DNA of 64,000 nucleotides from Acidobacteriota bacterium (GTDB taxonomy: Bacteria; Acidobacteriota; Holophagae; Holophagales; Holophagaceae), in NCBI GenBank assembly GCA_021794095.1, contig JAJYRN010000012.1, forward strand, positions 1 to 64,000, written 5' to 3'. Of the stretch, positions 1 through 64,000 are shown piece by piece. The first letter of the stretch is position 1. Each line of letters starts with the position of its first letter. The notes under the pieces are model-generated. The model did not search any database and was not told where the DNA came from. It was given only the letters and a program-made list of their open reading frames with translations. Both the position numbers and the translations under genes were made by a program.

Positions 1-102
1 CAGCCATTGGCCCTCCAGTTGGATTGGTTCTCGCAAACTCAAACCTACCGGACCCAATGGCTTCCTTATGCCCTCACCCCCTCGCCTCGGCTCAGGGGGA
101 AC

Positions 103-360
103 TTACAGAAATTGGTGTACACGACCCGATCGCACCGTGGGTGCCATCGGCCATGCGTCAGCCCTGCGTGAAGCCGAACAGGGTGAGCACGGCGCGGGGG
201 CTGCCAAGTGGGCGAAATTCTCGTCCAGGCACCTGTGCAGGAGCCCCATCGCTATTGGCTCCAGGAACAGGGCGCGCTGGCCGGCGAAGCGGATCATGCC
301 TCCTTCCGGGTCCGCTTGAGGTGGTTGTTTGAGATCGATAATGAGATCAACGATGCTCAT
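103..360 (-). pseudogene. Truncated/frameshifted remnant of a XylR/DmpR-type N-terminal (XylR_N/V4R) sensor domain
   Basis: Minus ORF reads MSIVDLIIDLKQPPQADPEGGMIRFAGQRALFLEPIAMGLLHRCLDENF, resembling XylR_N. The similarity continues in another frame as RAVLTLFGFTQG*RMADG, with TGA where a Trp is expected. Confidence 0.45.
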
Positions 361-811
361 GGGTTTTTCCCGTCATTCAAATTGAATGCACGGATAGGTC
401 ATCTTGATCAAAAGGCGAGGGACATTACTCGAAAAATATTTGTAAAGTATTTGAATAAATATAGTTAGAAATTGGAATAGAACGTGCCTCAACAACTCCG
501 AAGCTGAAGGGTCAAACCATGGGAGTACGGACCTTGATCATCCGGTGTGTCGTTTCTGCGGTTTCCCCGTCGACGGAGCCGGCGCTGCTGAATCGGCGGC
601 AAGGGTACGGAAACGTGTCAGCGATGCATTTGGCCCCCGGTACTTCCGCAGGCGAAAGGACGGTATGAGGTCTGCAGCAGCGCCACGCTGAATGAATACA
701 GAATCAAAAAGATAAAGCCATGTATTGACGCGAAATCAAAGGAACATCCCCAGCCTTTGCATGAGGTTGGGCGATGGCATGGTTTTTAAACCACGTAAAG
801 AGGAGAAGCAA

Positions 812-3742
812 ATGAACAGGCTTGAAAACGCTACCAGACCATGGCTGTGGTCCATCGCATTGCTGTTGGTCGCCTTTGCGTCAGGCTGCAAAGGCGGCGG
901 AGAAGGAAGCCGAGCTCCCATCCTGGGCGGCGGCGGCGGTGCCACCCTCACTGCGATTCCGCCCCAGGTGACGCTCACCGTGCCTGTCACCAACATTCCC
1001 GGCCCCACGACGGGCGTAGCCACCAACACTGCCATCACCGCGGCTTTCACCACGGACATGGCCTCGGCCAGCATCACCGGGACGAGCTTCACCTTGACGG
1101 GGCCGGGTCTCACGGCCGTGCCCGGCGCTGTGACCTACGCGTCCCGGACCGCGGTTTTCACACCCACGAACGTGCTGGCCGCCAGCACCACCTATACCGC
1201 TACGATCACATCGGCAGTCACGGATGCGGCCGGTACACGGCTGGCTGGCAATCAGGGCGTTTTCCCCGCGAACAGTAGTTATGTTTGGACCTTCACCACG
1301 GGCCTCGCGCCCGACACGACCCGGCCCCAGGTGACCCTCACCGTTCCAGCCACGACGGTTCCCGGTCCCACGACAGGCGTAGCGACCAACACAGCCATTG
1401 CCGCAGCCTTCACGGAGGATATGGCTCCGACGACCCTTAGCGGGACCAGCTTCATCCTGAGTGGACCCGGGGCGGCAGTGGTCGCAGGGACTGTGACCTT
1501 TGCCTCCCGGACTGCGACCTTTACGCCCTCGGCGGCTCTTGTGGCCAGCACGACCTATACCGCCACGATCACAACGGCGGCGACGGATCTGGCGGGCAAT
1601 GCGCTGGCCGGCAATCAGGGCGTTCTGCCCGCCGCCAGCAATTATATCTGGACCTTCACGACCGCAGCCGGACCTGACATAACACGGCCGCAGGTCACGC
1701 TCACCGTCCCGGCTACGACGATTCCCGGTCCGACGACCGGCGTAGCGACCAATACCGCCATTGCCGCAGCCTTCACGGAAGACATGAACCCGCTCAACCT
1801 CACGGCAGCCAGCTTCACGCTGGTAGGGCCTGGTTCCACCATCGTCGCCGGCAGCGTGTCCTATGCCTCCCGCACGGCGGTCTTCACGCCACTAGCTGTG
1901 CTTTCAGCCAGCACGACCTATACCGCCACGATCACGACAGCGGCGACGGATCTGGCCGGCAACGCGCTGGCCGGCAATCAGGGCGTTCTGCCCGCCGCCA
2001 GTAATTATGTCTGGACCTTCACGACCGCCCCCGGGCCCGACACGACCCGTCCCATGGTCACACTGACCGTGCCGCTCACGACCATTCCTGGTCCCACCAC
2101 CGGTGTGGCCACCAACACGGCTATCAGTGCCGCCTTCACGAAAGCCATGGCTCCTCTCAGCATCAGCGTTGCCAGTTTCACGCTGACGGGGCCCGGCACG
2201 ACCCCAGTCTTGGGAACCGTTTCCTACGCCTCCCAGATCGCGACCTTCACACCTTCGGCAGTACTGCTGGCTGGCACGACCTATACCGCCACGATCACGA
2301 CAGCGGCGACGGATCTGGCCGGCAATGCGCTGGCCGGCAATCAGGGCGTTTTGCCCGCCGCCAGCAATTATGTCTGGACCTTCACGACCAGTGTGGTGCT
2401 CGACACGACCCGGCCGACGGTCACGCTGACCGTTCCTGTCACGACCATTCCAGGCCCGACTACCGGTGTCGCAATCAACACGGCCATCAGCGCCGCCTTC
2501 TCTGAGGACATGGCGCCGCTCACCATCAATGCCGCAAGCTTCACGCTGACGGGCCCGGGTCTGACCCCTGTCCTGGGCAGCGTCACCTACGCCTCCCGGA
2601 TCGCGGTCTTCACGCCGTCAGCCGCGCTCGTCGCCAACACCACCTATATCGCGACCATCACCACGGTCGCCACCGACCTGGCCGGCAATCAGCTGTCCGG
2701 CAACCAGGCCATTCAACCCGCCGTCAGCAACTACGTGTGGACTTTCACCACTGCGGCGGTGGTGGCCATCCCACCCACCATCACACTCACCAATCCCGCC
2801 GACGCGGCTACTGGCGTGGCGCTCAACGCCCCTGTCAACGCGACCTTCAGCGAAACGATGGACCCCTTGACCCTCAGCACCGCCACCTTCACCGTCCAAC
2901 CCAGTGGCTCCCCCTTGGGGCCCTTGGTCCTGGGTTCGGTCACCTACGATGCGTTGACCAACATCGCCACCTTCACACCCAGCAGTCCGCTCACCGCCAG
3001 TACCAGCTACACGGCCACCATCACCGGTGCCAAGGATCTGGCCGGTGACCCCCTGGTTGCCGGGCTGGTACCCAATCCATGGACCTTCACCACAGGCACG
3101 GGCCTCGCCCCCGGCGCTGTCAATCTCGGTTCCGCCAGCACCTTCGGGATCATGGCCACGTCCGCCATCACCAATACGGGCGCCGCGACGATGATCAACG
3201 GCGATGTCTCCCTGGATCCTGGCACCTCCTGTGGGCTGCTGCCGGCTCAGGTGAACGGCACGATCCACATCAATGACACCGTCTCCGCGCAGGCCCGGCT
3301 CGATCTCCTGGCCGCCTACAACTACGCGAAGACCCTGCCTCCGGGGACCACCATCTCGGGTGGCGCCGATCTGGGCGCCCTCTATCCTTTGGGCATTCCT
3401 CCGGGCACCTATACCTCCGGCAGCACGATGCTGGTCTCGACCCCACTCATCCTCGACGCGGGCGGCAACGCGAACGCCGTCTGGGTCTTCCAGATCGGTT
3501 CCTCGTTGACGACCACCGCCAATGTCACGCTGGCCAATGGGGCTCAGGCCAAGAATGTGTTCTGGGTTCCCACCCTGGACGGTACGGTCGGCGTCGGGTC
3601 CATCTTCTACGGGACCATCGTGTCTGGCCGGGATGTCACCGCCAAGACGGGCTCCGTGATCAATGGCCGGATCCTTGCCGGAGCGACGCTTGCCGGCACG
3701 ATCGCCCTGGACACCAATACTGTCAATGTTCCCGCCCCATGA
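812..3742 (+). CDS. Lipoprotein with six Ig-like (Big_5/SbsA-like) repeats and a C-terminal ice-binding-like (DUF3494) domain
   Basis: ATG 812 with AGGAG RBS; signal peptide with lipobox FASGC; repeated (R)PxVTLTVPxTxIPGPTTGVATNTAI units; C-term VNLGSASTFGIMATSAITNTGAATMINGDVSLDPG...GRILAGATLAGTIALDTNTV typical of DUF3494. Confidence 0.9.
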   Translation: MNRLENATRPWLWSIALLLVAFASGCKGGGEGSRAPILGGGGGATLTAIPPQVTLTVPVTNIPGPTTGVATNTAITAAFTTDMASASITGTSFTLTGPGLTAVPGAVTYASRTAVFTPTNVLAASTTYTATITSAVTDAAGTRLAGNQGVFPANSSYVWTFTTGLAPDTTRPQVTLTVPATTVPGPTTGVATNTAIAAAFTEDMAPTTLSGTSFILSGPGAAVVAGTVTFASRTATFTPSAALVASTTYTATITTAATDLAGNALAGNQGVLPAASNYIWTFTTAAGPDITRPQVTLTVPATTIPGPTTGVATNTAIAAAFTEDMNPLNLTAASFTLVGPGSTIVAGSVSYASRTAVFTPLAVLSASTTYTATITTAATDLAGNALAGNQGVLPAASNYVWTFTTAPGPDTTRPMVTLTVPLTTIPGPTTGVATNTAISAAFTKAMAPLSISVASFTLTGPGTTPVLGTVSYASQIATFTPSAVLLAGTTYTATITTAATDLAGNALAGNQGVLPAASNYVWTFTTSVVLDTTRPTVTLTVPVTTIPGPTTGVAINTAISAAFSEDMAPLTINAASFTLTGPGLTPVLGSVTYASRIAVFTPSAALVANTTYIATITTVATDLAGNQLSGNQAIQPAVSNYVWTFTTAAVVAIPPTITLTNPADAATGVALNAPVNATFSETMDPLTLSTATFTVQPSGSPLGPLVLGSVTYDALTNIATFTPSSPLTASTSYTATITGAKDLAGDPLVAGLVPNPWTFTTGTGLAPGAVNLGSASTFGIMATSAITNTGAATMINGDVSLDPGTSCGLLPAQVNGTIHINDTVSAQARLDLLAAYNYAKTLPPGTTISGGADLGALYPLGIPPGTYTSGSTMLVSTPLILDAGGNANAVWVFQIGSSLTTTANVTLANGAQAKNVFWVPTLDGTVGVGSIFYGTIVSGRDVTAKTGSVINGRILAGATLAGTIALDTNTVNVPAP
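1319..2770 (+). repeat. Tandem in-frame repeats, period 363 bp (121 aa), encoding Ig-like domains
   Basis: Repeat starts at 1319, 1682, 2045 and 2408 are exactly 363 bp apart; near-identical blocks such as ctggccggcaatcagggcgtt.tgcccgccgccag.aattatgtctggaccttcacgacc. Confidence 0.9.
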
Positions 3743-3782
3743 TGGTTTCATAAAAACACATAAAACATTCACAGGAGAAAAA

Positions 3783-5294
3783 ATGAGATTATCAAGAGCT
3801 TCAGGGAAGTTGCAGTTGGTGGCCCTTCTGATCATCGCCAGCCCGTTTGCAATGGCCCAGGATTCAGGTTGGTACATCGGCGCCAACGTCGGCCCGTCGC
3901 GAGCCAAGATTGACGATATCAGGATCACCAGCGGCCTTCTGGGGGCGGGTTTCGCCACCACTTCGATCAACGACCATGACCGCGATACCGGCTACAAGCT
4001 GTTCGTCGGCTACCAGTTCAACAAGTACTTCTCATTTGAGGCCGGTTATTTCGATCTGGGCAAATTCAGCTTCAACGCCACCACAGTGCCGGCGGGAACC
4101 CTGGACGGTCAGCTCAAGCTCAACGGTGAGAATTTCGATGTAGTCTTCAATTTACCCTTCACCGAAAAGTTTTCCATCTTCGCCAGGGCTGGCGTGAACT
4201 ACGCCAATGTCAAGGACTCCTTCTCCGGTACCGGAACGGTCTATGTGCTCAATCCCAATCCAAGCGAGCGAGCGGCGAACTACAAGTTCGGCGGCGGCCT
4301 TCAGTACGATTTCACCAAATCCTTCGGGATGCGCGCCGAGGTGGAACGCTACCGGATCAACGATGCGGTCAACAACAAAGCGGACATTGACATGGCCTCG
4401 ATTGGCCTGCTGATTCGCTTCGGCCGTAAATCCCCGGCGCCGGAACAGGCCCAAGCTTCCTATGTGGCCCCACCCGAACCTGTGGCACCGCCACCTGAAC
4501 GGGTGATTGAAGCAGCTCCAGTGGAAACCGTTGCAGAGGCCCCGACGAAAACCGAGGAATACTGCACCCTCCTGAACATCCAGTTCGATATCAATCGAGA
4601 CCAGATGCAGCGCCAGGAGAAAGAGAAACTTGCGGTGATCGGGACCTTCCTGGCGAAATACCCCGGCACGACGGCCGTGATCGAGGGCCACACCGACAAT
4701 GTGGGGGATCCTGAGCACAACATGATGCTGTCCCTGCACCGGGCCGAGAGCGTGGTGAATTACCTGGTGGATGACCTCCACATTGACCGCTCCCGTCTGA
4801 AGGCTGTGGGGTATGGAGACCTTCGCCCCATTGCGGACAACGCTACCGAGGAAGGGAAACAGCAGAACCGGCGCATTGATGCGGTGGTCCCGTGTGTGAT
4901 GGATTTCCCGGGACTGAAGGTGGCTCCGGCCCGGATCACGATGGCCATGCAAATCGAGTTCGATGCATTGAAGGCTGATATCAAGCCGGAATACGATAGC
5001 GATTTCCAGAGGGTCGCGAATTTCATGAAGGCGAATCCCTACGTCACGGCGACGGTGGAAGGGAACACTGCCGCTCTTCCGAATGACCCCAATCTGGCAA
5101 TGAAGATCTCCCTACTCCGCGCGAACAACGTGGTGGATTACCTGGTGAATCATTTCGGCATCGAACGTTCGCGGCTGTCCGCGGAAGGCTTCGGGGATAC
5201 CCGGAGGGTCGCCTACAACTCCAGCGCGCAGGGCCGAGAGGACAACCGCAGGGTCAACATCATCATCAACTACCCACAGAAAGCCACGAACTAG
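3783..5294 (+). CDS. Outer membrane beta-barrel protein with two C-terminal OmpA-like domains
   Basis: ATG 3783 with AGGAG; signal peptide; N-terminal OMP beta-barrel (GWYIGANVG..., GGGLQYDFTKSFGMRAEVERYRI); OmpA domain VIEGHTDNVG...NRRIDAVV followed by a second, EGNTAAL...NRRVNIII. Confidence 0.88.
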   Translation: MRLSRASGKLQLVALLIIASPFAMAQDSGWYIGANVGPSRAKIDDIRITSGLLGAGFATTSINDHDRDTGYKLFVGYQFNKYFSFEAGYFDLGKFSFNATTVPAGTLDGQLKLNGENFDVVFNLPFTEKFSIFARAGVNYANVKDSFSGTGTVYVLNPNPSERAANYKFGGGLQYDFTKSFGMRAEVERYRINDAVNNKADIDMASIGLLIRFGRKSPAPEQAQASYVAPPEPVAPPPERVIEAAPVETVAEAPTKTEEYCTLLNIQFDINRDQMQRQEKEKLAVIGTFLAKYPGTTAVIEGHTDNVGDPEHNMMLSLHRAESVVNYLVDDLHIDRSRLKAVGYGDLRPIADNATEEGKQQNRRIDAVVPCVMDFPGLKVAPARITMAMQIEFDALKADIKPEYDSDFQRVANFMKANPYVTATVEGNTAALPNDPNLAMKISLLRANNVVDYLVNHFGIERSRLSAEGFGDTRRVAYNSSAQGREDNRRVNIIINYPQKATN

Positions 5295-5331
5295 GCTTCG
5301 GCCCGGTTCCTGCGACATCGCCATTCCAGCC

Positions 5332-5383
5332 AAGCTGACCTGTCCTTGATGCTCGCCAAGGCAGAAGGCAGGTCAGCTTTTTC
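5332..5383 (+). terminator. Rho-independent terminator after the double-OmpA gene
   Basis: AAGCTGACCTG (5332-5342) / CAGGTCAGCTT (5369-5379), 11-bp perfect stem followed by TTTTT. Confidence 0.85.
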
Positions 5384-5435
5384 CCCATTCCACGTTCGCG
5401 GCCGATGCGCGTCATCGCCCGCCCAGGAGGCGTTC

Positions 5436-5744
5436 ATGACCATCCACCAGATTCCGGAACCCCGCCCCAACATTGAACCCAAGCCCAGCGAATATCCTCA
5501 ACCTGCCACGCCCAGCCCGGATCCCGACACTGGTGACACCCCGCATGCCTGGGAAATGACCGCCTCGAGGAAGGTGGATGACCTCTCCAGGCACGAATCC
5601 AAACACGATGCCAAGCACGACCCAAGCCGTGACGCCAAGCACGACTCGAAGCATGACTCCAGGCAGAAGCCGGAGAATGCCGTCCCGCATGAAGCCCATC
5701 AGCAGCCGGGTACGAGGCCTCTGCCAGAACACGCGAAGAAATAG
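5436..5744 (+). CDS. Small hydrophilic low-complexity protein with K-H-D repeats
   Basis: ATG preceded by AGGAGG; SKHDAKHDPSRDAKHDSKHDSRQ repeats; no family recognised. Confidence 0.55.
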   Translation: MTIHQIPEPRPNIEPKPSEYPQPATPSPDPDTGDTPHAWEMTASRKVDDLSRHESKHDAKHDPSRDAKHDSKHDSRQKPENAVPHEAHQQPGTRPLPEHAKK

Positions 5745-5804
5745 ACCCCCCCCATTAACCCCTTTTGAAGAGCCGCCCACTCCGGGCAGAAATGCGAACG
5801 CGCC

Positions 5805-6578
5805 ATGCAACGATTCAAAATGAATTCCCATGCAGCCTTCATGACTTCAGCGGCGCTGATCATGGTGGCCGGGCTTCCGGCCCAGGCTTCCGGGCTGGAC
5901 AACCGGATCGAGGCCTCTGCCAAGAACAGTTACAACTTCAAAACCTACCTGAAGGACGACCACATCACGGTTGAGTCCAAGGGAGGCGTGGTCACCCTTA
6001 CGGGCACAGTGTCCGAGGATTTCCATAAATCGCTGGCTCAGGACACGGTGGCAGGGCTGCCTGGGGTCAAGGACGTAAAGAACGAGCTAACAATTGTCGG
6101 CGATCAGCCCGCCGATCATTCGGATGGCTGGATCACGATGAAAGTCAAGACAGCGCTGACCTTTCACAAGAACGTAAGCGTCACTGATACGAATGTCCAC
6201 ACGCAAAATGGCATTGTCACCCTCTCGGGCAAGGCCGATTCAGAAGCGCAGAAGCAGCTGACAGCCGAGTATGCGAAGGATGTGGACGGAGTCACGGAGG
6301 TCCGCAACGAGATGGTGGTCTCCAAACCCGACCGGCCTGTCCATCGAAGCCTGGGGCAGAAGGTGGATGACGCTTCCATCACTGCCGAGGTCAAGACGAC
6401 CCTCCTCTTTCACAAATCAACCCATGCTCTGGCCACTCGTGTGACCACCAAGCATGGTGTGGTGACCCTCCATGGAGAAGCTCGGAACCCTGCGGAAAAG
6501 GCCCTGGTGACGAAGCTCGCTGAGGACATCGAAGGCGTTCGGCATGTGAACAACCAGATGAGCGTCCAGAAGTCCTGA
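5805..6578 (+). CDS. BON-domain periplasmic protein (three BON repeats)
   Basis: Signal peptide; repeated pattern of hydrophobic strand/GVVTLTGTV.../VKDVKNELTIV, VTEVRNEMVV, VRHVNNQMSV. Confidence 0.88.
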   Translation: MQRFKMNSHAAFMTSAALIMVAGLPAQASGLDNRIEASAKNSYNFKTYLKDDHITVESKGGVVTLTGTVSEDFHKSLAQDTVAGLPGVKDVKNELTIVGDQPADHSDGWITMKVKTALTFHKNVSVTDTNVHTQNGIVTLSGKADSEAQKQLTAEYAKDVDGVTEVRNEMVVSKPDRPVHRSLGQKVDDASITAEVKTTLLFHKSTHALATRVTTKHGVVTLHGEARNPAEKALVTKLAEDIEGVRHVNNQMSVQKS

Positions 6579-6588
6579 TGCCATAACC

Positions 6589-6621
6589 GGCTTCCTGGTC
6601 CGCTGGGCGGACCGGGAAGCC
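6589..6621. terminator. Strong intergenic hairpin (terminator-like, no U-run)
   Basis: GGCTTCCTGGTCCGC tgg GCGGACCGGGAAGCC: 15-bp stem with one G.U. Confidence 0.5.
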
Positions 6622-6638
6622 CTTCAAGGGAGTCCTCC

Positions 6639-6920
6639 ATGCTGGAGAACAGAAAGGCCTACGAAAGCAAGTTGGAGGCGCAGTTGGCGCAATGGGAGGC
6701 CGAGATAGATGTTCTCAAGGCCAAGGCCAAACGCCAGGGTGTTGATGCGATGGTCGGCTACGACAAAACCATTGATGCCCTTCAGCGCAAGCGCGAGGAG
6801 ATTAAGAATCACCTGCTCAATCTGAAGGGCGCCAGCGATGACACCTGGGAAAGCATGAAGGCCGGAGCGGAACAGGCATGGCTTGAACTCAAGGCCATGG
6901 TCCGCGGTTCCTCTGAATAA
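6639..6920 (+). CDS. Small coiled-coil stress-type protein
   Basis: MLENRKAYESKLEAQLAQWEAEIDVLKAKAKRQGVDA...; RBS gggag upstream. Confidence 0.75.
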   Translation: MLENRKAYESKLEAQLAQWEAEIDVLKAKAKRQGVDAMVGYDKTIDALQRKREEIKNHLLNLKGASDDTWESMKAGAEQAWLELKAMVRGSSE

Positions 6921-6972
6921 GACTGAATCCTTCGGAACCCATAACCATGCAGTCACCAGTTCGGAGCGCACC

Positions 6973-7122
6973 ATGTTATGGACCATCGCAGTCGTTCTCC
7001 TTGTTCTCTGGGCCTTGGGCCTCGTCAGCGCCTACACGATGGGGGGCTTCATCCATGTCCTGCTCGTGGTTGCCATTGTCATCATCCTGATCCGCGTCAT
7101 CCAGGGCCGGCGGGTTCTCTAG
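6973..7122 (+). CDS. Lmo0937-type 49-aa membrane protein
   Basis: MLWTIAVVLLVLWALGLVSAYTMGGFIHVLLVVAIVIILIRVIQGRRVL; family pattern recognised. Confidence 0.85.
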   Translation: MLWTIAVVLLVLWALGLVSAYTMGGFIHVLLVVAIVIILIRVIQGRRVL

Positions 7123-7159
7123 CCGGCGGTCGGTTGATTTCTAGCCCCAGGAGCCTGTC

Positions 7160-7651
7160 ATGAACCGCAACCATCCACCCGTTGAACACCCGCGCCTCGA
7201 TGCCAAGACCACGGAGGAGTTGATGGATCTTCTCAACCAGTCCCTGGTTGACACGCTCGATCTCGCCTACCGGACCCGGCGGGCCCGCTGGAATGCGCGA
7301 AGCCCGGATTCATGGGGCCTCAACTTGCTGTTCGATCAGCTCTACGGCCAACTGGCTATCTATGGTGACGGATTCGCTGAGCGGGTGGCCATCGCGGGGG
7401 GCCATCACCTTGATACCAACCATGCCGTAGGCAGCGCAGCTGGCCTGATCGAGTACCCATTGGATGCGCTCGACGGCACGCTCCAACTGGGCACCCTGGT
7501 TGACCACTACGGTGAATACGCGGGGGGGATGCGTAGGGGTGTCCGGAAGGCCGGGAAACTCGGCGATCAGCCTACGGCGGATTTCTACACGATTGTCTGC
7601 CATGCCATGGACAAGGCCCTTTGGATGCTTACAGCCCATGAAGACGTCTGA
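7160..7651 (+). CDS. Dps/ferritin-like protein with altered ferroxidase centre
   Basis: RRARWNARSPDSWGLNLLFDQLYGQLAIYGDGFAERVAIAGG aligns to Dps [42 protein letters not shown]. Confidence 0.8.
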   Translation: MNRNHPPVEHPRLDAKTTEELMDLLNQSLVDTLDLAYRTRRARWNARSPDSWGLNLLFDQLYGQLAIYGDGFAERVAIAGGHHLDTNHAVGSAAGLIEYPLDALDGTLQLGTLVDHYGEYAGGMRRGVRKAGKLGDQPTADFYTIVCHAMDKALWMLTAHEDV

Positions 7652-7672
7652 AACCCCAGCCAGGAGACCACC

Positions 7673-8062
7673 ATGTCCATCGCGCTCGAACTTACGTTCA
7701 TTGTAGTTCTGGTCGCACTCACAGTCGGCCTGGTGCGTCTGCTGGTCCAGTTGCGTCGAACAGCCCAGGGCATTGACGTCTTTCTTTTATCCTCCAGTAA
7801 AGATCTGTCCCAGATTGCAGAGGACGTTCATGCTTCCCGGTTGCGGATGGATCTCTTGGCGGCCGCGCTCCAGATCTCCCTGGAAGACCTTTCGGGTTTG
7901 ACCGGGATGATTCGGGACTTGGGACGCGCGGCGCAGGATCTCAATCGGCGCTACCACGGCGCTATCGAATCGGCCTCCCGCACTCTCGGCGGCATCGTCG
8001 GAGGAATCAGCGCTGTGCTGACCTTCTTCAAACGCAGGCAACCCCCTCACGTACACGAATAG
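7673..8062 (+). CDS. DUF948-like membrane-anchored protein
   Basis: N-terminal TM (ALELTFIVVLVALTVGLVRLLVQLRRTAQGID) followed by amphipathic helices. Confidence 0.6.
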   Translation: MSIALELTFIVVLVALTVGLVRLLVQLRRTAQGIDVFLLSSSKDLSQIAEDVHASRLRMDLLAAALQISLEDLSGLTGMIRDLGRAAQDLNRRYHGAIESASRTLGGIVGGISAVLTFFKRRQPPHVHE

Positions 8063-8073
8063 GAGCAACACTC

Positions 8074-8349
8074 ATGAGTCAGGAAAACACCTCCTACACG
8101 GGCCCCATGCTGCTGACGTTCCTGGCCGGCGCCACGATAGGCGCACTGCTGGTGGCCCTCACCACACCCAAGACCGGCCCTGAACTCCGTGGGGATCTCA
8201 AGGATCTCGCCCGCCGTGCCAAGCGGAAGGCCGGGGATCTGGCAGATGAGGCCAGCCTAGGCTGGGAAGACATGAAGGAGCGCACAGCCCTCGCCGCCAG
8301 CGACCTCAGGCGCGGTATGACTGATGCGGCCAACGATCTGCGGGGCTGA
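8074..8349 (+). CDS. YtxH domain-containing protein
   Basis: TGPMLLTFLAGATIGALLVALTTPKTGPELRGDLKDLARRAKRKAGDLADEA. Confidence 0.85.
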   Translation: MSQENTSYTGPMLLTFLAGATIGALLVALTTPKTGPELRGDLKDLARRAKRKAGDLADEASLGWEDMKERTALAASDLRRGMTDAANDLRG

Positions 8350-8364
8350 GCGCCTGGGATGCTC

Positions 8365-8397
8365 CACGCCCTATTCCAGGGCGTGATCAAGGTTCTT
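8365..8397 (+). terminator. Terminator-like hairpin after ytxH-like gene
   Basis: CACGCCCT attcc AGGGCGTG (8365-8385) then a weakly T-rich tail (ggttcttt). Confidence 0.5.
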
Positions 8398-8486
8398 TCT
8401 GCCTCCGTGAATGCTTCCCGGAACCATCCGGCTCCGGAATTCGAACCATCCCCCATCCACCGATGGACGCCCTGAAAGGTGCGAAA

Positions 8487-9935
8487 ATGAAAAGCTGGAA
8501 TGCAATCCCGTTCGCGGCGGTGGCTTTGGTCATCCAGGCTCAGCCGCCGCCACCCATTCCCAACCCCGCCCCACCGGCCTCGGTGCCTCTTTATCGGGTG
8601 ACCGTCGTGCAGGGTTCGGCCAAGGCCATCAACTACCGGAATCTTAAGTCCTCCACGAAGATAGACCTGAAAGGCACGATTCTGCTGCCGGCCGCCTCGG
8701 GTATGGCGACCGTGAAGAACAAGGACGGGGCCCTCCAGATCATCGCGAAGGTCAAAAACCTTCCGCCCGCCTCTACCTTCGGCGGGGAATTCCTGACCTA
8801 TGTGATGTGGGGCATCTCCCCGGAAGGCCGGGCGACCAATCTGGGTGAACTCGTCCTCAAGCACGGCAAGTGCAAGGTCAAGGTCACGGAGGCGCTCCAG
8901 ACCTTCGGTCTGGTGGTGACCGCTGAGCCGTACTTTGCCGTGAGCCAGCCCAGTGATGTGGTGGTTATGGAAAATGCGGTCCGAAAGGAATCTCGTGGTC
9001 AGGTCGAGCTTATTGACGCCAAGTACGAGCTGTTGAAGCGGGGCCAATACACCTTGAACCTGCCCTCCACGGCGCCCATGGTCATGGATGACAAAACGCC
9101 TTTTGCCGTCTATCAGGCTCGCAATGCAGTGCGCATCGCCGAAGCAGCGGGCGCTTCAACCTACGCGCCCGAGGCGCTGGGGAAGGCCCAGGGCTACCTC
9201 AACCAGTCCGAGAACGAAGAGGGAAAGAAGGGAAGCCGGATTCTGATGGCCCGGGAAGCCGTCCAGAGGGCCGAGGATGCCCGTTTGATCTCGGTGCAGC
9301 GGCAGGAAGCGGAGCGGGTGGCCTGGGAACAGAAGGTGGCTCAGGAGAAACTTGATGATTCCAGGCGAGCCGCGGCCCGAGCCAGCGATCAGGCTGCCGC
9401 CGCCCAGGCTGCTGCCCAGGAGCAAACCCAGCAGGCCGAAAATGAGAATGACCGATTGCGTTCCAAGAATGAAGGACTGCAATCCAAGAACGAAGATCTG
9501 AGAAGCAAGTTGATGGAGCAGCTCAATGCCATCCTCCAGACCCGCGCCACGGTCCGGGGATTGATTGTGAACATGTCTGGGGTGCTGTTCCAGAACGGGA
9601 AGGCGGTGCTGCTGCCTGCCGCGCGGGAGAAGCTTTCGAAAATCGCCGGGATCCTGTCAACCCACAAGGGGTTGATGATCGAGGCGGACGGCTTCACGGA
9701 CAGCACGGGTAGCGATGCGCTCAACCAGCGTCTGTCGGAGCAGCGGGCCCAAAACACCAAGGATTATCTGGTCAGCCAAGGGGTCTCGGTTGATGCCATC
9801 ACCTCAAAGGGTTTCGGCAAGAGCGACCCCATCGCTTCCAATAACACAGACGCCGGACGAAGGGAAAACCGGCGGGTGGAGTTGGTGGTCTCGGGTGAGG
9901 GTCTCACCGACCCAACGGCCGCTGCTGGGCTGTGA
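8487..9935 (+). CDS. OmpA family protein with central DUF4398-like helical region
   Basis: QARNAVRIAEAAGASTYAPEALGKAQGYL...; C-term IEADGFTDSTGSDALNQRLSEQRAQNTKDYLVSQGV...NRRVELVV. Confidence 0.85.
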   Translation: MKSWNAIPFAAVALVIQAQPPPPIPNPAPPASVPLYRVTVVQGSAKAINYRNLKSSTKIDLKGTILLPAASGMATVKNKDGALQIIAKVKNLPPASTFGGEFLTYVMWGISPEGRATNLGELVLKHGKCKVKVTEALQTFGLVVTAEPYFAVSQPSDVVVMENAVRKESRGQVELIDAKYELLKRGQYTLNLPSTAPMVMDDKTPFAVYQARNAVRIAEAAGASTYAPEALGKAQGYLNQSENEEGKKGSRILMAREAVQRAEDARLISVQRQEAERVAWEQKVAQEKLDDSRRAAARASDQAAAAQAAAQEQTQQAENENDRLRSKNEGLQSKNEDLRSKLMEQLNAILQTRATVRGLIVNMSGVLFQNGKAVLLPAAREKLSKIAGILSTHKGLMIEADGFTDSTGSDALNQRLSEQRAQNTKDYLVSQGVSVDAITSKGFGKSDPIASNNTDAGRRENRRVELVVSGEGLTDPTAAAGL

Positions 9936-9955
9936 GTACGGATCCTTCCCAGTGA

Positions 9956-10008
9956 GGCGAGCCCCCCCGAATTTCCGGTCTGCCAAGCGGAGATCCCGGG
10001 GGCTCGCC
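9956..10008. repeat. 11-bp perfect inverted repeat with 31-nt loop (terminator-like)
   Basis: GGCGAGCCCCC (9956-9966) / GGGGGCTCGCC (9998-10008). Confidence 0.6.
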
Positions 10009-10171
10009 GGTGGTGCCAGAGGCATAGGCAAGCTACTGGCCTTAAGAATCAGATCCGAAGTCGAAGTCCTTGGATGAACACACTCCCGGCACCAGGCGCG
10101 GCATAGATTTCGCCCGAATGCGCCGCTGGGTCAATCAACGCACCACTTGAAACCAAAAAAGGAGTTGAACC

Positions 10172-10714
10172 ATGGTCGAGTCCAACGCAGTGGTTGGCAT
10201 TTTCGATTCCCATGTTCAGGCAGAAACAAGCATCAAGGAACTTCAGCTCGCTGGGTTCGACATGAAAAGACTGTCCATTGTGGGGAAGGACTACCATACC
10301 GAGGAGCATGTGGTGGGTTTCTACAATTCCGGTGACCGCATGAAGCTGTGGGGCAAGCGCGGCGCCTTCTGGGGCGGGTTTTGGGGGATGCTCTTCGGGT
10401 CGGCCCTGTTCGTCGTCCCCGGGCTCGGACCCCTCATCGTGTTCGGTCCCCTGGTCGGCTGGATCATCGGAGCCATGGAAGGTGCCATGGTGGTAGGCGG
10501 GTTCGGGATCTTGGCCGCCGGCCTCTATAGCATTGGCATTCCCAAGAACAGTTGCCTGCAGTACGAAACCGCAGTCCGATCCGACAAGTTCCTCGTGATC
10601 GCCCACGGTGCCGAGGCCGAAGCGGCCAAGGCCAAGAGCATCCTCCAGATGGCTGGCGCCGCGCACATCGGCGTGCATTCGGAGGCATGCCGGCAGTTGA
10701 TGAGTCAGGCCTGA
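10172..10714 (+). CDS. General stress/permease-like membrane protein (GsiB/17M-like)
   Basis: VVGIFDSHVQAETSIKELQLAGFDMKRLSIVGKDYHTEEHVVGFYNSGDRMKLWGKRGAFWGGFWGMLFGSA. Confidence 0.75.
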   Translation: MVESNAVVGIFDSHVQAETSIKELQLAGFDMKRLSIVGKDYHTEEHVVGFYNSGDRMKLWGKRGAFWGGFWGMLFGSALFVVPGLGPLIVFGPLVGWIIGAMEGAMVVGGFGILAAGLYSIGIPKNSCLQYETAVRSDKFLVIAHGAEAEAAKAKSILQMAGAAHIGVHSEACRQLMSQA

Positions 10715-10806
10715 AGAAAGCCTGTTTCCCTTGCCAGATCTGAACGGACATCGGGGGTTAAATCCGGAATTGATCGCCGTACCAAAGCACGAACGGAGTT
10801 CCAAGC

Positions 10807-11850
10807 ATGAAAGCACTTGTCTACAACGGTCCCGGGAAACGCGCCTTGGAAGAGAGACCCAAGCCCCTCATCACGGCGCCTACCGATGCCATCGTCAAGA
10901 TCTCTAAGACGACGATCTGTGGCACGGATCTGCACATTCTGAAAGGGGATCTATCAACGGTCACGGTAGGCCGGATCCTTGGCCACGAAGGGGTCGGCGT
11001 GGTCGAACAGGTCGGCGGGAGTGTCGCGAACTTCAGCGTGGGGGACCGGGTACTCATCTCGTGCATCACCTCCTGCGGAAGGTGCCTCAACTGCAAGAAA
11101 GGGATGTACTCCCATTGCGAGAATGGCGGAGGCTGGATTCTCGGAAACCTGATTGATGGAACCCACGCGGAATATGTCCGGATTCCCTTCGCAGACAACA
11201 GCCTGTACCCGATTCCCACGGGAGCCGATGAAGAAGCGCTGGTCATGTTGAGCGACATTCTTCCCACCGGATTCGAATGTGGCGTCATCAAGGGGCAGGT
11301 CCAGCCCGGCGACACCGTGGCGATTGTCGGCGCAGGCCCCATCGGGTTGGCGGCCCTGCTTACGGCCCAATTCTTCTCTCCGGCGGAACTCATCATGATT
11401 GACGTTGATGACAATCGCCTGGAAGCAGCCAAAGCCTTCGGGGCGACGAAGGTTGTCAACAACGGCGATGGCAAGGCCGCCGAGAAGGTGATGGCCCTCA
11501 CCGGCAACCGAGGCGTGGATGTCGCGATCGAGGCCATTGGGATCGCAGCGAGCTTCGATGTCTGCCAGGCCATCGTAACGGCGGGGGGCCACATCGCCAA
11601 CATTGGCGTACATGGCAAGCCGGTCCAGTTGAACCTGGACAAGCTCTGGTCTCAGAACATCACCCTCACCACCCGCCTGGTGGATACCGTGACAACCCCG
11701 ATGCTTCTGAAAACCGTGTTGTCGGCCAGGATCAACCCGAAGCTTTTGATCACGCATCACTTTGCATTGAATGACCTGATGCGGGCCTACGACACGTTTG
11801 GCAATGCAGGGAAAGAACACGCCCTGAAAGTGATGATTACCCATGCCTAG
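10807..11850 (+). CDS. Zinc-dependent alcohol dehydrogenase
   Basis: TTICGTDLHILKGD...GHEGVGVVEQVG...CGRCLNCKKGMYSHCENGGG...VGAGPIGLAALLTAQ. Confidence 0.92.
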   Translation: MKALVYNGPGKRALEERPKPLITAPTDAIVKISKTTICGTDLHILKGDLSTVTVGRILGHEGVGVVEQVGGSVANFSVGDRVLISCITSCGRCLNCKKGMYSHCENGGGWILGNLIDGTHAEYVRIPFADNSLYPIPTGADEEALVMLSDILPTGFECGVIKGQVQPGDTVAIVGAGPIGLAALLTAQFFSPAELIMIDVDDNRLEAAKAFGATKVVNNGDGKAAEKVMALTGNRGVDVAIEAIGIAASFDVCQAIVTAGGHIANIGVHGKPVQLNLDKLWSQNITLTTRLVDTVTTPMLLKTVLSARINPKLLITHHFALNDLMRAYDTFGNAGKEHALKVMITHA

Positions 11851-13321
11851 TATGACGGCTCCATTGCGGGTTCCTGGTCCCCTGCCCGGGCGCCGGATGG
11901 CCCGCTGGATGCGTCAGCGTCGGCATGTGACCGTAGGCCTTCGGAGTCCAGGCCGGTCACAGGTTATGTGGTTCTGGGCCTTGGCCGCCTGCCTGGTGAA
12001 TTCAGCCTGCGCCCGCCTGCCGGATATGAGTCTGAAGGCGCCCAAGAACGTGCCTACCAAGCCCAGCGTCATTGACGGTCAGGGGGCGTTGAATGAACGG
12101 GAGGCCGCTTCGGCGCTTGCCAAGCGCCTGGGGCATACCAGGGCCGACGCCAAGGCCCTGGCCGCGCTCGAAGAAGCCGCTTCGGGCCGGCCGCTCATCA
12201 CAGGAAACAACGTCAGGCTGCTGTTCGATGGCCCCAGCATCATCACGGCGATGTTGACCGCGGTGGCGGAGGCCAAGGACACCATCAATCTGGAGACCTA
12301 CCTCTTCGATCAGGATCCGCTCGGCCTGAAGTTCGCCGATGAACTCATCGCCAAGCAGAAGGAAGGCGTTCAGGTCAGCATCATCTATGACTGCGTCGGA
12401 ACGCTGGGCACCCCACAGGCCTTCTTTGACCGGATGCAGGCGGCCGGCATCCGGCTGTTGCCCTACCACCCCGTGAGCCCGTTCCACCGGCTGGGCCATT
12501 GGCGCATCAACAACCGCGATCACCGGAAAATCCTGGTGGTGGACGGGAGGGTGGCCTTCACCGGCGGCGTGAACATCACCGCCGCCTATTCCAGCAGTTC
12601 GCTATTCAGATCCCATGCCAAGAACCGGACCTCTGTGGGCTGGCGGGAAACCCATATCCAGATCGAAGGCCCCGCCGTGACCGCACTGCAATGGCTGTTT
12701 CTGGATAACTGGGCGAGCCAGAAGGAAGGCGTGCTTCCAGACCGGGACTACTTCCCCCAGCAGCCAGCGGTCGGCAACAAGGTCGTGCGGGTGCTTGGCA
12801 GTCAGCCCGGCGGCGGCTACGAGATCTACAAGACCTATTTCCTGGCCATCCAGAGCGCGACGAAATCCATCCACATCACCGCTGCGTACTTCGCCCCTGA
12901 CGTACAGCTCCTGCGGGCTCTCGCTGATGCCGCCAGGCGCGGCGTGGATGTGAAACTCATTCTGCCCAGCATCTCTGATGGCGGGCCCATCTTGTATGCC
13001 GGACAGTCCTTCTATACCCAGATGCTCAAGGCCGGCATCTCGGTCTACGAGCTGAAGACTTCCGTGCTGCACGCCAAGACGGCGGTCATTGATGGCAGCT
13101 GGTCCACGGTGGGCTCCACCAACCTGGATATGCGGAGCTTCCTCCATAACAAAGAGGTCAACGTCGTTGTGCTGGGGAACGATTTTGGACGGGAGATGGA
13201 AAGCGCCTTTCAGGACGATCTCAAGGATACGAACAGAATCACCCTGGAACAGTGGAAGCAGCGACCCCTGGCCCAGCGCCTCAAAGAATGGCTATCCCGG
13301 CTTTTTTCGTATTGGCTATGA
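11843..13321 (+). CDS. Phospholipase D / cardiolipin synthase family protein
   Basis: Two HKD motifs: NNRDHRKILVVDGRVAFTGGVN and VLHAKTAVIDGSWSTVGSTNLDMRS; overlaps preceding CDS by 8 bp. Confidence 0.88.
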   Translation: MPSMTAPLRVPGPLPGRRMARWMRQRRHVTVGLRSPGRSQVMWFWALAACLVNSACARLPDMSLKAPKNVPTKPSVIDGQGALNEREAASALAKRLGHTRADAKALAALEEAASGRPLITGNNVRLLFDGPSIITAMLTAVAEAKDTINLETYLFDQDPLGLKFADELIAKQKEGVQVSIIYDCVGTLGTPQAFFDRMQAAGIRLLPYHPVSPFHRLGHWRINNRDHRKILVVDGRVAFTGGVNITAAYSSSSLFRSHAKNRTSVGWRETHIQIEGPAVTALQWLFLDNWASQKEGVLPDRDYFPQQPAVGNKVVRVLGSQPGGGYEIYKTYFLAIQSATKSIHITAAYFAPDVQLLRALADAARRGVDVKLILPSISDGGPILYAGQSFYTQMLKAGISVYELKTSVLHAKTAVIDGSWSTVGSTNLDMRSFLHNKEVNVVVLGNDFGREMESAFQDDLKDTNRITLEQWKQRPLAQRLKEWLSRLFSYWL

Positions 13322-13408
13322 GGCCAGCAGAACGGACGAACTTCGTTCAGAACGTGTCAGACGCACTGGGCGAAGGACACAGGACATCACCGACAAGGAG
13401 GCAGCATT

Positions 13409-14164
13409 ATGAAACCAATAGGCAAGATTCAGACAGGCCTGCTCCTGCTGCTTCTCGGAGCAGCAGTGCCAGCATTCGCTCACCAGGACCGGGGCGACGG
13501 AAAGGCCAAGCACCCCAAGGAGCAGCAACAGCCCCAACGAGGGGAACAGCAGGCTCAACCGAATCAGGCGCGACCTGGGCCCACAAGGCAGGCGCAACCG
13601 TCCCATGCCCAGGGCCAGCCGGTCCGGCCTCAGCAGCTCCCACCGCCGACGAGAGGGCAACAGCAACAGCGGCAGCGTGAGCAGCAGGTCAGGGCGCAAC
13701 AAGAACGGCAGCGTCAGGGCCAGGCCAGGGCGCACCAGGAACAGCAGCGACAGCGTCAGGCCAAGCCATTTGCACAGCAGGAGCACCGCGCGAACGCAGC
13801 TGAACAGCGTGGCATCTGGCAGGCGCGCCGGGCTCGGAACTGGCGAACCGAACATCGCAACTGGGACCAGCGTGGTGGCTACACCGGCTATCGCATTCCA
13901 GAGAGTCGTTACCGCGGCCATTTCGGTCCGAGTCGCGTGTTCCGCCTCCGGAGCTATCCCTTGATCATGTTTGGCGGGTACCCCCGCTTCCAGTTCGACG
14001 GCTTCTGGTTCAGTGTCATGGATCCGTGGCCTGAATACTGGTCGAACAACTGGTACGACAACGATGATGTCTATATCAGCTACGCTGGAGATGGCTATTA
14101 CCTCTACAATCGCCGGCATCCCCAGGACCGCATCGCCATCTCGGTTTCCATCCAGATGAATTGA
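13409..14164 (+). CDS. Secreted Q/R-rich low-complexity protein with aromatic C-terminal domain
   Basis: Signal peptide LLLLLGAAVPAFA; QQQRQREQQVRAQQERQRQGQ; YPRFQFDGFWFSVMDPWPEYWSNNWYDNDDVYI. Confidence 0.7.
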   Translation: MKPIGKIQTGLLLLLLGAAVPAFAHQDRGDGKAKHPKEQQQPQRGEQQAQPNQARPGPTRQAQPSHAQGQPVRPQQLPPPTRGQQQQRQREQQVRAQQERQRQGQARAHQEQQRQRQAKPFAQQEHRANAAEQRGIWQARRARNWRTEHRNWDQRGGYTGYRIPESRYRGHFGPSRVFRLRSYPLIMFGGYPRFQFDGFWFSVMDPWPEYWSNNWYDNDDVYISYAGDGYYLYNRRHPQDRIAISVSIQMN

Positions 14165-14296
14165 AAATCGGGCCTTCAATGTCTTTGTCTTTAATGTGCT
14201 GACTCCGTGGTGCTTCCCGCGGATGCCTAGCATCGCAACGGCAAGCAGTTGAATGAGAACGCACCAGGTGTTCTTCGTTCTGGGGAGATTGGCACC

Positions 14297-17200
14297 ATGG
14301 CCGTGAAGAAGAAAAAGGAAATGGCGAAACAGAACCCGCCTCCGCTCCCCGGAGAGCGGATCGAACTGACGCCATCCCCGGCCGAGACGGATCCCGCCCC
14401 TTCAGAGAAAACAGCCTCCCACAGGCACGAACCTCAGAAGGCCCGATTCCCCATCGTTGGCATCGGCGCTTCGGCCGGGGGACTGGCGGCCTTCGAAGCG
14501 TTCTTTTCCGGCATGCCCGCTGAGACCGATCCGGGCATGGCCTTTGTCCTGGTGCAACACCTGGCCCCGGACCACAAGAGCATCCTCACCGATCTCATCC
14601 GGCGCTACACCCGCATGCAGGTCTTCGAGGTCGAAGACGGAATGGAGGTGAAGCCGAACTGCGCCTACATCATTCCGCCGAACCGGGACATGGCATTCCT
14701 GAATGGCGCCCTCCAATTGCTGGAACCCGCCGCGCCCCGCGGCCAGCGTCTTCCGATTGATTTCTTCTTCCGCTCTCTCGCCCAGGACCAGCATGAGCGG
14801 GCCATCTGCATCGTGCTTTCCGGTACCGGCAGCGATGGCACCCAGGGCCTCCGGGCCATCAAGGGTGAGGGCGGCATGGTGATGGCGCAAAATCCCGGCT
14901 CCAGCGAGTACGACGGCATGCCCCGCAGCGCCATCGCCACCGGTCTCGTGGATTTTGAACTTCCCCCTGCGGAGATGCCCGCCCAACTCATAGGCTACGT
15001 GGCGCATGCTTTCGGCCGGCCCCCCCGCGCGGCCACGGCTCAGGCGCCTAAGACCGATAGCGCGTTGAACAAGCTCTTCGTCTTGCTGCACGTCCAGACT
15101 GGCCACGACTTTTCCAATTACAAGCCGAGCACCATTCATCGCCGGATTGAGCGCCGTATGGCTGTTCATCAGATTGATACCCTAGATGAATATGTCAAAT
15201 ACGCCCAGCACACACAGGCTGAGGTAGACGGCCTCTTCAGAGATCTGCTGATCGGAGTGACCAATTTCTTCCGTGACCCGGAGGCCTTCACGGCGCTTGA
15301 AGAACAGGTCATTCCAAGGCTCTTCGCAGGAAAACCTGGGGGCGCCGCGGTTCGTGTCTGGTCGCCGGGCTGTTCCACCGGGGAAGAGGCCTACTCCATC
15401 GCCATCCTCTTGCAGGAACGCATGGAGGCGCTGAAGCAAAGCCATGCTCTGCAAGTCTTCGCTACAGATCTGGACGGCCAGGCAATTGCCACGGCTCGCG
15501 CCGGTCTCTATTCAACCAGCATTGCCGCCGATCTCTCGCCGGAGCGGCTCTCTCGATTCTTCACGGCCGAGCCCGACGGCAGTGCCTATCGCATCCAAAA
15601 AATCATTCGCGACATGGTGATCTTTTCCGAGCACGACCTGATCAAGGATCCGCCCTTTTCGAAGCTCGATTTGATCAGTTGCCGAAATCTCCTGATCTAC
15701 ATGGGCAGTGAGTTGCAGAAGAAGCTCATTCCCTTGTTCCACTACGCGCTGAACCCAGGCGGGTTCTTATTTCAGGGCACGTCAGAGACCGTGGGTGATT
15801 TTGGTGATCTTTTTTCGGCGCTGGATAGGAAAGCGAAACTGTATCAGCGCAAGGAAAATGTCCATGGCGCGCAGCGCACAGCCATGGGCAGGCTCCTACC
15901 CCCGGTGTCCGCGATGGAACTGTCGCACCAGCGGATACCGGGTAAAGCTGCCTTGTCCATCAAACAACCCATGCGTGAGCTGGCAGAGCAAACGCTCTTG
16001 CAGCTGGTCGCCCCGGCCGGCGCGCTCATCAATGACCGGGGCGACATCCTCTACCTTCATGGCCGCACCGGCTTGTACCTGGAACCGACTCCGGGTGAGG
16101 CCGGAATCAATAACATCCTGAAGATGGCGCGCGAAGGGTTGCGCCACGAATTGACCACGGCCCTGCACAAAGCCATCGGAACCGAAGTCCCCGTGCGTTG
16201 TTTGGGGCTGCGCGTCAAAACGAATGGCCATTTCACCACAGTCAACCTGACCGTCAGTCCGGTGACGGCCGTGCCAGGCTCGAAACCTGAGGCGCCCCTG
16301 TATATGGTTATCCTGGAGGAGGCACCTTCGGCGGATCCCCAATCTCCTGATCAGGTTCCGGGGGATGACTCCACGTCAGCGAATGCGGATGGAAGGCTCG
16401 AATCGCTCAAGCGGCAGCTGCAGGCCAAGGAGGAGTATCTCAAGGCCTCGAACGAAGAGCTGGAGACCTCCAACGAAGAACTGAGATCCTCAAATGAGGA
16501 AATGCAGTCTGTGAATGAAGAATTGCAGTCCACCAACGAGGAACTGGAAACCTCCAAGGAGGAACTTCAATCGGTGAATGAGGAGCTGGCCACCGTCAAC
16601 GCGGAGTTGCAGACCAAGGTGGTGGATCTGTCGCGCCTCAATAACGACATGAACAATCTGTTGGCGGGTACCGGGATCGCCACGGTCTTTGTGGATCATC
16701 AGCTGCGCATCCTGCGTTTCACGCCTACCGCCACCCAGATCATCAATCTGATTCTGGGCGATGTGGGTCGGCCAGTGGGCCACATCGTCTCCAAGTTGGT
16801 GGGCTATGACAGGCTGGTCCAGGATGTAAAGGCCGTGCTGGCGACGCTGACTCCCAAGGAAGTGGAGGTGCAGACAGCGGCTGGCAGGTGGTACGTGATG
16901 CGCATCCAGTTGTACCGAACCCTCGACAATGTAATCGAGGGCGCAGTCATCACCTTCGTGGACATCACGGAGATGAAACGGACGCAGGCCGCGCTACGGG
17001 AGAGCGAGTCCCTCTTCCAGCAGGTCGCGGCGGCACTGCCCCAATTTGTATGGACGAGCCGTCCCGATGGCTTTTGCGATTACTTCAGCCCCCAGTGGAT
17101 TAAGTACACCGGCGTCCCGGAGGACCAACAGTTGAGTTCCAGGTGGCTCGAATTGATCCATCCCGAGGACCGGGGCACGGTGATGGGACTTTGGAACGCA

Positions 17201-17425
17201 GCGATCGCCACAGGAGAGCCCCTCGATACTGGATTCCGGCTTCGCCATCACGATGGCACCTATCGAGGATTCGACGCGCGGGCGAGTGCCTTGCGCAATG
17301 CCGATGGCCGCATCGTGAAATGGCTGGGCCAGGCGACGGAAAACACGGGGCGCTGGCCACAGGACAAGGCCGAGGCGCACCGGAAAGAACATGGACCTGG
17401 GAAGAGGGTGGTGTCCAATGAATAG
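14297..17425 (+). CDS. CheB-CheR fusion with coiled-coil and PAS domains
   Basis: CheB: FPIVGIGASAGGLAAFEAFF, VLVQHLAPDHKS, VLSGTGSDGTQGLRAIK; CheR: VRVWSPGCSTGEEAYSIAILL, DLISCRNLLIYM; coiled coil SNEELETSNEELRSSNEEMQSVNEEL; PAS domains. Confidence 0.93.
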   Translation: MAVKKKKEMAKQNPPPLPGERIELTPSPAETDPAPSEKTASHRHEPQKARFPIVGIGASAGGLAAFEAFFSGMPAETDPGMAFVLVQHLAPDHKSILTDLIRRYTRMQVFEVEDGMEVKPNCAYIIPPNRDMAFLNGALQLLEPAAPRGQRLPIDFFFRSLAQDQHERAICIVLSGTGSDGTQGLRAIKGEGGMVMAQNPGSSEYDGMPRSAIATGLVDFELPPAEMPAQLIGYVAHAFGRPPRAATAQAPKTDSALNKLFVLLHVQTGHDFSNYKPSTIHRRIERRMAVHQIDTLDEYVKYAQHTQAEVDGLFRDLLIGVTNFFRDPEAFTALEEQVIPRLFAGKPGGAAVRVWSPGCSTGEEAYSIAILLQERMEALKQSHALQVFATDLDGQAIATARAGLYSTSIAADLSPERLSRFFTAEPDGSAYRIQKIIRDMVIFSEHDLIKDPPFSKLDLISCRNLLIYMGSELQKKLIPLFHYALNPGGFLFQGTSETVGDFGDLFSALDRKAKLYQRKENVHGAQRTAMGRLLPPVSAMELSHQRIPGKAALSIKQPMRELAEQTLLQLVAPAGALINDRGDILYLHGRTGLYLEPTPGEAGINNILKMAREGLRHELTTALHKAIGTEVPVRCLGLRVKTNGHFTTVNLTVSPVTAVPGSKPEAPLYMVILEEAPSADPQSPDQVPGDDSTSANADGRLESLKRQLQAKEEYLKASNEELETSNEELRSSNEEMQSVNEELQSTNEELETSKEELQSVNEELATVNAELQTKVVDLSRLNNDMNNLLAGTGIATVFVDHQLRILRFTPTATQIINLILGDVGRPVGHIVSKLVGYDRLVQDVKAVLATLTPKEVEVQTAAGRWYVMRIQLYRTLDNVIEGAVITFVDITEMKRTQAALRESESLFQQVAAALPQFVWTSRPDGFCDYFSPQWIKYTGVPEDQQLSSRWLELIHPEDRGTVMGLWNAAIATGEPLDTGFRLRHHDGTYRGFDARASALRNADGRIVKWLGQATENTGRWPQDKAEAHRKEHGPGKRVVSNE

Positions 17426-18770
17426 CCAGGATAGCGAGGCCAAAATGGCCGCCGGCCTGCGTTGGCGAGCCGAGGAAGTGGCCCGTGAGAAAGGTTCCGC
17501 GTTCTCAGATAAGACGGAGATCATCTCTCCCCGGGATATGCGGCGGACGCTCCACGAATTGCGTGTGCATCAAATCGAGCTGGAGATGCAGAACGAGGAA
17601 TTGCGGCGCGTTCAGGCCGAGCTGAATGCCTCACGGGTCCGCTATTTCGACCTGTATGACCTGGCGCCGGTCGGCTACTGCATCCTCTCCATGGAGGGGC
17701 TTGTCCTGGAAATCAACCTCACCGCGGTCACGCTGCTGGGGGTGCCCCGGGCCGTGGTCCTCCAACAGCCGATCACGCGGTATATCCACAAGGAGGATCA
17801 GGACATCTACTACTTGCACCGCAAGCGGTTCCTGGAGACGGGTGAACCCTATGCGTGCGACCTGCGGATGGTGAGGACGGATGGGACGGTCTTCTGGGCG
17901 CATCTGGCGGCCATCTCCGCGCAGGATACCCATACGATCCTGAATCAGATTCCCGGCCGTGCGCTTGTGAGCCGCCTCGTGCTCAGCGACATCACGGGGC
18001 GCAAAGAGGCCGAGGAAGCCCGGTCCAGGCTCGAGGCCGAGCTTCAGAAGGCGCAGAAGATGAAGACCCTGGGCGTCCTTGCCGGCGGCATCGCCCACGA
18101 CTTCAACAACATCCTCACCGCGATCGTGGGCAACGCGAACCTGGGCCATGAAGCGGCAGAGGAAGGGCGCAAGGTGGATTCCTATTTCGAGGCCATCGAA
18201 AAGGCCGCCATGCGGGCGTCGGAACTCACCCGGCAAATGCTTGCCTACGCAGGCCAAGGGGCATTCGTGATGGGGAAGGTGGACGTCAACAGGGTGATCA
18301 AAGAGATCCTTCCGATCATCTCCGTCGCTCTCCACGGGAACGTGACCCTCCAGTGTGACCTGATGGACCCGCTTCCTTCCGTCATGGCAGATGCAACTCA
18401 GATCTTCCGGGTGATGACGAATCTGATCACGAACGGCCTGGAATCCATCTCCGAGAACGTGGAGGGCCGGGTTGCCATCCGGACGGGTGTGGAGGAGGTC
18501 AGTCAATCCGCCATCGAGTCCAACGCCTGGGCCCTGTCCGTCATTCCGGGACGCTATGTGACCCTGGAAGTGATGGATACGGGGGTGGGCATGGCTCCAG
18601 AGGTCGTGACCCAGGCCTTTGATCCCTTTTTCACGACGAGATTCACTGGCCGCGGGTTGGGGCTGGCCGCTGTGATCGGGATTCTCAGCAGCCACAGGGG
18701 CGGGATCTGTGTGCGGAGTGAACCCGGGCAGGGCACCTCCTTCAAGGTGTTCCTACCCGAAGAGGCCTGA
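17418..18770 (+). CDS. PAS-domain sensor histidine kinase
   Basis: VLAGGIAHDFNNILTAIVGNANLG (HisKA), MDTGVGMAPEVVTQAFDPFFTTRFTGRGLGLAAVIGILSSHRGGI (HATPase). Confidence 0.92.
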   Translation: MNSQDSEAKMAAGLRWRAEEVAREKGSAFSDKTEIISPRDMRRTLHELRVHQIELEMQNEELRRVQAELNASRVRYFDLYDLAPVGYCILSMEGLVLEINLTAVTLLGVPRAVVLQQPITRYIHKEDQDIYYLHRKRFLETGEPYACDLRMVRTDGTVFWAHLAAISAQDTHTILNQIPGRALVSRLVLSDITGRKEAEEARSRLEAELQKAQKMKTLGVLAGGIAHDFNNILTAIVGNANLGHEAAEEGRKVDSYFEAIEKAAMRASELTRQMLAYAGQGAFVMGKVDVNRVIKEILPIISVALHGNVTLQCDLMDPLPSVMADATQIFRVMTNLITNGLESISENVEGRVAIRTGVEEVSQSAIESNAWALSVIPGRYVTLEVMDTGVGMAPEVVTQAFDPFFTTRFTGRGLGLAAVIGILSSHRGGICVRSEPGQGTSFKVFLPEEA

Positions 18771-18877
18771 CCGCCCTTGGAGGTGGATGGCCGTCAATGC
18801 CGTGTTGCGTTTCATGCAAGATCTACCGGGCCGCTGGTGTGGTAGAGGCCGCCAAATAACTGGAAAGGAAGAAGCCC

Positions 18878-19033
18878 ATGCTCGGAACCATTTTGATCAT
18901 TGTCATCGTTCTAATGTTGGTTGGCGCCATCCCCAGATGGCCCCATAGCCGGGACTGGGGCTACTACCCGAGTGGGGGATTGGGACTGGTCCTGCTGGTT
19001 GTCATCATTCTGCTGCTCATGGGCCGACTATAA
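18878..19033 (+). CDS. DUF3309-type 51-aa membrane protein
   Basis: MLGTILIIVIVLMLVGAIPRWPHSRDWGYYPSGGLGLVLLVVIILLLMGRL with GGAAAGGAAG RBS; not in supplied ORF track (short). Confidence 0.88.
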   Translation: MLGTILIIVIVLMLVGAIPRWPHSRDWGYYPSGGLGLVLLVVIILLLMGRL

Positions 19034-19061
19034 AATATCTATAAATATATTTTTTGCCCCC

Positions 19062-19214
19062 ATGAGTAGAACCCGCTTGGTCAACCTGCATGGTGCCGCC
19101 TTCCCTGGCGGCGCTGGGTTTCGTTCGGTGGATGGTTTCCCACCTCAGACAGCTCGCAAAGCCGCCCACCTCGGTCCCTTTGATGCACTCGCAAGGGATT
19201 TGGAGACATTGTGA
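19062..19214 (+). CDS. Possible 50-aa leader/microprotein overlapping PIG-L gene start
   Basis: MSRTRLVNLHGAAFPGGAGFRSVDGFPPQTARKAAHLGPFDALARDLETL; TGA overlaps GTG start at 19211 (GTGA); no clear RBS. Confidence 0.3.
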   Translation: MSRTRLVNLHGAAFPGGAGFRSVDGFPPQTARKAAHLGPFDALARDLETL

Positions 19215-19882
19215 CGAGACCCATTGAACCTGATCGAGACACGGGCACTATCCCAACCGTCGCAGTCATTGTGGCCCATCCTGATGATGAGATCCTCTGG
19301 AGCGGTGGTCTTCTCCTCAGCCATCCCGAGTGGTCGCCGTTTATCCTGACCTTGTGCCGTGGTGAGGATCCTGACCGGGCACCCCGATTCGCGAGGGTTC
19401 TGGAGTGCCTGGGCTCGGAAGGGGCCATGGGGAATCTCGACGACGGGCCCGAGCAGGTTCCCATCCCTTTGGAGCAGGTGGAAGCCACGATTCTTTCCCT
19501 GCTGCCCAGGTTGGATTTCGATATCCTGCTCACCCACGCGCCCCAGGGCGAGTACACATGGCATCGCCGGCACGGTGAAGTGTCCCGGGCGATCCAGGAG
19601 CTATGGCGGTATGGGCGGCTTCGCGTCAGGTGCCTGTGGGAGTTCGCCTACGAGGATGGCGGTGGCGCCTATGCCCCGCGGCCCAGGCAGGACGCATCCG
19701 TCCTGCTCGACCTGCCAGGCCCGGTCTGGGCCAGGAAACAGGCGCTCATCACGGATGTCTACGGCTTCACGAAGACCAGTTGGGAGGCCCGCGCGGCCAC
19801 CCGCGCCGAGGCCTTCAACTGCTACCGGGATCCCGCAGCCATTCCCCTGGTGGCCGGAGAGGACTTGGAGCTGAGCCGATGA
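19211..19882 (+). CDS. PIG-L family deacetylase
   Basis: VAVIVAHPDDEILWSGGLLL; ...YTWHRRHGEVSRAI. Confidence 0.88.
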   Translation: MTRPIEPDRDTGTIPTVAVIVAHPDDEILWSGGLLLSHPEWSPFILTLCRGEDPDRAPRFARVLECLGSEGAMGNLDDGPEQVPIPLEQVEATILSLLPRLDFDILLTHAPQGEYTWHRRHGEVSRAIQELWRYGRLRVRCLWEFAYEDGGGAYAPRPRQDASVLLDLPGPVWARKQALITDVYGFTKTSWEARAATRAEAFNCYRDPAAIPLVAGEDLELSR

Positions 19883-21015
19883 AGATTCTCGTTCTTTACA
19901 CCCATCCGCCGGCTCCCGGGGGCTTGGCCACCCAGGGCGACCTCCTCTACAAGGGTTTGCTGGAAATTGGCGTAGACGCCCAGGCGGCTCACCTCAAATC
20001 GGATCTCGAAAAGGAGTGGTATTACCGCTGGTTCAAGCCCGATGCGGTGGTAGGCATCGGCTTCTGGGGGGACGTCCCCGACATCGTCCTCCATCCGCAG
20101 CGCTTCGGGATGCGGGCCGTGCCCTGGATTCTGGCGGATGGCTATGTGGCGAACTACCGGGATGTCCTGGATGCGATGCCCCTTATCCTGGTGACTTCGG
20201 ATTGGGTGCGGGAGACCTTCGTCAGGGATGGCGTGCGGGGCGACCACACCGTGACCCTGCCCATCGGCTGCGATACGGATGCCTTCATTCCCCGCAGTCC
20301 GGATGATCCGAAGGTGCGGGCGGTGCGGGAGGCCCTGGGCGTTCCCCAGACCGAACACCTGATCCTCACGGTGGGCGGCGACACTGCCTCCAAGGGAGGC
20401 CGCGAGGTCATGACGGCGCTGGCCAGCCTGGGGGACTCGGTGCCTCCCTGGCGATACGTCTGCAAGGTCTGGCCCCAGGAGCGGACCAACGTGCAGAACA
20501 AGCTCGACCTGGAACTGGCCCAGTCCCTCGGGATCCAGGACCGGGTGAGTTTCCAGATGCACCAGGTGTCACGGACCCTCATGCCGTACCTGCTGGCCGC
20601 CTGCGACATCTACGCCGGCCCCTCCAGGCTGGAGGGCTTCGGGATGTCCCAGGTGGAGGCCGGTGCCTGTGGGAAACCTGTCATAGGCATCCGGGCCATG
20701 GCCATGCTGGACACGCTGGTGCACGGCGAAACAGCTTTCCTGGCCAGGGTGGCCGAGGAAATCCGGATCACGGAGACCGTGCTGGGACCGGAATCGGGGT
20801 TCGAACCTGGCCATCGCGTGGTCTTCGAGAAGCCGCGTGTCTCGGATTACCGGGCCAGCTCCACGGATATCGCCGAGTACCTGAAGCTTCTGCTCAACGA
20901 TGCTGATCTCCGGCAACGGATGGGTGAGGCGGGCCGACGGAGGGCGGTGGAACGGTTCGACTACCGGCTCGTGGCCCGGCACCTTGTCGAGATTCTCAGT
21001 GAAAGGCGGGCTTGA
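19879..21015 (+). CDS. Glycosyltransferase family 4 protein
   Basis: KILVLYTHPPAPGGLATQGDLL; PSRLEGFGMSQVEAGACGKPVIG; ATGA overlap with upstream gene. Confidence 0.88.
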   Translation: MKILVLYTHPPAPGGLATQGDLLYKGLLEIGVDAQAAHLKSDLEKEWYYRWFKPDAVVGIGFWGDVPDIVLHPQRFGMRAVPWILADGYVANYRDVLDAMPLILVTSDWVRETFVRDGVRGDHTVTLPIGCDTDAFIPRSPDDPKVRAVREALGVPQTEHLILTVGGDTASKGGREVMTALASLGDSVPPWRYVCKVWPQERTNVQNKLDLELAQSLGIQDRVSFQMHQVSRTLMPYLLAACDIYAGPSRLEGFGMSQVEAGACGKPVIGIRAMAMLDTLVHGETAFLARVAEEIRITETVLGPESGFEPGHRVVFEKPRVSDYRASSTDIAEYLKLLLNDADLRQRMGEAGRRRAVERFDYRLVARHLVEILSERRA

Positions 21016-21016
21016 T

Positions 21017-22141
21017 ATGAACGCTTCCATCCAGGAAGCCAGGCACGCCGCGATGGATGTCCTGCTGCACAATGCTTCAGGCCCCTTCGAGGGGCTTCCC
21101 CGCACCGCAGGCTGGGGTTATCCGGAACCCTACACCCGGGATCTGCTCATCTCCGCCCTGGGCATTCTCGCCTCCGGGGATGAAGGACTTCTGCGCATCC
21201 TGCGCCGTGTGCTGGAGACCTTGGCCCTGAACCAGAGCCCGCGCGGCCAGGCCCCTTCCATGGTGCATGATCCGGAGAACCGCGGGGCCAGCGATACGAC
21301 GCCCCTTTTCCTCCTGATCCTGGGCCTGTACCGGCGCTACACAGGGGAGGCCACCTTCCTGGAGGAAGCTGGAACCAAGGCCCTTCGCTGGATGGACTAC
21401 CAGACCGTTGACGACCGGGAATTGGTGGGCCAGCAGCCCACCACCGATTGGCGGGATGAGCAGTGGGTGCTGGGCCATGGCCTCTATGTCAACGCACTCG
21501 TCCATGGCTATCTCAAGCAGCTGGGGCTGACCGAGCGGGCGGAGTCGCTGCGGGCCGCCGCGAACGACAAGGATGGACAGGGGTTTGTCACCCATGGCCA
21601 GCCCACCTATGCGCTCTGGTTCTTCAAGGTGCTCCGGAACAAGCGCAGTGACCTGCTCGGCAACAGCCTGGCCATCCTCACGGGACTCGCCGCTCCCGAT
21701 CTTGCGCGGGACATGGTGGCCTGGGTCGAGGCCCAGTGCGTGGAGCTGCGTGCGACCGGGCAACTCGCCTTGGATCTGCCGCCCTGCCTCTTCCCGTACG
21801 TGCTGCCGGGGGATCCCGACTGGCACGCCCGCTTCGGCATCTACAACCTGCCCGGGGACTATCACAATGGGGGGGTCTGGCCATTTGTCTGCGGGTTCTA
21901 TGTGGCGGCGCTCGTGGCCTGCGGCGAACAGCAGTTGGCGGAAAAAAAGCTCCTGGCACTGACCGCGCTGGTGCAGCCTTCCCGCAAGATGCCAGCCACC
22001 CATCCTGGGGCCTTCGGGTTCAACGAGTGGTTCCACGCCCAGGATGGCACTCCCGGGGGCGAGGACTGGCAGACCTGGTCTGCATCCATGTACCTCTACG
22101 CCGTGGCCTGCGTCGAGGCCGGGGAAGCCCTCTTCTTCTAG
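21017..22141 (+). CDS. Glycoside hydrolase (GH100 invertase-like / amylo-alpha-1,6-glucosidase-like (alpha/alpha)6 barrel)
   Basis: EPYTRDLLISALG; GQQPTTDWRDEQWV; LPGDYHNGGVWPFVCGFYV; FNEWFHAQDGTPGGEDWQTWSASMYLYA. Confidence 0.75.
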   Translation: MNASIQEARHAAMDVLLHNASGPFEGLPRTAGWGYPEPYTRDLLISALGILASGDEGLLRILRRVLETLALNQSPRGQAPSMVHDPENRGASDTTPLFLLILGLYRRYTGEATFLEEAGTKALRWMDYQTVDDRELVGQQPTTDWRDEQWVLGHGLYVNALVHGYLKQLGLTERAESLRAAANDKDGQGFVTHGQPTYALWFFKVLRNKRSDLLGNSLAILTGLAAPDLARDMVAWVEAQCVELRATGQLALDLPPCLFPYVLPGDPDWHARFGIYNLPGDYHNGGVWPFVCGFYVAALVACGEQQLAEKKLLALTALVQPSRKMPATHPGAFGFNEWFHAQDGTPGGEDWQTWSASMYLYAVACVEAGEALFF

Positions 22142-22215
22142 ACACATCCGGGTTCAAATCTGGCCAGGACATCCGCGGTGCTGACCCAGTTCTCGTGTCT
22201 GGTCCAGAGATTCCC

Positions 22216-22821
22216 TCATGTTTCCATGGGACCGGATCCCTGGCGGGTCCAGCGGGAAGCCAGGCGGGCGAAGGCCCGTTCCCGGGTCCGGATCTCCCGG
22301 AAGCCCCTGCACGTGCCTTCGTTGAATCGTTCAGGGCAGGCGGCACAGGGGCTGCGGTCGGGCCCGCGCCGGCGGTAGCGGCGCACCCACAGGCCAGCCG
22401 CGGTCCAGACCAGGGCGGCCAGAAGCCAAGCCTGGAGACCGGGATGCCGCAACGCCTGGATCAGCAGGAAGGGGGGCAGGGCGGCGGGCAGGTACCGGGT
22501 GAGCGGTTTGGGAAGGCGAAGGTTGCTCAGCCCCAGCAGGATGGGGATGGTTTCCAGGGCCGCCAGGACGGCCAGGATCCCCGGGCGGACGGCCGGGACC
22601 GTCAGTCCCAGCGCCGCTCCGGACAGGGCGCCCAGGGCCGCAAGGGTACAGCCCCGGCAGAGCCTGAACCTGCGCCCGAACCGGAAGACCTCCCCCGAGT
22701 ACTCCTGGCAGAGGGGATGGTGGGCCCAGCGGTGGAAGGCGTGGGCGTGGCGCGCCAGGCGATCCACACGCCGCGCCAGTGCCCGGGGCAGGGCGGGTCG
22801 CCTCGGGGCCGGTAGGACCAT
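22216..22821 (-). CDS. DUF2085-like membrane protein with two Cys clusters
   Basis: HHPLCQEYSGEVFRFGRRFRLCRGCTLAALGALSG; PCAACPERFNEGTCRGF. Confidence 0.55.
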   Translation of the reverse strand: MVLPAPRRPALPRALARRVDRLARHAHAFHRWAHHPLCQEYSGEVFRFGRRFRLCRGCTLAALGALSGAALGLTVPAVRPGILAVLAALETIPILLGLSNLRLPKPLTRYLPAALPPFLLIQALRHPGLQAWLLAALVWTAAGLWVRRYRRRGPDRSPCAACPERFNEGTCRGFREIRTRERAFARLASRWTRQGSGPMET

Positions 22822-22836
22822 CGCGGAGCGCCGATC

Positions 22837-23196
22837 TTAGGCGATCCGGGCCGCTCGTACCCGGACGGCGGTGCCGTAGGCGATGATCTCGTTGGTGTTC
22901 TGCATGAGCTCGCCGCTGTCGAAGCGCATGGCCAGTACGGCGTTGGCGCCCATGGCGAGGGCATGCTGTTCGAGGCGGTCCATGGCTTCGTTGCGGGAGT
23001 CGCTGGCCAGCTCGGTGAGCATGGTGATCTCGCCGCCGAACACCTGCTGACAGCCGGCGCAGGTGGTACCCACAACGCTGCGGCTGCGGACGGTCACGCC
23101 CCAGCAGGGCCCGATGATCGCTTCGATCTCGGTCCCGGGGGGCGGATCGAAGGTGGTGACGATGGGAATCTTGTGGGGATGCGCGTTCTGGGACAT
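22837..23196 (-). CDS. YbjQ family (UPF0145) protein
   Basis: TFDPPPGTEIEAIIGPCWGVTVRSRSVVG...RNEAMDRLEQHALAMGANAVLAMRFD. Confidence 0.88.
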   Translation of the reverse strand: MSQNAHPHKIPIVTTFDPPPGTEIEAIIGPCWGVTVRSRSVVGTTCAGCQQVFGGEITMLTELASDSRNEAMDRLEQHALAMGANAVLAMRFDSGELMQNTNEIIAYGTAVRVRAARIA

Positions 23197-23204
23197 GGCG
23201 TTCC

Positions 23205-25043
23205 TCAGTGGGCTTCGCTATCGCCCTTGGGTTCAAGGTAGAGGCTTTCGATCAATCCGCCGTACATCTCGTTCACCACCCGGCGTTTCACCTTGAGCGA
23301 CGGTGTGAGCTGGCCACCCTCCAGGGTCATCTCGTGATCCAGCAGGGCGATTTTCTTGATGCGCTCGTAGTTGGAAAGCTCGGCATTGACCCGTTCCACC
23401 CGGCTCATGAGTTTGGCCATGACCAGCGGATCCTGGACCAGATCCGCGTGGGAACGGAAATTCAGCTTCTTGAGGTGGGCCCAGCGGATCAGCGAATCAA
23501 AATTGGGGACGACCAGCGCGCTGATGTAATTCCGGTTGTCCCCGATGAGCACCGCCTGGGAGATGTACTTGTCCTCCTTCAGCTCGTTCTCGATGGGCTG
23601 GGGGGCCACCTTCTTCCCGCCGCTCGTGACGATGAGTTCCTTCTTCCGGTCCGTGATGAACAGGCGGCCCCGGTCATCGAGACGGCCGATGTCCCCGGTG
23701 TGGAAGTAGCCGTCTTCATCAATGGCTTCGCGGGTGGCAGTCTCGCTCTTCCAGTAGCCGATCATCACGTTGGGCCCCTGGCAGAGGATTTCCCCATCTT
23801 CGGCGATCTTCAGGAAGGGCTTCCCATTCCAGGTCTCGTAGATCGGCCGGCCCACGCATCCCGGCAATACTTCGCCCGGGTGGTTCACCGTGATGACCGG
23901 GCTGGTCTCCGTGAGGCCGTACCCTTCGAGGATGGGCAGGCCGATGATCCAGAAGAACTCCATGATCTTGGGGCCCAGCGGCGCCCCGCCGCTGATGGCG
24001 AACTTCATGCGTCCACCGGTACGCTGGCGGATCTTCTCGAACACCACGGCCCGGGCTGTGCGGTACCACAGGCCCTTCCAGGACGGCGGCTGCTGGTCCC
24101 GCATCAGGTAGGGAGCGGCCTGGCGGCCCGCCAGCATGGCCCAATGGAAGATGAGCCGCTTGAGGAAGCCGCCCGCGGACACGGTGTCGTAGATCTTCGC
24201 GAAGATCTTTTCGTAGATCCGGGGCACCGAGGCCATGACCGTGGGGCGGACTTCCAGAAGGTTGTCGGCCACGGTGTTCACGCTTTCCGCGTAGTAGATC
24301 CCGGCGCCGACGTGGAACATGAGGTAGTGGCCGGCCATGCGCTCGAAAATGTGGGTGAGCGGCAGGAAGCTGAGGGCCCGCTCATCGGCGCCGATGGCCA
24401 CCACCCCCTCTGCGGCCAGCACGTTCGTGACGAGGTTCCCGTGGGTGAGCATGGCGCCCTTGGGCTCGCCCGTGGTGCCGCTGGTGTAGATGAGGGTGAG
24501 CAGGTCGTCAGCCTTGCGCTCCGCGCCCCACTGTCGCACGAGCGGGCGGCGCTCTTCCTGCGCCGCGCCTTCGGCCAGGAGATCCGCCCAGCGGAGCAGG
24601 GTGCGGCCGGTGCCTTCGGGGAGCTCGTCGTCCATGAGCACCGCCGCTTCGAGGAAGGGCAGGGTATCCCAGTGGGCCAGCACCTTGTCGAGCTGCGCCC
24701 GGTTCGAGCAGATGACCCAGCGCGATTCGCTGTTGTGCAGGATGTAGGCGGCCTGGGGGGCATTCAGGGTGGCGTAGATGGTGGCATCGGGAAGCCCCAG
24801 GATGGCGCAGGCGTAGTCGGCGATGGCCCACTCGGGGCGGTTCTCGGAGAGGAGGGCCACCCGGTCGCCCGCGCGTAGTCCGCGCCGCTCCATCGCGAGG
24901 GCCAGCCGTTCCACCTGGTCCAGCACCTCCAGGTGGGAGATGGGCACGTACGCACCCTCCCGCTTGAAGGCAAGCGCATCCGGGAGCTTCTTCTCGACCG
25001 CCTGATAGAAAAGCTGGGCGATGGTTTCGATCGGCTGAGGCAC
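23205..25043 (-). CDS. Long-chain acyl-CoA synthetase (AMP-forming)
   Basis: LIYTSGTTGEPKGAMLTHGNL; EGYGLTETSPVITVN; YFHTGDIGRLDDRGRLFITDRKKELIVTSGGKKV. Confidence 0.95.
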   Translation of the reverse strand: MPQPIETIAQLFYQAVEKKLPDALAFKREGAYVPISHLEVLDQVERLALAMERRGLRAGDRVALLSENRPEWAIADYACAILGLPDATIYATLNAPQAAYILHNSESRWVICSNRAQLDKVLAHWDTLPFLEAAVLMDDELPEGTGRTLLRWADLLAEGAAQEERRPLVRQWGAERKADDLLTLIYTSGTTGEPKGAMLTHGNLVTNVLAAEGVVAIGADERALSFLPLTHIFERMAGHYLMFHVGAGIYYAESVNTVADNLLEVRPTVMASVPRIYEKIFAKIYDTVSAGGFLKRLIFHWAMLAGRQAAPYLMRDQQPPSWKGLWYRTARAVVFEKIRQRTGGRMKFAISGGAPLGPKIMEFFWIIGLPILEGYGLTETSPVITVNHPGEVLPGCVGRPIYETWNGKPFLKIAEDGEILCQGPNVMIGYWKSETATREAIDEDGYFHTGDIGRLDDRGRLFITDRKKELIVTSGGKKVAPQPIENELKEDKYISQAVLIGDNRNYISALVVPNFDSLIRWAHLKKLNFRSHADLVQDPLVMAKLMSRVERVNAELSNYERIKKIALLDHEMTLEGGQLTPSLKVKRRVVNEMYGGLIESLYLEPKGDSEAH

Positions 25044-25075
25044 AATGACTCCGGATGCAAAGGGAAGATGTGGAA

Positions 25076-25996
25076 ATGGTAGCAGGGAAGGCCGCTGAGC
25101 CGCTGGGGGAGCCGATCGCGGCGTTCCACCTGGAGCAGCGTGCGCGGGGTGTTTCAGCGCACACCGGGCGGGCTCAGCGGGGCGACCTGGAAAAACTCCT
25201 GGAGCACGCAGTGCGCTGGCAGTGGCCGGGCTGGGACATCACGCCCCGCACCCTGCGCGGGTTCGCCCTGGAATTGGGTGAGCGCGGACTCGACCCGGCC
25301 AGCCAGGCGCGCATTCTTTCCACGGTGCGGAGCTACTTCCGATGGCTGTGGGACACCCGGCGCATCGAGCGGAATCCCGCCTCGGGGCTGCGCAATCCCA
25401 AACAACCCAGCCGGCTGCCCGCCTTTCTCACGGAGGGTGAGAGCCAGTCTCTGCTGGACCTTCCGCCGGCCACGGATTTCCCATCGGCCCGCCTTGCCTG
25501 CCTGCTGGAACTGCTCTACGCCTCGGGTCTGCGCGTGTCGGAGCTGGTGGGACTCGATCTCCAGGATCTGCTCATGGAGCAGCGGACCCTGCGCGTGCTG
25601 GGCAAGGGTCGCAAGGAGCGGCTGGTGCCTTACCACGAGCGCGCGGCGGAGGTTCTTGCGTCCTACCTGGCCCATCGGGGCGCGTTCCTGGCTGCCCGCA
25701 CCCTGCCCGCGACACCCGCGCTTTTTCTCAACCAGCGGGGCGGGCGGCTCACGACCACCAGCGTCCGCACCTTGCTACGCCAGGCCCTGGTGGCGGCCTC
25801 GGTGCGCGCCCGGATCAGCCCCCATGCCCTGCGCCACAGTTTCGCCACCCACCTGTTGAACCGAGGGATGGATCTCCGGGCCATCCAGGAACTGCTCGGC
25901 CATGCCAGCCTCAGCACCACCCAGCGCTACACCCACCTGGGCCTCGATGAACTGGCCCGCACCTACGAGAAGGCCCATCCTCGCGCCAAAGCCTAG
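25076..25996 (+). CDS. Tyrosine recombinase XerC/XerD
   Basis: [66 protein letters not shown]. Confidence 0.92.
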
Positions 25997-26025
25997 TGCG
26001 GCGCCCCTGCTTCTGGAGGGATCCC

Positions 26026-26712
26026 ATGGAAACCGTTCTGCCCCTGCCTGTGCCGGTGCTCGTCCCTGTGCAGGGCAGCTCCGCCGGCTTTCCCGTGCGC
26101 CGGATCTACTGCGTAGGGCGGAACTACGCGGACCATGCCCGCGAGATGGGTGGGGATCCCAAGCGCGAACCTCCCTTCTTCTTCGGGAAGCCCTGGGATG
26201 CCGCGGTGCCCGGCGGCGGTGTGATCGCCTACCCCCCAGCGACCGCCGACCTCCACCACGAGGTCGAGCTGGTGGTGGCCCTGGGGCAGGGAGGCCGTGA
26301 CATCCCCGTGGAAGCGGCGCTCGAGCGCGTGTTCGGCTATGCAGTGGGCCTTGATCTCACCCGCCGGGATCTCCAGGCCCGCGCCAAGGAGAAGGGCCAG
26401 CCCTGGGAGATGGCAAAGGGGTTCGACCAGTCGGCGCCCCTGTCGGCGTTGATGCCGGTGGCCCAGATCGGACATCCGGCCTCTGGAGCCATCTGGCTGA
26501 GCGTGAATGGTGCCGAACGGCAGCGGGGCGACCTGGGCCAGATGACCTGGAGCGTGGCCGAGATCATCGCCCACCTCTCCGGTTTTGTCGCGCTGGCGCC
26601 CGGGGATCTGATCTTCACCGGAACGCCTGCAGGAGTCGGAGCCATTCAGAAAGGCGACCGCGTCCGCTGTGGCATCGAGGGGGTTGGGGAGCTGAAGATC
26701 CTCGTGGGTTGA
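26026..26712 (+). CDS. Fumarylacetoacetate hydrolase family protein
   Basis: [54 protein letters not shown]. Confidence 0.93.
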
Positions 26713-27657
26713 TCAGCCGGCGCTGCCCGATTTGAACTGGGCAATGATGTCATCCACGCTGTCCTTGCGGCTGTCCGCTTCCAGGCTGGTGTCGAAGATC
26801 CGGTCCTGGGTGGCGGCGCGACGTTCTCCGAACCCCTGCGCCGCAAGGGCATCGGTGTGGATGTTGAAGATCACCAGCAGCCGGGTGAGTCCCGCCTGGA
26901 ACTGTTTCAGCAACAGGACGACCTTCTCGATCTTCTGGCGAGTGATGTCCTGGAATTGGAGGATGTTCAGGATCTCGAAGGCCTCGTCGCCGACCTGCCG
27001 CATCTGGGCCTTCGCGGGATCCAGATCCGGCTGGGGGCCGGGCCCCTCCATCTGATGGGCGAAAAGGAACTCGACAATTTCCTGGGCCAGCTGGGCACGG
27101 TCCTCGCCACCTGCGGCCCGGTCGAGGAACCCGGCGATGGCATCCTGGAGGGCGGTCGTCCGGGCCCGCTGGGCATTCACCGCGTCGCCGCAGGCGGTGA
27201 CGGACCGCATCGCCTCGTCGCAGGAGGCCATGAGGGTGTCCAGCCGGTTCATGACGCTCTGGGTGGCCTCTTCCGTGTCGCTGGTGATGGCGTCCAGCTG
27301 GGCGGCCAATTCGGGCACCTGGGTGCTCTGGTGCTTCACCGAGGCATCCAGCTGCTGGAGGTTCAGCAGCGTCTGGTTCAGGCTGGAAACCAGGGCGCCC
27401 AGTTCGCCTTTGGCTTCGATGTCAATCTTCTGGTAGACACGGCCATTGGCCATATCCTGGGCGGCCTGGGCCAGCCGGTGGATGCTGGCATCGGCATCGC
27501 CCTGGAGTTCCTGGCGGAGCTCCTGGATCAGCGTCTGGATGCCGTCGAGGCGCTGATCCAGCTGCTTCCGCCGCTGCTGGAATTCGAGCACCATGCTGTC
27601 TTGGCTGGGTCCATCCGGCGCAGACTGCGAGGTCGGCGTTTCTGGGGCATCGGACAT
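26713..27657 (-). CDS. CheZ-like chemotaxis phosphatase
   Basis: EILNILQFQDITRQKIEKVVLLLKQF (CheZ-type Q-F-Q-D signature) and C-terminal KDSVDDIIAQFKSG, comparable to the CheY-binding tail. Confidence 0.7.
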   Translation of the reverse strand: MSDAPETPTSQSAPDGPSQDSMVLEFQQRRKQLDQRLDGIQTLIQELRQELQGDADASIHRLAQAAQDMANGRVYQKIDIEAKGELGALVSSLNQTLLNLQQLDASVKHQSTQVPELAAQLDAITSDTEEATQSVMNRLDTLMASCDEAMRSVTACGDAVNAQRARTTALQDAIAGFLDRAAGGEDRAQLAQEIVEFLFAHQMEGPGPQPDLDPAKAQMRQVGDEAFEILNILQFQDITRQKIEKVVLLLKQFQAGLTRLLVIFNIHTDALAAQGFGERRAATQDRIFDTSLEADSRKDSVDDIIAQFKSGSAG

Positions 27658-27687
27658 GGAACCTCCGGATCCGTTGACTTCGGGTGA

Positions 27688-28506
27688 TCAGGGTGCGGGA
27701 CGCACGTGGACATGGCTTCCTTCGGCCAGGTTCCACGCCTGCATGAGTTCGCGGGGGACCGCCACCAGGTGCTCGGGCAGACTGGCGCTGAACTCCACCC
27801 GTTCCACCGCGGGGCCTTCAGGCCAGATCAACCGGAGGTTCCGGATGCCGTGGGAGTAGGGCCCCAGGCGTGTCCAGCGGCTTTCCAGGGCTTTCGGGAG
27901 CTCCAGGCAACCGCCCTTCCGGAAGAGGCTGGTCTTCAGGGGCACGACAGCCACGTGGGCATCCGGTTCCAGGAGGTCCAGACGCCCCGCGTCCTTCAGG
28001 ATGCAGGCGGCCTGCAGGACCGCCACATCGTTCTGGCCGGACACCTTCATCACGTCCTGGAAATCGCGGTAGCCATCAAAGTACGGGAGGATGCGGCGCT
28101 CCTCGGCAAAGATCTTCAGACCCTCAGCCAGGGCGGGAAGGGGCTGGGTGGGCCAGGGGACCACGGTGAGGCGGGGGAACAGGCTGTGGAGGCGCTTGCG
28201 GCTGTCGCTGAGCCGCGCCGAGTCCATCAGCAGATCGGGAACGGTCCGCCGGATGGAAGCGGGCATCTGGATCTGCGTCGAAAGGAATTCAAATTGGCCC
28301 GTACTCCATTCAAGGATCTCGAAGGCGGCTGATTCGCCCCGCTGGGACGGGGTTTCCGCATGGATGACTTCTCCCCGGGAGAAGTAGAGGACGCCGCTGA
28401 TCCGGCCCGAAGATACCTGGAGCATGCCCGTCTTGCGATTGACATGGAGCAGCTGCGCGACATCCATCAAGGAGATGCTCTCCAGGCTGCCCTTCAGGTT
28501 GCTCAT
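27688..28506 (-). CDS. DUF4388 (PatA N-terminal-like) domain protein
   Basis: MSNLKGSLESISLMDVAQLLHVNRKTGMLQVSSGRISGVLYFSRGEVIHAET. Confidence 0.85.
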   Translation of the reverse strand: MSNLKGSLESISLMDVAQLLHVNRKTGMLQVSSGRISGVLYFSRGEVIHAETPSQRGESAAFEILEWSTGQFEFLSTQIQMPASIRRTVPDLLMDSARLSDSRKRLHSLFPRLTVVPWPTQPLPALAEGLKIFAEERRILPYFDGYRDFQDVMKVSGQNDVAVLQAACILKDAGRLDLLEPDAHVAVVPLKTSLFRKGGCLELPKALESRWTRLGPYSHGIRNLRLIWPEGPAVERVEFSASLPEHLVAVPRELMQAWNLAEGSHVHVRPAP

Positions 28507-28534
28507 CGCGCTCCCATCTGTGTCGGCGGGATGG

Positions 28535-29263
28535 TCATGCCCGGCTCCCGGCGATGGCCGTGCGCATCTCAGCCACTGCCCGTTCGAGACCGACGAAGAT
28601 GGCGCGGCCGATGATGCTATGGCCGATGTTGAGTTCCTCCACCTCGGGGATGGCCGCCACCGGGCCCACATTCGTGAGGCTCAGGCCGTGGCCCGCAAGC
28701 ACACGCAAGCCGAGGCGGCTGGCCATCCGGCCGGCCTCGCGCAGACGGGCCAGCTCCGCCGAAGGATCGGCGGTCATGGGGAGATCCGCGTAGAGTCCGG
28801 TGTTCAACTCCACCGCGTCCGCTTCCAGCTTCGCGGCCATCTTGATCTGGTCGAGCACGGGATCGAGGAACAGGCTCGTGCGGATGTCGGCGGCCCGCAG
28901 CTCCCGGATGATGCCTCGCAGCATGCCCTGGAGGAAGACGGCATCAAGTCCGCCCTGGGTGGTGAGCTCCTCGCGGCTTTCAGGCACCAGGGTCACCCAG
29001 GCGGGCTTCACCGGATTCACGGCGGCCATGGCTTCCGCGGTGGCGGCGCATTCCACATTCAGAGGCACGGCCAGCACCTCCTTGAGGATGTGGAGATCCC
29101 GCTCCTGGATGTGTCTCCGGTCGCCGCGGAGATGGACGGTGATGCCGTCTGCCCCTGCGCCCTGGGCCATCAGAGCAGCGGCGGCGGGTTCGGGCTCATG
29201 CCCCGCACGAGCCTGACGGAGGGTGGCCACATGATCGATGTTGACGCCTAGCCTGGGGTTCAA
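28535..29263 (-). CDS. pdxJ: Pyridoxine 5'-phosphate synthase
   Basis: RLGVNIDHVATLRQARAGHEPEPAAAALMAQGAGADGITVHLRGDRRHIQERD. Confidence 0.96.
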   Translation of the reverse strand: MNPRLGVNIDHVATLRQARAGHEPEPAAAALMAQGAGADGITVHLRGDRRHIQERDLHILKEVLAVPLNVECAATAEAMAAVNPVKPAWVTLVPESREELTTQGGLDAVFLQGMLRGIIRELRAADIRTSLFLDPVLDQIKMAAKLEADAVELNTGLYADLPMTADPSAELARLREAGRMASRLGLRVLAGHGLSLTNVGPVAAIPEVEELNIGHSIIGRAIFVGLERAVAEMRTAIAGSRA

Positions 29264-29292
29264 GGAGGCTCCGGGGGTTCTTCTAGCAGCTT

Positions 29293-29565
29293 AGGAGCTG
29301 GAGCGGAATAAGCAAAGCCATCGCGCGGGGTGCCGGGCAAGCGAGTCAAGGAGACTGAGGTTCCAGCGGAGCGGGACTCCGTGAACCGAAGCCGACGCAG
29401 GATCGCGCAGCCCGCCACCCCGCGCCCGGAGGGTTGACGCCCATCCGCGCGCCCCGCGGCGTCAGGGCCCTTGAACCATGAACCACATGGCCCTGCGGGC
29501 CCTTCCTTGCGGATGCATCGCGGCTGGGCGTCAACGATGGCATCGATTATTCCGTTCCAGCTCCT
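29293..29565. ncRNA. Unidentified large structured element (structured RNA candidate or MITE-like repeat)
   Basis: Closing stem 29293-29311/29547-29565 (19 bp, one G.U); nested stems 29317-29323/29535-29541, 29323-29332/29416-29425, 29335-29338/29410-29413, 29367-29371/29377-29381, 29433-29443/29525-29535, 29443-29448/29509-29514, 29463-29469/29489-29495; no convincing ORF. A few stem ends share a base, so not all pairs coexist. Confidence 0.65.
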
Positions 29566-29665
29566 GAACCGACGGGGCTTTAGATCCTCCATCGGCTTTG
29601 GGAGGCTCTTGCATAATGACTAAATGAGAGTTGAAACGTTTATTGCGGGCCACCAGAATGGAGCC

Positions 29666-30454
29666 ATGGACATGTCCGGATGGCCCCCCGTGCTGTTCCT
29701 GGCCCATGGCGCCCCTACGCTCGCGCTGGATGGCGGGGCCTGGGCGGAGCAGTTGGCCCGGTTGAGCCTCCAGTTGCCGCCCCTCAAAGCCGTGCTGGTC
29801 TGTTCCGCCCATTGGGAAACCCAAGAAGGCTTCCGGGTTGGAGGGGCCGCCCAGCCCCGCACCCTGCACGATTTCGGGGGCTTTCCTGAGCCCCTCTACA
29901 GCCTGCGCTATCCGGCTCCGGGTTCGCCGGAGCTGGCTTCCCGCGTGGTGTCGTTGCTCGGTGAAGCCGGCTTTGAAGCCGCGGTGGGGGCTGACCGGGG
30001 GCTGGATCATGGCGTCTGGGTGCCTCTGTTGCACCTGCTTCCCGAGGCCCGGATTCCGGTGGTGCCCCTCTCCCTGCCACGCCTGCGGGAACCTGGGAGC
30101 TTGTGGGAGGCGGGCCGCGCCCTGGCTCCGCTCCGCGAGGAGGGGGTGCTGATCCTCGGTAGCGGCGGTCTGGTGCACAACCTGGGCCAGCTGGATTGGG
30201 CGGATGCTTCGGCGCCCGAGCCCTGGGCGCAGGCCTTCGAGACCTGGATGCTGGAGCGCCTGGCGGAGGCTCCCGCTCAGGCCATGGACTGGACCCACGC
30301 GCCGGGAGCGGCCACTGCGGTGCCGACTTCGGAGCACCTGGATCCCCTCTGGTTGGCCCTCGGCGCGGCGGGCGGCGCCCCCGCCCAGACCTTTTTCGCG
30401 GGCTGGCAATTCGGCAACCTCAGCCTGCGGTGTCTGTCCTTCGCGCCAGGGTGA
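29666..30454 (+). CDS. Class III extradiol ring-cleavage dioxygenase (DODA/LigB-type)
   Basis: PVLFLAHGAPTLAL; VCSAHWETQEGFRVG; GLDHGVWVPLLHLLPEARIPVVPLSL; GSGGLVHNL. Confidence 0.9.
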   Translation: MDMSGWPPVLFLAHGAPTLALDGGAWAEQLARLSLQLPPLKAVLVCSAHWETQEGFRVGGAAQPRTLHDFGGFPEPLYSLRYPAPGSPELASRVVSLLGEAGFEAAVGADRGLDHGVWVPLLHLLPEARIPVVPLSLPRLREPGSLWEAGRALAPLREEGVLILGSGGLVHNLGQLDWADASAPEPWAQAFETWMLERLAEAPAQAMDWTHAPGAATAVPTSEHLDPLWLALGAAGGAPAQTFFAGWQFGNLSLRCLSFAPG

Positions 30455-32753
30455 ACCGGATGCGGTTGCCCGCCGCATTGAAGGTCAGTTCCCGGGACAG
30501 GGCCTTCAGCAGGGCGAGGCCTCGGCCGGGAGGCGCGCCGGCGCCGCCGGGCTGGGACTGTTCCCAACTCTGCCAGTCGAAGCCCGGTCCGGGGTCTTCC
30601 ACCGTCACGACCACGTCCTGAACCGGGCCGCTGGGCAGGGTCCAGAGCTGGATTTCCAGGTGCACGCTGCCCCCCGGGAGGGCAGCGAGGTGCAGTTTCC
30701 GGATGGCTTCATAGGCCTCGAAGCCCAGGGGTTTCAGGGCTGGATCCAGGTGGAGCACCCCATGGTCCACCGCGTTATGCAGGGCTTCGCTGAGGGTGAG
30801 GGCCAGGACCTGTTCCAGGGAGCCGGACACACCCCGGGCGGCCAGCAGGCGCACCACCTCGGGCACCAGGTCCCGCACGGCGATGCGTCCCGGCTGGAAG
30901 TCCAGGGCCAGGGCCAGGGACTCGTCCCGCTCGATGGAGGCCAGGCCGGAGGCCTCCGGTGCGGCTGGTACAGTCAGGCCGACCGGTTCAGGCACCTCCC
31001 AGAGGGCCCAGGAGACATCGTCGTGCTGCTCCCGGTTTTCGATGGCCAGGGCCAGGGTTTCGCGGATGGCATCGCGGTGCACCTCGAGTGGGGCTCCGTC
31101 CAGTCCCTGGAAGAGGCGGGTTTCGGCTTCGGTGCCGGGGAACAGATCCAGCACCCCGTCGGTGAAGGCCAGCAGCCTGCTGCCGGGTGGGACAGCCACG
31201 GTCTCGACCTCCGGGGCCTGGCCCCCCACGCGGATGCCGGCGGGCAGGTTGCGGCTCGGGAAGCGCCGCCGCCCGGCGCCCGGGAGGCTCAGGATGGCAT
31301 CCGGCAGGCCGGCGTTGAGCAGGGACAGGACGCCATTGCGCAGATCCAGGCGGATCAGGAACAGGCACAGGAAGCGGTCCACGGGCATGAGCTGGTGGAT
31401 GCGCTGGTTGATTTCCCGGTAGATCGTTTCCAGGGGCACATCGCGGCGGGCCATGGTGAGAAAGGCCTGGATCGCCGGCAAGGTGGAAATGCCCGCCGTG
31501 AGTCCGTGGCCGGTGGCATCGCAGAGCAGGCCGAAATGAAGGCCTCCCGGGCCCTGCCGGTAGGTGCAGGCATCGCCGTTGATCCGCTCCGTGCGAAGGG
31601 TCTCCATGTGGAAATGGCTGGGGAGGGCGGCCAGGCCGGGCTCCACCAGCCGCTGGAGCACGTGCTTGGCCAGCGCCAGTTCCTGATCGTTCCGGGCGCG
31701 GGCCTCCTGGATGGTTGCGGCCTTCTGGTCCAGGCGGGTCATCAGGCCGTTGAAGGCATCTACCAGGATGCGGGTCTCGTCGTGGGCCCGCGTGAGGATG
31801 GTCCGCTGGCCCGGCGGCCGGTCCGCCGCGTCTTCCAACTGGCGGGTGAAGGCCTCCAGGTTGCGGGTGAGGCCGTGGGACAGGAGCCAGGTCAGGGCCA
31901 GGGCCACCAGCATGGCAAGCGCGCTGCTGGCCTGGAGGATGCGGCGCAGGCGGAGGATGGGCGCGTGGGTCGCGGCTTCGGGGATGGACGCCACCACCAC
32001 CCAGGGGACGGTGGCCAAGCGCCGGTGGGTGGTCAGGGGAGGGGCGCCCGTGGAACGGGGTGGCGAGGCGCCCAGGAGGGTGTGCCCTGTCCCATCCTCC
32101 AGGGTCACATACCCGCCGCCCATCAGCCGCTCCTGGACCAGGGCGCCGAGGAAGGCGTCGTGGGCCAGATCCAGCCTCCCCGCCAGGATGAGGCGGGTCT
32201 GCCCATCGGGGCCCAGGCAGGGGGCGGCCATCACGACGGCGGCGGTGCCACCGGGGCCCAGCTGGAACGTTCTGGAGATCCCGGGGTGGCGCGCGACTGC
32301 CACCTGCCGGAAGAAAGCTTCGAGGCGTCCAGTGGCGGGTGCAGGAAGGTCCTCAGACTGGGAGGCGACGATGCGGCCATCGGGCCGGGCCAGGTAGGAG
32401 CCCGACGGAAAGAGGGCGCGGAGTACATCCCGATGCTCCAGCCACTGCCGGGCCGTGCGGCCCTGGGCCGGGAGCCGGTCCGGGCAGCTCTGGGCCGCCG
32501 AGGCCAGGGCCTCCAGGCAGGTGCTGAACGTCGCATCCACGGTCTGGGCCAGCAGGCTGACCAGATGCTGCTGCTGGGCCTCCACCTGCCGGCGCTCGGT
32601 GGCGTTGAAGGCCCGCATGGCCGCCCAGCCCCCGGCGGCCAGGAGCAGGGCGATGCTAATTCCGAACGCCAGGAAGATGCGGATCTGGAGGCTGAGGAAA
32701 CGGGCGCCAGGGGCCTTTCGCGCGGTGTTGGCGCCCACGTCCGGAAGGTTCAT
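30420..32753 (-). CDS. SpoIIE/PP2C phosphatase with sensor, HAMP-like region and C-terminal anti-sigma-type HATPase
   Basis: ALAKHVLQRLVEPGLAALPSHFHMETLRTERINGDACTYRQGPGGLHFGLLCDATGHGLTAGI; C-term LSEALHNAVDHG...VEDPGPGFDW...GRGLALLKAL. Confidence 0.88.
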   Translation of the reverse strand: MNLPDVGANTARKAPGARFLSLQIRIFLAFGISIALLLAAGGWAAMRAFNATERRQVEAQQQHLVSLLAQTVDATFSTCLEALASAAQSCPDRLPAQGRTARQWLEHRDVLRALFPSGSYLARPDGRIVASQSEDLPAPATGRLEAFFRQVAVARHPGISRTFQLGPGGTAAVVMAAPCLGPDGQTRLILAGRLDLAHDAFLGALVQERLMGGGYVTLEDGTGHTLLGASPPRSTGAPPLTTHRRLATVPWVVVASIPEAATHAPILRLRRILQASSALAMLVALALTWLLSHGLTRNLEAFTRQLEDAADRPPGQRTILTRAHDETRILVDAFNGLMTRLDQKAATIQEARARNDQELALAKHVLQRLVEPGLAALPSHFHMETLRTERINGDACTYRQGPGGLHFGLLCDATGHGLTAGISTLPAIQAFLTMARRDVPLETIYREINQRIHQLMPVDRFLCLFLIRLDLRNGVLSLLNAGLPDAILSLPGAGRRRFPSRNLPAGIRVGGQAPEVETVAVPPGSRLLAFTDGVLDLFPGTEAETRLFQGLDGAPLEVHRDAIRETLALAIENREQHDDVSWALWEVPEPVGLTVPAAPEASGLASIERDESLALALDFQPGRIAVRDLVPEVVRLLAARGVSGSLEQVLALTLSEALHNAVDHGVLHLDPALKPLGFEAYEAIRKLHLAALPGGSVHLEIQLWTLPSGPVQDVVVTVEDPGPGFDWQSWEQSQPGGAGAPPGRGLALLKALSRELTFNAAGNRIRFTLARRTDTAG

Positions 32754-32754
32754 C

Positions 32755-33066
32755 TCACCCTTCCCGGATCTCGAACAGCTTTCCGAACTGCACCACCTGG
32801 AGAATGGTCATGACGGTCGGGGATGGCCGGCTGAGGATCACCTTCTGGCCCTTGGCTTCGGCGCGTTCCCGGATCAGGAGCAGCATGCCCAGAGCCGCGG
32901 AATCCATGTAGCTTACGGCCGAGAGATCCAGGGTGATCGCAGAAAGGCCAGGGGTTTCGAGCAGGCCCGCGGTGGCGGTCTTGAAGGCGCTGTGGGCCTC
33001 GAAGGTGAAGGTGCCCTCCATGCGGAGGACGCCAGGCTGAGCATCGGAGTGGATGAGGAGGGTCAT
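32755..33066 (-). CDS. STAS-domain anti-sigma factor antagonist
   Basis: LSAVSYMDSAALGMLLLIRERAEAKGQKVILSRPSPTVMTILQVVQFGKLFEI. Confidence 0.88.
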   Translation of the reverse strand: MTLLIHSDAQPGVLRMEGTFTFEAHSAFKTATAGLLETPGLSAITLDLSAVSYMDSAALGMLLLIRERAEAKGQKVILSRPSPTVMTILQVVQFGKLFEIREG

Positions 33067-33086
33067 GGCGTGTCCTGGGAGCAGGG

Positions 33087-34139
33087 TCAGGGTTCGGTGG
33101 ACCAGGCGAGCATGTGGCGGGCCAGGGCGGCCAATGGGACTTGCTGAACCACGGCGCCCCGGAGCCAGGCCATCTTGGGCATGCCATACACCACGGAGGA
33201 GGCTTCATCCTGCCCCAGGGTGTGCGCGCCGGCTTTCCGCATCTGGAAGAGGCCCTCGGCGCCATCATCGCCCATCCCCGTCAGGATGATGCCCAGGGCT
33301 TTGCTCCGGCAGGTTTCGGCGGCGGATTCGAACAGCACATTGGCGGAGGGGCGGTGGCGGGAGACGGGCGGGCCCTCCACCAGGCGCGCCGCCAATCCCG
33401 GGGGGTGCCGCTCCACCCGGAGGTGGTAACCGCTTGGCGCGAGGTAGATGGTGCCGGTCTGGAGGGGCTCGCCATCCTCCGCCAGCTTGACCCGGGGCGC
33501 GCTGAGGCGGTCCAGACGCGCGGCGAAGGCCTCCGTGAAGCCTGGCAGCATGTGCTGGACCACAGCGATCGGGGGCAGGCCCGCAGGCAGGGCCTGGAAG
33601 ATCTCGCGCAGGGCTTCCGTCCCCCCTGTGCTGGAGCCGATGGCGATGAGCTGGCGGCCCGGGGCCAGGCGCACCGGAGCCTGGGGTGGGGGCAGGGCGG
33701 CCGGAGGGGGCGCCGGCCGAACCGACAGCGCGGCCTGGGCGGCAGCGTATACCGCCTCGGCGATCTCTGGTCCCATGGCCTCGAGCCCCTGGAGCGGATC
33801 CACCTCGGGCTTGCCGATGACATCCACTGCGCCCAGAGCCAGCGCGTCCAGCGCCGTGGCCGTGCCCTTGGCAGTCAGGCTCGACACCATGACAACGGGC
33901 AGGGGGTGGGCCTTCTGGAGCTTGCCCAGGAAGGTCAGCCCATCCATGCGCGGCATTTCCACATCGAGGGTCAGCACATCAGGCGCCAGGGCCTTGATCT
34001 TCTCGCGGGCATCGTAGGGATCCGTGGCGGTACCCACCACCTCCAGGCCCGGGTGGCGCTCCAGGATGAGGCTCATGACCCGCCGGATGAGGGCGCTGTC
34101 GTCCACCACAAGGACCCGTTTGCGCCGGGGCGGCATCAT
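33087..34139 (-). CDS. cheB: Chemotaxis protein-glutamate methylesterase CheB
   Basis: REC: RVLVVDDSALIRRVMSLIL; LIAIGSSTGGTEALREIFQALP; VQHMLPGFTEAFAARLD; GIILTGMGDDGAEGLFQMR. Confidence 0.96.
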   Translation of the reverse strand: MMPPRRKRVLVVDDSALIRRVMSLILERHPGLEVVGTATDPYDAREKIKALAPDVLTLDVEMPRMDGLTFLGKLQKAHPLPVVMVSSLTAKGTATALDALALGAVDVIGKPEVDPLQGLEAMGPEIAEAVYAAAQAALSVRPAPPPAALPPPQAPVRLAPGRQLIAIGSSTGGTEALREIFQALPAGLPPIAVVQHMLPGFTEAFAARLDRLSAPRVKLAEDGEPLQTGTIYLAPSGYHLRVERHPPGLAARLVEGPPVSRHRPSANVLFESAAETCRSKALGIILTGMGDDGAEGLFQMRKAGAHTLGQDEASSVVYGMPKMAWLRGAVVQQVPLAALARHMLAWSTEP

Positions 34140-34783
34140 GTGAACAACTCCACGTCAGAGCCTGCCGCGCCCTGGGCCACCCGCTGCAGGTACGAGGCCT
34201 CACGTTCGATGAGGGTCCGGTTGTGCACCTGATCCAGGCGTTTCACCAGCACCTGGCCGCTGTGGGGGAAGAAGTAGACCTTCCGGGGGTAGGTGCCGCC
34301 GAGATCTTCGCTCCAGAGCGGGATGCCCTCCTGCTGGAGGTACGTCCTCACGAACAGGATGTTCTGGCTGCCCACGTCGGTGAGGCCCTCCATCACTTTA
34401 CCGCCGCCGAAGGCCTTGGCCACCAGGCGGTCCCGCTGGGCGCCCAGGTGCAGCAGGTCATTGATGAGGTATTCCATGGCCGCCGCGCCGTAGCGGGCCG
34501 CGAAGAACACATCCGGATCCGGGGCGTGCCGGCTGAGGGGCAGCATGAAGTGGTTCATGCCGCCGACCATGGCCACGGGATCCAGGATGCAGGCGGCCAC
34601 ACAACTGCCCAGGACGGTGACGATGACCTCGTCCGTGCGGGTGGCGTAGAACTCTCCCGGCAGGATCTTCATAGCCTGGCGCTGGAAATGGCGGTCGAAG
34701 TAGGTGGAGGCCTGCCCCTCCAGCCGGGTGGTGGATCGCCGATGCAAGGGGGGATCGGGGCGGGTGGCGGGAGCGGGACTCAC
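34136..34783 (-). CDS. cheD: Chemoreceptor glutamine deamidase CheD
   Basis: ILPGEFYATRTDEVIVTVLGSCVAACILDPVAMVGGMNHFMLP; KAFGGGKVM. Confidence 0.95.
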   Translation of the reverse strand: MSPAPATRPDPPLHRRSTTRLEGQASTYFDRHFQRQAMKILPGEFYATRTDEVIVTVLGSCVAACILDPVAMVGGMNHFMLPLSRHAPDPDVFFAARYGAAAMEYLINDLLHLGAQRDRLVAKAFGGGKVMEGLTDVGSQNILFVRTYLQQEGIPLWSEDLGGTYPRKVYFFPHSGQVLVKRLDQVHNRTLIEREASYLQRVAQGAAGSDVELFT

Positions 34784-35646
34784 GGCTGGCCCTCCTGCTT
34801 CCGGTAGATGGTCTGGCCCAGGGGCTTCAAGCCCATGGTGGCGTCCAGCAGGGATTCCGAATGCCCCACGAACAGGAAACCGCCCGGAGCAAGGTGTTCC
34901 CGGAAGCGGCTCACCAGATTCCGCTGCGTGGGCTTGTCGAAATAGATCATCACATTGCGGCAGAAGATCGCATGGAACCGCCCGGCCGCCATGGGCCAGG
35001 AGGCATCCAATAGGTTCAGCTGCTCGAACTGGACCAGCTGGCGGATCTCTGGGCGGATCCGGACCTTGCCCTCCTGCGCCCCGGTGCCCCGCAGGAAGGC
35101 GAAGCGCCGCCAGGCCTCGTCCAGGTTCTCGATGCGGGCCCAGGGGTACACGCCCCGGGTGGCAGTGTCGAGCACGGCGGTATCCAGGTCCGTGGCCAGG
35201 ATCTCGGCGGGGTGGGCGCCGAAGGCCTGGCGCAGGGTCATGGCCAGGGTGTACGGCTCCTCACCGGTGGAGCAGCCCGCGCTCCAGATGCGGATGGGGC
35301 GGGGCAGGGTGCCGCTCCCGGCGAGCAGTTCCACCAGGCGCGGGAAGTGGTGGGGTTCCCGGAAGAAGCTGGTCAAGTTGGTGGTGAGGGCGTTGATGAA
35401 AGCCACCCATTCACCCGAGGCTGGATCCCGCAGACGCTCAAGATAGGTCTCGTAGGAATCCAAACGGAGGGTGCGCAGGCGCTTGGCCAGGCGGGACTGG
35501 ACCATGGTGAGCTTGTGCGGCGAGAGGGCGATGCCGGAATGCTCATGCAGGAGGTTGCGCAGGGTCTGGAAGGTGGCGGGCGACAGGGGCGGCCGCCCCG
35601 GAAGGAGCTCCGACGGGATGGCCGGATCCGGTCCCCTGGGCGTCAT
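34780..35646 (-). CDS. cheR: Chemotaxis protein methyltransferase CheR
   Basis: RIWSAGCSTGEEPYTLAMTLRQAF; FHAIFCRNVMIYFDKPTQ; start at ATG 35646 overlapping cheA stop. Confidence 0.95.
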   Translation of the reverse strand: MTPRGPDPAIPSELLPGRPPLSPATFQTLRNLLHEHSGIALSPHKLTMVQSRLAKRLRTLRLDSYETYLERLRDPASGEWVAFINALTTNLTSFFREPHHFPRLVELLAGSGTLPRPIRIWSAGCSTGEEPYTLAMTLRQAFGAHPAEILATDLDTAVLDTATRGVYPWARIENLDEAWRRFAFLRGTGAQEGKVRIRPEIRQLVQFEQLNLLDASWPMAAGRFHAIFCRNVMIYFDKPTQRNLVSRFREHLAPGGFLFVGHSESLLDATMGLKPLGQTIYRKQEGQP

Positions 35647-37736
35647 GCGGAAACCTGGGCGTTGCCGCTCTCGAGGCGGAGCAGCCCCTGGACATCCAGG
35701 ATCAGGGCCACGCGGCCATCCCCGAGAATGGTGGCGCCGGAAATGCCCTCCACGCGGCGGTAGTGGGTTTCCAGGCTCTTGATGACCACCTGCTGCTGCC
35801 CCAGCAACTCGTCTACCGCCATGGCGGCCCGCTTGCCCTCGGCTTCCACCAGCACCAGGAGCACCCGCTCCTCCGCTGTGTCTGCGGCGCCACCTCCCTC
35901 CAGGATCCGCTGGAGGCGCATCACCGGGATGAACTCGCCCCGGAGGCTGATCACCTCCCGGTCGCCCTTGACGGTGCGAATGTCCGCGCGGCGGCACTGG
36001 AAACTCTCCAGCACCGAGGCCAGGGGGAACACGAAGGTCTCGGGGCCCACGCGCACCGTCAAGCCATCGAGGATGGCCAGGGTGAGGGGCAGGATGAGGG
36101 TGAACGTGGAACCCCGGCCCAGCTGGCTGGCGATATCAATGCGCCCGCCCAGGGCCCGGATGTTCTGGCGCACCACATCCATGCCGACGCCGCGGCCGGA
36201 GACATCGGAGACCTGCTCGGCCGTGGAGAAACCGGGTTCGAAAATCAGGGGGAAGAGCTCCTCGTCGGCCGGCCGTGCGTCTGCCGGCAGCAGCCCCCGC
36301 TCGATGGCCTTGCGCAGGATGCGCGCGGGATCCAGCCCGTGGCCGTCGTCCTTCACCTCGATGTGGATGTGCCCGCCCCGGCTATAGGCCCGCAGGGTGA
36401 TGGTGCCCTTGGACGGCTTGCCCGCCGCGGCGCGCGCCTCGCGGGTCTCGATACCGTGGTCTACCGCATTGCGGACCAGGTGGGTCATGGGATCTACCAG
36501 CATCTCGATGAAGGTCTTGTCCAGTTCGGTGGCCTGGCCTTCGAGCACCAGGTCCAGCTCCTTCCCCATCTGCTTGGCCAGCTCATGCACCATCCGCGGG
36601 AAGCGCGAGAACACCATCTCCACGGGCACCATGCGGATGCCCATGACGCGCTCCTGGAGTTCGCGGGTCTGCCGGTCGAGCTGGAGCAAGGCGACCGCCA
36701 TCCGTTCTTCGCTGCCGGCGCCCCTGGCGGACTGGGCCGCCTGGGCCAGCATGGCCTGGGTGATGACCAGCTCGCCGACCAGGTTCACCAGGCGATCCAC
36801 CTTTTCGGTGGCGACACGAATGGTGGCAGCCTCCGCCTGGTTGCGCTTCTTCTGCTGCTGGCCCAGGGCCCGGTCCACCGCCTCCGGCTTCGCCTTCCCC
36901 GTGGCGATCAGGATTTCGCCCAGGTGCTTCTGCTGGGCCAGAGCTTCGCGCACATCCGCCGGTGGAACGCCTTCCTCGCGCTCCAGGATTTCGCCGATGG
37001 GCGGCACCTGGCTGTCGGGCGTCAGCGGTTCGATCCGGAGGTTGTCGCCTTCGGCGACGAACTCGAAGACCTCCTCCACATCCGCCCGGGGAGCTGCCGA
37101 ATCGAGGTGCAGATCCCAGGCCAAGTGGCAGTCCTCAGGCTCCAGGCTTTCCAGTTTGGGGAGGTGGGCGAGATCCGGCCAGGCCTGGAGGGTTCCCAGG
37201 CGTCCGAGGTCGCGGAACAGCCGCTCCAGGTTCACACCGCGGCGGAAGGCATCCACCGGGGCTTCAAAGTGGATCCGGAACCCGGGCCCGTGGGTGGGTG
37301 CAGGTGGGGGCGGGGCCGGTGCGGGCGGCGCGGGGGCTGCCGCGCCCTCCTCCTGGAGATGGGCCAGCAGCGCTTCCTGGGCCTGCTGCTCCTTGGCCGG
37401 CAAGGGCTCGCTCCGCTGGGCGGCATAGATATGGCTTCGGATCAGATCCACGGCCTGAAGCAGATGCTCGACCAGATCCGGGGTCAGGGCGCGGTGCCCC
37501 TGGCGGACCGGTTCGAGGAAGCTCTCCAGCTGGTGGGTGAACGCGGCGATGGCGGGGAATCCGAAGGTTCCGGCATTGCCCTTGAGGGAGTGGGCGGCGC
37601 GGAACAGGGTGTGCAGATCCTCCGGTTCCACCGCCTGGAGGTCCATGGCCAGCAGCGTGGCCTCCATGCTGTCCGCCAGCTCGACCGCTTCCTCGAAGAA
37701 GGCGTTGCGGAACTGTTCCATGGGATCGGACATCAC
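35643..37736 (-). CDS. cheA: Chemotaxis histidine kinase CheA
   Basis: Hpt AAHSLKGNAGTFG; HLVRNAVDHGIETREARAAAGKP; GRGVGMDVVRQNIRALGG; C-terminal CheW-like domain. Confidence 0.96.
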   Translation of the reverse strand: MMSDPMEQFRNAFFEEAVELADSMEATLLAMDLQAVEPEDLHTLFRAAHSLKGNAGTFGFPAIAAFTHQLESFLEPVRQGHRALTPDLVEHLLQAVDLIRSHIYAAQRSEPLPAKEQQAQEALLAHLQEEGAAAPAPPAPAPPPPAPTHGPGFRIHFEAPVDAFRRGVNLERLFRDLGRLGTLQAWPDLAHLPKLESLEPEDCHLAWDLHLDSAAPRADVEEVFEFVAEGDNLRIEPLTPDSQVPPIGEILEREEGVPPADVREALAQQKHLGEILIATGKAKPEAVDRALGQQQKKRNQAEAATIRVATEKVDRLVNLVGELVITQAMLAQAAQSARGAGSEERMAVALLQLDRQTRELQERVMGIRMVPVEMVFSRFPRMVHELAKQMGKELDLVLEGQATELDKTFIEMLVDPMTHLVRNAVDHGIETREARAAAGKPSKGTITLRAYSRGGHIHIEVKDDGHGLDPARILRKAIERGLLPADARPADEELFPLIFEPGFSTAEQVSDVSGRGVGMDVVRQNIRALGGRIDIASQLGRGSTFTLILPLTLAILDGLTVRVGPETFVFPLASVLESFQCRRADIRTVKGDREVISLRGEFIPVMRLQRILEGGGAADTAEERVLLVLVEAEGKRAAMAVDELLGQQQVVIKSLETHYRRVEGISGATILGDGRVALILDVQGLLRLESGNAQVSA

Positions 37737-38095
37737 AGCACCTTGTTCACGACATCCAGCAGCTTTTCGGGACTGAAGGGTTTCACGATCCAGCCGGTGG
37801 CGCCGGCCTCTTTGCCCTTCTGCTTCATGTCCAGACCGGACTCTGTGGTGAGCACGAGGATGGGGGTGAACCGGAACTCGGGCAGGGCGCGCAGGCGCTG
37901 CACCAGGGTGATGCCATCCATGCGGGGCATGTTCACATCCGTGATGACCAGCGACAGCTTCTGGCCCCGGGCGCGCTCCAGGGCTTCCAGGCCGTCCCCC
38001 GCCTCCAGGATGTCGAAGCCGGCTCCCTTCAGGGTGAAGCCGATCATCTGCCGCATGGTGCTCGAATCGTCCACGGTGAGGATGGTCTTGCCCAT
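37733..38095 (-). CDS. cheY: CheY-like response regulator
   Basis: KTILTVDDSSTMRQMIGFTLKGAGFDILEAGDGLEALE...ITDVNMPRMDG...GWIVKPFSPEKL. Confidence 0.94.
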   Translation of the reverse strand: MGKTILTVDDSSTMRQMIGFTLKGAGFDILEAGDGLEALERARGQKLSLVITDVNMPRMDGITLVQRLRALPEFRFTPILVLTTESGLDMKQKGKEAGATGWIVKPFSPEKLLDVVNKVL

Positions 38096-38109
38096 GGCGG
38101 TCACTCCCG

Positions 38110-39165
38110 TCAAAAAAGGTCTACGTCGCCGGCGGCCAGGGAATCCCGCTTGACGGCTTTGAAGCGGATCTGCGCGGCCTCGACGGAGGCCAGATCCGCC
38201 AGCAGGGTCTGGAGGGCCGTGCCTTCGTCTTCCCCCCGGTCGAGGCCGGCTTCGAGGGCCTTCCAGGCGGTGGCCTGCTCCTGGAGGTTCCCCAGTTCCT
38301 GCTGGCAGGCCTGGAGGGTCTGGTGCACCAGATCCTCGAACTGGAGGCTGCGCACCACATGGCCGACCTGCTCTTCGATCTGCCGGGCGTTGACTTCCAT
38401 CTCGGCCACCCGATCGCGCACCTTCCGGGTGCTTTCATCCAGGGCCTGGATGAGGGATTCGGAGTCGCCCCGGGACTGGATGGCGATGTTCAAATCCTTG
38501 CTCGCGATGGCCTGTACCTGGCTATCCGTGCGGATCAGGGCTTCCCGGGTGCCCTGGATCTGCTCCTGGATGGTGGCGCTCAGCGCCGTGCTGTGGTCCG
38601 CCAGCTTGGACACTTCCCCGGCCACCACCGCGAAGCCCGCGCCGAACTTCCGGGCGTGGGCGGCCTCGATGGTGGCGTTGAGGGCCAGGAGGTGGGTCTG
38701 CCCTGCGATGTCGCCCAGTTCCTGGAGCATGCCCTCCATGCGGTCCGAACGGGTGCGGATGTCCTCGACTTCTTCTACCAGTTGCATGGAGGATTTGGAG
38801 ATCTCGAGCATGTTGCCCACAAAGGCATCGAGGGTGCCGATGATGCTGGCCGACAGGGTGGCGGTGGCTTCGGTGGAATCCATATTCTTGCCGGTGATGC
38901 GCATGGCATCCTGCACCGAAAGGGCCAGATGGTGCTGGGCCTGCACCCGCGCACTCAGCGTTCTCAACGCTTGTTCCAGGGTCTGGGCCGCTTCGCCCAC
39001 CAGGCTGTCCACCTGGCCCAGCTCCGAGTGGAGGAAGGCCACCTGGCCCTCAAGCATGAGGGCTTCCCGCTGCGCGATCTGGCGCACCAGCGACCGGTGA
39101 GGCGCCGCGACTTCCCCGGTCTGCGCTTCTTCGACCGAGGGCTTCCGCAAGGTCCATGCGGTCAT
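38110..39165 (-). CDS. Soluble (no TM) methyl-accepting chemotaxis-type protein
   Basis: [60 protein letters not shown]. Confidence 0.85.
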
Positions 39166-39464
39166 GGCTGGCGCTCCAGAAGGGCGGCCAATCCGAGGGG
39201 CCGGAACCGTTCTGTCCACTCGGCCTTGAGACCGGTCAGCGACAGCGTCGCGCCCTGGGCCTTGGCCTGGCGCTCCAGGGCCAGCAGCAGCTGGAGGCCC
39301 GATAGATCCAGATCGCCAATACCGGAGAGATCCAGCATCAGCGGGCCCTGATGACCGGCGAGGCGGATCCGGAGCGCCTCGAACTGTTCCTGGATGCTGA
39401 ACAGATCGAGATCCCCCTGAAGGGCGAATGGGGCGGGTGAGGGTTTCTTGGGCATGGGCATCAA
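39162..39464 (-). CDS. STAS-domain protein
   Basis: [38 protein letters not shown]; 4-bp overlaps with both neighbours. Confidence 0.82.
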
Positions 39465-39961
39465 GGGGCGGCGGCCTCGATGGAGTGCAACTCTCCATCG
39501 GACAGAAGGCGGTCGAGGTCAAGGAGGATCAGCATGGATTCGCCGCCCTGGGCAGAGGGTTGGGTGGCCAGGCCCGCGATGAACTCTCGCCCGAGTTGGG
39601 CCTGGCCGCCCAGTTCAGGGGGTGGCTTGATGGCCGATCCATCCAGATCCACCACATCCGACACGGCATCCACTCGGATGCCCAGGGTGCGGCTCAGCAC
39701 CTCGACGATGATGATCACCGGGCGCCCGCCCTCGGGCGGATCCCCGAGGGAGAACCGCTGGCGGAGATCCAGAATGGGCACAATGGCTCCGCGCAGGTTG
39801 ATGACGCCCGGCATGTAAGGCGGAGACTTGGGAATGCGGGTGATGATGGCTTCGGCCTGGATTTCCCGGACCTTGAGGATGGGAATGCCATAGGCTTCGC
39901 CGGCCAGGGCGAAACACAAAACCTGGCTGAGCGTCTGAGCAGCGGATGGAAGGTTGGACAT
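39461..39961 (-). CDS. cheW: Chemotaxis coupling protein CheW
   Basis: [58 protein letters not shown]. Confidence 0.95.
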
Positions 39962-39988
39962 GGCCTCTCCTGAGTGGCTGCCTGGGTG

Positions 39989-41722
39989 CTAGAAGGATTC
40001 CCAGCTGCCGTCTTCATCATCCTTGGGGGTGGGCACGGGGGGCTTCGTGGCGGACAACTCTGGGCGGGCGGCAGGTCGCTTGAGCACGGGAGCATGGGCC
40101 GCCGGGGCCTTCCTCGGGGCCGGAGCGGTGGCATGGGTCACGGTGGTGTGCTGGGGCTTGGCCTGGCCCCGGCGGACTTCCACCCCCGTCTTGAATCGGG
40201 CTACGACCTCGGTGAGGGCGTGGGCCTGGGCATCCAGGGATTCCGCGGCGGCGGCGGCCTCCTCCACCAGAGCGGCGTTCTGCTGCGTCACTTCATCCAT
40301 CTGCACCACGGCCTTGTTGATCTCGTTCAGGGCGGTGCTCTGCTCCTGGGTGGCGCCCGCGATCTCCTCCACCAGGCTGGTGGCCCGCTGCACGTTGGTG
40401 ACCACCTCCTGGATGGTCTCCCCGGCGTGGGCGGCGACCTTGGTGCCGTCCTGAGACTTGGCCACGCTCTCGCGGATGAGCCCCTTGATCTCCTTGGCCG
40501 CATCGGCGCTGCGCTTGGCGAGATTGCGCACTTCGGCGGCCACCACGGCGAAGCCACGGCCCTGCTCGCCGGCCCGCGCGGCCTCCACGGCGGCGTTCAG
40601 GGCCAGCAGGTTGGTCTGGAAGGCGATCTCATCCACCACGCCGATGATCTCGTTGATCTTGGCGGAACTCTGGTTGATGGCCTCCATGGCGGAGATGACC
40701 TGGCCCACGGCTTCGCCGCCCTCCTGGGCCACCTTGCGGGCCCGGCCGGCTTCCTGGTTGGCGGAGCGGGCGTTGTCGGCGGTCTGGTTCACGTTGGAGG
40801 TAATCTCCTCCATGCTGCTGGCGGTCTCCTCCAGGCTGGCGGCCTGTTCCTCGGTCCGACGGCTGAGATCCTGGTTGCCCATGGAGATCTCGCCCGATGC
40901 GGTGGAGATGGCCTGGGCGCTCTCCTGGATCTGCAACACCATTTCGCGCAGCCCCTCGTTCGTCTCGTTGAGGATGCGGCCCAGGGTGCCAAGTTCATCC
41001 TTGGATCGCACCGCCACCCGCTGGGTGAGATCCCCCTGGGCTACGGTCTCGATCACATCCCCCACGGCCTTCAGGGGCTGGGTGATGCTGCGGGTGGTGA
41101 GATAGGCCAGCACTGCGCCGAGGATGAGGGCCAGCACGGTGCCGGTCACCATCATCATCAGGGCGCTCTGATAGGCCGCCTGGGCTTCGGCGTACTTCGC
41201 CTGCATGTTCTGGTTGTAGTACTGAACGGATTTGGCGAGTTCATCCTGCCATGCCTGTTCGTTGCCGCGGGCCTCGCCCAGCATGAGCTTGGCAGCATCC
41301 TGGTTTTTGCCGGCCTGGGCCAGGGCCATCACCTGACCGTTGGAGGCGCGGGCCTTGGCCTTGGCTGTTTCGATCTCCGCGAAGAGATCCTTGCCACGTT
41401 GGGACTCCTGGCTGGCCTCCAGTTTCTTGGAGGTCTCATCGTAGGAGGCGCGGGCCTTGGCGATGGCCTCCCGGGCGGTCTGCTGATCCGCTGCGTTGTT
41501 CAGGAGCAGGATCGTCCGCATCTCCCGTGAAATGGCGAATACCTGGTCGGTCATGTCACGCGCCATCTTGTCCTGCGCACTGTAGTGGGTGACGATCTGC
41601 TCCATGTTGCCGTCAACGGCTCCCATGCGGTTCAGGCCAATGCCTGCGACCACCATGAGCAGGGCCAGGATGATCCCGAAACCCAGGGCGAGACGGGTTC
41701 CGATCTTCAGGTTCGTGAGCAT
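39989..41722 (-). CDS. Methyl-accepting chemotaxis protein with HAMP domain and C-terminal pentapeptide
   Basis: TM, 4HB-type sensor, [61 protein letters not shown]; ends SWESF. Confidence 0.95.
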
Positions 41723-41987
41723 GGGGCCTCCAACTGGAAGGGACTGTGGGGAAGGGATTCCATACCGATGCCATCGGCGGATGGTGCCGGGATCAAACAA
41801 ATGTTCGTTCGTGTGTGACATTGATCACAGGTGGGTCAAATAGTTGTTGAATCCAACATTAACGATGTCTGAAAACCGGTTGGAGCCTCAATACAGCCAG
41901 CCGGATTAATGGCCTGCTGGCCCTGCCAGAACTCCTGCTCGCCGCCTTTCTGGCCGAAAGATTTTGGAGTGGACCACCGGGGCCCTA

Positions 41988-44900
41988 ATGTCAAACCTCT
42001 TCCAGCCTGATCCTCCAACCCCTGTCGTCCGTAGCTGGGGGCGGGTGTCTTCGATCCGGTCCGCCTGGGTGGTCCTGGCGCTCTGCCTGGTGATCCTCGG
42101 GGGGGGCGGTTTCCTCCTGCAACGGCAGATTCGGAGCGCGCGTCGGGAAGCGCGGCAGGAACTGGCCACCATCGCCGACCTGAAGACCTCGCAGATCGCG
42201 GCCTGGTATGTCAGTCGCGAACACTTCGCGGACCGGATCCAGCACAACCGGATCCTGCAGGATCAGTTCCTGCGGATCCTGGATGGCACAGCCACTCCGC
42301 AAACAAGGACCGACTTGGAAGCCTGGCTGGAGGATCTGCAGGCCGACGGCTACCAGCAGGTGGCGCTGTTCGGCCGCAGTGGCCAGGTGTTCCTGCGGGC
42401 GCCGAAGGCCGCGAAGTCCATCGTGTGGGATGCGACCGATCCGGATTTCCAGAAGGCCCTGGCTGTGGGACACGTTCTGATCCAGCGGCTGCACCGGGAT
42501 GCGGCCGATCCGAACAGCCACTTGAGCGTGTGGGTGCCCGTGACCCAGCGAAAGGGCGGTACGCCGGTAGGCCTGCTGCTGCTCCAGGTGGATGTTTCTC
42601 CGTTCCTGGCGCCCTACCTGGCCACTTGGCCCCACACCAGCCCTACGGCTGAAACCCAGCTGGTGGAGCGGATCGGCAATGATGCGGTCTATCTGAACGA
42701 TCAGCGCTTTCAGCCCGGAACGGCATTGACGCTGCGGATCCCCATCGAGGGCCATGCGGACCATCCGGCCGTCATGGCGGTGCTGGGCCGGGAGGGCCTG
42801 GTCACGGGCCGCGACTACCGGAATGTGCCCGTGCTGGCGGTGCTCCGCAAGATTCCGGGCACCCCATGGTCCCTGGTCGCCAAGGTGGATCAATCCGAGA
42901 TCTATCGTTCCGCGCGCCAGGAGAGCTGGACCGGAGCCCTCATCCTGCTGATGATGGCGGGGCTGGTGGCAAGCGGTTCCGCGCTCCTCTTCCGCCAGCG
43001 TGCCCTGAACGAGGCCCGCGAGCTGCTTCAGCTCGAACAGGAAGCCAAGGCCTCCAATGAGCGGTACCGCCTTCTGATGGAGCGGGCCAACGACATCATC
43101 CTGGTGCTGGGCCGGGAGGGCCGCATCCTGGAGGCCAACGCCCAGGCCGTGGCGGCCTACGGGTACTCCCATGAGGAACTGCTGCGTCTAACCATCCTGG
43201 ATCTCCGGGAACCTGAAACCCGGGAGATAGCTGCGCTTCAATTGGCGCGGGTCCAGAAGGGGGAAGCCCTGCGCTTCGATGCGCTGCACCGCCGGGCCGA
43301 TGGCGCCGTGTTCCCGGTGGAGGTCTCGTCCACGCGGATTCCCATGGGTGAGGATGCGGCCCTGTTGAGCTTCATCCGCGACATCACTGAGCGGAAGGCG
43401 CAGGAAGACGCTCTGGAGCGCATGACCCGGCTCTATGCGGCGCTGAGCCAGGTGAACCAGGCCATCGTGTGGTCCAAGGATCGGCAGGCCCTGCTGGACA
43501 AGATCTGCGAAGTGATGGTCGTCTTCGGGACGTTCAGCATGGCCTGGATCGGGTGGGATGATCCCGGAACCCATCAGGTGCGCGTGGAGGCGCACTATGG
43601 AGACCGCTGGGGCATCCTCGACCGGGTGACGGTCCGCAGCGATGACACCCCGGAAGGCCGCGGCCCCCTGGGGACCGCCCTCCGGGAAGGACATCCCTGC
43701 CTGCTGAACGACTACCAGGGCGCGTCCGAATCGGCCCCCTGGCGCCAGGAGTTGCAGGCCTCGGGACTGGCTTCGATGGCGGCCTTCCCGATCCGGCAGG
43801 GCGGCGCGGTGGTGGGGGGGCTCGCCGTCTATGCCACAGGGAAGGACTTTTTCGGCCCCCATGAGGCTGCGCTGCTGGAAGAGGCCGCCGGAGATGTCTC
43901 TTTCGCCCTGGATCACCTGGCCAGTGAGGCGAAGCGCCTGGAGGCGGAGACGGCCCTGTGCGAACAGGAGCGCTTCCTGCGCGAGGCGGAGGAGGCGGGC
44001 GGCGTCGGTTGCTACACCTGGAATCTTCCAACCGACCGGTGGATTGCCACGCCCGCCCTGGAACGCATCTTCGGCATCGGGCCCGACCATCCGCGGGATC
44101 TCGCGGGGTGGCTGGCGCTGGTAGAGCCTTCCCATCGGGAGGCCCTGCGCGCCCATGTGGACGAACGCCTGGCGCAGCATGGCCCCTTCGATTATGAGTA
44201 CCCCATCCGCCGTCCCCTGGATGGGCAGCTCCTCTGGCTTCGCGGCACGGGTGAATTCCGCTGGGATGAGGCCGGTCAGCCTCTGGCGCTCACGGGCGTC
44301 ATTCGCGATGTCACCGACCGGAAGGTCCGCGAGCTGGAACTGGCGCGGACCAACCGCCTCTACGCTGCCCTCAGCCAGGTGAACCAGGCCATCGTGTGGG
44401 CGAAGGACCGCCAGGATCTGCTGGACCGGGTCTGCCGCGTCCTGGTCGAACAAGGTGCCTTCAGCATGGCCTGGATCGGCTGGGAGGATCCAGCGATCCA
44501 GCGGGTACGGGTTTCCGCTTCCTTCGGGGATGCCCGCGGGATGCTGGACCGCGTGGTGGTGCGCACGGACGCTTCCCCCGAAGGGCGCGGGGCTGTGGGC
44601 CCGGCCATCACCCAGGGGCGTCCCTCAGTATTCAATGATCTCTTGGGAGATCCGCGTTCCGCGCCCTGGCAGGCGGAGCTAGCCGAGTCCGGGTTTGCGT
44701 CCATGGCGGCCTTCCCGGTCCAGGAAGGCGGGGCGACCCGGGGGGCCATTGCCGTCTATGCCGCCGAGAAGGATTTCTTCGCCGCGCCTGAAGTGGCGCT
44801 TCTGGAAGAGGTGGCGAGGGATCTTTCCTTCGCCCTGGACCACCTGGCCAGCGAGGCCGAGCGGCGCGCCGCAGAAACGGCGCTGCAGGCTTCCGAGGAC

Positions 44901-47300
44901 AAGTTCTCGAAGGCCTTCCATGCCAGTCCCGACAGCGTGGCCATCAACCGGGTGTCGGATGGCGTCTACCTGGATGTCAACGAGGGCTTCCAGGCCATGC
45001 TTGGCTATACCCTCGAGGAATCTCTGGGGCGCTCCTCCCGGAGCGGGGGACTTGATGTCTGGGCGCGGACCAGTGATCTGGAATGTCTTCAGGAAGGCCT
45101 GAAGCAGGAAGGCCGGGTCATGGGCCTGGAGGCTCTGTTCCGCCGCAAGGACGGTTCCATTCTCACGGGCCTCATGTCAGCCAGCCTCATGGAGGTGGGA
45201 GGCGAGCCCTGCTCGCTCACCATTACCCGCGACATCACCGATCGCAAGCTCCAGGAGCAGAAGCTGGAGCGCATGACCCAGCTCTACGCGGCCCTCAGCC
45301 AGGTGAACCAAGCCATCGTGTGGTCCAAGGGGCAGCAGGAGCTTCTGGAGAAGATCTGCGAAGTGATGGTCGTTTTCGGGAAGTTCAGCATGGCGTGGAT
45401 CGGCGAAAACGATCCTGCCACCGTCACGGTGCGGCAGGTCGCGACCTACGGCGATGCGCACGGATACTTGGATTCCCTCCAGGTGCGCAGCGATGACACA
45501 CCCATGGGCCGGGGCCCCACGGGCATCGCCATCCGGGAAGAACGCGCCTGCATCATGAATGCTTTCCTGGAGGAATCCCGGACCCAGCCCTGGCACCAGC
45601 ATGCCACCCGTTGCGGTTATGCGGCTTCGGCGGCCTTCCCCATCCGGCGGGAGGGTCAGATCTGGGGCGCGCTCACGGTCTATGCTCCCGTCGAGGGGTT
45701 CTTCGGCGAACATGAAGCGGCCCTGCTGGAAGAGGCCGCCATGGACATCTCGTTCGCCATGGACCACATGGCGGGGGAGGCCCGGCGCCGGGAAGCGGAA
45801 GCGGCCCAGGCCCGCCTGCTGGACATTATCGAATCCAGCCTGAACGAGATCTACATCTTCGATGCGGAGACCCTGCGGTTCGAGTACGTCAACCGCGGCG
45901 CCCAACGCAACCTCGGCTACTCCATGGAATCCCTGCGGAACATGACGGCCGTGGAGTTGAAGCCTGAGTTCACGGAGACGACCTTCCGTGAGGCGATCGC
46001 CCCGCTTTTGGATCATGAGCAAGAGCACCTGGTGTTCGAGACGCTGAACCAGCGGGCCGATGGCAGCCGGTATCCCGTGGAGGTGCACCTCCAGCTGGTG
46101 GAGCAGGAGGGCGTACGGCGCTTCCTGGCGGTGATCCTGGACATCACGGAGCGGCGGCGCGCCGAGGATGAGCGCCGGGAACTCGAAGTCCAACTTCTCC
46201 AGACCCAGAAACTCGAAAGCCTGGGCGCCCTCGCGGGGGGGCTGGCCCACGACATGAACAATGTGCTGGGCGCCGTTCTCGGCGTGGCCTCCACCCTGCG
46301 CGAGAAACAGGGGGAATCCGGGCCGGACGGAAAGCCGCTCGACACCATCATCCAGGCCTGTATGCGGGGCCGTGGTGTGGTCAAAAGCCTCCTCTATTTC
46401 GCCCGCAAGGATCTCCAGGAAGAACGGCCCATTGACCTGAACGCCCTGGTGCAGGAGATGGTCCAGCTCCTGGGCCAGACCACCCTGAAGCGCATCCAGC
46501 TCGAGATGAACCTCCAGGAGGGTCTCGCCCAGGTGCGCGGTGATGGCGGCGCGCTGAATCACGCCCTGATGAACCTCTGCGTCAACGCCCTGGATGCCAT
46601 GCCCGAGGGCGGGAGCCTTCAGATCACAACGGCCGCCGTGCCGGATGGCGGTGTGGACCTGCGGGTCAAGGACACGGGTGTGGGCATGCTTCCGGCCGTG
46701 CTCGCCCGGTGCATGGAACCCTTCTACACCACCAAGCCCCGGGGCAAGGGCACGGGGCTGGGACTGCCCATGGTCCAGAGCACCATGCAGGCCCATGATG
46801 GCCGCTTCGAACTCCGGAGTGCTCCTGGCGAGGGCACCGAGGCCATCCTGCATTTCCCTCCCGCGCGCCTGCTGGCTCCCGCCGTGCCGGAATCACCTGT
46901 GGCGGAGTTACGGGCCGCGACGTCTGCCAGTCTCGACATCCTGCTGGTGGACGACGATGACCTGGTGCGCGATTCGGTGCAGGAGCTGCTGGGCCTCCTG
47001 GGCCACCACTGCATCGCCGTTCCAGGCGGCCAGGAGGCCCTGGACCTCCTGGAATCGGGCCAGAAGGTGGACCTTGTCATTCTCGACATGAACATGCCCG
47101 GCATGAGCGGGGCCCAAGCCCTGCCGAGGATCCTGGCCCTGCGCTCCGGGCTGCCGGTGATCCTGGCCACCGGCTACAGCAGCGAAGATTTGGCTCCCAT
47201 CATGGCGGGCCGCAGCCATGTCCAGTCCATCTCGAAACCCTTCAGTGTCCTCGAGCTCAAGGCGCGGATCGAATCCCTGGCCAACCAGGGTCTGTCCTGA
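41988..47300 (+). CDS. Giant hybrid sensor histidine kinase (dCache-like, PAS/GAF x3, HisKA, HATPase, REC)
   Basis: Three LYAALSQVNQAIVW...FSMAWIG GAF modules; GGLAHDMNNVLGAVLGV; DTGVGMLPAVLARCMEPFYTTKPRGKGTGLGL; C-term LLVDDDDLVRDSVQELL...LDMNMPGMSG. Confidence 0.94.
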   Translation: MSNLFQPDPPTPVVRSWGRVSSIRSAWVVLALCLVILGGGGFLLQRQIRSARREARQELATIADLKTSQIAAWYVSREHFADRIQHNRILQDQFLRILDGTATPQTRTDLEAWLEDLQADGYQQVALFGRSGQVFLRAPKAAKSIVWDATDPDFQKALAVGHVLIQRLHRDAADPNSHLSVWVPVTQRKGGTPVGLLLLQVDVSPFLAPYLATWPHTSPTAETQLVERIGNDAVYLNDQRFQPGTALTLRIPIEGHADHPAVMAVLGREGLVTGRDYRNVPVLAVLRKIPGTPWSLVAKVDQSEIYRSARQESWTGALILLMMAGLVASGSALLFRQRALNEARELLQLEQEAKASNERYRLLMERANDIILVLGREGRILEANAQAVAAYGYSHEELLRLTILDLREPETREIAALQLARVQKGEALRFDALHRRADGAVFPVEVSSTRIPMGEDAALLSFIRDITERKAQEDALERMTRLYAALSQVNQAIVWSKDRQALLDKICEVMVVFGTFSMAWIGWDDPGTHQVRVEAHYGDRWGILDRVTVRSDDTPEGRGPLGTALREGHPCLLNDYQGASESAPWRQELQASGLASMAAFPIRQGGAVVGGLAVYATGKDFFGPHEAALLEEAAGDVSFALDHLASEAKRLEAETALCEQERFLREAEEAGGVGCYTWNLPTDRWIATPALERIFGIGPDHPRDLAGWLALVEPSHREALRAHVDERLAQHGPFDYEYPIRRPLDGQLLWLRGTGEFRWDEAGQPLALTGVIRDVTDRKVRELELARTNRLYAALSQVNQAIVWAKDRQDLLDRVCRVLVEQGAFSMAWIGWEDPAIQRVRVSASFGDARGMLDRVVVRTDASPEGRGAVGPAITQGRPSVFNDLLGDPRSAPWQAELAESGFASMAAFPVQEGGATRGAIAVYAAEKDFFAAPEVALLEEVARDLSFALDHLASEAERRAAETALQASEDKFSKAFHASPDSVAINRVSDGVYLDVNEGFQAMLGYTLEESLGRSSRSGGLDVWARTSDLECLQEGLKQEGRVMGLEALFRRKDGSILTGLMSASLMEVGGEPCSLTITRDITDRKLQEQKLERMTQLYAALSQVNQAIVWSKGQQELLEKICEVMVVFGKFSMAWIGENDPATVTVRQVATYGDAHGYLDSLQVRSDDTPMGRGPTGIAIREERACIMNAFLEESRTQPWHQHATRCGYAASAAFPIRREGQIWGALTVYAPVEGFFGEHEAALLEEAAMDISFAMDHMAGEARRREAEAAQARLLDIIESSLNEIYIFDAETLRFEYVNRGAQRNLGYSMESLRNMTAVELKPEFTETTFREAIAPLLDHEQEHLVFETLNQRADGSRYPVEVHLQLVEQEGVRRFLAVILDITERRRAEDERRELEVQLLQTQKLESLGALAGGLAHDMNNVLGAVLGVASTLREKQGESGPDGKPLDTIIQACMRGRGVVKSLLYFARKDLQEERPIDLNALVQEMVQLLGQTTLKRIQLEMNLQEGLAQVRGDGGALNHALMNLCVNALDAMPEGGSLQITTAAVPDGGVDLRVKDTGVGMLPAVLARCMEPFYTTKPRGKGTGLGLPMVQSTMQAHDGRFELRSAPGEGTEAILHFPPARLLAPAVPESPVAELRAATSASLDILLVDDDDLVRDSVQELLGLLGHHCIAVPGGQEALDLLESGQKVDLVILDMNMPGMSGAQALPRILALRSGLPVILATGYSSEDLAPIMAGRSHVQSISKPFSVLELKARIESLANQGLS
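43428..45780 (+). repeat. Three ~925-bp in-frame duplicated GAF(-PAS) modules within the hybrid kinase gene
   Basis: Repeat starts at about 43428, 44355 and 45279; DNA cagccaggtgaacca[ag]gccatcgtgtgg conserved in all three; gatctgcgaagtgatggtcgt identical in modules 1 and 3. Confidence 0.9.
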
Positions 47301-47380
47301 GGCATTCCTGACCGGGACGTTATTCATGCATTCTCCGGAGCCTGACGAGAAGGAGTCCGAGGACATCCAAGGAGAATCCC

Positions 47381-47791
47381 ATGCCCATCGCCATCTGGAG
47401 CAGCCGCTTCGAGACGGGAATCCCCATCATTGACCAGCAGCACCAGGCCCTCTTCGAGGCCGTCAACAAGCTGGCGGATTCCTTCAAGAACGGTACCGCT
47501 TCGGCCCAGGTGAAGGCCAGCATGGATTTCCTCGTGAAGTACACGGTGGAGCACTTCCAGACCGAAGAGAAGTTCATGAAGGAGATGGGCTACCCCAAGC
47601 TCAGCTCCCACATGGCTGAACACGCCCAACTGGTGGCGAAGGCCAAGGACCTGCAGGCCCGGCTCGCCGAGGGGAAGCCTGTGACGGTCGAGGTGACTTC
47701 CTTCCTGGCGGACTGGCTGAAGCACCACATCAACGAAGTGGATATGGGCTACGTGGAATTCGCCAAGGCCAAGGCCCGCGAGAAAGCCTGA
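47381..47791 (+). CDS. Bacteriohemerythrin
   Basis: WSSRFETGIPIIDQQHQALFEAVNKLADSF...HFQTEEKFMKEMGYPKLSSHMAEH...WLKHHINEVDMGY. Confidence 0.95.
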   Translation: MPIAIWSSRFETGIPIIDQQHQALFEAVNKLADSFKNGTASAQVKASMDFLVKYTVEHFQTEEKFMKEMGYPKLSSHMAEHAQLVAKAKDLQARLAEGKPVTVEVTSFLADWLKHHINEVDMGYVEFAKAKAREKA

Positions 47792-47819
47792 CAGGCCCCA
47801 CCCCAACTGGAGGCAGGCC

Positions 47820-48182
47820 ATGGCCCGGATCGCGGTGCTCGATGACAGCAGGTTCATGCGGACCCTCGTGACCAAGATGCTCGAAGAGGGGGGGCACGAG
47901 GCCGTGTCCTGCGAGGAGTCCAGCCTCTCGGGCATCCAGGATCGCCTCCAGGCCCTGGCCCCTGATCTGGTGCTCACGGACTACCAGATGCCCGGCTGCA
48001 ATGGGCTCACCGTGGCCCGGATTGCGCACCAGCAGCGGGCGGACCTCCCGGTGCTGCTGCTCACCGCCACCCACGACCCCGCCATCGAGGAGGCGCTCCT
48101 CAAGCAGCAGCCGCTCTCGATCCTCCACAAGCCGGTCGAAGGAACGGAACTCCTGGCCGCCGTCACGCGCATGCTGGGGTAG
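47820..48182 (+). CDS. CheY-like response regulator (single REC domain)
   Basis: RIAVLDDSRFMRTLVTKMLEEGGHEAV...LVLTDYQMPGCNGL...ILHKPVEGTELL. Confidence 0.93.
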   Translation: MARIAVLDDSRFMRTLVTKMLEEGGHEAVSCEESSLSGIQDRLQALAPDLVLTDYQMPGCNGLTVARIAHQQRADLPVLLLTATHDPAIEEALLKQQPLSILHKPVEGTELLAAVTRMLG

Positions 48183-48214
48183 GATCGGCCCTGGATCCTT
48201 GACGGGGGACAGCC

Positions 48215-49546
48215 ATGGCGGTGAAGGCACTGGATGGATTGGCGGAAGATGCGCTCCGGGCGTTCCTGGCCTGGAGCCCCTCATCCAGGCTGGCCCGCCG
48301 CCAGCTTCTGCATGGGTGGTCCGAGCAGCTGGCGCTGGTGAAGGATGATCTCGCCCAGTGGATGACCCGGGAGACGGGCAAACCCATCACCCTGGCCCGG
48401 GGCGAAGTGGCGCGCGCCGAGAGCACCCTTCAGGCCACGATCGAGGCGCTGGGGACGTTTGGCGAAGAGGCCGTGCCCTACGACCTGATGGCCGGGGCGG
48501 AGGGCTGCCGGGCCGTGCTGCGGCGCTTCCCGGTGGGGCCGGTGCTGGCGATCACGCCCTTCAACTTCCCGGTGAACCTGGCCATGCACAAGCTGGCTCC
48601 GGCCCTGGGCGCCGGATGCAGCGTGCTCTGGAAACCCTGCCCCCAGGCGCCACGGACTTCGCGGCTGCTGTGGGAGAGTTTCGAAGCGGCCCGCATCGCC
48701 GTGGCCGCGCCGGTCCGCCTGCTCCAGCTCGCGCCGCCGGATCCGGCCGAGGCGGAACTGCTGGCGCAGGATCCCCGCATCGCCGTGGTCAGCTTCACGG
48801 GGTCCGAGCGGGTGGGCCGCCATCTCGAGCGCCTGCTCGTCGGGAAGCGGCTCCTGCTGGAACTGGGCGGTAATGCCGCCGTGGTGGTGGATGAGGGGGT
48901 GGATGCGGCCCAGGTGGCGCGCCAGCTCGCGCCCGCGGCCGTGGCCGGCGCGGGCCAGAGCTGCTCCAAGGCCCAGCGCTTCTACATCCACCGGAACCTG
49001 TGGGAAGCCTTCGTTCCAGCGTTCGTGGATGCCGTGAAAGCCTTGCCCGTGGGTGATCCCATGGATCCAGCGACGGTGGTGGGGCCCCTCATTGACGAGG
49101 CCACTGCCCTTCGGGTGGACGAAGGCCTGGACCGCGCCGTCGCCGGCGGGGCCACGGTGCTTCTGCGCGGGAAGCGCCAGGGCGCCCTGCTGCCCCCCGC
49201 CATCCTCGCGGAGGTGCCGGAGGAGGATCCGTTCGTGTGCGAGGAAGTCTTCTCGCCGCTTTCGCTGCTCGTCCCCGTGGCCACCTTCGAGGAAGGCCTC
49301 GGGCGGGCGGCGGCCACCCGCTTCGGCCTGCGCGCCAGCGCCTACAGCCGCGACCAGCGCCACCTCCGCCTCGCGGAGTCCAGGCTGCGGGCCGGCGGTG
49401 TGCTCCTGAACCTCCCGCCCACCTTCCGCCTGGATGCCGCGCCCTTCGGTGGCGTGGCCGCCAGCGGCAACGGCTTCGAGGGGCCCCGCTGGGCACTGGA
49501 AAGTTTCACCGAGGGCCGTTTGATCGTCGAAGGTCCAGCCCTCTAG
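48215..49546 (+). CDS. Aldehyde dehydrogenase family protein
   Basis: VLAITPFNFPVNLAMHKLAPALGAG; VSFTGSERVGRHLERLLVGKRLLLELGGNAAVVV; AGQSCSKAQRFYIH. Confidence 0.93.
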   Translation: MAVKALDGLAEDALRAFLAWSPSSRLARRQLLHGWSEQLALVKDDLAQWMTRETGKPITLARGEVARAESTLQATIEALGTFGEEAVPYDLMAGAEGCRAVLRRFPVGPVLAITPFNFPVNLAMHKLAPALGAGCSVLWKPCPQAPRTSRLLWESFEAARIAVAAPVRLLQLAPPDPAEAELLAQDPRIAVVSFTGSERVGRHLERLLVGKRLLLELGGNAAVVVDEGVDAAQVARQLAPAAVAGAGQSCSKAQRFYIHRNLWEAFVPAFVDAVKALPVGDPMDPATVVGPLIDEATALRVDEGLDRAVAGGATVLLRGKRQGALLPPAILAEVPEEDPFVCEEVFSPLSLLVPVATFEEGLGRAAATRFGLRASAYSRDQRHLRLAESRLRAGGVLLNLPPTFRLDAAPFGGVAASGNGFEGPRWALESFTEGRLIVEGPAL

Positions 49547-49561
49547 CCGCCGAGGCCAGCC

Positions 49562-49897
49562 ATGACCCTGCCCATTCCCTTCTCGCCCGGCGACCTAGTC
49601 GTGGCGGTGCTGCATTCGCCCCGCGAGCGCCTGTGGGGGCGCCTGCTCGGCCTCGAGGCATCCGGCATCGCCTTGCGGGGTCTGGACCTCGCCTCCTGGG
49701 AGGAGGTGCTCCGGCTGGCCCGCAGCGGTGACCACGACCAGATCGCCCTGGGTACCCGGTTCCTGCCCATGCACCGCCTCGAAGTGCTCTACCTGGATGA
49801 GCTCAGTTCCGGCGTGCCCAGCCTGGGCGAGACCTTCCGTGATCGCACCGGGCTGGAGCCCGGCCATTTCCTCGGGGGCGACCCCGAAACCCGCTGA
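49562..49897 (+). CDS. Conserved hypothetical protein
   Basis: Intact ORF colinear with neighbours; [41 protein letters not shown]. Confidence 0.7.
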
Positions 49898-49907
49898 TGG
49901 AGTTCCC

Positions 49908-50912
49908 ATGACCCATGCCAACCACATCTTCTGGATGGACCGTTTCCGCGAGCGGGCCCGGACGCTGAAACATCCGGTCGTGCTGCCCGAGGGCCGGGAT
50001 GACCGCACGCTCCAGGCCGCCCGCCTCCTGGTGGACCAGGGGCTCTGCTGCCTGACCGTGCTGGGGGATCCGGACGACATGACCCGCCGGGCCAAGGCCC
50101 TGGGTTTCACCCTCGACGGCATGGCCCTGGTGGATCCCGCCAGCAGTCCGAAGCGACCGGAGTTCGCAGGAATCTTCTTCGAGCGCCGGAAGGCCAAGGG
50201 CGTCACCGAGGCCCAGGCCCTGGAAGCCGCCGGGAACCCCCTCTGGTTCGGCGCCCTGATGGTGCAGTCCGGCCAGGCCCACGGCATGGTGGCCGGGGCG
50301 CTCAACACCACGGGGGAGACGGTGCGGGCCTGCCTCCAGTGCATCGGCGCGGCGCCCGGCATCCAGACCGTGTCCAGCTTCTTCCTGATGATCCACCCCG
50401 ATGCGGCCTTCGGTGAGCGGGGGGCCATGATCTTCGCGGATTGCGCCGTGGTGCCCGATCCCACGCCGGAGCAGCTGGCCGACATCGCCCTGGCCGCGGC
50501 CGGCAATGCCCGCCGCCTGCTGGATGCGGAGCCCCGCGTGGCCCTCCTCAGTTTCTCCACCCGGGGCTCGGCGGAGCATCCCTGCGTGGACAAGGTGCGC
50601 CAGGCGCTGTCCATCCTGCGGGACAAGGCGCCGGACCTGGCGGTGGATGGCGAACTGCAGGCGGATGCGGCCCTGATGCCCTCCGTGGGCCAGCGGAAGG
50701 CTCCGGGCTCGGCCGTGGCGGGGCGGGCCAATGTGCTGGTCTTCCCGGATCTCGATGCCGGGAACATCTCGTACAAGATCGCCGAACGCCTGGGCGGGTG
50801 CGCGGCCATCGGGCCCTTTCTCCAGGGCCTGGCCAAGCCGGCCAACGACCTCAGCCGCGGCTGCAGCGCCCAGGACATCGCCGATACGGTGGTGCTGACG
50901 GCCCTCCAGTGA
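49908..50912 (+). CDS. pta: Phosphate acetyltransferase
   Basis: [109 protein letters not shown]. Confidence 0.92.
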
Positions 50913-51511
50913 AGCGCCTGGCGCTCTTCATCTCCGGGACCGGCGGCAATGCCATGAACCTTGTAGCCGCGTGCCGCGATGGGCGCGTGCCCGCGCGGCC
51001 GGTGGTGGGCGTGGCGTCCACCGCCAAGGCGGGTGGTATCGCCCGTCTCCGGGCCGAGGGCGTGCCGGTCGCCGTCGTGGCGCGCAAAGACTTCGACTCC
51101 GATGAGGCCTATTCCGATGCCTGCTACCAGGCCGCCGAAGCGGCGGGAGCCGAGGTCGTATGCCTCTGCGGCTGGCTGAAGAAGCTGGAGGTGCCCCGCC
51201 GCTGGGAGGGCCGCATCCTGAACATCCACCCCGGACTGCTGCCCCGGTTCGGCGGGCCCGGGATGTACGGCATGCACGTCCACCGGGCGGTGCTGGCGGC
51301 GGGCGCGGCCGAATCCGGCGCCACGGTGCACCTGGTGGATGCCGAGTACGACCACGGCCGCATCCTGGCCCAGGCCCGGGTTCCCGTGCTTCCGGGCGAC
51401 ACCCCGGAGGAACTGCAACAGCGCGTCTATGCCGCCGAGATGGACCTCTATCCCAAGGCCCTGGCCGCCTTCCTGCGGGAAGGGGCCTCGCGCCTTACAC
51501 TGGAACCATGA
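50909..51511 (+). CDS. purN: Phosphoribosylglycinamide formyltransferase (GTG start)
   Basis: [75 protein letters not shown]. Confidence 0.92.
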
Positions 51512-52902
51512 TCCCTCTCCTGACCGCCGACGAGATGCGGACTGCCGAGCGGCAGGCCATCGAGGTCTGGGGGGTTTCCTCCCTCGTACTGCAGGAGCAC
51601 GCGGCCCTGGGCGCCCTCGCGCTGCTGCCTCTGGGCGAGCCGCTGAACGTGCTCGCCGGGCCCGGCAACAACGGGGGCGATGCCCTGGCCCTCGCGCGAT
51701 TGGCGAGACTGGAAGGTCGGCAGGTCCGCGTCTGGGCCCTGGCCGATCCCGCCGGTTGGCAGGGGGATGCCGCCCATCAGGCCCACCTCTGGCAGGGGCT
51801 GGGCGGGACCATCGAGCGCGCCGCGGAGCCAGCCCTGGAGGTTCGTGCCTGGCGGGGCTGGGTCGTGGATGGGCTGTTCGGTCTCGGCAGCCGGCGTCCT
51901 CTGGAGGGTGAGGCCGAGGCCTGGGCGCGGGCGTTGAATGCTTCCCCTCTACCGGTGCTGGCTCTGGATCTGCCCTCGGGCCTGGATCCCAGCCGTGCCG
52001 AAGTGCCCGGCGAGGTGATCCGGGCCACGCGCACCGCCTGCTTCGGGGCCCGCAAGATCTGCCACGGACTGCTGCCCGCGCGGAGCTGGTGCGGGGAGAT
52101 CACCCTGGTGCCCATTCCGCTCGACCATGCGCCGGAGGCCCATCTCCACCTTCTGGATCGTCCCCGGCTGGAACCCCGCACCTGGGATGCCCACAAAGGC
52201 AGCTTCGGCCACCTGGGCATCCGGGCCGGCAGCCTGGGCATGAGCGGAGCCGCCGTTCTGGCCGCGAAGGGGGCGCTTCGCGTGGGGGCCGGTCTGGTGA
52301 CGATCCTGTGCGAACCCGAGGTCCGGGCGGAGATCGCGGCCCAGATTCCCGAGGCCATGGTGCGCCCCTGGCAGGGGTCCGTGCCGGAAGGCATTGACGT
52401 ACTCCTGGCCGGCCCCGGCGGCATCACCCAGGTGCCGGACTGGGAGGGCCCCCTCGTGCTGGATGCCTCGGCCCTGGGGCCGGGCGAAGGTCCACGGTGG
52501 ATGGACCGCCCCGGCACGGCCATCACGCCCCATCCCGGCGAGTTCGCCCGGCTCTTCGGCTTGTCCCGGCCCCTGCTCATGGACGAGCGGCTGGCCCAGG
52601 CCCGCCAGGTGGCGGTGGGGCGACCCGGTGTGCTGCTCCTGAAAGGGGCCCAGAGCGTGGTGGCTGGCGGAGGTCTGGATGATCTCTGGATCAATCCCAC
52701 CGGGCATCCGGGCCTGGCCACGGGGGGCAGTGGCGATCTGCTGGCCGGCATGGTGGCCGGATTCCGCGCCCAGGGCCTGCCCATGCGCCAGGCCGTGGCC
52801 ACCGCCGCCTGGTTCCACGGGGCCGCTGCCGATCGCTTGCCGGGCCCCGGCCTGCTGCCGTCGGATCTCGTTGCCGTCCTGCCGGAGCTTCTGCGTGCCT
52901 GA
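51508..52902 (+). CDS. nnr: Bifunctional NAD(P)H-hydrate epimerase / ADP-dependent dehydratase
   Basis: VLAGPGNNGGDALALARL; GSFGHLGIRAGSLGMSGAAVLAAKGALRVGAGLVTI; NPTGHPGLATGGSGDLLAGMVAGFRAQG. Confidence 0.93.
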   Translation: MIPLLTADEMRTAERQAIEVWGVSSLVLQEHAALGALALLPLGEPLNVLAGPGNNGGDALALARLARLEGRQVRVWALADPAGWQGDAAHQAHLWQGLGGTIERAAEPALEVRAWRGWVVDGLFGLGSRRPLEGEAEAWARALNASPLPVLALDLPSGLDPSRAEVPGEVIRATRTACFGARKICHGLLPARSWCGEITLVPIPLDHAPEAHLHLLDRPRLEPRTWDAHKGSFGHLGIRAGSLGMSGAAVLAAKGALRVGAGLVTILCEPEVRAEIAAQIPEAMVRPWQGSVPEGIDVLLAGPGGITQVPDWEGPLVLDASALGPGEGPRWMDRPGTAITPHPGEFARLFGLSRPLLMDERLAQARQVAVGRPGVLLLKGAQSVVAGGGLDDLWINPTGHPGLATGGSGDLLAGMVAGFRAQGLPMRQAVATAAWFHGAAADRLPGPGLLPSDLVAVLPELLRA

Positions 52903-53329
52903 CCGATTCCTGGCCGACGAGGCCGCCACCGAGTCCCTGGGCGAGGAACTGGCCCGCCACACACCGCCCGGCGGAACCTGGCTCCTGCATGGAGCGCTGG
53001 GCGCGGGCAAGACCACCTGGACACGGGGCTTCCTGAAGGGGCTGGGCGGCGATCCCGATGAGGCCGCCTCCCCCACCTATGCCGTCCTCCATCGCTATGC
53101 CACGCCCTCCGGCCACCTGTTCCACCTGGACCTCTACCGGCCCGGACCCAACGGGGCCTGGACCCTCGGCCTTGAGGAGCAACTGGGACCGGAGGACCGC
53201 CTGGTCGTGGAGTGGGCGGGTCCGGAGGGACCATGGCCCACGGACTGGGTGGGCGAGCTGACCCTGAGCCCGGAAGGGGCTGGGCGGCGGGCGGAATGGA
53301 CAGGCCCTGGCCAGTCTCTCGCCCCATGA
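52895..53329 (+). CDS. tsaE: tRNA threonylcarbamoyladenosine biosynthesis ATPase TsaE
   Basis: WLLHGALGAGKTTWTRGFLKGLGGDPDEAASPTYAVLHRY...LFHLDLYR. Confidence 0.92.
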   Translation: MPDRFLADEAATESLGEELARHTPPGGTWLLHGALGAGKTTWTRGFLKGLGGDPDEAASPTYAVLHRYATPSGHLFHLDLYRPGPNGAWTLGLEEQLGPEDRLVVEWAGPEGPWPTDWVGELTLSPEGAGRRAEWTGPGQSLAP

Positions 53330-53336
53330 TGGCGGC

Positions 53337-54635
53337 ATGAGCCTCCCGCTGCTTACCGTCCTGCTCGCGGCCCTGGCCGTCGCCTTCGCCGCCTGGGCGG
53401 CCCTGCGCCGGACCCCGCTCGATCCGGTGGCCCTCGAGGCCCTTCGGCGCCAGCAGGAGGAACGGGCAGCCCGGGGCCGGACCGAGCTCCAGCAGGCCCT
53501 CAGCCTCCACATCGAGCCGGTGCGTTCCGAGCTGGCCCAGGCCCGCACAGCCCGGGCCCAGGCCCAGGAGCAACAGCTCCGCCTCCAGGCGGAGAAACTC
53601 GCCGAAGGCTTCCAGGCCCTTGGCGCCAGCCTCCAGGAAGCGCTCCGCCAGGCCCGGGCCGAGCAGGGGAGCCAGCTCCTCCAGGTCCAGCAGCAGGTCC
53701 AGCAGCGCCTGGAAGCCCTCCAGCTATCCAACGAGGCCCGCCTGGAGCAGATGCGCCGTACCGTGGACGAGCAGCTCCACGCGGCCCTGGAGAAGCGGCT
53801 GGGCGAGAGCTTCAGCCTGGTGGCTGAGCGCCTGGAGCAGGTCCAGCGGGGCCTGGGAGAGATGCAGACCCTGGCCCAGGATGTGGGCGGCCTCAAGCGG
53901 GCCCTGACCAACGTGAAGACCCGCGGGGTTCTAGGCGAGGCCCAGCTGGGCGCCCTGCTGGAGCAGTACCTGGCGCCGGGCCAGTACGCCGCCAATGTGA
54001 AGATCCGCCCCCGGGCCAACGAGATGGTGGAATATGCGGTGAAGCTGCCCGGGCCCGAGGAGGGCGGCACCGTGTGGCTCCCCATTGATGCCAAGTTCCC
54101 CATCGAGGACTACCAGCGCCTCATGGAAGCTTACGAGATCGGGGATCTGGTGGCCGTGGAGACGGCAGGCAAGGCCCTGGAGGCCCGCCTGCTTTCCCAG
54201 GCGCGGGACATCCGGGACAAGTACCTTGCGCCGCCCTACAGCACGGATTTCGCGCTGCTGTTCCTGCCCTTCGAGGGGCTCTATGCGGAGGCCCTGCGCC
54301 GGCCCGGGCTGCTGGAGCGGCTCCAGCGGGACTGCAAGGTCACGTTCGTGGGCCCCACCACCCTGACCGCCTTTCTCAACAGCCTCCAGGTGGGCTTCCG
54401 CACCCTGGCCATCAGCAAGCGGAGCAGCGAAGTCTGGAAACTCCTGGGCCAGGTGAAGACGGAATTCGGCACGTTCGGGGGCGCCCTGGAAGCCGTGCAG
54501 AGGAAGCTCGAGGAAGCGGGCACCAAGCTGGGTGAGGTCTACAGGGGCAAGGACCGGATGGAAAAACGTCTGGCGGGGGTGGAAGCCCTGCCGGAGGACG
54601 CGCCCAGCCCGGCGGTGCTGAAGATGGACGAATAA
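53337..54635 (+). CDS. rmuC: DNA recombination protein RmuC
   Basis: GVLGEAQLGALLEQYLAPGQYAANVKIRPRANEMVEYAVKLPG; PIDAKFPIEDYQRL; VGPTTLTAFLNSLQVGFRTLAI. Confidence 0.94.
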   Translation: MSLPLLTVLLAALAVAFAAWAALRRTPLDPVALEALRRQQEERAARGRTELQQALSLHIEPVRSELAQARTARAQAQEQQLRLQAEKLAEGFQALGASLQEALRQARAEQGSQLLQVQQQVQQRLEALQLSNEARLEQMRRTVDEQLHAALEKRLGESFSLVAERLEQVQRGLGEMQTLAQDVGGLKRALTNVKTRGVLGEAQLGALLEQYLAPGQYAANVKIRPRANEMVEYAVKLPGPEEGGTVWLPIDAKFPIEDYQRLMEAYEIGDLVAVETAGKALEARLLSQARDIRDKYLAPPYSTDFALLFLPFEGLYAEALRRPGLLERLQRDCKVTFVGPTTLTAFLNSLQVGFRTLAISKRSSEVWKLLGQVKTEFGTFGGALEAVQRKLEEAGTKLGEVYRGKDRMEKRLAGVEALPEDAPSPAVLKMDE

Positions 54636-54691
54636 AATTCTTCACAATTCCCAACGGCGTCCTAGGATGCGGGCAGAACCCGGGGGGCCGA

Positions 54692-55198
54692 ATGCACAAG
54701 GGGCGGGAGCGGTTGGGCAGCAGCGAAGTCATTGCCGTGGACCGCAACTACGTCCCGATGCAGGAAGTGAGCCGCCGCCGGGCCCTCTGCGCCGTGGTGG
54801 CGGGCCGGGCCCATGTGTTGAATCCGGTCACCTTCGAGCGCCATGGGAACCTCGAGGGCAGGCTCGAACTCATCATCTTCCCCCACGCCCAGGCCTGCAG
54901 CGATTCCAAGCTGCTGCTGGGCCGCCTGGAGCGCCGGGTGCTCAAGCGGGACCATTTCACCTGCCAGTACGAGGGCTGCCAGCGCAAGGCGACCACGGTG
55001 GACCATGTGGTGCCCCTCTGCCAGGGCGGCTCAACCACCTGGCAGAACCTGGTGGCCTGCTGCCTGGCCTGCAACCAGACGAAGGGCGGGCGGACGCCCG
55101 ACCAGGCGGGCATGCGCCTGAAGAATCCTCCCAAGGGGCCTCGGGCCCACCTCTTCGAGCGGTTCGAGGAACTTCTGAAGCGGGCCAGCGCGGCTTGA
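54692..55198 (+). CDS. HNH endonuclease
   Basis: VLKRDHFTCQYEGCQRKATTVDHVVPLCQGGSTTWQNLVACCLACNQTKGGRTPDQAGM. Confidence 0.93.
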   Translation: MHKGRERLGSSEVIAVDRNYVPMQEVSRRRALCAVVAGRAHVLNPVTFERHGNLEGRLELIIFPHAQACSDSKLLLGRLERRVLKRDHFTCQYEGCQRKATTVDHVVPLCQGGSTTWQNLVACCLACNQTKGGRTPDQAGMRLKNPPKGPRAHLFERFEELLKRASAA

Positions 55199-55404
55199 AC
55201 CCGGGGGTCTGAATGGTTTTTTGTGGGCATTTTATGCCCTAGTCAGGCCTTTCAAGGCTGCAAAATAGCCGCCGGTGGGACATCGGCAGCATCAACCGAA
55301 AAAGTTCCGCTAATAATTTTGTTTTTTAGAATGGATAAGCTTCAAATTTCAGTCTTTCGCTTTTTTCCGTAGCGTTCTAGGCTCCTAGGCAGGGAGGAAC
55401 CCCC

Positions 55405-56877
55405 ATGCCTACAGTGGATATCAATTCGCAGACCGGGAAGGACTTCGCCGGGGATGCGCTGCTGGTTCCGGTGTTTTCGGGACGTGAGCGTCACCGCCTG
55501 CCACTTGCCATCAGCAAGGTGGCGCGGCAGGTGATGGACGAGGGCGATTTCAAAGCGGACTATCTTGAAATTGTGCCGCTCCATCATCCCAATGGGGTGA
55601 AGGAGACCCGTTGGATGGTCCTGGTGGGCCTGGGCGAGGAAGAGAAAATCACCCTCAACAAGATCCGAAAGGCCGTGGGCGCCGCAGCCCGCTTCGCCCT
55701 CAAGAAGAAGTGGAAGCGCATCGGCATCCTCGCACCCTCCACGTCCACCCTTGAGCACGACGTGGTGCAGAGCGCCATCACCGAAGGCGCACTCCTCGCG
55801 AACTATGACCTCGTCACCTTCAAGGGCGGGAAATCGGAAGCCAAACAGTTCGAGTCGGTGGAGGTCTTCACCAACGGGGACGACACCCGCAAGGCCCGCC
55901 GGAAGCTCCCGATGATCGAGGCCGGCGTGGCCGCCTGCCACCGGGTGCGCGATCTCGCCAACACGCCCGCGGGCGATCTCTACCCTGAGGTTTTCGCGGA
56001 TACGGCGGTGAAGCTCGCGAAACAGCACAAGCTCCACTGCGAGGTCATGGATGTGCCGGCCCTCGAGAAGGGCGGCTTCCGGGCCCTGCTGGCGGTGGGT
56101 CAGGGCAGCGTCCGGCCGCCCCGGCTGGTGAAGCTGGAGTACAAGCCCAAGGAGAAGCCCAAGAAGCACATCGTGCTCGTGGGCAAGGGTGTGTGTTTTG
56201 ATTCCGGCGGCCTCTCCCTGAAGGATGCTTCCAACATGGAGACCATGAAGGACGACATGACCGGAGCCGCCATCGTGCTGGCGACCCTGGTGGCCTGCGC
56301 CCAGCTGGAAGCGCCCGTCCAGGTGACCGGCCTGATGGGCCTGGTGGAGAACATGCCTTCGGGCACCAGCTACAAGCCTGGGGATGTCCTCCGCACCCGC
56401 AGCGGCAAGACCGTGGAAGTGCTGAACACCGATGCCGAAGGCCGCCTCGTGCTGGCGGATCTGCTCCACTACGCGAATGAGCTCGGCGCCGACCACATCC
56501 TCGATCTCGCCACCCTGACCGGGGCGGCGATGGTGGCTATGGGCGATGCGGTTTCAGCGGTCATGGGCACGGACCAGCGGCTGGTGGACCGCCTGCTGGA
56601 TGCGGGCAGCGCCGCGGGCGAGCACCTCTGGCAACTGCCCCTGGTGGAGGAATACGCCGAGCTGCTCAAGAGTCCCCTGGCCGATATCAAGAACATCTCT
56701 GGCACCCGCTGGGGGGGCACGATCACCGCCGGCCTCTTCCTGCGCGAGTTCGCGGGGGATGCCTCCTGGGCCCATGTGGATCTTTCCGGCAGCTGGTCCA
56801 CCAAGGAGCGCGACTACCGCACCCATGGCTCCACCGGCGAAGGCCCCCGGTTCCTCCTGGAGTGGCTCATGGATTGA
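55405..56877 (+). CDS. pepA: Leucyl aminopeptidase
   Basis: VGKGVCFDSGGLSLKDASNMETMKDDMTGAAIV; NTDAEGRLVLADLLHYANE. Confidence 0.95.
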   Translation: MPTVDINSQTGKDFAGDALLVPVFSGRERHRLPLAISKVARQVMDEGDFKADYLEIVPLHHPNGVKETRWMVLVGLGEEEKITLNKIRKAVGAAARFALKKKWKRIGILAPSTSTLEHDVVQSAITEGALLANYDLVTFKGGKSEAKQFESVEVFTNGDDTRKARRKLPMIEAGVAACHRVRDLANTPAGDLYPEVFADTAVKLAKQHKLHCEVMDVPALEKGGFRALLAVGQGSVRPPRLVKLEYKPKEKPKKHIVLVGKGVCFDSGGLSLKDASNMETMKDDMTGAAIVLATLVACAQLEAPVQVTGLMGLVENMPSGTSYKPGDVLRTRSGKTVEVLNTDAEGRLVLADLLHYANELGADHILDLATLTGAAMVAMGDAVSAVMGTDQRLVDRLLDAGSAAGEHLWQLPLVEEYAELLKSPLADIKNISGTRWGGTITAGLFLREFAGDASWAHVDLSGSWSTKERDYRTHGSTGEGPRFLLEWLMD

Positions 56878-56885
56878 CCTTTCCC

Positions 56886-56923
56886 GGGCCTCCCGCCGGG
56901 CACCTCAGCCGGGCGGGAGGCCC
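56886..56923. terminator. Terminator-like GC-rich hairpin after pepA
   Basis: GGGCCTCCCGCC (56886-56897) / GGCGGGAGGCCC (56912-56923), perfect 12-bp stem. Confidence 0.5.
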
Positions 56924-57075
56924 AGGAAGCGTCCAGGCTTCCGGTTGAAGGCCTTGAGGATCTCGATCCAGAGGCGGCGGCTGACGCGGCCATCGAGATC
57001 GCGGGAGAAGCCTCCAGGAACCAGCGAATCAGATTCTCCACCCGGGAATCGGGTGCGGTCACGGGCGACCGCAGG
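56905..57075 (-). pseudogene. Frameshifted gene remnant (C-terminal fragment)
   Basis: Minus strand reads VTLRSPVTAPDSRVENLIRWFLEA in one frame, then SRDLDGRVSRRLWIEILKAFNRKPGRFLGLPPG* in another, both GC3-biased. Confidence 0.4.
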
Positions 57076-57127
57076 GTGACGCAGGGTGGCGTTGGACCGA
57101 TCCTTGGAGGGGGGGGCGGAGGCCCTG

Positions 57128-57748
57128 ATGACGGATCTTCGCAAGGCCCGGGAGGCCATGGTGCTGACCCAGATCGAGGCGCGGGGCGTTCGCGACCCAC
57201 ACGTGCTGTCGGCCATGAGGGAAGTTCCCCGGCACCGCTTCGCACCGCCCGCCTGCCTACCCGAGGCCCACGAGGACCACCCGCTGCCCATCGGCCGGGG
57301 GCAGACAATCTCCCAGCCCTACATCGTGGCCTTCATGGCCGAGGCCCTGGAACTCTCGGGGACCGAGCGCGTGCTGGAAGTGGGTTCCGGAAGCGGCTAT
57401 TTTGCGGCGGTGCTGGCCAGGCTGGCCCGGAAGGTGGTGGCCCTGGAACTGGAGCCCGAGCTGGCGGCCCGGTCGGCCGAGGTGCTGGCGAACCTTGGGA
57501 TCCCCAACGTAGAGGTCCAGACCACCGATGGCGCGCAGGGCTGGCCCGAGGGTGCCCCCTACGACGCCATCGTACTCAGTTGCGCCGCCGGAACCGTGCC
57601 CGAGGCCCTGTGGCCGCAGCTTGCGCCCGGTGGCATCCTGCTGGCCCCCCTCGGAGCGCCCTGGGAAACCCAATGGCTGACGCGCTTCCGTGGGGGGCCG
57701 AGCCAGCCTGAGCGCCTGCTGCCCGTGGTCTTCGTGCCCCTGCGGTAG
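57128..57748 (+). CDS. pcm: Protein-L-isoaspartate O-methyltransferase
   Basis: MVLTQIEARGVRDPHVLSAMREVPRHRF; GRGQTISQPYIVAFMAEALELSGTERVLEVGSGSGYFAAVLARLA. Confidence 0.94.
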   Translation: MTDLRKAREAMVLTQIEARGVRDPHVLSAMREVPRHRFAPPACLPEAHEDHPLPIGRGQTISQPYIVAFMAEALELSGTERVLEVGSGSGYFAAVLARLARKVVALELEPELAARSAEVLANLGIPNVEVQTTDGAQGWPEGAPYDAIVLSCAAGTVPEALWPQLAPGGILLAPLGAPWETQWLTRFRGGPSQPERLLPVVFVPLR

Positions 57749-57778
57749 CGCGCGTTCCGGGTGCGCCAAGGCTGGACC

Positions 57779-57945
57779 TGCGCGGAACCCAGAGGACACA
57801 GAGGCCTGCGGGTAGAAGGTTCCGCTGCTCGAAGCCTTCACGGTCCTCCTGGATCGAATGCCCCTTCTCGCGGCCATTCCGAACCTCTCCACTGGAGCGC
57901 CTTCCTCTGTGCCTTCTGTGGCGCCCTGTGTTCTCGGCGTTCCAG
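57779..57945. repeat. Imperfect inverted-repeat intergenic element
   Basis: 5' arm GGAACccaGAGGACACAGAGGCC pairs with the reverse complement of ggcgccctgtgttctcggcgttcc; CTCTGTG..CTGTGG..CCTGTG motifs. Confidence 0.45.
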
Positions 57946-57971
57946 CTTTTCGTTCTGCCTGTCGAATCAGC

Positions 57972-58481
57972 CTAGGCCGTTGTTGCCAGCAGATCTGGAA
58001 TGCCTCGATGCCGGTCCAGAAAACGGAGGATGCCGGCGGTGTCCACTGCGGCGGGCAGGCCGGACCAGGGTTGAGAGGGCCGCAGCATGCCGAGCATGTC
58101 CTCCGGGCAGCCCACCTGCTCGTAGAGGTGCTCCACGCGCCGGGCCAGGAGGGGCAGGGTGGCCTCGGTGGCCAGGGCCTCGCGCAGGATGGCCAGGCGC
58201 CAGCGGTCCTGGGCGTGGGCCCAGCGGGCGCTGCCGGGACGGGGGGTCTTCCCGGCGGCCTCGGCACAGGCCTCCCAGAGGTGGGCTTCGAAGTCCCGGA
58301 GCCCGGGACCCTCCAGACCCCGCAGGGTGGCCAGGGCCGGTCCGTCGCCCTGGAAGGCCGACCAGGCCTGGATCTGCATGGGCTCGAGGAAGCCGAAATC
58401 GTAGCCCACGATGATGTCATCCCAACCGGGTTCGCCGAGGAAGGTACGGAAGGATTCGAGGGCATCGCGGGTCATGGGCAC
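57972..58481 (-). CDS. Hypothetical protein
   Basis: Intact ORF with 3-bp stop-to-start proximity to the arginase-family gene; no family recognised with certainty. Confidence 0.65.
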   Translation of the reverse strand: MPMTRDALESFRTFLGEPGWDDIIVGYDFGFLEPMQIQAWSAFQGDGPALATLRGLEGPGLRDFEAHLWEACAEAAGKTPRPGSARWAHAQDRWRLAILREALATEATLPLLARRVEHLYEQVGCPEDMLGMLRPSQPWSGLPAAVDTAGILRFLDRHRGIPDLLATTA

Positions 58482-58482
58482 C

Positions 58483-59421
58483 TCAGACGAGGAGATGAAG
58501 GGCCAGGTGGGCGGCCACGCGGGCGCTGGCCTCGCCGCCCTCGAGCTCCGGGGCCAGTTCCATCAGGTCGGCGCCCACCCAGGGGCGCGCCCAGGCGCGG
58601 GTGGCATGGACGAGGCGCAGGGCCTCGGCCAGGCTGAGGCCCCCAGGAACGGGTTCGGCCACGGCCGGGACGATCGCGGGGTCGAGGGCGTCCAGATCTA
58701 CGCTCACGTAGGCGGGGCCTTCGCCCACGCGGGCCAGGTCCTCCATGAGCCGCATGGCCAGCAGGGGATCGCGGAGGTCCGCCGGTGTCCACATCCGCAC
58801 CCCGGCCGCGCTGAGGAAGGCGAGTTCGTCCTCATCGAAGCGAGGGGCCCGCAGGCCGGCCTGGACCGTGCGATCCGGATCCAGGAGGCCGTCCTCCAGC
58901 GCTTGGCGGACCCAGGTGCCGTGGTGGAGGTCGGTGCCCCAGGCGGCGCCATCGGCGGCATCGGGGTGGGCGTCCAGGTGGAGGAGGCCCAGAGGCCCGT
59001 GGTGGCAGGACAGGGCCCGCAGGGCGCCGAGGGTCATGGCATGGTCGCCGCCCAGCAGGAGCGTGCGGCAACCGAAGGCGGCCCAGGCGCCCACCGTGGT
59101 CTGGATCGCCTCCAGGGCCTCCTTCAGGGAGAAGGGCAGGGTGGGGATGTTGCCACCGTCCAGCCAGCCCTCCGCGGCCGCAGGGCCCAGGGGCTCACGG
59201 CCCTCGCGCAGGCGCTGGGGCATGGGCCGGGTGCCCAGCCCCATGGAGGCGGCCCGGAGGGCCCAGGGGCCCAGGCGCGCGCCGGGCCGGTGGAGGACGC
59301 CGGCATCGCAGGGCACGCCGAGGACCACGCCCGCGGCGGCGCAGGGCTCGAGCGCCACGGGCAGGCCCAGGAAGGGGGTCAGACCCGTGCGGAGGCAGCC
59401 CATCAAGGTTTCAGCGGACAT
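58483..59421 (-). CDS. Arginase/agmatinase/formiminoglutamase (ureohydrolase) family protein
   Basis: LLLGGDHAMTLGALRAL; LLHLDAHPDAAD; YVSVDLDALDPAIVPAVAEPVPGGLSLAEAL. Confidence 0.9.
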   Translation of the reverse strand: MSAETLMGCLRTGLTPFLGLPVALEPCAAAGVVLGVPCDAGVLHRPGARLGPWALRAASMGLGTRPMPQRLREGREPLGPAAAEGWLDGGNIPTLPFSLKEALEAIQTTVGAWAAFGCRTLLLGGDHAMTLGALRALSCHHGPLGLLHLDAHPDAADGAAWGTDLHHGTWVRQALEDGLLDPDRTVQAGLRAPRFDEDELAFLSAAGVRMWTPADLRDPLLAMRLMEDLARVGEGPAYVSVDLDALDPAIVPAVAEPVPGGLSLAEALRLVHATRAWARPWVGADLMELAPELEGGEASARVAAHLALHLLV

Positions 59422-60089
59422 GGAACCTCCGGTGCGAGCGCAGTTCGGAAGGCGGCAACCCAGGTGGCGGGATTGGGGAAATCGGCGGGATGCAGCGGCG
59501 CCAGAGCCTCCACCGTCACCGGCGTACGGGTGGCCAGGAGCGTCCGGAGGTGGGGCAGCAGGGTCTCGTCGCCGGTCCAGGGGTAGTGGGGGGCCGGGCT
59601 GCTGAGGCGCAGGGGTTGGGCGGGCAGGCCCAGGGCGTGGGCCGCTCGCAGGCCACCCTTGTAGAAGGGGGCAAGGCGATCCCCCCGCGTGGTGGTGCCC
59701 TCGGGGAAGAGGAGCATGGGTCGGCCCGTACGGAGCGATCCCGTGAAGGCCGCCAGGGCCGAGGCCCGGCTGGCGGGATCCTCGCGGTCCACGAAGTGCA
59801 GGCCTGATTTTCGCGCCCAGCCTCCGATCAGGGGATAACCCGTGACCTCGCCCTTGGCCACGGTGCCCATGGGGCGGAGACTCATGAGGACGACCGGATC
59901 CACCCAGCTCAGATGGTTGGCCACCCAGAGGGGGAGATCCCTGCGGAGCTGGCCGCGCACCTCGAGGTCCACGCCCAGGGCCGGCAGCAGGCGTTTGGCC
60001 CAGCGGTGCAGGCCGGATTGCGGCTCGGCGCCCGCCGCCAGGCGGGGGAGCAGCGTGAACGTGGGCCAGAGGACGCCCGCCCAGGACAT
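59403..60089 (-). CDS. 1-acyl-sn-glycerol-3-phosphate acyltransferase (PlsC) family protein
   Basis: LWVANHLSWVDPVVLMSLRPMGTVAKGEV; MLLFPEGTTTRGDRLAPFYKGGL. Confidence 0.92.
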   Translation of the reverse strand: MSWAGVLWPTFTLLPRLAAGAEPQSGLHRWAKRLLPALGVDLEVRGQLRRDLPLWVANHLSWVDPVVLMSLRPMGTVAKGEVTGYPLIGGWARKSGLHFVDREDPASRASALAAFTGSLRTGRPMLLFPEGTTTRGDRLAPFYKGGLRAAHALGLPAQPLRLSSPAPHYPWTGDETLLPHLRTLLATRTPVTVEALAPLHPADFPNPATWVAAFRTALAPEVPCPLKP

Positions 60090-60625
60090 CAGGACACCAG
60101 CTTGAGGCGGGTGTAGCGGGCCCGGACCCGCTCCAGGTCGTCCCTGGTGATGACGGACCAGAGCCGCACGTCGCCGGGGCCGTAGAAATCGCGGACCTCC
60201 TCCACCACCCGGGCGCCCAGGGCATTGTGGATGCTGCGGGCGTCGGTGTTGTCCGGCTCTACGAGGAAGCGGCACTCCTCCACCTCCTCTTGCACCAGCT
60301 TGGCCACCATGGCGCGAATGAGCAGGACGTTCACCCGGGTTTTCTGGTAGTCGGGATGCACGGCCAGGGTGGCGCAGTAGGCGATCCGCCCCTTGGCGAA
60401 GTTGAGGACGTAGCCCACGGGCCGGTCGCCGTCCAGGACAAGGAAGCACCAGTCGCGATAAAGCTCCGTGCAGAGCCGCAGGTAGTGCGGACAGAGCTCG
60501 CCGCTGCCGTCTTCCCGCCAGATCTCGGCCTCGAGGCGGCGCAGGTGACGGAAATCGTCGCTGGTGAGGGGGCGCACCGTGTAGCGCGAACCCTCGGGGT
60601 GGGGGGGTAGGGACTGGATGCTCAT
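60089..60625 (-). CDS. GNAT family N-acetyltransferase
   Basis: YTVRPLTSDDFRHLRRLEAEIW; GRIAYCATLAVHPDYQKTRVNVLLIRAM; VEPDNTDARSIHNALGA. Confidence 0.88.
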   Translation of the reverse strand: MSIQSLPPHPEGSRYTVRPLTSDDFRHLRRLEAEIWREDGSGELCPHYLRLCTELYRDWCFLVLDGDRPVGYVLNFAKGRIAYCATLAVHPDYQKTRVNVLLIRAMVAKLVQEEVEECRFLVEPDNTDARSIHNALGARVVEEVRDFYGPGDVRLWSVITRDDLERVRARYTRLKLVS

Positions 60626-60829
60626 GGTGGGCCTCCCGGTGTGGTACCAGGGTCGGCCGTGGCCATGACAGGCCCGTGGCGCGCCGGGGAAATCCTCGAC
60701 AACAGGCCGGTACGGCGCTGTGACGGAGGTCGGCCGTCCCCGGGTGTCACCCTTGCCGGGACTGTCAAGATCGGTCCGCGGCATGACCGCCGCGTGGCGC
60801 GGGGGGAACTTCCCGGTGATATTCGAAGC

Positions 60830-61825
60830 TCAGAAGTAGGGTGCCACCAGCTTGAGGAAACCGCCCGCCAGCAGGGCGCTGACGGGAATCGTGAGAACCC
60901 AGGCCACGACCATGTTTCCGGCGATGCCCCAGCGCACGGCGGAAACATTGGTGCTGGTGCCCACGCCCATGATGGAGCCGGCGATGACGTGGGTGGTGCT
61001 CACGGGGATGCCCGCGTGCGCCGCGCCCAGGATGACGATGGCCGAGGCGGTCTCGGCCGCGAAGCCATGGATCGGGCGGAGTTTCACGATCTTGGTGCCC
61101 ATGGTCTTGATGATCTTCCAGCCACCGGACATGGTGCCGAAGCCCATGGCCATGGCACAGGCGAGCTTGACCCAGATGGGAACGGCCACATGGCTCCCCG
61201 TGGATTCGAGCTTGCCATAGGTGATGAGGGCCAACGCGATGATGCCCATGGATTTCTGGGCATCGTTGGTGCCGTGGGCGAAGGCCATGGAGGCGGCGGA
61301 AAGCAGCTGGTATTTCCGGAAGGCTTGGTTCACGCGCTGTCCGATCATGCGACGGCAGATCCATAGCAACGCGAGAATGAGGGCTCCGGCGATGAAGAAG
61401 CCGAGGATGGGGGAGATCACCAGGAAGGTGGCGACCTCCTCCAGTTTGGCCGTGTGGAGCGCGGTCATGCCGGCATGGGCCACCACGGCTCCCGCGAGAC
61501 CTCCCACCAGGGCGTGGCTGGAGCTGGACGGGATACCGAACCACCAGGTGATGAGGTTCCAGACGATGGCCGCCAGCAGGGCGGCGACGACCACGGCCGG
61601 GACCACCAGGCTGCTGTCGGCGATGCCCTTGGCGATGGTGGAGGCGACTTCCACCCCCATGAGCGCGCCGCCGAAGTTGAGGACACCGGCCATCAGAACG
61701 GCGTTCCGCGCGGACAGAACGCCCGTCGAGACGACGGTGGCGATGGCGTTGGCCGTGTCATGGAATCCGTTGATGTAGTCGAAGACCAGGGCCAGGCAGA
61801 CGATGATGACCAGGGTGAGGAGCAT
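60830..61825 (-). CDS. PiT family inorganic phosphate transporter
   Basis: DYINGFHDTANAIATVVSTGVLSARNAVLMAGVLNFGGAL; GIPSSSSHALVGGLAGA; GIPVSTTHVIAGSIMGVG. Confidence 0.95.
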   Translation of the reverse strand: MLLTLVIIVCLALVFDYINGFHDTANAIATVVSTGVLSARNAVLMAGVLNFGGALMGVEVASTIAKGIADSSLVVPAVVVAALLAAIVWNLITWWFGIPSSSSHALVGGLAGAVVAHAGMTALHTAKLEEVATFLVISPILGFFIAGALILALLWICRRMIGQRVNQAFRKYQLLSAASMAFAHGTNDAQKSMGIIALALITYGKLESTGSHVAVPIWVKLACAMAMGFGTMSGGWKIIKTMGTKIVKLRPIHGFAAETASAIVILGAAHAGIPVSTTHVIAGSIMGVGTSTNVSAVRWGIAGNMVVAWVLTIPVSALLAGGFLKLVAPYF

Positions 61826-61832
61826 GGAATCC

Positions 61833-62480
61833 TCAGGCGTTCTTCATGACCGTGGAGCCCACCACCTTGGCCACCAGCTCGACTTTGTCGGTGGCATCCT
61901 CCACCTGCTCCAGGATCTCCTTCCACTTGATCAGCTCGATGGGATCCTTCGGATCCTCGAAGATCTCAGCGAGGGCCGCGTGGTAGATGGAATCAGCCTT
62001 GTTCTCCAAGCTGTGAACACGCCGGATCCGGTCCCGGATCTCCTTGGCGTTGGACATGTTCCGCAGGGAGCGCACGAGGTGGAGCAGTTCGCCGCAGCCC
62101 TCCACGAGGATGGAGCTGATTTCCATGACGGCGGGCTTCACGGTGGCGATGCGGTAGAGGATGAACCGTTCGCACACGGCGTGAATCCGGTCTACCACAT
62201 CGTCAATGGCATGGGCCAGGTGGAGGATGTCCTCCCGCTCGATGGGGGTGACGAAGGTGTGGTTGAGGCGGTCCACGATCTCGTGGGTGAGGTCATCGCC
62301 GGTGTGCTCGAAATCCTTCATCTGCCGGCGCAGCTCTGCGAATCGGGCCGGGTCGCCGGTCCGGATTTCCCGGTCGAAGAGCTGAGCCGCCTGGTACGCG
62401 TTGCCCGTGGCGGATTCGAGCAGGTCGAAAAAGACCATTTCATGGGGTTTCAACCAGCGCATCAATGCGTTCATGGACAT
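61833..62480 (-). CDS. DUF47 (PhoU-like) phosphate transport regulator
   Basis: MKDFEHTGDDLTHEIVDRLNHTFVTPIEREDILHLAHAIDDVVDRIHAVCERF. Confidence 0.93.
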   Translation of the reverse strand: MSMNALMRWLKPHEMVFFDLLESATGNAYQAAQLFDREIRTGDPARFAELRRQMKDFEHTGDDLTHEIVDRLNHTFVTPIEREDILHLAHAIDDVVDRIHAVCERFILYRIATVKPAVMEISSILVEGCGELLHLVRSLRNMSNAKEIRDRIRRVHSLENKADSIYHAALAEIFEDPKDPIELIKWKEILEQVEDATDKVELVAKVVGSTVMKNA

Positions 62481-62593
62481 GGCGGCTCCGGCAAGTACTG
62501 CTTCCAATGTAGCTGGAGCCGCTCTGTGACCGGAGCGTAAATTGAGCGTGCGCCGCTGTCCGGGGACCGGCCTCCGGTGTAAGGTCGAAGCCC

Positions 62594-63931
62594 ATGGGAC
62601 AACGCCCTTCCAGGAACAGCGATCCAGGATTGCCGGCCTTCTTGGGGCGGGCGCTGCTTTCGCTATGCGCCATGCTGTTCCTGGGGGTGGGGCTCGGGAT
62701 GACTCTGCGCCACGGCCTGTCCTCCCTCTGGGTGCTCGGGCTGATCGTCACCCTGGCGTGGCTGGTGGTGCTCATGGCCCGGTGGCAGGTGCGGTTGGTG
62801 GCGGAGCCCCTGGGACAGCTGCTGAACGAGGCGCGGCCCATGGCCATCGCGGATCTTCCCGGTGCGTGGTCCGCCTTGGAACAGGAGAACCTCGATCTGA
62901 AGGAACGGGCCGACCGGGAAGATCAGTTGCTGCGCAGCATCATGACTCGGCTGGAAGAAGGACTACTCCTGTTCGGGGCCGAAGGCAGCCTGGAGATCTT
63001 CAACCCGGCGGCTCAGCGCCTTCTGGGCCTGGGTGCTCCGCTGGCCCAGGGCATGTTCCCGCCGGCGGTGTTCCAGGATCCTGAAAGCCCCGTCGCCCTT
63101 CAGCGGGCCTACTTGGGCGTACCCTCCGAATGGCGCCTGAGCCGGGCTGCGCGGATTCTCCGGGCCCGGGCCATCCCCTTCGCGCCCTCCGGCGCTGTGG
63201 CGGGAGTCCTGCTCACCCTCGACGACATCACCCGTCAAGAGGCCCTGGAGACCACGCGGCAGAAGTTCATCTCGAATGTGAGCCATGAGCTGAAGACGCC
63301 GGTGACCGCGATCCGCATCGCTGCCGAAAACCTCCAGGAAGAGCGCCTTTCGGAGGCTGGTCAGGCCAATGCCCAGGCCTTGCTCCGCTCGGTGGATCGC
63401 CTGGCCCTGCTGCTGGGCGACCTGTCGGAGCTGAGCCGCATTGAAAGCGGAGCCCTGCGGCTGGCGCCCGAGCAGGTGGATCTGGATGGCTTCGTGGCCT
63501 CGCTGCGGGAGGATTTCGAGGTCCGGCATGGCGCCTCGGGCGTCCACCTGGACCTCCAATGGGCCGGCCCCGCCGGGACCAGTGTGGTGGTGGACCCCCT
63601 CCGCCTCAGCCAGATCCTGGAGAACCTGGTCTCCAATGCCGTGAAGTTCAGCCCGCCGGGCGGCACGGTGACCGTGCGGGCGGAACGGACGGACCGCGAC
63701 CTGCAATGGGAGGTCGCCGATGCAGGCCCCGGCATTCCCGAGGCTGAACAGGCGCGGATCTTCGAACGGTTCTACCGGGCCCAGGCCGCCAAAGCCAAGC
63801 CAGGCACGGGTCTCGGTTTGGCCATCGTCAAACACCTGTGTCGTCTGATGGGTGGCGAAGTGACCGTGGAGAGCCACCCCGGTGAAGGCGCCTGCTTCCG
63901 CGTCGTGCTTCCCCTCCAGCCCTCCCGATGA
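62594..63931 (+). CDS. PhoR-like sensor histidine kinase
   Basis: Two TMs, PAS; FISNVSHELKTPVTAIRIAAENLQEERL; ENLVSNAVKFSPPGGTV; GTGLGLAIVKHLCRLMGGEV. Confidence 0.93.
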   Translation: MGQRPSRNSDPGLPAFLGRALLSLCAMLFLGVGLGMTLRHGLSSLWVLGLIVTLAWLVVLMARWQVRLVAEPLGQLLNEARPMAIADLPGAWSALEQENLDLKERADREDQLLRSIMTRLEEGLLLFGAEGSLEIFNPAAQRLLGLGAPLAQGMFPPAVFQDPESPVALQRAYLGVPSEWRLSRAARILRARAIPFAPSGAVAGVLLTLDDITRQEALETTRQKFISNVSHELKTPVTAIRIAAENLQEERLSEAGQANAQALLRSVDRLALLLGDLSELSRIESGALRLAPEQVDLDGFVASLREDFEVRHGASGVHLDLQWAGPAGTSVVVDPLRLSQILENLVSNAVKFSPPGGTVTVRAERTDRDLQWEVADAGPGIPEAEQARIFERFYRAQAAKAKPGTGLGLAIVKHLCRLMGGEVTVESHPGEGACFRVVLPLQPSR

Positions 63932-63939
63932 GCTGAAGC

Positions 63940-64000
63940 TCACGCGCCCGAGGGCCCTCCCAGCCGGTAACCCACGCCGACCAGGGTTTCGATATGGGTC
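63940..64000 (-). CDS. OmpR/PhoB-family response regulator, C-terminal end only (truncated by window)
   Basis: Minus strand reads ...THIETLVGVGYRLGGPSGA*, the canonical end of a winged-helix OmpR domain. Confidence 0.75.
   Translation of the reverse strand, partial: THIETLVGVGYRLGGPSGA

Follow-up and report, generated by a model that had tools for sequence, protein, structure and literature searches.

MITEs are usually explained as relics that arose from one IS by internal deletion. Bacterial MITEs that are mobilised by IS transposases include Nezha, Correia, and the MITEs of Coxiella and Acinetobacter (PMC3049150, PMC5896051, PMC6382973, PMC4133298). The BOX element of Streptococcus is a modular, hairpin-forming repeat in which an internal module can be present or absent while the fold stays intact (PMC3049150). 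TIMEs are Tn3-derived miniature elements of about 262 bp, with a structured core that holds no ORF, and they are mobilised in trans (PMC4133298). REP sequences are palindromic dispersed repeats that are targeted by IS110-family elements (PMC1525189). A limited search of open-licence papers returned nothing relevant on a family of this kind in Geothrix or on a single core carrying different ends.

The element described here is located between pdxJ and a gene for a LigB-type dioxygenase, within the window, that is, the whole stretch of 64,000 nucleotides from contig JAJYRN010000012.1 of an Acidobacteriota bacterium that was analysed. Its parts and flanks, together with related elements from elsewhere, are listed in Table 1. 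The inverted-repeat arms at 29293–29311 and 29547–29565 and the internal arms were found as the sequence-only reading had described them. Of the 19 bp of outer pairing that it had proposed, 18 bp lie within the element, and the outermost A and T are parts of the flanking 3-mers TTA and TGA; element ends in the copies were detected using narrow flanks. The view that the gap holds no credible ORF was also upheld: a reading frame of 110 amino acids spans it on the minus strand (29260–29592), but no reading frame in the element was conserved over the 95 copies compared.

Table 1. Positions of the element, its parts and flanks in the window, and of related elements elsewhere.
Feature	Position	Strand	Remarks
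MITE	29294..29564	.	271 bp; identical ends in dispersed copies; empty site in 24 relatives
Left target duplication TTA	29291..29293	.	AGCTTA kept in relatives' empty sites; TNA statistics
Right target duplication TGA, one mismatch to TTA	29565..29567	.	TNA statistics; empty sites of relatives
Left arm, closing stem P1	29294..29322	.	Outer 18 bp (GGAGCTGGAGCGGAATAA) are the terminal inverted repeat
Branch P2 of foldback	29323..29425	.	Predicted fold and consensus pairing
Branch P3 of foldback	29433..29535	.	Predicted fold and consensus pairing
Right arm, closing stem P1	29536..29564	.	Outer 18 bp are the second terminal inverted repeat
IS110-family element	L089:2457-4019 = G000:C16:72456-74018		
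TNA-flanked stubs	L202, L220, L221, L222, L253, L254, L257		

When the window's own genome (2.99 Mb in 28 contigs) was subjected to a DNA search, about 30 copies or fragments were found besides the focal copy. The search gave eight copies of 271 bp with 96–100% identity and nine that were longer, about eleven element ends sitting at contig ends, two short deletion products (C2:2759 and C13:59393), and one copy that an IS110-family element interrupts. In relatives, the same core was observed at roughly 75–97% identity. In a class-wide sample, the core was present in 44 of the 47 genomes of the genus as well as in 12 genomes of seven further genera of the same family, and no other family of that sample contained it; the element is spread through the Geothrix group. 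Plasmid and phage collections gave no match to the core. When public genome contigs were scanned with the terminal 19-mer, Holophagaceae/Geothrix records were returned, as well as matches in other phyla that are probably due to chance. Several copies in the draft genome G012 (L255–L262) contain NN inside the foldback, and therefore draft assemblies are no reliable guide to copy number or internal length.

The spacer between pdxJ and the dioxygenase gene was uninterrupted in all 24 aligned relatives with the same gene order, and in these empty sites the insertion point nearly always reads TAGCTTA (or TAGCCTA). The focal locus reads AGCTTA, then the element, then TGAACC. Among the 95 aligned copies, 119 of the 190 flanking 3-mers were TNA, and the left and right 3-mers were identical in 29 copies, as compared with about 11 by permutation (by group, 7 against 3.0 and 22 against 8.1). 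The matching 3-mers are direct, not inverted, repeats, and TNA direct duplications of this kind are the hallmark of a DDE transposase that targets TNA.

The ends of the element are exchangeable between copies. Cores that are 95–97% identical were found with arms that are only 28–61% alike, on both sides equally, yet each divergent arm pair is self-complementary (mean 96%); in one such group, conservation is 0.96 in the core and drops to 0.74 in the arms. In many cases the arm differences resemble the drift of a single motif (GAGTGCCTAACAAAACCCC). Three arm classes match complete ISs of sister genomes, with ends and target duplication alike. The class GAGTGCCTAACAAAA matches an IS5-family element of 869 bp (L225) with TTA on both sides, and the class GGGTCTGTTTTCAAA matches an IS5-family element of 861 bp (L247) with TA on both sides, which is present in several copies in genome G019. 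The class GAGCCTGTCCAAGTAA matches an IS1182-family element (L231/L244; NF033551, 381.9 bits), and both the IS and the MITE have CTAG on either side. According to a core tree without branch-support values, IS1182-type copies are nested inside IS5-type ones. For the focal class (GGAGCTGGAACGGAATAA ends), a pattern search yielded no parent in its own genome or among the genus matches listed, and its own genome contained no DDE_Tnp_1 protein. That genome also holds two cores with the IS1182-type ends, at G000:C22:78665-78867 and G000:C20:34184-34387 (L102 and L103), flanked by CTAG (in one of them CTAG/CTTG).

The interior of the element is modular as well. Four hairpin modules (+42, +78, +57 and +35 bp) occur at four fixed points in the window's own genome, and their combinations give lengths of 271, 313, 328, 348, 349, 391 and 448 bp. 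Freely combined modules are seen at C8:55259, C16:265496, C4:162353, C24:51572, C21:8071 and C16:188171 of this genome. Such free combination suggests recombination between copies. Of these modules, at least the +42 one is also found in other species, again at the same point. At the other extreme, stubs of 48–61 bp consist of little beyond the two terminal repeats, and each of them is flanked by TNA.

When both strands of the focal copy were folded, the multi-stem architecture proposed earlier proved to be far from chance. The minimum free energy was −171.5 kcal/mol on the plus strand (shuffles −128.1; z = −7.25) and −184.2 kcal/mol on the minus strand (shuffles −134.0; z = −9.20), and none of 100 shuffled sequences reached the native stability. 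The consensus fold of about 95 copies is a three-way foldback with a closing stem, P1, formed by the terminal repeats plus their continuation, and two branches, P2 and P3. Over 95 copies, Watson–Crick pairing amounted to 91.1% in P1, 92.4% in P2 and 88.4% in P3. It was 60.4, 80.4 and 77.0%, respectively, when the 3′ partner was taken from another copy, and it fell to 21–41% when the 3′ partner was slid by 1–3 columns. At least two Watson–Crick types were used at 60 of the 99 pairs. All of these figures count copies and not independent events. Stem pairing is thus retained despite sequence change, and compensatory pairing is strong.

Such covariation might be taken as the mark of a functional three-way-junction RNA of about 270 nt riding on transposon ends, in which the core would be kept for the role of the RNA while the closing stem need only pair. 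The contrast between the well-conserved core and the dissimilar arms given above would fit this reading, as would the pairing, which is kept with many Watson–Crick types and lies well above that of the slid or dealt controls. The neighbouring genes, the orientation of which was called by codon-position composition, point the same way: over 95 genus copies, 26 pairs were convergent and 11 divergent, in 15 cases both genes ran with the plus direction and in 33 both against it; the last of these differences suggests, weakly, that the sense strand is more commonly the minus strand. Even strong covariation is not sufficient to show an RNA in a dispersed repeat, however, and in a foldback transposon compensatory pairing alone does not show RNA function; counting G-U against A-C helps to tell the two apart. 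If selection acted on one RNA strand, G-U would be expected to be favoured there. Among the pairs that the folds of both strands share, G-U occupied 183 cells and A-C 194 (70 and 68 pair types), so that no strand was preferred. The two intermediates are equally common, and therefore nothing points to selection on either strand as RNA; we read this balance as pairing that is kept at the level of DNA. The large structured RNA of OMEGA/HEARO, ROOL or GOLLD type that the sequence-only reading had put forward was not borne out, given this lack of strand-specific wobble (99 pairs, 95 copies) and the lack of an Rfam match. Searches with the Rfam covariance models, including HEARO (RF02033), gave nothing even at E ≤ 10 except a trivial match to mir-632 (14.8 bits against a cut-off of 67), and HEARO and the other Rfam RNAs were accordingly rejected. 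Moreover, nested modules and stubs of 48–61 bp are tolerated, and some complete genomes contain few or no copies, so that the element is dispensable. A functional RNA is thus improbable.

Still less probable is a REP/BIME-like palindrome that is moved as single-stranded DNA by a Y1 (RAYT) transposase. Y1 transposition is not known to leave a target duplication, and the direct target duplications and the IS-type inverted ends of the element point to a DDE transposase instead. The element does share with such palindromes a dispersed, intergenic, hairpin-forming character, and REPs are known targets of IS110-family elements (PMC1525189). An IS110-family element of 1563 bp, encoding a recombinase of 450 amino acids (NF033542, 237 bits), adjoins the repeat at C16:72159-74035, where it interrupts one copy, and the same junctions were found at seven contig ends (C2 at both ends, C14, C16, C18, C20 and C27). 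This adjacency would be expected if the stretch were part of the IS110-family element, namely its guide-RNA region. The IS110-family element is, however, absent from the other 46 genus genomes, most of which hold the repeat, and it interrupts the repeat at one fixed point, in at least six MITE copies, with a CT dinucleotide on both sides (GGCATTG-CT-TATTTCG). The repeat is therefore its target, and the reading as an IS110 part, contradicted on both counts, was rejected as having next to no probability. The 5′ non-coding region of the IS110-family element contains AAATAAG, 7 nt of the target, which is possibly a guide. The insertions at one point of the MITE provide a natural target set for RNA-guided insertion.

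The element is small, dispersed in many copies and without a transposase gene; its terminal inverted repeats lie at fixed ends, it is flanked by TNA duplications (with one mismatch in the focal copy), its orthologous site is empty in relatives, and autonomous ISs exist for three sister arm classes. With these features observed, it is very probably a non-autonomous DNA transposon (MITE) that is moved as DNA by a DDE transposase encoded elsewhere, which agrees with the dispersed MITE-like element that the sequence-only reading had offered beside the RNA. Such a transposase, most likely of IS5 type, would bind the 18-bp terminal repeats, move the 271-bp element as DNA in trans, insert it at TNA and duplicate those 3 bp; for the GGAGCTGGAACGGAATAA ends, a transposase of their own class is presumed. 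In our opinion, the near-perfect foldback would persist for two reasons: either arm can serve as template for its partner, and both ends have to be read by one transposase. Recombination between copies may homogenise the core and exchange arms and hairpin modules. Some findings speak against the MITE reading: identical flanking 3-mers occur in only about 30% of copies, with one mismatch in the focal copy; the search described above yielded no parent of the focal arm class; and conservation is higher in the core than in the arms, which plain neutral decay would not predict.

A conserved core that carries the ends and duplications of different transposon families calls for a route of end exchange. 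Recombination between copies and foldback templating are candidate routes, and they can be traced in dozens of genomes. More speculatively, and with considerable doubt on our part, the foldback core may be a persistent selfish (or useful) unit that repeatedly acquires paired ends from any transposons then active; unrelated transposases, of IS5 types and of IS1182, would thus have moved a single core one after another.

The family is a new, modular MITE family, ordinary in kind and unusual in its exchangeable ends. With HEARO/OMEGA, ROOL and GOLLD RNAs it shares a large multi-stem predicted fold, whereas it has no Rfam match and no strand-specific signal and shows transposon-type dispersal. As in REPs, a palindromic dispersed repeat is struck by an IS110-family element, always at one fixed point and with a direct repeat of 2 bp, but what is hit here is a MITE of about 270 bp. 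The element resembles the BOX elements of Streptococcus in being modular, dispersed and hairpin-forming; it differs from them in having single hairpin modules of four kinds, inserted at four fixed points, with no tandem boxB-like array, and in having ends tied to known IS types. It is also similar to TIMEs in size and in its conserved structured core without an ORF, and probably in its mobilisation in trans; the ends of TIMEs come from one transposon family (Tn3, 38 bp, with 5–6 bp duplications), whereas several end types occur here. The element is like other bacterial MITEs in its size, its lack of genes, its terminal inverted repeats and short target duplications, its dispersal between genes, its hairpin fold and, for three arm classes, its IS-matching ends. 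Unlike these, the present family combines one conserved core, a GC-rich three-way foldback of about 270 bp, with the ends of at least three IS types (two of the IS5 family and one of IS1182).
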